From a virus: a stretch of DNA of 28,678 bases. This document shows positions 1-28,678 of the stretch, piece after piece. Made by a program: the position numbers and the translations under genes. Position 1 is the stretch's first letter, and each line of letters starts with the position of its first letter. The stretch covers positions 1 to 28,678 of IMG/VR virus record IMGVR_UViG_3300021425_000128. One strand, 5' to 3'. The notes below the pieces were generated by a model. The model did not search any database. It was not told where the DNA came from and was given only the letters and a program-made list of their open reading frames with translations.

Positions 1-114
1 TCAGTCGCATGGCGAGCCGTAAGGGTGGACGGGCGAGACAGTGCGGACGATCTTCGTGACGAAGTGAATCAGGGTATCGCATGGACCCCAGGAGCGCACT
101 GTCCCTACGATTGA
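1..114 (+). CDS. C-terminal end of an unidentified plus-strand protein (5' partial)
   Basis: Frame 1 is open from the left edge for 37 codons to a TGA at 112-114, while the other two plus frames close within about 60 bases. The visible end (…GIAWTPGAHCPYD) is protein-like but matches no family I can name. The stop lies inside a strong hairpin (104-130) and a second hairpin with a T run follows at 164-191, which fits the 3' end of a plus-strand operon coming from outside the window. No domain can be assigned from so short a piece. The main doubt is that 37 open codons could occur by chance. Confidence 0.4.
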   Translation, partial: SVAWRAVRVDGRDSADDLRDEVNQGIAWTPGAHCPYD

Positions 115-130
115 GCTTCGCTCTCGTAGG
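104..130 (+). other. Two-part stem-loop overlapping a stop codon
   Basis: CCTACGA (104-110) pairs with TCGTAGG (124-130). Inside, GAGC (113-116) pairs with GCTC (120-123) around a TTC loop, with TT at 111-112 as a bulge. Only a short AT-rich stretch follows, so this may protect an mRNA 3' end or back up the terminator at 164-191. Confidence 0.6.
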
Positions 131-163
131 TAAAATTGCTCATCGGAGGCCACAACTATTAAG

Positions 164-191
164 AAAGGCGGGCCTTGAAGCCCGCCTTTTT
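164..191 (+). terminator. Rho-independent terminator
   Basis: AAAGGCGGGC (164-173) pairs with GCCCGCCTTT (180-189) around a 6-base loop, and five T follow the GC core at 187-191. It would end transcription entering from the left on the plus strand. The A-rich left arm could also make it work in reverse. Confidence 0.85.
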
Positions 192-240
192 CATAGATAC
201 ATACCTAGCTAGTCTCTATACATCACTGGCCGGACCTGGC

Positions 241-414
241 ATGAAGCTTTCACTAGAGCAGGAAAAGGAACGCCTCTCACAATGGATGCGCGAAGGAGCG
301 ATTTACGATCCGCGCAATGAAGAGGACTACGACACCTTTGAATACGGCACTGAACCGCTACCGAACGATTCCACCTGGGCAAATAAAAAGGCCCCTGATG
401 GGGCCGATGGTTAA
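241..414 (+). CDS. Small acidic hypothetical protein (57 aa)
   Basis: The ATG at 241 opens a 57-residue frame rich in Glu, Asp and Trp/Tyr (begins MKLSLEQEKERLSQWMREGA). I recognise no family. The frame also runs upstream to a TTG at 175, but that codon lies inside the terminator hairpin, so 241 is the better start. No clear Shine-Dalgarno sequence is present. The last codons (NKKAPDGADG) overlap the terminator of the opposing minus-strand operon, and the stop overlaps the stop of the minus-strand gene at 411. It would be a single gene between two terminators, meeting the left operon head-on. Composition argues for a real gene, but support is modest. Confidence 0.45.
   Translation: MKLSLEQEKERLSQWMREGAIYDPRNEEDYDTFEYGTEPLPNDSTWANKKAPDGADG
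381..405 (-). terminator. Terminator of the left minus-strand operon
   Basis: GGCCCC (390-395) pairs with GGGGCC (400-405) around a TGAT loop. Read on the minus strand the stem is followed by TTTTATTT (388-381). It lies just past the stop of the last minus-strand gene (411). Confidence 0.85.
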
Positions 415-566
415 ATAGAAGTGACTTGGCGGTAGAGTTCAAGAATGAGTTCTTCTTCGCTCTTCTTGACTTTGGCTAGGCGTTTCTCAAGGCGCCGCAT
501 GCGAGCTGCCATTGCATCAAAGAATTCAGAAGGCTTCATTGTCCACTGCATCAGTTCTCTATCCAT
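411..566 (-). CDS. Small coiled-coil protein (51 aa), last gene of left operon
   Basis: An ATG at 566 on the minus strand is preceded by AAGGAG about 10 bases upstream and starts two bases after the stop of the 569-964 gene, so the two are likely translationally coupled. The product begins MDRELMQWTMKPSEFFDAMA and continues as a strongly charged helix (MRRLEKRLAKVKKSEEELIL), a likely coiled coil or dimerisation helix covering most of the protein. There is no signal peptide or membrane segment and no recognised family. The terminator at 381-405 lies directly downstream, making this the last gene of the minus-strand operon. Confidence 0.75.
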   Translation of the reverse strand: MDRELMQWTMKPSEFFDAMAARMRRLEKRLAKVKKSEEELILELYRQVTSI

Positions 567-568
567 TG

Positions 569-964
569 TCACACTTCTCCTTGCCCTGCCGCCTTTGCAA
601 AAGCGCTGAGGTAGCTCTGCATAAGATCAGGCTTCTCGACAGCCATGCATTCCACCACTGAACCGTGCATTACAGCAGTGGCTTGCACCAGCCCGTCCAG
701 ACGGATGTGCAAATAGTTCAAATCATTAATTGCATTGTCCAGCATTGGGCTGGGGCCAACGTCTGAGCGTTGGCCCTCTAGAGCGCAAAGCGCAGTTTCT
801 AGAGCCTGACAGGCGCGTAGTAATTCACCTATGCGAAACACGCCCTCAGTGACGGGCTCGCCGCCAAACATCACAGGAACAGTATTGCCAAGAACATTTT
901 TGGCAAATACAGAAATGCCACGCTCGCTGGTGTGGCCAGAAACGCTCACGACTTTGGAGTGCAT
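569..964 (-). CDS. Hypothetical phage protein (131 aa)
   Basis: ATG at 964, stop at 569. The sequence has no motif I can assign. The N-terminal third is rich in beta-type residues (KVVSVSGHTSERGISVFAKN), and the middle and end look helical with Leu/Ala heptad spacing (LLRACQALETALCALEG). It follows the 183-aa gene after an intercistronic hairpin (1000-1016) and is coupled to the 51-aa gene downstream. Unusually, the coding sequence contains two adjacent perfect stem-loops (753-776 and 776-804), which constrain the codons for about 17 residues. It is a real gene by length, start and operon position; its function is unknown. Confidence 0.75.
   Translation of the reverse strand: MHSKVVSVSGHTSERGISVFAKNVLGNTVPVMFGGEPVTEGVFRIGELLRACQALETALCALEGQRSDVGPSPMLDNAINDLNYLHIRLDGLVQATAVMHGSVVECMAVEKPDLMQSYLSAFAKAAGQGEV
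753..804. repeat. Tandem perfect stem-loops inside a coding region
   Basis: First loop: GGGCCAACG (753-761) and CGTTGGCCC (768-776) form a 9-bp perfect stem with a 6-base loop. Second loop: CTCTAGA (776-782) pairs with TCTAGAG (798-804), with an inner GCGC (783-786) / GCGC (790-793) stem around AAA. The two structures abut, sharing base 776. They lie wholly inside the 131-aa minus-strand gene and have no T run. Confidence 0.75.
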
Positions 965-999
965 GATTTAAGAAGCAATGGGCGGGACTCGCGTCCCTT

Positions 1000-1016
1000 G
1001 GCGGCATGATGCCGCC
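1000..1016 (-). other. Intercistronic hairpin
   Basis: GGCGGCA/TGCCGCC forms a 7-bp stem directly after the stop of the 183-aa gene on the minus strand. TTTT follows on the plus strand (1017-1020), where no gene needs it, and no T run follows on the minus strand. It is therefore more likely an mRNA processing or stability element than a full terminator for the operon. Confidence 0.55.
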
Positions 1017-1019
1017 TTT

Positions 1020-1571
1020 TCACCAAAGCGTCAACCCCTTAGTGCGTTTTGCGTCACGAAGTTCACGCACAATGCGAGAGGAAGCCTTGGTGCCCTTCAG
1101 GGGCTGATCACGCCATGCCGTGGCCAGGCAGTGGCAGTCGCCTAGTGGCTCCAGCACTGCGTAGCGATGGGCGCGGCCAAGTAGGGTTTGAAAAGCATGT
1201 CGGCGAGCTTTGGTAAGAGGCTCTTCCGGTTCCTCCAGCTCCACGCGAGCGAAGTCTGCAATTTCAGTGAGGTCGTCCAAGGACTTAGCCGTGACAACAA
1301 AGTAGCGACTACGCCGTTTGGCGCTGGCCCACACTGGATGAGGCGGTGGGCTCTCCTTAGCCTTGGCCATCACCTCCTTTGCTAGGGCTGGTGGAATACA
1401 TATATATGCTTGCCGTCCATCGGACGCTTTATCTTCCGAAAAACCAAACATCATTTGGGAATAGGACTGTGGTCCAGCCCCAACAGGGCTGGCCCACGAG
1501 CTGGCTGCCTTCTGGGATGGTGTTGGCCCATTCGATGGTGACAGGACCGAGTTGGAAGATGCCTCCTGCAT
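1020..1571 (-). CDS. Hypothetical phage protein (183 aa)
   Basis: ATG at 1571, stop at 1020. The first 40 residues are low-complexity and rich in Ser, Pro and Ala, so the true start may be an internal Met (for example MMFGFSEDK, about residue 40). No Shine-Dalgarno sequence stands before 1571. The rest looks globular, with a segment YICIPPALAKEVMAKAKE, a beta-like stretch RRSRYFVVTAKSLDDLTEIA, and a basic C-terminus (SSRIVRELRDAKRTKG). I recognise no family. It follows the 62-aa gene by 30 bases in the same operon, whose members are mostly uncharacterised phage genes upstream of the terminator at 381-405. Confidence 0.65.
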   Translation of the reverse strand: MQEASSNSVLSPSNGPTPSQKAASSWASPVGAGPQSYSQMMFGFSEDKASDGRQAYICIPPALAKEVMAKAKESPPPHPVWASAKRRSRYFVVTAKSLDDLTEIADFARVELEEPEEPLTKARRHAFQTLLGRAHRYAVLEPLGDCHCLATAWRDQPLKGTKASSRIVRELRDAKRTKGLTLW

Positions 1572-1601
1572 GGCTAGTGGTGAGTCGGAGTGTGGGAAGG
1601 A

Positions 1602-1790
1602 TCATTCGATGGAAGGAACAGTGCAAGGAATGTCAGAAGGCCATTCCGTCACTGTTGAAATGCGTTTACGAGGGAAATGCGTCGCAAATAGCTGGCGAGC
1701 TATTCGTTCGCTTGGTGCCATGAGGGAAATCATCTCGTCACGGCTAGTGGTGATGAGATAGGCATTCATGGTGTTGGGCATGTCAACCAT
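1602..1790 (-). CDS. Small hypothetical protein (62 aa)
   Basis: The ATG at 1790 overlaps the end of the 145-aa gene by 8 bases, which is why I chose it over the more upstream start in the same frame; the extra N-terminal residues there would be a shadow of the upstream gene. The product begins MVDMPNTMNAYLITTSRDEM and carries a compact alpha/beta-looking stretch (SERIARQLFATHFPRKRIST). It resembles other small phage accessory proteins in style, but I cannot name a family. It is in operon with its neighbours. Confidence 0.65.
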   Translation of the reverse strand: MVDMPNTMNAYLITTSRDEMISLMAPSERIARQLFATHFPRKRISTVTEWPSDIPCTVPSIE

Positions 1791-2220
1791 CGTTTTGCTC
1801 CCTAGCTTTGTGCTCATCCACTTCCGAGATGATGCTTTCCTTGAGCATGTCCCGCCAAGAATCGTCACCGCCGAAGCTGCCTACGCTTTCAAGCATTTGA
1901 ATGGCACCACTCACGCGAGCAGAGTCCATTGCCGCAGCTATTGAGGCTGCGGTGTCCTCCATTTCAATCATCTCTTGGATGACACCAGAGTGAATGGAAT
2001 GCCACTTGCCGAGGCAAAATAGGGCGATTTGTCGAAGGGCCTCGTCGCCATATTTTTCTATGAGAATGCCGATGGTGTCGGCCATCTCCACAGGCACGCC
2101 AATGGTGTGCGGATCATTAAGGAAATCTTGAGCCCAGGCGTTAGCTTCCGCCCGTTGCTCACTCTTGGCTTCACTGGCTTTTCGCAGGAAGTCGTCGACG
2201 CTGTTAAAGGAAAAAGACAA
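1783..2220 (-). CDS. Hypothetical acidic helical protein (145 aa)
   Basis: ATG at 2220, stop at 1783. The protein is acidic and appears nearly all helical (DDFLRKASEAKSEQRAEANA near the N-terminus, then a core DTIGILIEKYGDEALRQIAL). There are no cysteine clusters, membrane segments or nucleotide-binding motifs. It sits between the terminase-like HTH gene upstream, with a 59-base gap, and the overlapping 62-aa gene downstream. Function unknown; it is a confident gene by length and composition. Confidence 0.7.
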   Translation of the reverse strand: MSFSFNSVDDFLRKASEAKSEQRAEANAWAQDFLNDPHTIGVPVEMADTIGILIEKYGDEALRQIALFCLGKWHSIHSGVIQEMIEMEDTAASIAAAMDSARVSGAIQMLESVGSFGGDDSWRDMLKESIISEVDEHKAREQNDG

Positions 2221-2279
2221 TGAAACCTGAGCGACGCTTGTATCTTGCCGACGATAACGAAGCCAGTCAACTACCGGGG

Positions 2280-3011
2280 CTAAAGACTTTCTGAACCTTG
2301 AAGGAATCGCGTGCGCTCCGCTACGTCATGAGCCTCATTATTCTCATTTGCGTCTACAGCTTCAACCTCTACAGCCCCTTCCTTCATGGCGGTGTCTTCA
2401 CTCAGCTTCTTCTCTTTATCAATGGTGACAGTCAAGTCCTTCAGGAATTGCTGGTAGGTCTTATCTTGCTGCTCTTCACGCTTCAGCTCGTGCAGGCCCA
2501 AAAGCTTAGCCTGCTCCACCAGGGCGCTCTTCGCCACGTTCAAGAAGCCATGTTCACCGGCACTCTCTTCCACTTTGATCATGGTGCCACCCTTGCCATC
2601 GTCACCATCTTGAATGGTGGTCACCTTCTTGCGTTTGCTGTGTTCAAACGCCTCCATGGCCTTGTCTTTAAGGTCCATTTGCTCTTTGAGCAGACGTGCC
2701 CGATGCACGTCTGCGCTTTGCAAAAGCTTTTCCGTATAAAGCTGGCGAGCGTGATGACGGTCAGCATTGACAGTCTCCTTGCTGACCTGCAATGCATCAG
2801 CGATTTGACGGTTGCTCATGTTGGCCGCCAACAATTCCTGGACCATGTATCGACGCAGGCCGATAAGGTCTTTCGCCATGTTCACGCCAGGCTTATTCTT
2901 GGCACGAACACGCTCGATTTCTTCTGGCGTGAGGCCAGCATCCGTCAGGATCTTCAATGCATAGCGCAAGCCTTCTTCTTTATCTTTGAAGATAATTTCA
3001 GGCTGAGCCAT
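2280..3011 (-). CDS. Helix-turn-helix protein, putative terminase small subunit type
   Basis: The 243-aa product has an N-terminal helical region and a clear helix-turn-helix at residues about 60-92 (MSNRQIADALQVSKETVNAD). After it come a long charged helical segment and a patch SKRKKVTTIQDGDDGKGG, then LNVAKSALVEQAKLLGLHE near residue 180. In phage small terminase and related packaging proteins an N-terminal HTH is followed by 'AWExSK…', a thiol/Thr-rich loop and 'A(L/I)xxxxKLLGLD', and this order matches. The acidic C-terminal tail (residues 200-243) is typical of a partner-binding tail. No large terminase gene is in the window, so a role as a plain transcription regulator cannot be excluded. 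Its first 14 bases overlap the end of the 63-aa gene. Confidence 0.6.
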   Translation of the reverse strand: MAQPEIIFKDKEEGLRYALKILTDAGLTPEEIERVRAKNKPGVNMAKDLIGLRRYMVQELLAANMSNRQIADALQVSKETVNADRHHARQLYTEKLLQSADVHRARLLKEQMDLKDKAMEAFEHSKRKKVTTIQDGDDGKGGTMIKVEESAGEHGFLNVAKSALVEQAKLLGLHELKREEQQDKTYQQFLKDLTVTIDKEKKLSEDTAMKEGAVEVEAVDANENNEAHDVAERTRFLQGSESL

Positions 3012-3189
3012 CTGTAAAAATCACTGCTGGCGCAATTGTATCGCCCTCATAGGGAAGAGTTCGCACGAACAGTTCAGCAAACCTTTCCATTTTGTGTGAG
3101 GCGACGGCAGGAGGGCCATCCTTAATGGCCCTCCGTAGCGAGTTCATCTCATCCCACTCCGAATCAGACAAGACATTGTCATGAGTCAT
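2998..3189 (-). CDS. Small hypothetical protein (63 aa)
   Basis: ATG at 3189, overlapping the upstream gene by 4 bases (ATGA) and the HTH gene downstream by 14 bases, so translation is coupled on both sides. The product contains the segment EWDEMNSLRRAIKDGPPAVA followed by HKMERFAELFVRTL, an amphipathic helix pattern of a kind seen in small cyanophage proteins. I can give no function. Its tight coupling to the terminase-like gene suggests they are made together. Confidence 0.65.
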   Translation of the reverse strand: MTHDNVLSDSEWDEMNSLRRAIKDGPPAVASHKMERFAELFVRTLPYEGDTIAPAVIFTDGSA

Positions 3190-3461
3190 GATTTCTGCTT
3201 CTTGTTCCCATCAACACTAAACCCTCCTTCGATGAGAGATTGCAGTTCATTTAGGCTCCTTCGCCAGTGCCGTTCGCCTTGGGGGCTCACGGCACCATAC
3301 AGGTAGCGAGGTGCAGGAGCTGGCCCTTTCAAAGGCGTGGAAAATCCGTGATGAATGCGGCAAATAACTTCCACTCCATTGTGTTCCAACGAAGGCAACA
3401 CTTCTACTGGCTGAGGGGGATTAATCATTGCAAGAATTGTTTGCTTTGCAATGTTATCCAC
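3186..3461 (-). CDS. Hypothetical protein (91 aa), GTG start
   Basis: The GTG at 3461 begins MDNIAKQTILAMINPPQPVE. There is no in-frame ATG near the N-terminus and no strong Shine-Dalgarno sequence. The middle (VEVICRIHHGFSTPLKGP) and the end (RHWRRSLNELQSLIEGGF) look like a small beta-then-helix fold, but I recognise no family. It is the first gene after the structured 3462-3636 gap, and its stop overlaps the ATG of the 63-aa gene. Confidence 0.6.
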   Translation of the reverse strand: MDNIAKQTILAMINPPQPVEVLPSLEHNGVEVICRIHHGFSTPLKGPAPAPRYLYGAVSPQGERHWRRSLNELQSLIEGGFSVDGNKKQKS

Positions 3462-3636
3462 TGTTTTTGTTTAGGTAGCCTTGGCCTGGCGTCCGACTCC
3501 GCTCCGCCCCTTGAGGGGGCTTCGCTGGTGCTGGAAGGCCATGCCTGGAGGGAGTCTAGGGCTCGTCAGTTCTGGAACTGGGTGCGCTCGGGACTTTCCG
3601 TGACCACTGTAGCACGAGCCCTAAAACGCCTAGAAA
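3462..3636. other. Structured non-coding gap with a long-range inverted repeat
   Basis: No convincing gene is present; the only minus-strand frame is a 23-codon MAFQ… peptide. The gap contains a 10-bp perfect inverted repeat, TAGGGCTCGT (3557-3566) and ACGAGCCCTA (3614-3623). Between the arms is a smaller palindrome, GTTCTGGAAC (3569-3578). A further palindrome, CCCCTTGAGGGG, lies near 3510-3521. It sits between two genes of one minus-strand operon and upstream of the terminase-like gene, so a packaging site, an RNA element or a 5' UTR structure are all possible. Confidence 0.5.
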
Positions 3637-3831
3637 TCAGCCAAATCCCTTCCATTTTGGCCGTTCCAGACGGGCATCGTCCTGCAGTTCCTTGGTAATT
3701 TCCTCGACTTCCACCTTGTTGTCAACTTGCTCTACCACGTTCTGTTCAATGACAGGGGCAGAATCAGGGGCAGAGTTGTTACCAGTGACGAATTGATGCA
3801 GCGCTTCAAGGCCTGGATTCTGGAAAGCCAT
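3637..3831 (-). CDS. Small acidic hypothetical protein (64 aa), first gene of the left operon
   Basis: ATG at 3831, stop at 3637. The product begins MAFQNPGLEALHQFVTGNN and then becomes acidic and Val-rich (VVEQVDNKVEVEEITKEL), probably a disordered or coiled segment, and ends in a basic RPKWKGFG. No family is recognised. It is the first gene downstream of the terminator at 3929-3959, so a promoter should lie within 3832-3928. Confidence 0.6.
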   Translation of the reverse strand: MAFQNPGLEALHQFVTGNNSAPDSAPVIEQNVVEQVDNKVEVEEITKELQDDARLERPKWKGFG

Positions 3832-3928
3832 TGCAATAACTAGGCCGCGGCCATAACTTAATCTTTACTATGTTAGCTGCATTCTTAATAAAGGCCGTTT
3901 ATTGGGAAATCAGATATTAGCTAGCATT
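3832..3928 (-). promoter_or_regulatory. Likely promoter region of the left minus-strand operon
   Basis: This AT-rich stretch lies between a strong minus-strand terminator (3929-3959) and the first gene of the next minus-strand operon. I cannot pick out a convincing -35/-10 pair; the region is called from context and base composition only. Confidence 0.3.
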
Positions 3929-3959
3929 AAAAAAGCCCGCCTCGTAGCGTCGGGCGGGC
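3929..3959 (-). terminator. Strong Rho-independent terminator after the PP-loop gene
   Basis: On the minus strand GCCCGCC (3959-3953) pairs with GGCGGGC (3941-3935) and is followed by TTTTTT (3934-3929). It ends the 6757-3991 transcript before the next minus-strand operon. Confidence 0.9.
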
Positions 3960-3960
3960 G

Positions 3961-3985
3961 GGGAGACGCCGCTTAACAGTCTCCC
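3961..3985. other. Second stem-loop next to the terminator
   Basis: GGGAGAC (3961-3967) pairs with GTCTCCC (3979-3985) over an 11-base loop. It lies between the stop of the PP-loop gene and the terminator and may pause polymerase or protect the 3' end. Confidence 0.55.
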
Positions 3986-3990
3986 TCTAT

Positions 3991-4737
3991 TTAGAACGTG
4001 CGTTCCTCGCAGAAAATACCACATTCAAAATCCATTCCCTTCATTTTCCTGCCTTTCGCATTTTCTGGTAGTTCATCGAGAAAAATCCTTTCACCTTTCC
4101 ACCTGACAAGCTTGCAACCTATATCCCTAGACTGCTTAGCGCGTTGCTCAAATATTTCTGGGTCCTGCTTTCTTACGTGATTCCAATAGGTTGCTGATGT
4201 TGCTTTTACGCAACCAATACAATTTGCGTTTGGATAACCCCGAAGATAGACAGAAGGCAATGCTATCCCAGCTTTTGAAATGATTTCAAAGCATTGCTGC
4301 TTGTTTATTTTTTCGTCAATCAAAACAGGAATGACGTTATCTCTTTCTGTCATGACAAATCTTTCGTGTCTCTTTATCTCGTCGTAAGTAAATCCAAGTA
4401 CGTGCCAATCTGGGTGATTATCTTTTTCCCATTGTTGCCTAGATGCTTTTTTTAGCTCCAATGTGCAAGGTGCGCCCAGTGGGCCACTCATGAATCTCCT
4501 ATCCTCCCAGACATCCACGCAAGAACATGAAGGGTATTTTGAGTTAGTGGCAAATTCAATCTCTACGCCAAGCCACTGTTGAACATCTAGCAAAAACCTG
4601 CGGTTATCAGGATCCTCCTCCGCTACTGGATTATTGATAATCCGAATGCAATGAGAGTTGCCATATTTTTCAATGGTTTTCAATGCGGCCACCGCACTAG
4701 CCGCACCACACGAGAACCAGACAGCGATTGTTTCCAT
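3991..4737 (-). CDS. PP-loop ATP pyrophosphatase-type protein (PAPS reductase-like)
   Basis: The 248-aa product starts at the ATG at 4737; a TTG one codon upstream is less likely. Residues 5-14 (AVWFSCGAAS) form a PP-loop, the SGGxDS-type pyrophosphate-binding motif of the adenine nucleotide alpha-hydrolase superfamily. Cysteines at 71, 73, 91, 173, 176, 239 and 243 include CxC, CIGC and CGIFC pairs that could hold an Fe-S cluster or zinc. GFTYDEIKRHERF at about 115-127 and the CIGC region match the general plan of phage 'PAPS reductase-like' proteins. Family members act in sulfate activation, tRNA thiolation or DNA phosphorothioation; which applies here is unknown. The gene looks less GC-rich than its neighbours, suggesting separate acquisition. 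It is cotranscribed with the primase-helicase and followed by a strong terminator. Confidence 0.75.
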   Translation of the reverse strand: METIAVWFSCGAASAVAALKTIEKYGNSHCIRIINNPVAEEDPDNRRFLLDVQQWLGVEIEFATNSKYPSCSCVDVWEDRRFMSGPLGAPCTLELKKASRQQWEKDNHPDWHVLGFTYDEIKRHERFVMTERDNVIPVLIDEKINKQQCFEIISKAGIALPSVYLRGYPNANCIGCVKATSATYWNHVRKQDPEIFEQRAKQSRDIGCKLVRWKGERIFLDELPENAKGRKMKGMDFECGIFCEERTF

Positions 4738-4768
4738 CAAGAAATGTTAACCATCAAATTCCGAAAAC

Positions 4769-6757
4769 CTAGAACGGAATGTCATCATCAACATCTGGCA
4801 TTTCCTCAGGGGCGTTCTCAATAGTTGGTTTCTCCTCCGCAAAGTCCGACGGTTCTGCTTCCACATAATCAAAAGAGTGATACATGCGGTCCCGCTCACC
4901 AGTGGGACCGAGTCTCCATGATGAAGAGATGAGCCCTTGGCGCCGTGCCTGTTCCAGCGTGCGCTTCGCTTTGCCGGTGTCATACAGCGAAAGGATGTTG
5001 CTCATCTGCTGAGCACTGAAACATTCCATGCCTCGATTATTCACGATATTGGCAGTCCGCATCAGATCTTCGGGGTCGCCGTCCACTGGCCCCCTGTAGA
5101 ACCAGCCATAAGTTTCGGGCTCGCGAACCAGGAAGTGCTTGCCGGACAGTCCGCTACGTGATTTTGTCCATTCCAGCAAGAATTCACTGGGGCCAGGATT
5201 GTTCTCGGGGCGGTAGAGCTTCACCACTTCAGAGACATTGGCCTCAAAGCTGGAGCTATCGCGTACACCGCCTGTTTTGTTGAGGTGGTGAAGGATGACG
5301 ATGCTGCAGCCATAGGTGTTGGCAATGTCTCGCAGTTCGTAGATGACATTGCCTGCATCGCTCTTGATGAGGTCTACATCCATGCCGGCCAGGCATGCGG
5401 TGAGACTGTCAATGGCCACAAATTGCGGGCGATCACGACGGATGCGCTCCGCAAGCCAGCCAATATTGGAAAAACGCCACCGTTCAATAAAACCAATGTC
5501 CTCAGGGTTGAGATCGTCACGGTCGTAGCCGATCACCTGCATCTTTTCCGCTGCATCGACCACTGGTTCGTCGCATTGGATGATGAGGCTTCTGCCTTTA
5601 GCACAGCGTCTGCCACTCCATTCGGTGCCAGTTGCAACATGTAACGCCCAATTGTAAATGAGCGTTGATTTGCCGCTGCCTGGAGCAGCGGCTAGGAGCA
5701 TCACGCTGCTTTCGGGAAGGATGCCAGCAATGGTCCAGCGCCTCACTTCATTAGACAGGGCAATGGCTTTGGCGTCCAACACCTCGATTTCCTCTTTGCC
5801 GTCCACGCGAGTCTTGGCTTCAGTCAGAAGCTTTTCAAGTTCGGTGGTGGCCATCTTGAGGCCGTGGTTTGTCATCCACTGGCGTGCTTCAAACAACACG
5901 CGGGCGTCATTGCCATAAAGGCCGACCATGGTTTCCAGGGCGCCAATGATCTCTTCATAGGAAGGAAGGCCGTCGTGGCCTTCATGGCGATCCTTTGAGA
6001 CGACAGAGGCGAGGATTAGTTCTTGGTCTGCACCTTCATCAATCCAATCGGAAATGTCATATCCGTTATTTTGCGGAAGTGAGTCCCATTCAAAATTTTC
6101 GGGATCTGCATACAACCACTGAGCGCCAGGGTTATCAACCGCCACTTCCCGCATGAGAGCCACGCCTGGCTCATCTCGGTCTGGACACAACACGAGACGG
6201 GCATTTTTGAAGAGGGATGAATAGTCCCCATTGCTCCTGTATTGCTTGCTACCGCCCAAGAAAGTGACGGACGGTAGTCCTATTTGCCAAACGGCATCAC
6301 AACAAAGCTCACCTTCAACCACAAAGATGGGCAGGCGGAGAGCCTTGGAGGCTTCAATGGCTTCGTTGTAGCGGTATGGCAGCACTTGAGAGCGCAGGCT
6401 CTCGATAACCTTCTGACGTTGAGGTGTATCAGGCTTTACCTCAGGATATTCCTGGAAGATCTGCTTCTTGCCGTCGTTGTCACGACGAACAACGTCCAAA
6501 ACCTTGTTGCCATCACGACTTTGGTAGGGGAAGCGATAGGAGCCGCTTTCCCTGGGCGGCCTTTCCCAACGCTTTAATGGGGCGAGGACATTGCGGATTT
6601 CAGCGCGATGCTTAGGTGATGGATCGTTCCAGCAGTTATAGGAACCATTGTTCCGGTCGAGGCTGAGGTTGTTGCCGCCACAGGCCGGACACTTATATTT
6701 CCCTGCTTCTTTGGAAGGCTCCAGCTTGGCTTCGTGGTCAAGGATGTTGAAGGCCAT
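4769..6757 (-). CDS. TOPRIM primase-helicase with an SSB-like C-terminal tip
   Basis: The 662-aa product has three readable parts. An N-terminal zinc-ribbon-like module has CPAC at 23-26, C42 and H50, as in DNA primases. A TOPRIM domain follows at about 143-200, with VVEGELCCDAV (E148) and the acidic CPDRDEPG (191-198). The C-terminal half is a RecA-fold ATPase of the RepA/DnaB type, with Walker A APGSGKST (358-365), Walker B FVAIDS (446-451) and SIVILHHLNK (485-494). It should make primers and unwind DNA at the phage fork. The final residues are acidic and end DVDDDIPF, the tip peptide normally found on bacterial SSB, although no OB-fold is visible. It is the first gene of the minus-strand unit, opposite the recombination operon across the divergent control region. 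Confidence 0.9.
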   Translation of the reverse strand: MAFNILDHEAKLEPSKEAGKYKCPACGGNNLSLDRNNGSYNCWNDPSPKHRAEIRNVLAPLKRWERPPRESGSYRFPYQSRDGNKVLDVVRRDNDGKKQIFQEYPEVKPDTPQRQKVIESLRSQVLPYRYNEAIEASKALRLPIFVVEGELCCDAVWQIGLPSVTFLGGSKQYRSNGDYSSLFKNARLVLCPDRDEPGVALMREVAVDNPGAQWLYADPENFEWDSLPQNNGYDISDWIDEGADQELILASVVSKDRHEGHDGLPSYEEIIGALETMVGLYGNDARVLFEARQWMTNHGLKMATTELEKLLTEAKTRVDGKEEIEVLDAKAIALSNEVRRWTIAGILPESSVMLLAAAPGSGKSTLIYNWALHVATGTEWSGRRCAKGRSLIIQCDEPVVDAAEKMQVIGYDRDDLNPEDIGFIERWRFSNIGWLAERIRRDRPQFVAIDSLTACLAGMDVDLIKSDAGNVIYELRDIANTYGCSIVILHHLNKTGGVRDSSSFEANVSEVVKLYRPENNPGPSEFLLEWTKSRSGLSGKHFLVREPETYGWFYRGPVDGDPEDLMRTANIVNNRGMECFSAQQMSNILSLYDTGKAKRTLEQARRQGLISSSWRLGPTGERDRMYHSFDYVEAEPSDFAEEKPTIENAPEEMPDVDDDIPF

Positions 6758-6996
6758 GAGCGGGGGTGAGTCAGAGCTGTTGTAGCAGATTTTTCAGGCG
6801 CTGCAACGGCTTGAGGCGCTCTTAATGCATGCTTAAGTATTCAGCAGCAGTCTCATGAGACTCGGAGGATTAGGGGGTTGCATACCCCAAAAAGGTGTGT
6901 AAGGTGTGTCGAGCCGCGCTTCCCGATGGAGCTTTTCCTGGTCTTAATTATTTCTTCCGTTTTGACCTATTCCTTGCTCACTCACCTCTAATTACC
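6758..6996. promoter_or_regulatory. Divergent control region between the replication units
   Basis: These 239 bases separate the minus-strand primase-helicase from the plus-strand recombination operon and hold no convincing gene. They contain a 14-bp palindrome (6849-6862), CTTAA/TTAAG arms around TGCATGC just upstream of it, and a short GGGGT/ACCCC stem near 6874-6888. On the minus strand, TTGCAG and TACAAC 16 bases apart form a weak promoter candidate. On the plus strand, TTGACC (6962-6967) and TCTAAT (6987-6992) are 19 bases apart, a long spacing. Both promoter guesses are weak. Confidence 0.5.
6849..6862. promoter_or_regulatory. Perfect 14-bp palindrome, possible operator
   Basis: AGTCTCATGAGACT reads the same on both strands and sits midway between two divergent operons. 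The first gene of the plus operon encodes a ribbon-helix-helix-like protein, a class that often binds such palindromes near its own promoter. The link between protein and site is inference. Confidence 0.5.
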
Positions 6997-7245
6997 GTGC
7001 CGAATGCTCATGGCGAACTCAAAAAACGCCGCCACGTCACCCTCACAGACACCGCTTTTACTCACTTGGGCAACATTGCCCACGAAGCGCGAAAGTCCAA
7101 CAGTGAGACGCTGGAGCGTCTCATTCGCTCCACTCCCGTATGGGAAGGAAGTGCCACTCTCGCAGACAATGCGTGGGAAGAGTGCTTCGACCACACGCAA
7201 GAGTCTGTAGACCCATCCTCCCTCTTCCCCGATGAAAGCCTCTGA
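6997..7245 (+). CDS. Ribbon-helix-helix-like small protein (82 aa)
   Basis: I start this gene at the GTG at 6997. The frame runs up to a GTG at 6895, but the added residues look non-coding. After a basic start (KKRR), the segment RRHVTLTDTAFTHLGNIAHE with the following SNSETLERLIRS shows the strand-helix-helix pattern of CopG/Arc-type DNA-binding proteins, where a 'VTLTD' strand sits in the major groove and 'S.SE.lErLIR' forms the second helix. The C-terminal 30 residues are acidic. As first gene of the operon facing a palindrome-bearing control region, an autoregulatory role is plausible. Its end overlaps the next gene by 14 bases. Confidence 0.6.
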   Translation: MPNAHGELKKRRHVTLTDTAFTHLGNIAHEARKSNSETLERLIRSTPVWEGSATLADNAWEECFDHTQESVDPSSLFPDESL

Positions 7246-7510
7246 ACTCCGTAGCCACCTAGACGGCTACCTTCGCACTAACGAAGATTGCGAAATCAAG
7301 CTGTTCTGCGAAAGCGTCGTTTATGACGATGTGTTCGACGAGCATTCCGCTGAAGTCATCACTGACATCCGCTCGGTAAATGACTGGCCTCTACCTGGCG
7401 AAAGCATTGTCATTGGTGATGCAGAGCAACCAGGCAAGTACCTCGTCATCTTCTACGACTCATCTGACGAGAACAAGCGCTCTGGCTACAAGCGCAGCTT
7501 TGGCTCCTAA
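7232..7510 (+). CDS. Hypothetical acidic protein (92 aa)
   Basis: ATG at 7232, overlapping the upstream gene by 14 bases; its stop shares one base with the start of the annealing protein (TAATG). The product is acidic with alternating beta-type stretches (CEIKLFCESVVYDDVF, then GKYLVIFYDSSDENK). No family is recognised. Position between a DNA-binding protein and a recombination protein suggests a DNA-metabolism or host-takeover role, but this is only context. Confidence 0.65.
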   Translation: MKASELRSHLDGYLRTNEDCEIKLFCESVVYDDVFDEHSAEVITDIRSVNDWPLPGESIVIGDAEQPGKYLVIFYDSSDENKRSGYKRSFGS

Positions 7511-8445
7511 TGAAGCACTCCTTCACCGTTCACACCCCCTCCCTCATGTCTTCAGATCCCGCCCAGCAGTCCATGCTCGACCGTTACAACGGCGTCTTCA
7601 CTCCTCTTGAAATCAGCGCCGAAGCCTTTAAGGCTGCATACGACACCCCAGACATTGGTCCTCACATTGAGAAGGACTACAAAGGCCTTTCCTATCTCTC
7701 CTGGCCCTTCGCTTACCGCTATCTCAAAGAACACTTTCCCACGCTCTTCGTCGCGTTTGAAGAGAAAACCATTGGTGAAGTGGTCTTTGGTGGCCCCGGC
7801 TATTACTACCTTCGCCCTTACCTCACTGACGGCATCCGTCGCACTGTTGCTCTGATCTTCCCCGTGATGGATCGGAAGCACAATGCCATTAAAGAGCTGG
7901 ATGGTCGCGCCATCAGCGACAACTGCCAGCGTGCTGCCGTTAAGTGCATCGCCACCTTCACCGGCCTCGGCCTGCGTCTTTACGCAGGCGAAGACATCCC
8001 CAAAGAAGATGATCAAAAAGGATCGGCCCGGCTCCCGCTCCAACAGGATGCTCCGAAGCAAGCTCCGGCATCAAAGAAAGAGCAAGCGCCTGCTGATGGA
8101 GGCAATGCTCACCTTGGAGAAGCGTGGGCTCTTGCCTTCGATGGAAAACAAGCCCTTGTTGGATTCTGCGAAGCCAATCCTCTTGGACTCGCTGATGTGA
8201 GGGCCTGCCAAATGGCAGTCAAGAACGCCCTAGACACTGTTGGCCTTAATACTGGCGCCAACGTGAAGACTGTCGGCGATTTCGGCAATGTGATCACCAC
8301 TCTGGTGTCCTCCTGGACTAAGGAACAGGGCATCAAGATCACCAAGACTGCCATGACGAAAGAACTGGACAGTATTCGTGGAGCTGCAGTGTCCACCGAA
8401 GCTGCCGTCGAAGCCGTTAAGGCATTCGTTGCATCAAAAAAGTAG
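7510..8445 (+). CDS. Single-strand annealing protein, DUF1071/Sak3-like
   Basis: The 311-aa product has a core at about residues 58-165. It begins KGLSYLSWPFAYRYLKEHFP, continues through YYYLRPYLTDGIRRTVALIF and PVMDRKHNAIK, and closes with RAAVKCIATFTGLGLRLYAG followed by EDIP. This pattern (L.YLSW.wA…, PVMD.r.kAi…, n.aimRClvKaia.fGLGLyiYaGEDlP) is that of DUF1071 proteins, described as Sak3-type single-strand annealing proteins. They coat ssDNA and anneal it during phage recombination. A linker rich in Lys, Gln and Ala (165-200) leads to a C-terminal helical domain (about 200-311) I do not recognise. A RecB-like nuclease follows in the same operon, the usual partner. ATG overlaps the upstream stop; M13 is an alternative start. 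Confidence 0.75.
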   Translation: MKHSFTVHTPSLMSSDPAQQSMLDRYNGVFTPLEISAEAFKAAYDTPDIGPHIEKDYKGLSYLSWPFAYRYLKEHFPTLFVAFEEKTIGEVVFGGPGYYYLRPYLTDGIRRTVALIFPVMDRKHNAIKELDGRAISDNCQRAAVKCIATFTGLGLRLYAGEDIPKEDDQKGSARLPLQQDAPKQAPASKKEQAPADGGNAHLGEAWALAFDGKQALVGFCEANPLGLADVRACQMAVKNALDTVGLNTGANVKTVGDFGNVITTLVSSWTKEQGIKITKTAMTKELDSIRGAAVSTEAAVEAVKAFVASKK

Positions 8446-8455
8446 ATCTGGCGGC

Positions 8456-8474
8456 GGCCCTCTTAGCGAGGGCC
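8456..8474 (+). other. Intercistronic hairpin without a T run
   Basis: GGCCCTC (8456-8462) pairs with GAGGGCC (8468-8474) over a TTAGC loop, 10 bases after the stop of the annealing-protein gene. No T run follows, so it probably does not stop transcription; it may protect the upstream mRNA or slow readthrough. Confidence 0.6.
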
Positions 8475-8496
8475 TTCGCTGGAGTAGTTGCCTTCG

Positions 8497-8640
8497 ATGA
8501 AGACGATGGTCCCATTACTGAGCTTCCTTCCTCCTTATTTTCAGCATGACCCGCTCGGCCTATTTCTTGTATTGGCTGGTACAGCAACTGTCAGCGCTCT
8601 TCTCATCCTTCGCATAGCACGTCTATGGACTTCCAAGTGA
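8497..8640 (+). CDS. Small single-pass membrane protein (47 aa)
   Basis: An ATG at 8497 opens a 47-codon frame ending at 8640. The product begins MKTMVPLLSFLPPYFQHDPL and has one clear transmembrane segment (GLFLVLAGTATVSALLILRI) with a basic tail (RLWTSK), which predicts a cytoplasmic C-terminus. It overlaps the next gene by 16 bases, matching the coupling seen across this operon, and fills what would otherwise be a 180-base gap. No family is recognised; a membrane-targeted host-takeover or superinfection-exclusion role would fit but is speculation. Confidence 0.55.
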   Translation: MKTMVPLLSFLPPYFQHDPLGLFLVLAGTATVSALLILRIARLWTSK

Positions 8641-8885
8641 TGCCCCACAAATGGACCCATTCATTTGCTGATCGTTTTGGCAATCCTTCCTACGAACTCA
8701 GCTTTACTTCCTACAAAGAAACGACTTCAGAAATCGTAGAAGACTTCGCTTGCTACCTCATGGGCTGTGGCTTCTTCCAAAGCACCATCATTGAAGCTTT
8801 TGATGACTACATCAGCGACCATCGCCAAGCCCTCGTTGATTCAGGAAACCGCCTTGGACAAGCAATGGTGGGAGAAGGCGAATGA
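8625..8885 (+). CDS. Hypothetical protein (86 aa)
   Basis: ATG at 8625, overlapping the small membrane protein gene. The product starts MDFQVMPHKWTHSFADRFGN and has a helical C-terminal half (EIVEDFACYLMGCGFFQSTI). No signal peptide and no known motif. Its last 32 bases overlap the start of the zinc-finger-like gene downstream. Unknown function; it is a probable gene by composition and operon fit. Confidence 0.65.
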   Translation: MDFQVMPHKWTHSFADRFGNPSYELSFTSYKETTSEIVEDFACYLMGCGFFQSTIIEAFDDYISDHRQALVDSGNRLGQAMVGEGE

Positions 8886-9168
8886 GGCCTATTGGAGCTT
8901 TCCAGACGATCTCATTGATAGTCCGAAACGTGTGGCGGCTCTGCTTGCTTCCGTCATGGATGCTGGTCTTCTGGATTCTGCGTTTCTTAAGCCGTTTATT
9001 AATCGACATCTCATGCCTGACATTGCAATGTGTACGGGGGATGGATGCCCTGTTAAGGAAAACTGCTGGCGTTATCTTGCGCCTCCAGACAGGTATCAAT
9101 CGCAATTCGCGGCGCCTCCATGCACGGAGGAAGGCTGCGAGTACTTCTGGGATGTAAACGAAAAATGA
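8854..9168 (+). CDS. Cys-rich small phage protein (104 aa), TTG start
   Basis: The TTG at 8854 is preceded by AGGAAA at a normal distance and gives MDKQWWEKANEAYWSFPDDL; a further upstream ATG (8767) would overlap the previous gene by over 100 bases. The C-terminal half has two cysteine groups, CTGDGCPVKENCWRYLAPP and CTEEGCEYFW. This looks like a small zinc-binding fold of the type 'C…CP…CyRy.A…pP…C.yFw' that recurs in small phage and bacterial proteins of unknown function. No catalytic residues are apparent. The stop overlaps the ATG of the secreted repeat protein (ATGA), so the two are coupled. Confidence 0.65.
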   Translation: MDKQWWEKANEAYWSFPDDLIDSPKRVAALLASVMDAGLLDSAFLKPFINRHLMPDIAMCTGDGCPVKENCWRYLAPPDRYQSQFAAPPCTEEGCEYFWDVNEK

Positions 9169-9356
9169 TTTCCCTCCTCATCATGGCTCAGCTTGCGCAG
9201 CCTCTCCCTCGCGTGGGTAGCTGCCCTATGGGCTACTTCATCTCCGGCGCCTATTGCGTGCCCTCTCGTAACGCAACTAATGCCATCGAGAAACAGGGAA
9301 GCAGTTGTCCCATGGGCTATTACACATCTGGCTCTTACTGCGTCAAACCACGATGA
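9165..9356 (+). CDS. Secreted two-repeat CPxGYxxSGxYC protein (63 aa)
   Basis: The ATG at 9165 gives a short hydrophobic leader (MISLLIMAQLAQPLPRVGS) that looks like a signal peptide. Two copies of one motif follow: CPMGYFISGAYCV at residues 20-32 and CPMGYYTSGSYCV at 48-60, separated by a Ser/Asn/Ala linker. Each copy has two cysteines, suited to disulfides outside the cytoplasm. Similar CPxGYxxSGxYC repeats occur in small exported proteins of cyanobacteria, which supports a cyanobacterial host origin. It is coupled by ATGA overlaps to the Cys-rich gene before it and the nuclease after it. The role is unknown. Confidence 0.7.
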   Translation: MISLLIMAQLAQPLPRVGSCPMGYFISGAYCVPSRNATNAIEKQGSSCPMGYYTSGSYCVKPR

Positions 9357-10114
9357 AATTCCCACGCTACGAGCCAAATAGGCTCCAAATTAACAAGAAG
9401 CGCTACTACGTTTCGGAGGAGCTTCCCAATGTTCCAGCAGGAATCGTCTTGCCGTCCGTTACAACAGTCGCCTCGGCCACCGCCCCCATAGGCAAAACAA
9501 TGGCCCTCATCAACTGGCGCAAGCGTGTAGGCGATGCGGAAGCAAACCGTCGCACGCGCAATGCCGTTGAACGTGGCAACTGGCTTCATGGAGTATTGGA
9601 AGACCTCTTTAATGGGGAGGATGTTGAGACGCATTTTGATAATGCGCCTCAATTCCTCCCTTACTACGAGAGCATTCAGGACTTCCTGGACCAGATAGAC
9701 GAGCCTCAGCTCGTCGAAAGTGCCATCTCGTGGTACTGCCCTTCCAGGGAAATTGGTTACGCGGGTACCTTCGATATGCTCGCCACCATGAAGAGCGGCG
9801 CCTATGCGCTGCTCGATTGGAAGACCAGTTACAAGCACAAGAGCGACTCGATGCTTGCGGACTACCGCATGCAGCTTGGAGCCTATGTGCAGGCCATTGA
9901 ACAGATGTATGACATCGAAATCAATGAGGCGCACTGCGCCATTGCCATCTACGATCCCGACACTGGAAAGGGCGAACAGGCTCAAATTGTGAGCCTGGAT
10001 GCCGGTGAGCTTGTAGCGCAAGCCGGCGTGATGACACAGAAGACTCAGCAGTTCTTCTTCGACCACTATCCCGGTCGTGTGCCCTTCACAATTTCTATGG
10101 ACAAGGGAGCTTGA
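9353..10114 (+). CDS. RecB/Cas4-like PD-(D/E)XK exonuclease
   Basis: ATG at 9353 (ATGA overlap with the upstream stop), 253 aa. Motifs are in the order expected for RecB-type nucleases: ERGNWLHGVLEDL at 73-85 (the GxxxH motif), E122, GYAGTFDML with D141, ALLDWKTS with D155 and K157 as the (D/E)XK pair, and YRMQLGAYVQAIE with Q174 and Y178 as the QxxxY motif. Such phage enzymes resect double-strand ends to give ssDNA for annealing. Being in one operon with a DUF1071-type annealing protein makes a two-part recombination system likely. The N-terminal 35 residues are basic and Tyr-rich and may bind DNA. Confidence 0.85.
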   Translation: MKFPRYEPNRLQINKKRYYVSEELPNVPAGIVLPSVTTVASATAPIGKTMALINWRKRVGDAEANRRTRNAVERGNWLHGVLEDLFNGEDVETHFDNAPQFLPYYESIQDFLDQIDEPQLVESAISWYCPSREIGYAGTFDMLATMKSGAYALLDWKTSYKHKSDSMLADYRMQLGAYVQAIEQMYDIEINEAHCAIAIYDPDTGKGEQAQIVSLDAGELVAQAGVMTQKTQQFFFDHYPGRVPFTISMDKGA

Positions 10115-10161
10115 TCTCCCGTTCATAGTCGCTACTCTTGTTCCGTTCTTCTTTTTCAACC

Positions 10162-10434
10162 ATGGCTTCTCAGCCTCTCTACAAAGTCGCAATCGACATC
10201 CCCGCAGACGTGTTCCGCGAGGCCAAGGAAGCTGGCCCTAACGACCGTGGCATGTACAGCCTTGCCGCATCGTTGTGGACCAACGACCGCAAAGTCAACG
10301 ACTCTCAGCCCAGCTTCACTGGCCAAGTGCAAGTGAAGGGCAAGATCGATGGTGCCAAGGGCTATGCCTCCATGTGGGACAACTCTGGCAAGGCTGGTAG
10401 CAGCAAGAAGGCTGCTTCCGACGATCTGTTCTGA
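10162..10434 (+). CDS. Small phage protein with an acidic DDLF C-terminus (90 aa)
   Basis: ATG at 10162 gives MASQPLYKVAIDIPADVFRE; the frame extends to a TTG at 10138, but the added residues are poor. The body is rich in beta-type segments (GMYSLAASLWTNDRKVNDSQ, then PSFTGQVQVKGKIDGAKGYA), followed by a Ser/Lys-rich linker and a final SDDLF. An OB-like beta barrel with a flexible acid-Phe tip is the plan of single-strand-binding proteins, and the neighbours are recombination proteins. I cannot confirm an OB-fold by eye, and no SSB motif is strong. Call it a possible ssDNA-binding accessory. Confidence 0.6.
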   Translation: MASQPLYKVAIDIPADVFREAKEAGPNDRGMYSLAASLWTNDRKVNDSQPSFTGQVQVKGKIDGAKGYASMWDNSGKAGSSKKAASDDLF

Positions 10435-10442
10435 TCCTTACG

Positions 10443-10464
10443 GGGGCGCCTAGAGCGCCCCTTT
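10443..10464 (+). terminator. Intercistronic hairpin with a short T tract
   Basis: GGGGCGC (10443-10449) pairs with GCGCCCC (10455-10461) over a CTAGA loop, with only TTT after it. It divides the recombination genes from dcd, whose ATG is 8 bases further on. Probably a weak or partial terminator or an mRNA stabiliser. Confidence 0.5.
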
Positions 10465-10468
10465 CACA

Positions 10469-11038
10469 ATGCTCCTTAACGACATCGAAATCAGCAAGCT
10501 CGCTGAAAACGACATCTTCATGCCCTATGTGGGTGAGAAGACCAAGATTGTTGATGGCAAGCCTGCTCTGAGCTTCGGCCTCAGCCAAAGCGGCTACGAC
10601 ATTCGCCTGTCTCCCAAGGAGTTTGTCGTCTATGCATCGCCGCAGTCCACATCCACTTTCGATGTGAAAGATGCCCCTGAGGGCATCACGACAGGCCTGG
10701 TGCAGGATGAAAAGGGCAGCTTCTTCATCATCCCTCCGCATGCCATTGGCCTTGGCGTGAGCGTCGAACGGTTCAACATGCCGAACGATGTAATGGGACT
10801 GTGCTGGGGCAAATCCACCTACGCACGCGCTGGCCTCATCGCCAACATCACCCCCATCGAGCCTGGCTGGTGTGGCTACCTAACCATGAGCCTCACCAAT
10901 CCCACTGATCGCTACATCCGCGTGTATGCCAACGAGGGCATTGCCCAAGTGGTGCTATTTCGCTGCGGTGAAGTGAGCAGGCCCTATGAGGGAAAGTATC
11001 AAGATCAAGGCGCTAGCGTAACTGCTGCGAAAGTATGA
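10469..11038 (+). CDS. dcd: dCTP deaminase family protein (189 aa)
   Basis: The trimeric dCTP deaminase/dUTPase fold is clear: SGYDIRLSP at 41-49, GKSTYARAGL at 114-123, TPIEPGWCGYLTMSLTNP at 128-145, EGIAQVVLF at 156-164 and YEGKYQDQ at 173-180, the last being the C-terminal lid. Dcd makes dUTP from dCTP and so feeds dTMP synthesis; thyX lies about 1 kb downstream. One oddity: aligned by eye to E. coli Dcd (IDPGWSGCIVLEFYN), the position of the catalytic Glu138 is Ser141 here (MSLTN). If right, normal deamination may be lost or the role changed. Length is usual for the family. Confidence 0.85.
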   Translation: MLLNDIEISKLAENDIFMPYVGEKTKIVDGKPALSFGLSQSGYDIRLSPKEFVVYASPQSTSTFDVKDAPEGITTGLVQDEKGSFFIIPPHAIGLGVSVERFNMPNDVMGLCWGKSTYARAGLIANITPIEPGWCGYLTMSLTNPTDRYIRVYANEGIAQVVLFRCGEVSRPYEGKYQDQGASVTAAKV

Positions 11039-11042
11039 TCTT

Positions 11043-11444
11043 GTGAGCGCTCTTGAGGATAAATTCTACGATCAGTGGAAAGTCCAGTGGCCCCAATTAG
11101 AGCTTGTTCGCGAGTTCAGTGATGTGCCTACTTGGGAAGCTGATTATCAAGAGCGCTACGCCAAAAGCAAACGATCCAAGCGCTACCGAGCTGATTTTGC
11201 TCATGTCGAAAGCCGCTCGCTGATCGAGATACAAGGCGGCACCTACATGCGAGGTCGCCATGTATCAGGGTCTGGTTATGACCGCGATGCAAGGAAATAC
11301 AATCTGGCCATGATGGGTGGCTGGAAAGTATTTCTGCTCACGTCTACCACGGCCACAGACGCCACTTGGATTGAGAAGATCGGGGAGGCTTGTTGGTCTG
11401 TGATGATTGCTGCTGTTCTAGAAGAGCAGCAGCCTGATTCATAA
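11043..11444 (+). CDS. Small PD-(D/E)XK-type endonuclease
   Basis: GTG start at 11043, four bases after the dcd stop; 133 aa. The pattern KRYRADFAHVESRSLIEIQG, then RHVSGSGYDRDARKYNLAM and GGWKVFLLT, matches the plan of small Vsr/VRR-NUC-like phage nucleases, with D51, E62-x-Q64, GG and a late W94. The usual lysine of (D/E)XK is Gln64, a variant seen in some branches. A role in cutting branched or mismatched DNA during recombination is plausible. The last 101 bases are overlapped on the other strand by the coiled-coil gene ending at 11344. Confidence 0.7.
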   Translation: MSALEDKFYDQWKVQWPQLELVREFSDVPTWEADYQERYAKSKRSKRYRADFAHVESRSLIEIQGGTYMRGRHVSGSGYDRDARKYNLAMMGGWKVFLLTSTTATDATWIEKIGEACWSVMIAAVLEEQQPDS

Positions 11445-11724
11445 GATCCTCTGCCGCTTGCAAATCAGACTCCCGCAGTCCGATGGCATGCCGCAAATTC
11501 ATGTTTTCCTTGATCAAACCGCCTACGGCGCCCTGCAGGTTACTGAACCCCTCTAGCAGGTTTGTTGTCACCTCTTTGAGCTGTTGCATGTCGGTGCATT
11601 CTGCAATTGCCTTCTTATTGACGGCTAGCGAGAAGTCCCGCTCCATGCTGCGCTCAAATGGACCCATGGTTGCAATGTGTTTCCTCCCATCGTAATCAAG
11701 AATCACTGGAACGCTGTACTGCAT
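11344..11724 (-). CDS. Coiled-coil protein on the opposite strand of the early operon (126 aa)
   Basis: The ATG at 11724 is preceded by a strong purine-rich site (GGAAAGAGCC) and gives MQYSVPVILDYDGRKHIATM, followed by a long amphipathic helix (about 45-110; LLEGFSNLQGAVGGLIKENM, then LRESDLQAAEDLMNQAAALL) and a Gln/Ser/Pro-rich basic tail ending WRLWPW. The frame extends upstream, but those residues are a shadow. It lies against the direction of all neighbours, ends inside the nuclease gene, and starts back-to-back with the plus-strand gene at 11723. No family recognised. Transcription from either side would be antisense to the other, which may be regulatory. Confidence 0.7.
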   Translation of the reverse strand: MQYSVPVILDYDGRKHIATMGPFERSMERDFSLAVNKKAIAECTDMQQLKEVTTNLLEGFSNLQGAVGGLIKENMNLRHAIGLRESDLQAAEDLMNQAAALLEQQQSSQTNKPPRSSQSKWRLWPW

Positions 11725-12085
11725 GGCTCTTTCCTTTTCCTTTAGCGTAACCCTGCGCGACAGGCGGAAGACATTTGTACGGCCAGTGGAATCTGCACAA
11801 GATCCCGAACCTGTGATTACGGTTCTCCCAAGAACACCGTTTCGCCAGTCTCTCCGCACTCCAAATCATGATCCTTTCACCAAGGGACAGAGAGTGGTCT
11901 TGGTATCACTCACGTCAGATGGATGGATATATTCGGGATTCAAAGGCACGATTCTCTCCTTTGAACATGAGAAGGACAGTAAGGGAAGATCAGTGCGCAA
12001 AGCACGAGTGGCTTGGGATGAGGGTGACCAACATCCTGCCCGCATTAGTGTCTCAGCAATTTCGCGTCTCCGCCCAGAACAATGA
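11723..12085 (+). CDS. Hypothetical protein with an SH3/KOW-like C-terminal domain
   Basis: The longest reading starts at ATG 11723 (120 aa), back-to-back with the minus-strand ATG at 11724; a GTG at 11813 (90 aa) is a real alternative because the first 45 residues are low in pattern. The C-terminal 65 residues, from FTKGQRVVLVSLTSDGWIYS through GFKGTILSFEH to KARVAWDEG, look like a small five-strand barrel, as in SH3/KOW or 'chromo-like' RNA- or DNA-binding modules. The stop overlaps the ThyX ATG. Function unknown. Confidence 0.6.
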   Translation: MALSFSFSVTLRDRRKTFVRPVESAQDPEPVITVLPRTPFRQSLRTPNHDPFTKGQRVVLVSLTSDGWIYSGFKGTILSFEHEKDSKGRSVRKARVAWDEGDQHPARISVSAISRLRPEQ

Positions 12086-12795
12086 CTGATTTCACCATCC
12101 ATGATCCCCTCGGTGACGGTATTAGCAGTGTTCGGCTTCTCGACTGGATGGGAAGCTCAATGGACATTGTTTGCGATGCGAGGCAAAGCTTTGACCTTGA
12201 AAGTCCAGACTTTGGACCAAGAGAGCAGAAGCTTCTCAATTACTTGGTCGCCCATCGACACACCAGCCCGTTCCGGGGAGTGGTGTTCAAATGGCAAGTA
12301 AAAGCTCCGCTATTCGTCGCAAGACAATGGTGGAAGCATGTGATTGGCGGTACGTTTGCCAATGACCAGCTTGGCTGGAATGAGAAGAGCTTCCGCTACT
12401 GCCCTGCTGATAGCGAAGAGTTTTATTTTCCAAAAGAATTTAGAAAGCAGAGCACTAGCAACAAACAAGCCTCTGATGGCCCGCTCGATGAAGGCAGCAC
12501 ACGAGTGGCTGAAATCAAATATGCAGAGGCCTTGCAGATGGTGCGACAGGCCTATTCGACCCTGTTGGCTGTTGGCGTGAGCAAGGAGCAGGCACGCGGC
12601 ATTCTGCCGACATGCCACTACACCAGCTTTGTCTGGACCTGCAGCCTTCAGGCCCTCCTGCATTTTCTGAGCTTGCGTCAGCCTTCCGACGCACAATGGG
12701 AAATCCGTGCCTACGCCGACGTTCTTGCTGAGCTAGCCGAGCCTATCGTTAGTGAAGCCTTCGCAGCCTTCAAAGCTAATGACTCCTCCTTCTAA
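12082..12795 (+). CDS. thyX: Flavin-dependent thymidylate synthase
   Basis: ATG at 12082 overlaps the upstream stop (ATGA). The 237-aa product has the ThyX signature region RQWWKHVIGG…NEKSFRY (R81-Y106), with HRHTSPFRG at 58-66 and GILPTCHYTSFVW at 173-185. The C-terminal LSLRQPSDAQWEIRAYA (196-212) carries the conserved AQ.EIR. ThyX makes dTMP from dUMP with FAD, NADPH and methylene-tetrahydrofolate. The motif is a variant: the canonical RHR is KHV, and eight or nine extra residues stand before NExSxRY. It follows dcd in the same operon and likely works with it. Confidence 0.9.
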   Translation: MTDFTIHDPLGDGISSVRLLDWMGSSMDIVCDARQSFDLESPDFGPREQKLLNYLVAHRHTSPFRGVVFKWQVKAPLFVARQWWKHVIGGTFANDQLGWNEKSFRYCPADSEEFYFPKEFRKQSTSNKQASDGPLDEGSTRVAEIKYAEALQMVRQAYSTLLAVGVSKEQARGILPTCHYTSFVWTCSLQALLHFLSLRQPSDAQWEIRAYADVLAELAEPIVSEAFAAFKANDSSF

Positions 12796-13066
12796 GCCCG
12801 ATATGGTCAATTCCCCTGACCATTACGTTGCCCAGGGGAGCATTGAATGCATCGAGGCCATTGAGGCCCAGCTCACCCCCGAAGAGTTTCGTGGATTCCT
12901 TAAAGGCAATGTCGCCAAATACGTTTGGCGCGAGCGTAATAAAGGCGGTCAAGAAGATCTTCGGAAGGCTCAGTGGTATCTCAAGCACCTCGTCAAATAC
13001 GACGCCATCCAAGAAGTGTGCGAAGCCCTCGGTCCCTCTGCTCCTAACGTCCGCTATGACCATTGA
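12779..13066 (+). CDS. DUF3310-family protein (95 aa)
   Basis: ATG at 12779, overlapping the end of thyX by 17 bases; a GTG at 12752 and a Met at 12803 are alternatives. The core runs from VNSPDHYVAQGSIECIEAIE through FRGFLKGNVAKYVWRERNK to EDLRKAQWYLKHLV, the pattern of DUF3310, a small phage family. In T7-like phages related proteins have been linked to a nucleotide kinase (gp1.7), but I do not take that as shown here. Position directly after thyX fits a nucleotide role. Confidence 0.75.
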   Translation: MTPPSKPDMVNSPDHYVAQGSIECIEAIEAQLTPEEFRGFLKGNVAKYVWRERNKGGQEDLRKAQWYLKHLVKYDAIQEVCEALGPSAPNVRYDH

Positions 13067-13277
13067 AAAAGCTCCGTCCATCTTGGACGATTCAATGTCT
13101 CCTGACGATGCTGAGGTGCGCTTCTACGTGGATTGCCACGATCAAGAGGTGTATGAGGTGAGCTTCCCATCGCTTGGCTTAAAGAGTTGCGTATCCTCCG
13201 CACACCTTGTCGAAGAACGCAAAATCCAATTGCTACGACTAAGCAACAGCCCAGCCAACGTCTCCCAAATCGGCTAA
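13056..13277 (+). CDS. Small hypothetical protein (73 aa)
   Basis: ATG at 13056, overlapping the DUF3310 gene by 11 bases. The product is MTIEKAPSILDDSMSPDDAE, then a beta-rich stretch (VRFYVDCHDQEVYEVSFPSL) and a helical or extended end. Longer readings upstream are shadows of the DUF3310 frame. No family is recognised. It is the last gene of the operon: the terminator begins four bases after its stop. The minus-strand HNH gene overlaps its last 39 bases. Confidence 0.6.
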   Translation: MTIEKAPSILDDSMSPDDAEVRFYVDCHDQEVYEVSFPSLGLKSCVSSAHLVEERKIQLLRLSNSPANVSQIG

Positions 13278-13745
13278 AGAAAAAGGGCCACGAAATGGCC
13301 CTTTTCTTATGCGACGCATTATTTCCTTCTGCACCACCCGTTTCTCAGCCAGGAAGCGCCAGTATTCATCACTGTCAGTGTGGGCGTCGATGAAGCTGTT
13401 GGCATAGGTCCATGCCATCAACACTTCCTCTCGCTGCCGCGACCACTGATCAGTGGGACGCCACCATTCAAACACCGGCAGATCAGTCTTGGCCAGGTTG
13501 CACCGTTTGCAAGCAGGCACCATGTTCCAGCGGGCGAAATGAGGGCCGCCCTTGCTTTTGGGAACGATGTGGTCGATGGTTAGCTTCTCATTCCATCGCC
13601 CGCAATAAGCGCACGCGGACTGCCCTAGCGGGCCGCGAAGCGGATAGTCATCGAAGATAGATTTCCTGAAGCGTCGTGTGGCGTCCGACTTACGTAATTC
13701 AATGAGGCCAGTGATGTAATCATCGGGCTCATACGCCACAAACAT
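13239..13745 (-). CDS. HNH endonuclease
   Basis: The 168-aa product has the HNH core with zinc ligands: CAYCG at 45-49, the metal-binding LTIDHIVPKSKGG (D58-H59) at 55-67, RWNMVPACKRCN (N74, C79, C82) at 72-83 and K86. Such stand-alone genes in phages are often mobile (homing) or packaging-linked. Here it is alone on the minus strand between two plus operons, and its 3' end runs through the operon terminator and 39 bases into the 73-aa gene. That is what one expects of an invading gene whose stop lies by chance past the insertion point. The last residues encoded through the hairpin read KGPFRGPFSL. Confidence 0.85.
   Translation of the reverse strand: MFVAYEPDDYITGLIELRKSDATRRFRKSIFDDYPLRGPLGQSACAYCGRWNEKLTIDHIVPKSKGGPHFARWNMVPACKRCNLAKTDLPVFEWWRPTDQWSRQREEVLMAWTYANSFIDAHTDSDEYWRFLAEKRVVQKEIMRRIRKGPFRGPFSLADLGDVGWAVA
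13281..13307 (+). terminator. Rho-independent terminator of the early plus operon
   Basis: GGGCCA (13285-13290) pairs with TGGCCC (13296-13301), extended by flanking A and T, with TTTTCTT after the stem. A-rich sequence upstream also makes it work on the minus strand, where it falls inside the end of the HNH gene. Confidence 0.85.
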
Positions 13746-13803
13746 GACGTTATCTTCAGTTGGCTGACACTAATCTATCGTCTGAATTTAAACACTGAGA
13801 CAA

Positions 13804-13812
13804 TGCTATGAT
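13804..13812 (+). promoter_or_regulatory. Extended -10 promoter candidate for the lysis cassette
   Basis: TGC-TATGAT (13804-13812) is a good extended -10 element about 25 bases before the first lysis gene. The -35 position (about 13784-13789) is poor, which an extended -10 can tolerate. It lies in the 92-base gap between the HNH gene and the lysis cassette. Confidence 0.4.
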
Positions 13813-13837
13813 TTAGAAAAATGCCGCAAAGCGAGCA

Positions 13838-14038
13838 GTGAAAGAAGGCTTGGCAAACTTTGTGGCTACGGTCACTGCTGGCATGCTACTGGCATCTGGC
13901 GGGATGATGATTGCCGTGGGTAATCAGCAAATTCGCATTACAACGCAAGTTGAGGCTATAACAAAAAACCTTGACACTCTCACCGAAAACGTACAACATC
14001 TGGAAGCACGGGTGAGAAGCTTAGAAATTCGTCGCTAG
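13838..14038 (+). CDS. Holin-like or lysis-associated membrane protein with coiled coil (66 aa)
   Basis: GTG start at 13838. One membrane segment (LANFVATVTAGMLLASGGMM) at residues 5-24 is followed by a coiled coil (QVEAITKNLDTLTENVQHLE) and a basic end. This plan, a single membrane segment plus a coiled coil just before an endolysin, is that of XhlA-like or spanin-like lysis proteins. It is the first gene of the lysis cassette, 29 bases upstream of another small membrane protein. The exact class (holin, antiholin or accessory) cannot be told. Confidence 0.65.
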   Translation: MKEGLANFVATVTAGMLLASGGMMIAVGNQQIRITTQVEAITKNLDTLTENVQHLEARVRSLEIRR

Positions 14039-14067
14039 GCTAAAGCAAACTCTTTCGGAGAATTTCA

Positions 14068-14211
14068 ATGGCAGGCATTGAGTGGTTCGTCATCGGTGGC
14101 ATTATCGTCGCTGCTATTGACCAAATTATTGAAAAGACTCCCTACAAGGAGAACAACGTGCTTCAGCTTGTCATGACAGGTCTGAAGGCAGTGTTCCGCG
14201 TTAAGGGCTGA
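14068..14211 (+). CDS. Small membrane protein, likely holin (47 aa)
   Basis: The ATG at 14068 has a GGAG site at proper distance. The product MAGIEWFVIGGIIVAAIDQI has one N-terminal membrane segment, then a short linker (EKTPYKENN) and a second amphipathic stretch (VLQLVMTGLKAVFRVKG) that may also insert. Size, charge and position four bases before the endolysin gene make it a good holin candidate. Confidence 0.7.
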   Translation: MAGIEWFVIGGIIVAAIDQIIEKTPYKENNVLQLVMTGLKAVFRVKG

Positions 14212-14215
14212 GGCC

Positions 14216-15163
14216 ATGTGGCCCAGTAATCGAGCATTCTGGGACGAATGCTTCCAGATTGCTCGTAAGTGTGGCGCAAAATATCCTGAACTCGCGGCAG
14301 CTCAATGTTGTCTAGAGAGCGGATTTGGCAAGCACACTTCGGGCAAACATAACTACCTAGGCCTGAAGGGAAGTGGGACTAGCACTACCACTCAGGAATG
14401 GTACGACGGTCAATGGGTGACAATCAAGGCGGGATTTATTGATTTTCCCAGCCTTGCTGCATGCATTGAATATCTTGTCACGCGCTGGTATAAAGACTAT
14501 CGGCATTTCAAAGGCGTTAATCGCGCCCCTAATCGTTACACCGCAGCACGAATGCTTAAGGAGCAGTCGTATGCTACGGATCCAGATTATCCCGCTAAAT
14601 TATCGCGACTGATGAAGGAATATGCTCCTGAATCAACTCGCACATCTCCCATGATCGGCCCTAAGAAATCCCCGCGTGAATTTGGCTTCAAAGCTGGTGA
14701 CCATCACATCGTCGTCAATGACGTTGTAGAAACTGCCAAATGCTTCAATTCTGAAGGGAAGCTCCTATGGGAGCTTCCTGCACTGGCGCGAGGTCAAGGC
14801 AGTGACTATGAATGGAAGCTGCGCAACACTGACACTCCGCCCGGTCTCTACAAGGTGGGCACTGTCTACCGTGATTACGAAATCAATGGTGACAAGCCTG
14901 CGTTTGATCGCACGCTCATGGCTTATGGCTGGTACAGCCTCGACATGATCGATCTAGAGGGCCAAGAGCGCAGCAATGGGCGGGCAGGAATCATGCTGCA
15001 CGGCGGTGGCAGTGGTAATGGCTGGCCAGGTGCTTGGGCGCCAATGCAGCCCCTTCTGGCTACGCATGGTTGCGTTCGCATGCACAATGCCCATCTGCGT
15101 GATTTTGTGATGCCGCTTCTGAAAAGCGGCAGCATCTTCATCAGCGTCTACCAGGAAGGATGA
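14216..15163 (+). CDS. Endolysin: glucosaminidase fused to an L,D-transpeptidase (YkuD) domain
   Basis: The 315-aa product has two domains. The N-terminal one (about 8-138) is of the FlgJ/Atl glucosaminidase type: LAAAQCCLESGFGKHTSG with probable catalytic E34, NYLGLKG, then GFIDFPSLAACIEYL and a final YPAKLSRLMKEY. The C-terminal one (about 160-312) is a YkuD fold: HHIVVNDVVETAKCFNSEGK, TPPGLYKVGT, IMLHGG with H262, and THGCVRMHNAHLRDF with H284, C286 and R288, the active-site motif. The first part should cut the glycan strand; the second could act on stem peptides by exchange or hydrolysis, or bind them. A YkuD domain in a phage lysin is unusual. No signal peptide is seen, so a holin would be needed. 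Confidence 0.85.
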   Translation: MWPSNRAFWDECFQIARKCGAKYPELAAAQCCLESGFGKHTSGKHNYLGLKGSGTSTTTQEWYDGQWVTIKAGFIDFPSLAACIEYLVTRWYKDYRHFKGVNRAPNRYTAARMLKEQSYATDPDYPAKLSRLMKEYAPESTRTSPMIGPKKSPREFGFKAGDHHIVVNDVVETAKCFNSEGKLLWELPALARGQGSDYEWKLRNTDTPPGLYKVGTVYRDYEINGDKPAFDRTLMAYGWYSLDMIDLEGQERSNGRAGIMLHGGGSGNGWPGAWAPMQPLLATHGCVRMHNAHLRDFVMPLLKSGSIFISVYQEG

Positions 15164-15576
15164 GTTTTGAGAGCTGGTTAAATGCTCTCCTTTACGAGCT
15201 GGGCCTTCTTCTGGTCCAGCTCCGCCCTTCTGTGGCGTTCAATCCCTGGTTCAAACGTCTAATGGAGTGGTGCCGCCCTGACTGGGCGGAATGGAAAACG
15301 GCAAACACACTAGATGCCGTTGATAAACAAGCGAGGACTTTGGTAGAACAATGGGAGGCGGAACATCGTAATGACGTTTCCGAGAAGCTGGCCACGAAAG
15401 CACAAGAGCTGTTCCCAGCATCAAAAATAACGCCACTGCCCAACGCAACGGTGCCATCTGTGATGATTGAGCACAAGGCTCCTGATCATGCAAGTGATGC
15501 TGTAAGGGCATTAGGCGGCGAAATGAGAATTACGTGGACTCTCGATGGGGAGGCTCCTCAGACCCCCTCGCGATGA
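15160..15576 (+). CDS. Hypothetical lysis-cassette protein with hydrophobic N-terminus (138 aa)
   Basis: The ATG at 15160 overlaps the endolysin stop (ATGA), so the two are coupled. The N-terminal 25 residues are hydrophobic (WLNALLYELGLLLVQLRPSV) and could be a membrane or amphipathic anchor. The middle is helical and charged (TLDAVDKQARTLVEQWEAEH), and the end is mixed and Pro-rich. No family is recognised; a spanin-like or regulatory lysis partner is possible. Its end meets the minus-strand fibre operon head-on, with 47 bases overlapping. Confidence 0.6.
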   Translation: MSFESWLNALLYELGLLLVQLRPSVAFNPWFKRLMEWCRPDWAEWKTANTLDAVDKQARTLVEQWEAEHRNDVSEKLATKAQELFPASKITPLPNATVPSVMIEHKAPDHASDAVRALGGEMRITWTLDGEAPQTPSR

Positions 15577-15904
15577 GATTGTGAATGTCCATGTAGCCGC
15601 AGTCCATGCCATCTACATAGGCATCACCATTAAAACCAAACACTTCATAAAGAACATGGCGATAGGATCCATGTTCAATTACATCCCCTTGATGGATGCG
15701 CCGGCACACGCTACGGAACGCCCGTAGGCGTTCCTCATGAGGCAACGCATTCCACCATTCATAATCCTCAATCGCCAGTTGCTTAGTGCGCTCCTGGACT
15801 GATTGACGCAGCTCTTCTAGGGCTTTGGCTTGCTGCTCTCCTCGGAAGAAGGAATAGAGGCGTCGGGTAAAGGAAGGTTTAGACGTGCCGCCAAATAGCG
15901 CCAT
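15530..15904 (-). CDS. Hypothetical protein, last gene of the minus fibre operon (124 aa)
   Basis: ATG at 15904, overlapping the upstream gene by 88 bases, and stop at 15530 inside the plus-strand lysis gene. The N-terminus is basic and helical (TRRLYSFFRGEQQAKALEEL); the middle, NALPHEERLRAFRSVCRRIH, and the end look globular. No family recognised. The size of the overlap with its neighbour is larger than usual, so the start may be further in. Confidence 0.55.
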   Translation of the reverse strand: MALFGGTSKPSFTRRLYSFFRGEQQAKALEELRQSVQERTKQLAIEDYEWWNALPHEERLRAFRSVCRRIHQGDVIEHGSYRHVLYEVFGFNGDAYVDGMDCGYMDIHNLIARGSEEPPHREST

Positions 15905-16071
15905 TCGTTCAGCTCTTTCTGGTGGTAATCAATCCAAGACATTATGGCGTCGCAAAGTGCTTCATGCGCAGCCTCTGCTCCGCCATCAGTGATGAATTCG
16001 TGCAGGCTATCAGAGATGGCATCAATATGCTGCTGCCGCCAATCACCGCTCATCTTTGGCAACGAAATCAT
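15817..16071 (-). CDS. Small hypothetical protein (84 aa)
   Basis: ATG at 16071, overlapping the stop of the small membrane protein gene (ATGA). The product MISLPKMSGDWRQQHIDAIS is helical throughout, with Trp and His residues (MSWIDYHQKELNEWRYLAA), and ends in a Ser/Pro/Lys tail. An internal Met (16053) is an alternative start. No family seen. Confidence 0.55.
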   Translation of the reverse strand: MISLPKMSGDWRQQHIDAISDSLHEFITDGGAEAAHEALCDAIMSWIDYHQKELNEWRYLAARLNLPLPDASIPSSEESSKPKP

Positions 16072-16217
16072 CGCTGGACAATGCGAAATAGGCCATCAGC
16101 ATAGAAGGCCAATACAGCCCAGCCCACCACCATTGAGATGATGCCAGCATTGCGATTGTGCTGCCTAATGGCAGCATCAATCATCTCCTGCACTTCTAAC
16201 TTGGTAATGGGCTCCAT
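16068..16217 (-). CDS. Small single-pass membrane protein (49 aa), holin-like
   Basis: ATG at 16217 gives MEPITKLEVQEMIDAAIRQH, a helix, followed by a membrane segment (NAGIISMVVGWAVLAFYADG) and a short basic end. Its stop overlaps the next ATG. A small helix-membrane protein at the end of the fibre cluster, next to the lysis genes on the other strand, could be a second holin or antiholin. A hairpin (16223-16238) stands just before it. Confidence 0.65.
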   Translation of the reverse strand: MEPITKLEVQEMIDAAIRQHNRNAGIISMVVGWAVLAFYADGLFRIVQR

Positions 16218-16222
16218 GCGGC

Positions 16223-16238
16223 GTAGCCTAGCGGCTAC
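16223..16238 (-). other. Hairpin overlapping the stop of the structural gene
   Basis: GTAGCC (16223-16228) pairs with GGCTAC (16233-16238) over a TAGC loop. On the minus strand it spans the stop of the 403-aa gene and lies 6 bases before the ATG of the small membrane protein, where it could tune translation of that gene. There is no T run. Confidence 0.5.
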
Positions 16239-17446
16239 ACCAGCTCACGCCACCCCAACACGCCTAAGCCTTTCGTGGAGCTATCGGCTTCCATGGTCAG
16301 CACCAGAATATCTGACGCGCCATTCTCATCGATGCCCAAAGCAAGGCTCAATGCAGACTCAGCATTGAATGCAGTGCTGCCACGACTCCCAACGAGGCCA
16401 GCAGCCACAACAGTGCCACCAGAGAATGTAGCGGCAGTAAGCGTTTGAACATTGCCTCTTCCATTGTCTGCTGCAGTCCAAGTGCCGCTGGTAATGGTCG
16501 GATTGAGGCGCAGGCGCCAAAGCGCCGTTGTATTGCCTTCAATGGTGGCATCCACTTGCGCGGGCATGATCACATTGCCAGTGCGACCGCTTGCCATGCG
16601 AATGCCAGCCACCACTTGCTCAGTGGAAATAGCAGCCACGCCGGTTGCACCGCGACCAGCGATGTAGATGGGGCCAGATGGCTCATATCCACCTTCACTT
16701 TGCACGCTGGTGCAGACTTGCTTCATGGTGCCTGCAGCACCAGTGCTGGCAATCCGATAGGAGCACGGCAAAATAGCCGTGGTCATATAAACGTGATCAA
16801 TGGCATTGGCATGATTCTGCTCATGGCAATATTTGTATTCGCCATCAACAACAAAACCAAGTCTCACACGACCAGCGCCGAGCCATTCAATGTCGGCAGT
16901 GAAAATGTTGGCCTTGGAAACATCTAGATCATCGTATGTATCGATGTTCCAATCGTCTTGGTTGATGACTGTTTCTTGGACAGCGCCGTTGTACTTCCCG
17001 CGAATGACAAATTGCACAGTGGTGCCACTCACCCGCACCATGATGCCATTGTCATCATCGAACAGACCGCATTCCTGAACAAGGCCATCAACGGGAGTGG
17101 TGCCTACAAAGCTTTGCAAGATTTGCAAGCTCTTTCCTGGTTGATAGGGAAAGCGTTTCTTGGAACGACGCAGCACGCTGTCACCATTGGTGGTGACAGC
17201 CATGGAGAGTGAACTCTGATTGGGCAGATAAGTAACGGCGCCACCGCCCGCAAGGACTGTAAACCATTGATCAGTGCGCTCATCAAAGCGCATCGTGCTG
17301 TCAAATAGTGTGAATGGCTCGCTTACGCGCTGTCTGCCAAATGCGTCCACGCGACCACTGTCAGGGCCAACTTTTAAGAGTTGGCCCCTGTGATCAGCTC
17401 GAATGTTGGTTTCAAACTGTTCATTATTGCGTACAACTTGTCCCAC
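16235..17446 (-). CDS. Virion/tail-fibre structural protein (403 aa)
   Basis: ATG at 17446. The N-terminus carries GRVDAFGRQRVSEPFTLFDS (about 31-50), a signature of a structural protein widespread in cyanophage-like genomes, where 'GR.RVS.P.TLFDS.' opens the chain. The rest is long and beta-rich, with IYIAGRGATGVAAISTEQVV in the middle and a Gly/Ala-rich repeated-strand C-terminus. It should be part of the tail or adhesion apparatus. It is separated by two bases from the preceding fibre gene. Confidence 0.75.
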   Translation of the reverse strand: MGQVVRNNEQFETNIRADHRGQLLKVGPDSGRVDAFGRQRVSEPFTLFDSTMRFDERTDQWFTVLAGGGAVTYLPNQSSLSMAVTTNGDSVLRRSKKRFPYQPGKSLQILQSFVGTTPVDGLVQECGLFDDDNGIMVRVSGTTVQFVIRGKYNGAVQETVINQDDWNIDTYDDLDVSKANIFTADIEWLGAGRVRLGFVVDGEYKYCHEQNHANAIDHVYMTTAILPCSYRIASTGAAGTMKQVCTSVQSEGGYEPSGPIYIAGRGATGVAAISTEQVVAGIRMASGRTGNVIMPAQVDATIEGNTTALWRLRLNPTITSGTWTAADNGRGNVQTLTAATFSGGTVVAAGLVGSRGSTAFNAESALSLALGIDENGASDILVLTMEADSSTKGLGVLGWRELV

Positions 17447-17448
17447 GA

Positions 17449-18402
17449 TTAAAAAGTGCCTCCATCAACAGTAATCCCGCTAAGCGTCACGTTAATCAAC
17501 TGCCTATTAGACGTAACAATTTCAGAGCCCCCAATCTTCAAGCCATAGCCACTACCAATGATGTTAATGCTTTGATTGAAAGTCCAACTGTCGGTTGCAT
17601 TCACCCAATTAATAGTCTTATCAGTGTCGCCCTTTAGCGTGATACCACCGCCGTCTGCAGTGCTGTCAGTGGGCGAATCCGTAGAACCAAGTTCGATATT
17701 TTTATCGTCAACAGTGACAGTGGTGCTGTTAATTGTTGAAACAGTGCCGTTGACAGTTAAATTGCCTCCAACTGTTAAGCCGCTTGCAATGGTAACGTCA
17801 TCTGGTAGGCCAACAGTAAGAGTGCCGCTACTATTGGAAACACTGATTTCATTGGCAGTGCCCTGAATGGTGAGCGTATCGCCATTGGCAATGGTTGTCG
17901 AAACTGAACCATCACTAGCGCTAAAGCTTGTGCTTACAGATTCTCCAAGCGCAATGGCTGAACCATTAATAGTGATAGAACTATTTGTTAACGATGCGTT
18001 GGGGATGCCAGATAGCAGCGCCACACCAGTAGAGCTGTTGTAGCTTAAGCCAGTTGAGGCGTCTCCTGAAATGGCGGCACGAGCACTAGCATCGCTGTAA
18101 TAAAGATTGGTGGAACCTTCGTTGATGTTGTCTGTATCAAGCGTCAACGAGCCACCAAGACTCAAGGATTGACTGTTAATAGTAACGCTGCTATTTGCTA
18201 GTCCTGCATTCGGAATTTGTTCCGCAGCAATTGCAATAACTGATGTGGCAGTACCATTGCCATCATCGCCATAGCCATAGTAAAGTTTTTTGTCGCTTGC
18301 ATTTTCGTTAAATGCAAGCTCTCCGCTTTTCAGAGAACTTGGACTTCCGGCAGCGCCACTACTGGCTCGCCGTTTGATTTTAATTGTCACCGCATCAGAC
18401 AT
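17449..18402 (-). CDS. Tail-fibre protein with N-terminal attachment-type motif (317 aa)
   Basis: ATG at 18402; the upstream stop shares one base. The N-terminal 40 residues (IKIKRRASSGAAGSPSSLKS, then GELAFNENASDKKLYYGYGD) are a motif shared by many cyanophage fibre proteins and probably bind the fibre to its base. The following 250 residues are low-complexity, rich in Ser, Thr and Asn (SLTNSSITINGSAIALGES), as in trimeric beta-fibre shafts. A late segment, VDDKNIELGSTDSPTDSTAD, is typical of cyanophage fibre ends. Confidence 0.75.
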   Translation of the reverse strand: MSDAVTIKIKRRASSGAAGSPSSLKSGELAFNENASDKKLYYGYGDDGNGTATSVIAIAAEQIPNAGLANSSVTINSQSLSLGGSLTLDTDNINEGSTNLYYSDASARAAISGDASTGLSYNSSTGVALLSGIPNASLTNSSITINGSAIALGESVSTSFSASDGSVSTTIANGDTLTIQGTANEISVSNSSGTLTVGLPDDVTIASGLTVGGNLTVNGTVSTINSTTVTVDDKNIELGSTDSPTDSTADGGGITLKGDTDKTINWVNATDSWTFNQSINIIGSGYGLKIGGSEIVTSNRQLINVTLSGITVDGGTF

Positions 18403-18680
18403 TAGAAAGCACCTCCAACGACGGTAAGATTCTCTGAAAGAATGTTAGTAGCAGTGTATTGACTGCCGTTCCAGACTAATAACTTTCCAGTGTCTCCCGA
18501 GGTAAGTGTTTCGATGGTGTCAATGTCCATGAAAACGGTTCCAACAAAACCTGGCCCTTGAGGGCCGGGAGACGCCACTTCCACAACACTAGATTGTGGT
18601 TGTTGAACAACCACTGCATTTGTAGTGCCAGAAATTGAAAGACTTGGCGATGCAGATCGTACAATTGAAAATTGCATCAA
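18402..18680 (-). CDS. Small fibre-associated protein with short collagen-like motif (92 aa)
   Basis: ATG at 18680, overlapping the upstream stop by 4 bases. The product has a beta-rich start (FSIVRSASPSLSISGTTNAV), a short collagen-like SPGPQGPGF, and an end LTSGDTGKLLVWNGSQYTAT similar to fibre linker motifs. It is probably a connector or minor fibre piece. No enzyme motif is present. Confidence 0.65.
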   Translation of the reverse strand: MMQFSIVRSASPSLSISGTTNAVVVQQPQSSVVEVASPGPQGPGFVGTVFMDIDTIETLTSGDTGKLLVWNGSQYTATNILSENLTVVGGAF

Positions 18681-19015
18681 CTTCTTCCAGTGAGTCCTGG
18701 ATTTACGATAGCCGATCCTTCTAGTAAATAGAATTTGCTATTACTTGGCTCAGTAATTAGGACGTCATATTGCGCAATTCCACTCATCGTCGCAGTGGTC
18801 GATGCAGGAATGGATAAGGTGAATTGACCACTGGCTTGAACCGTCCAAGAATGAGTGAAATCTGCTAATTTTGTCGTACCGAGACGATCATACACACTAC
18901 CTTCAACTGTATAGCCACTCATGTTTACGCTATTGCCATCACCATCCTTGTAATGCACAGGTAGCTCAAACGTGGCCCCTTGGTGAATTGTGATGTCGTA
19001 TTTTGCCGGGTCCAC
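18677..19015 (-). CDS. Tail/baseplate accessory protein, BppU-like N-terminal domain type (112 aa)
   Basis: GTG start at 19015; an in-frame stop lies just upstream, so no longer version exists. The product MDPAKYDITIHQGATFELPV, then GYTVEGSVYDRLGTTKLADF and SGIAQYDVLITEPSNSKFYL, has the beta-sandwich look of small phage proteins described as baseplate upper (BppU-like) N-terminal domains. No catalytic motif. It is coupled to the 92-aa gene by a 4-base overlap. Confidence 0.65.
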   Translation of the reverse strand: MDPAKYDITIHQGATFELPVHYKDGDGNSVNMSGYTVEGSVYDRLGTTKLADFTHSWTVQASGQFTLSIPASTTATMSGIAQYDVLITEPSNSKFYLLEGSAIVNPGLTGRS

Positions 19016-19086
19016 AATACAACAAAGCTTTCTTCTATATTAACAAGCTCTGTGTCGCTATCAAGCCCCATACTAGGCTTTCGCAC
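18925..19086 (-). pseudogene. Short frame at a fibre-gene junction, possible gene remnant
   Basis: In the gap 19016-19099 the minus strand has a protein-like frame (GTG at 19086: MRKPSMGLDSDTELVNIEES, then FVVLWT) that runs on into the start of the 18677-19015 gene in another frame and stops at 18925. The residues before the GTG also read well (SLGNLVVTV), up to a TGA. It may be the decayed start of a fibre gene left at a recombination joint, or a small gene of its own. Weak support. Confidence 0.3.
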
Positions 19087-19099
19087 AGTGACAACTAGG

Positions 19100-19450
19100 T
19101 TACCGAGGCTCTCTGGCTGCAGTAATCAAGTCGTTCAAGAGTATGGCCAAGGATTCGCTATCCCCGGAAGAAGCGGCGGCGAGGATGCCATTGGCGGTGG
19201 CCGTTAGGTCGAGCGGCTCGGGCTCGGGAGGTGGAGGAGGCAAAGGCTCCACGACGTAGGCACCATCCACCCAAACGAATTGTTCGGTTGCCGGGTCGTA
19301 GGGCGGAGGGGCATAAGGGCCGGTGAAACCGGCGGCGAAGATTTCGTCCTCGGTGAAGGTTGAAGGGTCGGTGCGCGTGAAGCCGTTCGGCAGCGTGATG
19401 CGGAAGGGCAGGGGCTCAGGGCGAGCACCGTGGAGGGAGTAGAGGGTCAT
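19100..19450 (-). CDS. Fibre-associated protein, assembly-chaperone-like (116 aa)
   Basis: ATG at 19450, coupled by ATGA to the fibre gene upstream. The N-terminal part resembles small fibre-assembly proteins: PFRITLPNGFTRTDPSTFTE, then EIFAAGFTGPY and VWVDGAYVVEPLPPPPPEP, a Pro-rich bridge, and a helical end (SGDSESLAILLNDLITAARE). The order, a short beta region with 'tGp…P' followed by a helical region, is that of phage tail-fibre assembly proteins. The gene is clearly more GC-rich than the fibre gene upstream of it. Confidence 0.6.
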   Translation of the reverse strand: MTLYSLHGARPEPLPFRITLPNGFTRTDPSTFTEDEIFAAGFTGPYAPPPYDPATEQFVWVDGAYVVEPLPPPPPEPEPLDLTATANGILAAASSGDSESLAILLNDLITAAREPR

Positions 19451-20091
19451 GTGTCAATGAGGATGGAGCCGTTGACTTCAATGGCGTAGAGATACAATCG
19501 TCTGGCATTGCCGGAAGAGCAAGATATTTCCAAGTAATAAGGATCGCCAAGAACAGGTATATTGTGCCATTGCACAGGGGCAACTAAACTTACGCTAGTT
19601 CCACTGATCGCTGTTTTGCTTGAATCTAGTAGTTGTGCGTCGTATGGTATGTAGGTTGAACTAGTGCTATAAGTTCGCCCGTAAATGCGAACTGTCGAGA
19701 TTTCACCTGATGCAACTATGCGTGGAACCAGCTCCAGCCTTATTTGTGTTACATTTCCCTGGGAGTATTGATCGCCCGTCCAGTAAACACTTGTTGAAAG
19801 CGACCCGTCCATTACTCGGTTAAAGCTGTTTGACCCGCTGTAGTCAAGATCTGCATTTGCAGGGACTACATCAATCCAGAGCGGATTTCCACCAGTAAGC
19901 GGGATTACGCCATTTACTGCATCATCTGCCCCGTCATCCATAAAGTTTTGCTCTGGATTAAAATTACTAGCCCATATTTCATCGCGTTTTGACAGGCACT
20001 GTTCGTTCGATGTCCAGACTCCTGGAATTGAAGGGCCAGTAGCGATGGTTCTTTTTGCTCCAACCAAGCCACCATTAAAACCAATCATCAC
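19447..20091 (-). CDS. Tail-fibre / virion surface protein (214 aa)
   Basis: ATG at 20091, overlapping the previous gene by 4 bases; a second Met follows directly. The product opens MMIGFNGGLVGAKRTIATGP, a start style seen in cyanophage fibre genes ('iGGl.G..R…ipGvW…NEQ'), and continues as a beta-rich domain resembling a carbohydrate-binding discoidin-like sandwich (SNSFNRVMDGSLSTSVYWTG at about 87-106, RLELVPRIVASGEISTVRIY at about 118-137). The DG near residue 95 with the following strands supports a ligand-binding role. Base composition is lower in GC than both neighbours. Confidence 0.65.
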   Translation of the reverse strand: MMIGFNGGLVGAKRTIATGPSIPGVWTSNEQCLSKRDEIWASNFNPEQNFMDDGADDAVNGVIPLTGGNPLWIDVVPANADLDYSGSNSFNRVMDGSLSTSVYWTGDQYSQGNVTQIRLELVPRIVASGEISTVRIYGRTYSTSSTYIPYDAQLLDSSKTAISGTSVSLVAPVQWHNIPVLGDPYYLEISCSSGNARRLYLYAIEVNGSILIDT

Positions 20092-20447
20092 GCAATCTCC
20101 TCGTAGCCGATCACCAGCTCTAGGTCACTGTCCGCACTCGCGAGAGCACGAAGAGAGTCGCCTTCCTCCAAGTAGAAATATGTCTCTTTGGTGCTGAGTA
20201 TTTGCGTAGCGTCCGCTGGAACGGCAATCGTCTTCGCTAGGTAGCTATCCGTAGTGCCGTCGTAGATGCTCACGCTGATGTCGGCGGCGCTGCTGCCATC
20301 CACGTTGGCGCAGAAGATGCTGTTGATCTTGAGCACCTTGCCACTGGCGGCGGCATTGCTCAGCGCGGCGGCAAGTGTGGTCGTGACGGCATAACGTGCC
20401 GTCTTGCCCGTGATACTCGTTGGTGCCTTGAGGTTCGGTGCAGCCAT
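20088..20447 (-). CDS. Small structural protein, tail/fibre associated (119 aa)
   Basis: ATG at 20447, coupled to the genes on each side (its own ATG overlaps the stop of the 54-aa gene). The product MAAPNLKAPTSITGKTARYA, then SGKVLKINSIFCANVDGSSA, ADISVSIYDG and TQILSTKETYFYLEEGDSLR matches in style a small, conserved cyanophage structural protein. It looks like a beta-sandwich with no enzyme motif and is probably a decoration or connector protein. Confidence 0.7.
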   Translation of the reverse strand: MAAPNLKAPTSITGKTARYAVTTTLAAALSNAAASGKVLKINSIFCANVDGSSAADISVSIYDGTTDSYLAKTIAVPADATQILSTKETYFYLEEGDSLRALASADSDLELVIGYEEIA

Positions 20448-20611
20448 CAGAAGATCATCCCCGCAATAGCTGGGTCAAGGTCAACCGACACCGCTGAGCC
20501 TGCGGCCTCCTGCGAGAGCGCCACCCATGCGGTGCCGTTCCACTTCCATGTACGCCCGTTGAAGGTGTACGTCTGGTTGAGTGTGGGGCTAGAGGGGAAG
20601 TCGATAGCCAT
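20447..20611 (-). CDS. Very small fibre-linked protein (54 aa)
   Basis: ATG at 20611, stop overlapping the next ATG. The product MAIDFPSSPTLNQTYTFNGR, then TWKWNGTAWVALSQEA, carries the 'P..p..gq.yt..g..W.WnGtaW' motif that appears as a module inside larger phage fibre proteins; here it stands alone. It fits exactly between the two neighbouring genes, three bases after the stop of the 167-aa gene. Confidence 0.7.
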   Translation of the reverse strand: MAIDFPSSPTLNQTYTFNGRTWKWNGTAWVALSQEAAGSAVSVDLDPAIAGMIF

Positions 20612-20614
20612 GAC

Positions 20615-21118
20615 TTAGTTTACCTGTGTTGAATCTGTTACCTCAGTTGATTCGGGCTCGGTCCACACTGGGTAGTCAGGCCCGGTGATGTAAGCCGCAA
20701 GTTCCTCGGTGGTGGTGGCAGCGAGGATTGCTGTTTCCTTTTCGTCGCTCTTAGTGCGGATCGCTGCACGATCTGTAAGAACGGCATCGGGCACTTGCTT
20801 ACCATTGGGTTCCGCGCTTCTTGTAACCATCCAGTCTGTTGCGCCAAGCATCGACCCAGCATTGCGCTTTACATGAGCAATGTATTCTTCTTTCAGTGGT
20901 TCCAAGTCTTTCCAGTTCAAGGAGCCGTCATCATTGAAGCCCCAAGCCCATCGTTGATCGTACCAAGGCGGTTCTGGCAGTGGCCCCGTGATACCACGCT
21001 GCATTAGCTCTTGCTCTGTGGATAGCAAAAGCCAGTTGCTTGGATACTGAACATCATTCAGCGTGAAAGCCATTGAGTCGGAAATTTTGCGTCCGTCTGG
21101 GAGTTGGTAGGAGGCCAT
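20615..21118 (-). CDS. Tail-fibre assembly protein-like (167 aa)
   Basis: ATG at 21118, six bases after the stop of the large LamG fibre gene. The order is characteristic of fibre-assembly proteins: a beta N-terminus (MASYQLPDGRKISDSMAFTL, then YPSNWLLLSTEQELMQRGIT), a Trp-rich linker, and a helical C-terminal part with a TDWMVTRSAEPNGKQVPDAV segment. Such proteins help fold and attach the fibre encoded next to them, here the 687-aa protein. Confidence 0.7.
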   Translation of the reverse strand: MASYQLPDGRKISDSMAFTLNDVQYPSNWLLLSTEQELMQRGITGPLPEPPWYDQRWAWGFNDDGSLNWKDLEPLKEEYIAHVKRNAGSMLGATDWMVTRSAEPNGKQVPDAVLTDRAAIRTKSDEKETAILAATTTEELAAYITGPDYPVWTEPESTEVTDSTQVN

Positions 21119-21124
21119 CGGAAG

Positions 21125-23188
21125 TTAAGGGTTGGGTTGAGCACGAGCGAACTTGAACTTGTCGCCCGTCGTCGTGATGGAATAAGTATTACTCCCGCTG
21201 GTATTATAAGAAGTGCTACTGGTTCTAATCTTGAATCCGTTTGAAAGCTTATCGGCGTGCGTGGCAAATGTAACGGCATTGCCGTTGATGGTCATTGCAG
21301 TTGGAATGCCATTCAGGTAAACGAATGGACCGTCTGCATTTGCGTTGCCAGTAAAAGTGCCGCTCGTTGTAATGGTGCCTTCGGGCAGGTTTGCCGTGCA
21401 GAGCGCCTTGAAGCCACTGGGGGCGGTGTAGGCGAAGGGGCGAGCACCTGTATTCAAGGAGTTGCTCTGAGACGAATACATAGAAATTGCAAGTGACAAC
21501 GCTCCTGAGAGATTTGTATAGGCAGCATTTGTTCCTGCTTCTGGATCTCCACTGTTAAACCAAGTACCATTTTTGCCAAACCACAACTTACCTGCGTCTA
21601 TATCATAAGCGACCATTACCACATCTCCAGCACTTGCCGCAGAAATACCGCTAGATAAAAAGACATTACCATTAACCAAGCTTCCACTCGTCTGATAGGC
21701 CCATCCAGATGCAAGATACGGAAAATATCCAACTGATCCAGGCGCTGGAAGTGCAGAATTAGTTGAAAATAATCCAATCATCTGATACAGTGATCCACTG
21801 CTTATGGTGGATTCGTAATACCATTTACCCGAACTAGCACCAATTGTTCCCTTGACGCTATACCAAGCAGAAGCACTACAAGAAGTGTCAAGGTTCCCGT
21901 TTCCAATGGTAAGTCCAGTGTTTTCCAGTGGATTCAACGTCGCATAATTTCCCCTAACTTCCGACCCCAGTCCCGTATCCGTCTCGGTGCCATTAGTGGG
22001 AACGTCTACGAGGCTGTCGTTACTTCCGACACCTTGAACCAGTAACTGAGTTCCAACAACCGCTGGTGAACCGGCAATCTGAACACCTGAAATCGTCCAG
22101 TTAGCTCCGGCGCTTACAGAGATTGAGTAGATCGTTGTGAGTGAAGCATTGGAATAGGAGTACCAACCGTTGTAAGAACCACCACTAGGCCACGCAACTC
22201 CTGTATTTGCAACGGTAACAGTCCCTAGATTGGTTGCCGCCGTCCACGTCCATCCTGTTCTGGCGTGCAAATCTAATCGATTTGCTATTGCTGTCAGTGG
22301 TGGGCTAAAGGTGATTGTTGTTGCACTTGGCCCATAAGCATAGGTATTGATATTCCCATCAAACGCATCGCCAGGAGCGGTCGGAACAACGTCATAGGAA
22401 GCGGTAAACCCATCGGTGACAGAAATGTTGTTGACGGTCCAGTCGTTCCCCGCTCCAGAAGTGTCCGTCCCTAATGCGGCGGCGGTGCTGTTGTCACTGA
22501 AAGGCAGGTGGAAACCGTTGGTGCCGTAGGAGCCGCTGTAGGCAATCGGTTGCCAGATGCCGTTATCGTCGAACTCACCGAAGCTGGTGGGATCTAACGC
22601 TTGGCCGTCGATGAAGTGGATGTCGGCTAGGTAGCCGGAAAGGTATCTGGTTCCCGAATACGGAACAATACCTGAAATTGTGTGTTGGTAAACGCTGTTA
22701 ACAGCAAAGTCAGTGTTTTGAGTAATATAAATACGAGCGTCTGTAGAATATGCAATTTCTATCCCATTAACATAAACTTTAAGTCTATTTGTTATTGTTG
22801 CTTGCGTTGAATCAAAAGCAACTACAATGTGATACCAGGCTGATAAATCTCTATAAACATTTAAGCTAAAACTTTGAGCTACACCAGAAGGGTTTGCAAT
22901 ATAAAGTCCCAAATTGTTTGTACCTGGTTGGAATGCAAGCTGTACATAATCAGAGGCACTAGGTACACAAGCAAAAAAGCATTCCAAATCACTATTATTA
23001 ACTCTTGCCCGCTTCACCCACCCCGCCCAAGTCCACGTCTTGCGGTTGCCAGCAGAGCCGGGAGTACGACTAAGGTATGCCGAATCCGGTGCATTTAGGC
23101 GGATGCTCCGTTCAATGGCGTAGCCACCACCGCCACCACCAGCAGGGGCCTTCAGCAATAGGGGGTTGGCGCTTCCAGGAATCGTCAT
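21125..23188 (-). CDS. Large tail-fibre/adhesin with LamG and SPRY-like domains (687 aa)
   Basis: ATG at 23188, ATGA overlap with the previous gene. A Gly-rich start (residues 12-22) precedes a LamG/concanavalin-type domain (about 27-200): SIRLNAPDSAYLSRTPGSAG, RKTWTWAGWVKRA, LSAWYHIVVAFDSTQA, KVYVNGIEI and ADIHFIDGQALDPTSFGEF. After a linker with a further beta domain comes a SPRY-like domain (about 420-600): SGKWYYESTISSGSLYQMIG and VVMVAYDIDAGKLWFGKNGT. The protein very likely binds host surface glycans. Base composition drops sharply within the two lectin-like parts (around 22680-23010 and 21470-21930) compared with the GC-rich segments between them, which points to domain exchange. Confidence 0.75.
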   Translation of the reverse strand: MTIPGSANPLLLKAPAGGGGGGYAIERSIRLNAPDSAYLSRTPGSAGNRKTWTWAGWVKRARVNNSDLECFFACVPSASDYVQLAFQPGTNNLGLYIANPSGVAQSFSLNVYRDLSAWYHIVVAFDSTQATITNRLKVYVNGIEIAYSTDARIYITQNTDFAVNSVYQHTISGIVPYSGTRYLSGYLADIHFIDGQALDPTSFGEFDDNGIWQPIAYSGSYGTNGFHLPFSDNSTAAALGTDTSGAGNDWTVNNISVTDGFTASYDVVPTAPGDAFDGNINTYAYGPSATTITFSPPLTAIANRLDLHARTGWTWTAATNLGTVTVANTGVAWPSGGSYNGWYSYSNASLTTIYSISVSAGANWTISGVQIAGSPAVVGTQLLVQGVGSNDSLVDVPTNGTETDTGLGSEVRGNYATLNPLENTGLTIGNGNLDTSCSASAWYSVKGTIGASSGKWYYESTISSGSLYQMIGLFSTNSALPAPGSVGYFPYLASGWAYQTSGSLVNGNVFLSSGISAASAGDVVMVAYDIDAGKLWFGKNGTWFNSGDPEAGTNAAYTNLSGALSLAISMYSSQSNSLNTGARPFAYTAPSGFKALCTANLPEGTITTSGTFTGNANADGPFVYLNGIPTAMTINGNAVTFATHADKLSNGFKIRTSSTSYNTSGSNTYSITTTGDKFKFARAQPNP

Positions 23189-23658
23189 GCGTTGGTGGGT
23201 TCGTTGATGAGGCGGGCCGTGATGTGGGTGCTGCTATCCACGTAATAGACCAGCGTGCTGATGGCACCTGTTGTTGTACCTAGCGTCGGTACACCACCAT
23301 CGAAGTACCAGTAGGTGCCGTAGGCCAGTGTCCTCGCGGTAGCGTCTTGCGTGATCGAAATACTGCCGCTTTGCCCTGCAGTCACATTGCTGGGGTTGGC
23401 AATCGTCGTGTTTTGATCCAATGCCAAACTAAAATTATTGCCAGCAGCAAAATCAGGTGTCACCGTGGCGCCTGGCGTCAATGTCACCACCGATCCGCGT
23501 TGGGCTGCAGTAAAGCTCTGCACCACATCAGTCTTGGCCGTATCCGCGTCATACGCCTGCACAGAAGAACCGAGATCGCTGCTATCAAGCAGGTTGTCAA
23601 CCGTCACCGTTTGCGTGCTGGTGACGATGGAATCGACTTTTACAGATCCGTAAGCCAT
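23185..23658 (-). CDS. Tail-fibre protein (157 aa)
   Basis: ATG at 23658, overlapping the upstream stop by one base. The product opens MAYGSVKVDSIVTSTQTVTV and then has a beta domain (SFTAAQRGSVVTLTPGATVT, GNNFSLALDQNTTIANPSNV, QSGSISITQDATARTLAYG) seen in fibre tips and shafts of many phages. No enzyme motif. Confidence 0.7.
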   Translation of the reverse strand: MAYGSVKVDSIVTSTQTVTVDNLLDSSDLGSSVQAYDADTAKTDVVQSFTAAQRGSVVTLTPGATVTPDFAAGNNFSLALDQNTTIANPSNVTAGQSGSISITQDATARTLAYGTYWYFDGGVPTLGTTTGAISTLVYYVDSSTHITARLINEPTNA

Positions 23659-24119
23659 TACACAATCATCCAGATAGCGTTTTCAGGTACAGTTACAGCA
23701 TAGGTATCCGCAACTTCAACGGGTCCAACAGATAGCCCATTGGTTCCGGCGCTCAGCTCAATATCTTGACTGATCACTTGCTGGGTTTCCACGATGGGAC
23801 TTGACGAGGCGCCGCCGCCCGTACTTGTTTCCACCCATTGCAAGCTATTACCATCGTTGACATAGGTAAACTCAATTCCCAAGTCAATGTCGTACCAGCG
23901 ATCGCCCTCGGCGGGGCTCGCAGGTGGGCTTGAGCTTGCGGTGTAGGAGCCAGTGCCACCACCACCTCCCCCTCCGGCGATCTCCACCATCGTGCCGTCC
24001 TCGGCCTTGAGGTAGAACTTCTTGGCCAGCTTGTCCCATGCGGGTTCGCCAACCTCAAAGTCTAGAGCGCTGGGGGTTGTGGTGCCTTGCCGGAAGACGA
24101 TCTTCTGGTTACGGGGCAT
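23658..24119 (-). CDS. Fibre/particle protein with an attachment-type motif (153 aa)
   Basis: ATG at 24119. The N-terminal 50 residues (KIVFRQGTTTPSALDFEVGE, PAWDKLAKKFYLKAEDGTMV) are a variant of the attachment motif in the 317-aa and 262-aa proteins. A Gly-rich linker (EIAGGGGGGG) leads to a 'SSSPPASPAEGDRWYDIDLG' module and a beta end. It is the first gene of the downstream fibre run after a 134-base gap. Confidence 0.7.
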   Translation of the reverse strand: MPRNQKIVFRQGTTTPSALDFEVGEPAWDKLAKKFYLKAEDGTMVEIAGGGGGGGTGSYTASSSPPASPAEGDRWYDIDLGIEFTYVNDGNSLQWVETSTGGGASSSPIVETQQVISQDIELSAGTNGLSVGPVEVADTYAVTVPENAIWMIV

Positions 24120-24253
24120 CTCAGTAGGTGTCGTAAGAGGCCGGGGAAATCATGGCTGATAAAAGCGCATTGTCAGTCTAGTAAAAGCTCGTCAATACTT
24201 TGTTGCAATTTGCCCTTAAAGTCTTGTTCACTATGAGGGCGGGACGACACTGA
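24120..24253 (-). other. Gap in the fibre cluster, possible promoter
   Basis: No gene is seen here. It lies between the chaperone-like gene (stop at 24254) and the start of the fibre run at 24119. On the minus strand TTGACG (24195-24190) resembles a -35 box, but the nearest -10-like GACAAT is only 15 bases away, so the call is weak. Confidence 0.25.
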
Positions 24254-24706
24254 TCAAGCTGCGGGCTCATCAGGCCAAATAATGCCCCAAGGGAAATTAG
24301 CCTGTTCGGGAATGTCACGCAAGGCTTGGCGATATTCAGACCAAGATTCGGTGTTGACCGGCGCATCGGGAAGCTGGGTCCAGTCGCAATTCGCTAGGCG
24401 CTGGTTGCGGTCGTCGCGAACGGCTTTGGATTGAGATGCTGTGCGAGAAGCAACTTCCTCTTCGCTGGCGTCACTTACTGTCCATTCTTGAACGCAGCTT
24501 GTTCCGTTAAACACTACGGAGCTTTCCGCGCTTTGCGTGTGGTCAATAGAAGGCTGTAGAGCCGGTTCTACTGTGTAAATACCCTGCTCATTGAGCTGTT
24601 CTTCCGTAGGAAAAGCGGGCAGTGAGATTTGTGGATGCTCGCTTCGCCAAATATTTAACGAAAGATTGGAATTGGTGACGATGCCGTCAGAAACAAAAGC
24701 GTACAT
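24254..24706 (-). CDS. Tail-fibre assembly chaperone-like protein (150 aa)
   Basis: ATG at 24706, sharing one base with the upstream stop (TAATG); a longer upstream reading is a shadow. The C-terminal segment (AVRDDRNQRLANCDWTQLPD, then SWSEYRQALRDIPEQANFPW and GIIWP) is the classic end of phage tail assembly chaperones of the 'R..rL..cDWtqLpDap…a.YRqaLRdip.q.gFPw…WP' type. The N-terminal part is beta-rich. It follows the 756-aa fibre it probably helps fold. Confidence 0.8.
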   Translation of the reverse strand: MYAFVSDGIVTNSNLSLNIWRSEHPQISLPAFPTEEQLNEQGIYTVEPALQPSIDHTQSAESSVVFNGTSCVQEWTVSDASEEEVASRTASQSKAVRDDRNQRLANCDWTQLPDAPVNTESWSEYRQALRDIPEQANFPWGIIWPDEPAA

Positions 24707-26976
24707 TAGAAATTGCTCCCAAAGAAAAAACCGCTTCCGCCCCCAGGAGGATCTGTGAATATCCACCCAGAGTTGGACCCGCCATCTGTAGAGGTAGATC
24801 CAGCGTACCACGTCAAAGTTGAAGGCGAAACAGTAGAGCTGTTAATCGTCAGATAATCGCCATCGACGACGCCAGCCCCCGTATAGGTGTATCGACCACC
24901 GTTAATCACTACATTGCGACCAGAAACACCATTTGCGCTCCATTTGGCAATGTTAAGAGACTGACCGGACGGGCCTGCTAGTGTCAGCGTGCCAGAATTT
25001 GTTTCGTTAACAATTTCGCCTATGGTGCAATTGGACTGCTCAAAAGTAAAAGTGCATTGATAATCGACACTTCCGCGATAAATAAGTTTTCCAATTGCAA
25101 AAGATGGGCCAGTATCAAAGTTAAATACAAGTGTAGACGGTGGAGTTACCACATCAGGGTCAACAACAAAAGTTGCGTTTGCCGCGTTAATACTATTAGC
25201 CCCCATATTAATAAATGCTATTTGGCTTCCAGCTCTTCCATTAAAGGTGATTGTAGAAGTCCCGCAATTAAGGTTTCCATAGAAGCTTCCGCTTTCGTTG
25301 GAACATCTCAATTCCTCCCCAATTGTTATATTGTAATTATTGGTCGTCGACGTACCGCCCTGACAATAGAGGTACTTCAAAAACGCATTAGACTGAAAAC
25401 TTAGCCCCCCCAATGAATAGGAGGCGAGTGACAATGCATTCTTAGAGTTTGCCGTGGCTGATACGTTTACGTTCGCGGCCCCCGGAGATGCACCCCCTTT
25501 TACATAAGAGAATGAAAGCGGCGCCACAATAGTGCCACTTGTAATCGTAAGATTTCCGCCCAGTCTGGCATTGCGGGCGAAGACAAAATCCGCAAACTGC
25601 GAACTGGAGGTAATTGAAATGTTTGAATTATTGATGTTTACATTGCCACCCCAAGTGGTAGAGTTTAGGGTGATCGTCCCCGACCCGCTGTTGCCGTCGA
25701 CGGTAACATCGTCCTGAGGTCTTGGTGGGACCTGGCCACCGGCTCCTCCAGACGAAGATGACCAATTTGCGGAGCTGCCCCAGGTTCCAGTGCCGCCAAC
25801 CCAGTACAAAGACCTTCCAGCGGGAAAGTTTATATTGGAATTTCCCCCCAAATCGCCAAACTCAGTCCCGGTAGTGCCGGAAATTCCCCCCGAAAAGGTG
25901 GTATCCGCAAAATCCAAATACTTGCTAGTTACTGCTTCAGAAAAAGAGCTGGCAGATATAGTCCTAGGTGTCCCAACGACGGAGCTAAAGATGAATCCTC
26001 GGTCTGACGCTGTTCCTGTGTTGCCGTGCCTTAGAGAGATACTTGAGCAGCTAATGTTTCCTGATAGACGGTACCACGAATTTGTACCAGTAGGCAAAAG
26101 TTGGACATTGTTGGAAGCAGATATGGTGCCAATGGTGCGATTAGAGCCTGTCTGATATTTATACCAAGTAGTCGCAGAGTCAATATTAGAATCGCCTCCG
26201 TAAACAGTTGAAGTGCCTGTATTTAGGGTTCCAGAGGCTCCCGTTATACCGGTAAGGGATATTGTCGCGCTATTTAAATTAATTGTCCCTCCATTTCTCG
26301 TCAGCGAACAGGTAAGACTGGATGCGGTGTTAAAATTAATTGTCCCCCCAGCGTCCGCGGAAAAACCTCCCGCGCTGTGGCCGCTCAAAGAGCCTACATT
26401 TAGGGTGCCACCGCGTTGAACGTTTACATTAAAGTAGCCAGGTTTAAATCCATTGTAATTTAATACGGCAGATCTGTTTGTAGAAATATAAGAAAATGGA
26501 CCAACAACCCCGTATAAAAAGTTCTGCAAATTTTGACTGAGCGTCAGAGTTCCATTGTAAACCAACAAAACATTTGTTCCGGTATTTCTGTAATTAACAA
26601 TACCCTTTGATGTGCCAGTTCCCATGAACATCCAGGTGAGATATTCACTCGCAAACAAAGAATTTGACGATGGAAAGGTCAGCGTCCCATTTATGGGCGG
26701 CATCGTCCTAGGCGATGTCGTGCTCAGTGTCAACCCAGTCGATATATTTGTAAAATTTAAGTTGTTAATTGCGCCCGTGTCAATATAACTCGACGCGTTG
26801 CTTTGCCAAACTTGTGAGAGCGTAAGTACTCCGGTGCCACTGTTGGCGTCAAAGAAGACATCATCAGTGGGGCCAGGAACGGAGGCTCCTCCGGCCCCGC
26901 CAGAAGTTGCCGACCAGTTGGCGGTGTTTGTTGTGTCCCAGGTACCAGTGCCGCCCACCCAATAACGATTAGCCAT
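24706..26976 (-). CDS. Large repetitive adhesin-type tail-fibre protein (756 aa)
   Basis: ATG at 26976, stop sharing a base with the chaperone ATG. The first residues (ANRYWVGGTGTWDTTNTANW, SGGAGGASVPGPTDDVFFDA) recur about 390 residues later (LYWVGGTGTWGSSANWSSSS, GAGGQVPPRPQDDVTVDGNS), a clear internal repeat that splits the protein into two like halves. Between them are Thr/Asn/Ser-rich strands (RGGTLNVGSLSGHSAGGFSA, INFNTASSLTCSLTRNGGTI) that look like a right-handed beta-helix or adhesin shaft. No catalytic motif is visible. It is likely a host-recognition fibre. Confidence 0.75.
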   Translation of the reverse strand: MANRYWVGGTGTWDTTNTANWSATSGGAGGASVPGPTDDVFFDANSGTGVLTLSQVWQSNASSYIDTGAINNLNFTNISTGLTLSTTSPRTMPPINGTLTFPSSNSLFASEYLTWMFMGTGTSKGIVNYRNTGTNVLLVYNGTLTLSQNLQNFLYGVVGPFSYISTNRSAVLNYNGFKPGYFNVNVQRGGTLNVGSLSGHSAGGFSADAGGTINFNTASSLTCSLTRNGGTINLNSATISLTGITGASGTLNTGTSTVYGGDSNIDSATTWYKYQTGSNRTIGTISASNNVQLLPTGTNSWYRLSGNISCSSISLRHGNTGTASDRGFIFSSVVGTPRTISASSFSEAVTSKYLDFADTTFSGGISGTTGTEFGDLGGNSNINFPAGRSLYWVGGTGTWGSSANWSSSSGGAGGQVPPRPQDDVTVDGNSGSGTITLNSTTWGGNVNINNSNISITSSSQFADFVFARNARLGGNLTITSGTIVAPLSFSYVKGGASPGAANVNVSATANSKNALSLASYSLGGLSFQSNAFLKYLYCQGGTSTTNNYNITIGEELRCSNESGSFYGNLNCGTSTITFNGRAGSQIAFINMGANSINAANATFVVDPDVVTPPSTLVFNFDTGPSFAIGKLIYRGSVDYQCTFTFEQSNCTIGEIVNETNSGTLTLAGPSGQSLNIAKWSANGVSGRNVVINGGRYTYTGAGVVDGDYLTINSSTVSPSTLTWYAGSTSTDGGSNSGWIFTDPPGGGSGFFFGSNF

Positions 26977-26989
26977 TATCTATGTCTCC

Positions 26990-27778
26990 TCAGGGCTGGT
27001 TCGTGCCAATGGCAAAAAAGTTTGTGCCGTCGTACCAAAGATTGATTACGGCTTTCTTATTATTAGCCCCCGCCCAAGTGGAGCCAAGGAAGGTGACAGT
27101 CCCAGGCCAATTAACTGTTTGAGCCGTGCTGCTACCGTCCGAATCAATGAAGAGCTGCAAATGGCAGGGGCCAGGAGGGGCTGTAAATGTATAAGTAATA
27201 GTTCCAGTGGGCTCTGGCTGGCGATAGTTTTGAGCAGCGCTCCAATCGATTGCAATGGTTCCGCTTGTGCCAACCAAATCAACTTGCGAATTAAAAGTGG
27301 CAGTTTTAATGGTTGTCAAATTAGAGTTGGAAAGCACAACGCCAGAACTTAGCGTTTGCGTGGCAGTAAAAGTTTGAGCTGCTCCAAGTTGCGCGTAACC
27401 AGAAATTAATGCGCCAGAAGGAATTGTTACCGTTCCAGTGAACGTAGGACTGGCAATTGTCGTGCCGCTGGCCAGCGCATAAGAATTCACCCACGCAGAG
27501 CCGTCCCAAATCTTAAGCCCTGCAGGCGTTGTGCTTGTATCAAGCCAGGTTTCGCCTTTGCTATTACCAGAAGAGCCTCCCGATGCAGGGGTGGCATTTG
27601 GAGCGGTGCTGCCCACAAAAGTGGGGCTCACCTTCACCAGCGCATCTGCATCGCCGCGCAGATAAATAGCCGGATCTTCTTCGTTGTAATTAACGGCAAT
27701 CTGACCAACAGTAAGGCCCGTTGCAGCAGGTCGTTTATTTGCCGTTGCGCTACGAAGATTCTGAATGGGAACCGACAT
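26990..27778 (-). CDS. Tail-fibre protein with an attachment-type motif (262 aa)
   Basis: ATG at 27778. The opening (SVPIQNLRSATANKRPAATG, LTVGQIAVNYNEEDPAIYLR, GDADALVKVSP) is a well-known style of cyanophage fibre N-terminus. Next are 'SSGNSKGETWLDTSTTPAGL' and 'KIWDGSAWVNS', then a Thr-rich shaft and a beta-type C-terminal domain (WPGTVTFLGSTWAGANNKKA, VINLWYDGTNFFAIG). A 32-base gap separates it from the partial gene to the right and 13 bases from the 756-aa gene. Confidence 0.75.
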   Translation of the reverse strand: MSVPIQNLRSATANKRPAATGLTVGQIAVNYNEEDPAIYLRGDADALVKVSPTFVGSTAPNATPASGGSSGNSKGETWLDTSTTPAGLKIWDGSAWVNSYALASGTTIASPTFTGTVTIPSGALISGYAQLGAAQTFTATQTLSSGVVLSNSNLTTIKTATFNSQVDLVGTSGTIAIDWSAAQNYRQPEPTGTITYTFTAPPGPCHLQLFIDSDGSSTAQTVNWPGTVTFLGSTWAGANNKKAVINLWYDGTNFFAIGTNQP

Positions 27779-27810
27779 TGTTTATCCCGATAAATGCTGC
27801 AAATACAGCT

Positions 27811-28678
27811 TTAATAAGTGCCGCAGTCAATGGCGTCCGTGGCAGTATTTACTATAGCCACCAACTGATTCGCAGTTAAGTCCTGAGGATCGCCAGTTCC
27901 GTTTGCAGCAGCACGTCCCTTGACAGTTGCCTCTGTCATGTCAGACAGCTTTGTATTGTCAACAGTATTCGCTGGGATCGAACTGGCAGAGAACACTGCC
28001 CAGACAATATTGTCTACATCTAAAACAGGGTTTTGCGTAATCTGCACATACGCAATACCACCGTTAGCTGCACCTTCGGAAATGAAAGTGAATGTACCAG
28101 CAGACAGCTCCGCCGACGCATTGGCGTCGTCTGCGCGTGTCAACACTGCAGGATTACTGCCATCACCAGTTTCACTGACGACATAGACGCCGTTTTGTGT
28201 TTGATCTGTCTGATCTTTCAGCAGGACGCGATCGCCCTGACTAAAAGTAACCGTATCAGCAGAGAATGCACCATTGGAACCGGCAACAAGATACAGTGTG
28301 TGCTCAACTGTAATAGTGCCTGAGCCAGTATCTGAAATTACGATGGGGGTATTGCTGGCAGCGTCAGCGGCAGTATCGGCCAGCTTAATTGTGTTTGTGC
28401 CAGTATCAATTACAAAATATTCAGTATTTGTTGCATAACCGGTGGGCAATGCGGCGGTAGAGGAAATGTAAACACGCTCGCCAGTGTTGAAGCTGTGATT
28501 ATTAATCGTCAGCTCATTGGCGCCAACATCAACCGACGAGACAGTGCCAGTTTCGTTGAAATAGGAACCAACGAAATTCGCAGTGGAAGCAGCTCGCGAT
28601 GCTTCTTTAACTGTCAGGCCCTGGGCAACTGCATCGGCATAGCCTTTCGTTGCAGCATCGGTATCAGCAATAGGCTCC
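27811..28678 (-). CDS. Tail-fibre protein, 5' end beyond the window (288+ aa visible)
   Basis: The minus-strand frame is open from the right edge to a stop at 27811, so this gene starts outside the window. The first visible residues (EPIADTDAATKGYADAVAQG, LTVKEASRAAS) hold the 'DAATKGY(V/A)DA' fibre motif typical of cyanophages. The body is a series of beta modules (TNTIKLADTAADAASNTPIV, GDRVLLKDQTDQTQNGVYVV, SAGTFTFISEGAANGGIAYV), and the end has NQLVAIVNTATDAIDCGTY. It should be a fibre shaft or collar piece. Confidence 0.8.
   Translation of the reverse strand, partial: EPIADTDAATKGYADAVAQGLTVKEASRAASTANFVGSYFNETGTVSSVDVGANELTINNHSFNTGERVYISSTAALPTGYATNTEYFVIDTGTNTIKLADTAADAASNTPIVISDTGSGTITVEHTLYLVAGSNGAFSADTVTFSQGDRVLLKDQTDQTQNGVYVVSETGDGSNPAVLTRADDANASAELSAGTFTFISEGAANGGIAYVQITQNPVLDVDNIVWAVFSASSIPANTVDNTKLSDMTEATVKGRAAANGTGDPQDLTANQLVAIVNTATDAIDCGTY

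Follow-up and report, generated by a model that had tools for sequence, protein, structure and literature searches.

An SSB-like acidic, phenylalanine-ended tip on the primase-helicase of a group of S-CBS4-like cyanophages with no detected DNA polymerase

The primase-helicase gp4 of phage T7 has an acidic tail which, together with its terminal Phe, is essential for binding of the T7 DNA polymerase (PMC12230644). This tail contacts basic patches on the polymerase (PMC12593628; PMC12230644), and removal of the last 17 residues of gp4 lowers processivity to about 5 kb, compared with 17 kb when they are present (PMC12593628). Comparison of the sequences showed that T7 gp4 ends in NDTDF and T7 gp2.5 in EDGDF, with the helicases of the T7-like cyanopodoviruses P-SSP7, Syn5 and S-RIP1 ending in STDF, YDDF and TTDF, respectively. 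As gp4 possesses this acidic Phe tail, a phage primase-helicase with such a tip is already known. In bacteria, the pockets which receive the tip of the single-stranded DNA-binding protein (SSB) grip its C-terminal Phe with a basic rim and with an arginine that contacts the Phe carboxylate (PMC5872125). The typical SSB of Anabaena is All4779, with a tail nearly identical to that of the E. coli protein (PMC3976300). Capture of the host replicase by phages without a polymerase of their own has been listed as a hypothesis for the cyanopodoviruses (PMC9860041).

The window analyzed here, a viral record of 28,678 bases taken at its full length, is a close relative of Synechococcus phage S-CBS4 (host Synechococcus CB0101), the 69 kb type phage of the clade, from which the host of the fragment was inferred. 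On its minus strand, positions 4769–6757 hold an ORF of 662 amino acids whose translation closes EEMPDVDDDIPF, the C-terminus reading ...ENAPEEMPDVDDDIPF. The product of gp082 of S-CBS4 is 90% identical to it. Searches returned a Pfam match to the RecA/AAA_25 fold (AAA_25, E = 3.4e-29) and a match to the PHROG 'DNA primase/helicase' over residues 12–657 (E = 3.4e-51), with the TOPRIM match (E = 0.12) and the zinc ribbon match both lying below the Pfam cut-off. In an alignment of 17 relatives the zinc-ribbon residues C23, C26 and C42, the TOPRIM motifs E148-G149-E150 and D193-R194-D195 and the Walker motif G362-K363-S364-T365 were all found to be invariant. The best whole-chain PDB match found with Foldseek for the predicted model, which is of modest overall confidence (mean pLDDT 71, pTM 0.41), was T7 gp4. 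The protein is thus a primase-helicase of the T7 gp4 type, with a zinc ribbon, a TOPRIM domain and a RecA-type helicase in one chain followed by a disordered acidic tail, and the formation of a hexamer and both helicase and primase activity would be expected from this type. The ORF, its strand, the PHROG and AAA_25 matches and the TOPRIM motifs bear out the preliminary description of a 662-residue TOPRIM/RecA-fold protein ending in DVDDDIPF. So does the Pfam search with regard to the lack of an OB-fold, as no match to the SSB OB-fold (PF00436) was found in this protein or anywhere else in the 28,678 bases; being a TOPRIM/RecA protein without this match, the primase-helicase is not a bacterial SSB.

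The tail comprises residues 631–662 (positions 4772–4867, minus strand), which are predicted to be disordered (pLDDT below 50), and its tip DVDDDIPF lies at positions 4772–4795, next to the stop codon at 4769–4771. To follow this tip, a set of relatives was assembled from 32 viral loci and S-CBS4 itself, giving 33 sequences, of which 31 are complete at the C-terminus and among which S-CBS4 is present twice. A search for relatives in bacterial or archaeal genomes, as prophages, found none. All 31 complete relatives, which range from 56 to 100% in identity, end in Phe as does the window, and in nearly all of them this Phe is preceded by at least two acidic residues. The approximately 30 residues upstream of the tip cannot be aligned across the clade and are predicted to be disordered. 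In a pairwise test with 17 non-redundant helicase sequences, the last residue was identical in all 92 pairs below 70% identity, position −5 in 52% and position −4 in 41% of these pairs, with identity falling to 0–28% of the pairs at positions −7 to −30. Acidic residues occupy positions −5 and −6 in 76% of the 17 sequences. Since the Phe is invariant and the acids stand behind tails which are unalignable and predicted to be disordered, the tip is best seen as a conserved docking peptide and not as a product of chance, and the pattern indicates selection on the acid-Phe end.

The exact string is a different matter. Thirteen distinct endings were counted over the last eight residues in the helicase clade, including DVDDDIPF, DFDDGIPF, GADDDIWF, DNSLDDIF, SSLDDEFF, PEDPDDYF, EDSYSDLF, KEDDSCPF and KQEDFGLF, and among the complete relatives DDDIPF was shared with the window by one near-identical contig only (L002). 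What is conserved is therefore the class of ending, acids with a terminal Phe, and not DDDIPF. Aligning the C-termini of homologues, a check suggested in the preliminary description, thus upheld the type of tip within the clade but not the precise sequence, and most of the more distant phage helicases of the same kind do not carry the tip. It is absent from the Gordonia phages SITY and VAY and from BcepGomr, Tlacuache and ctfzr933, which rules it out as a universal trait of such helicases. Judged by its residues, the helicase end is of the SSB-Ct type, with acids and then a hydrophobic residue before the final Phe, and the tail, predicted to be flexible, is likewise of the T7 gp4 type in being acidic with an aromatic last residue.

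Within the window, only three of 190 stop-to-stop frames of at least 60 codons end in Phe with at least two acids in the preceding six residues, namely the primase-helicase, a 90-residue protein at 10162 and a PAPS-reductase-like protein (3991–4740, minus strand) which ends in CEERTF. The last of these lies directly downstream of the helicase gene, matches the PHROG phosphoadenosine phosphosulfate reductase (E = 1.3e-38) and has no relative in the 33 related viral loci searched by tblastn. Of 104 CDS checked in S-CBS4, nine have Phe as their last residue and in four of these at least two acids stand just before the Phe, two of these four being the helicase and the homologue of the 90-residue protein. 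A few of these CDS do end in acid-Phe, so that single cases can be accidental, and this, along with the restriction of exact DDDIPF to the window and L002, is what a chance resemblance with no functional importance would have in its favor. Conservation in the relatives led to its rejection, with an invariant Phe and its acids kept through 13 distinct endings that stand behind unalignable tails, and its probability is considered close to negligible. The families encoded by neighboring genes in the related loci (Sak, exonuclease, dCTP deaminase and others) are mostly without a conserved last residue. The exception is ThyX with its conserved terminal Phe, where the end can be aligned and mostly lacks acids; a conserved terminal Phe is therefore not proof by itself. 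In the window ThyX is encoded at 12082–12795 (plus strand), and its terminal Phe (NNYxF and similar) is kept clade-wide. It should also be noted that an endolysin-like protein encoded at 14216–15163 (plus strand) joins a glucosaminidase domain to a following YkuD L,D-transpeptidase domain, an unusual combination in a phage lysin.

The 90-residue protein (10162–10434, plus strand) ends in SDDLF, as had been pointed out previously. A TTG at 10138, upstream of this start, would give 98 residues, which matches the annotation of S-CBS4. A terminal Phe is present in all 15 aligned sequences of its family and follows two acids in nearly all of them, the endings being SDDLF, SDLF, NDFF, EDVF, EEAPF and GDDLF. 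A weak match to a PHROG ssDNA-binding family (E = 5.5e-6) suggests that it is probably the phage's own ssDNA-binding protein. No Pfam match was obtained, and the search of the PDB gave no significant fold match, with one match to an uncharacterized viral structure; an OB fold is thus unsupported and its identity as an SSB is tentative because of this. The presence of two tip-bearing proteins in one replication cluster raises the idea that the helicase tip binds a phage protein, such as the exonuclease, Sak or another factor, through a receptor shared with the ssDNA-binding protein, thereby building a replication-recombination complex. The Sak-family single-strand annealing protein (7510–8445, plus strand, ending in ASKK) and the PD-(D/E)XK exonuclease (9305–10114, plus strand), neither of which has a tip, are possible partners on the phage side, and the Sak and Ssb proteins of staphylococcal phages are known to act as a pair (PMC5499656). 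Nevertheless, no co-variation between the tips of the helicase and the ssDNA-binding protein was obvious by eye, and the helicase tip is closer to that of the host SSB than to the phage SDDLF, which makes a phage partner of this kind improbable.

A phage DNA polymerase, the partner of the tail in T7, was also looked for. None is annotated in S-CBS4. Pfam searches of this phage and of four clade contigs (74, 70, 68 and 53 kb) likewise yielded no polymerase of family A, B or C, with the reservation that a very divergent enzyme could escape such a search and that the contigs may be incomplete. The large unannotated ORFs of S-CBS4 appear to be structural, virion or tail-like. On the basis of this Pfam search and of these large ORFs, a hidden phage polymerase was rejected. 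As no polymerase was detected in the clade, the T7-type partner seems to be missing, and for the same reason, with regard to S-CBS4, the mode of action is referred to here as T7-like and not as that of T7 itself.

The polymerase-less T7-like cyanopodoviruses P-SCSP1a, P-SCSP1i and P-SCSP1s, which represent one near-identical lineage, offer a comparison. Their primase-helicase ends in FFGEKL with no acidic Phe end, and the putative ssDNA-binding protein adjoining it keeps FEEEF. The helicase Phe is thus missing where the phage polymerase is missing, which follows the logic of T7. It also follows from these phages that use of a host polymerase does not generally require a tail of this kind. Unlike them, the S-CBS4 clade retains the tip with no polymerase detected, and a non-polymerase or host partner is therefore favored.

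Host SSBs were taken from picocyanobacterial genomes located via psbA. The first, typical-scoring paralogue ends in SDDDVPF, SDEDVPF or SEEEVPF, and the second, more divergent and weakly scoring paralogue, which resembles Anabaena All4779 in length and tail, ends in DDDDIPF, DTDDIPF or DDEIPF. By its residues, the window helicase tip is therefore also the tip of a host-type SSB. Given this shared ending of the host SSBs, and a clade in which no polymerase was detected, the most likely target appears to be the pockets by which host proteins receive the SSB tip. Among candidate receptors, members of the PriA, RecO and RecG families occur in all seven host-type genomes; Pol III chi was found in none of the seven and was ruled out as a target.

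It is proposed that the helicase ends in a short linear motif for docking, borne on a flexible tether and positioned like the acidic tail of T7 gp4, with a gp4-like hexamer expected to display about six tips per fork. The tip would fit into the pockets for the SSB tip on host proteins of replication and restart, the candidates being PriA, RecO, RecG, DnaG and DnaE, and its binding would tether the host machinery to the phage fork, with the acid-Phe-ended ssDNA-binding protein of the phage possibly using the same kind of receptor. In this scheme we infer the hexamer, the binding of the tip, the identity of the partner and recruitment rather than competition. The most likely reading, at about even odds, is that the tail is a T7-style tether with a host SSB-partner protein, and not a phage polymerase, as its receptor.

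Counting against the host pocket is the drift of the clade tips to LDDEFF, PDDYF, EDFGLF, YSDLF and DDSCPF, which are looser than any picocyanobacterial SSB tip examined; a generic acidic-aromatic contact therefore fits them as well as an SSB pocket does. The main rival of the host-pocket reading is accordingly a plain coupling in the T7 manner, in which the acidic-aromatic tail would sit on basic patches of the polymerase at the fork, host Pol III or Pol I, with no SSB-tip pocket involved and the likeness to DDDIPF being a convergence in composition. The loose tips in part of the S-CBS4 clade, the endings of the T7, P-SSP7, Syn5 and S-RIP1 helicases and the contact of the T7 tail with basic patches (PMC12593628; PMC12230644) all agree with it. 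It is considered rather unlikely, as DDDIPF, DDGIPF and DDDIWF are more SSB-like than the T7 tip and match the host SSB, and there is no detected phage polymerase with which the tail could co-evolve. Action of the tail inside the helicase itself, by mimicry of ssDNA or control of hexamer assembly, has a parallel in SSB proteins, whose acidic tails may regulate the binding of DNA by the protein itself, as discussed in PMC3976300. It would leave the invariant terminal Phe and the likeness to the host SSB unexplained and is thought very improbable.

The earlier view of the tip as an SSB mimic therefore stands in part. Host SSBs carry the same tip and plausible partner families are found in the hosts, but with the precedent of T7 gp4 an SSB-type tip on a helicase is not new, and nothing favors a tip transplanted from SSB over one that evolved in place. 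What is new is the likeness of the helicase tip to the host SSB within a clade showing no DNA polymerase. A search of the open literature found no direct report of a phage helicase with a mimic of the SSB tip, which is weak evidence given that subscription papers were mostly outside its scope. More broadly, it may be suggested, tentatively and with some doubt, that in polymerase-less phages the helicase-primase carries a mimic of the tip of the host SSB, that SSB-tip pockets are an entry to takeover of the host replisome and that the T7-type tether is here directed at the host. Docking in a host pocket would join T7-type helicase-polymerase tethering to the bacterial SSB interaction hub, and with a conserved peptide only a few residues long and a single Phe that can be mutated in vitro, the question of host replicase capture would become directly testable.

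When compared with known systems, the window phage is like T7 in the disordered, acidic, Phe-ended tail of its gp4-type protein and in an ssDNA-binding protein, gp2.5 in T7, which also has an acid-Phe end. It differs in that the polymerase bound by the tail is phage-encoded in T7 and none was detected in the clade, and in that DDDIPF, DDGIPF and DDDIWF are nearer to bacterial SSB than is NDTDF. The gp082 protein of S-CBS4, annotated as a RecA-family ATPase, is the orthologue in the same gene cluster; its tip is DDGIPF (end DFDDGIPF), and the annotation is silent on both the primase-helicase and the tail. Another acid-Phe end in cyanophages is found in the Pseudanabaena phages Pam2 and PA-SR01, where the replicative RecA-fold ATPase ends in ESIEDEF. 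These differ from the window in having the primase as a separate gene (annotated in Pam2), in the DNA polymerase which PA-SR01 has of its own and in the lack of IPF. Over the last eight residues the E. coli SSB end, DFDDDIPF (the peptide in PMC5872125), is like the DVDDDIPF of the window helicase. The bacterial SSB-Ct is carried on an OB-fold protein and conserved more strictly, whereas the tip described here is carried on a helicase and conserved less strictly.
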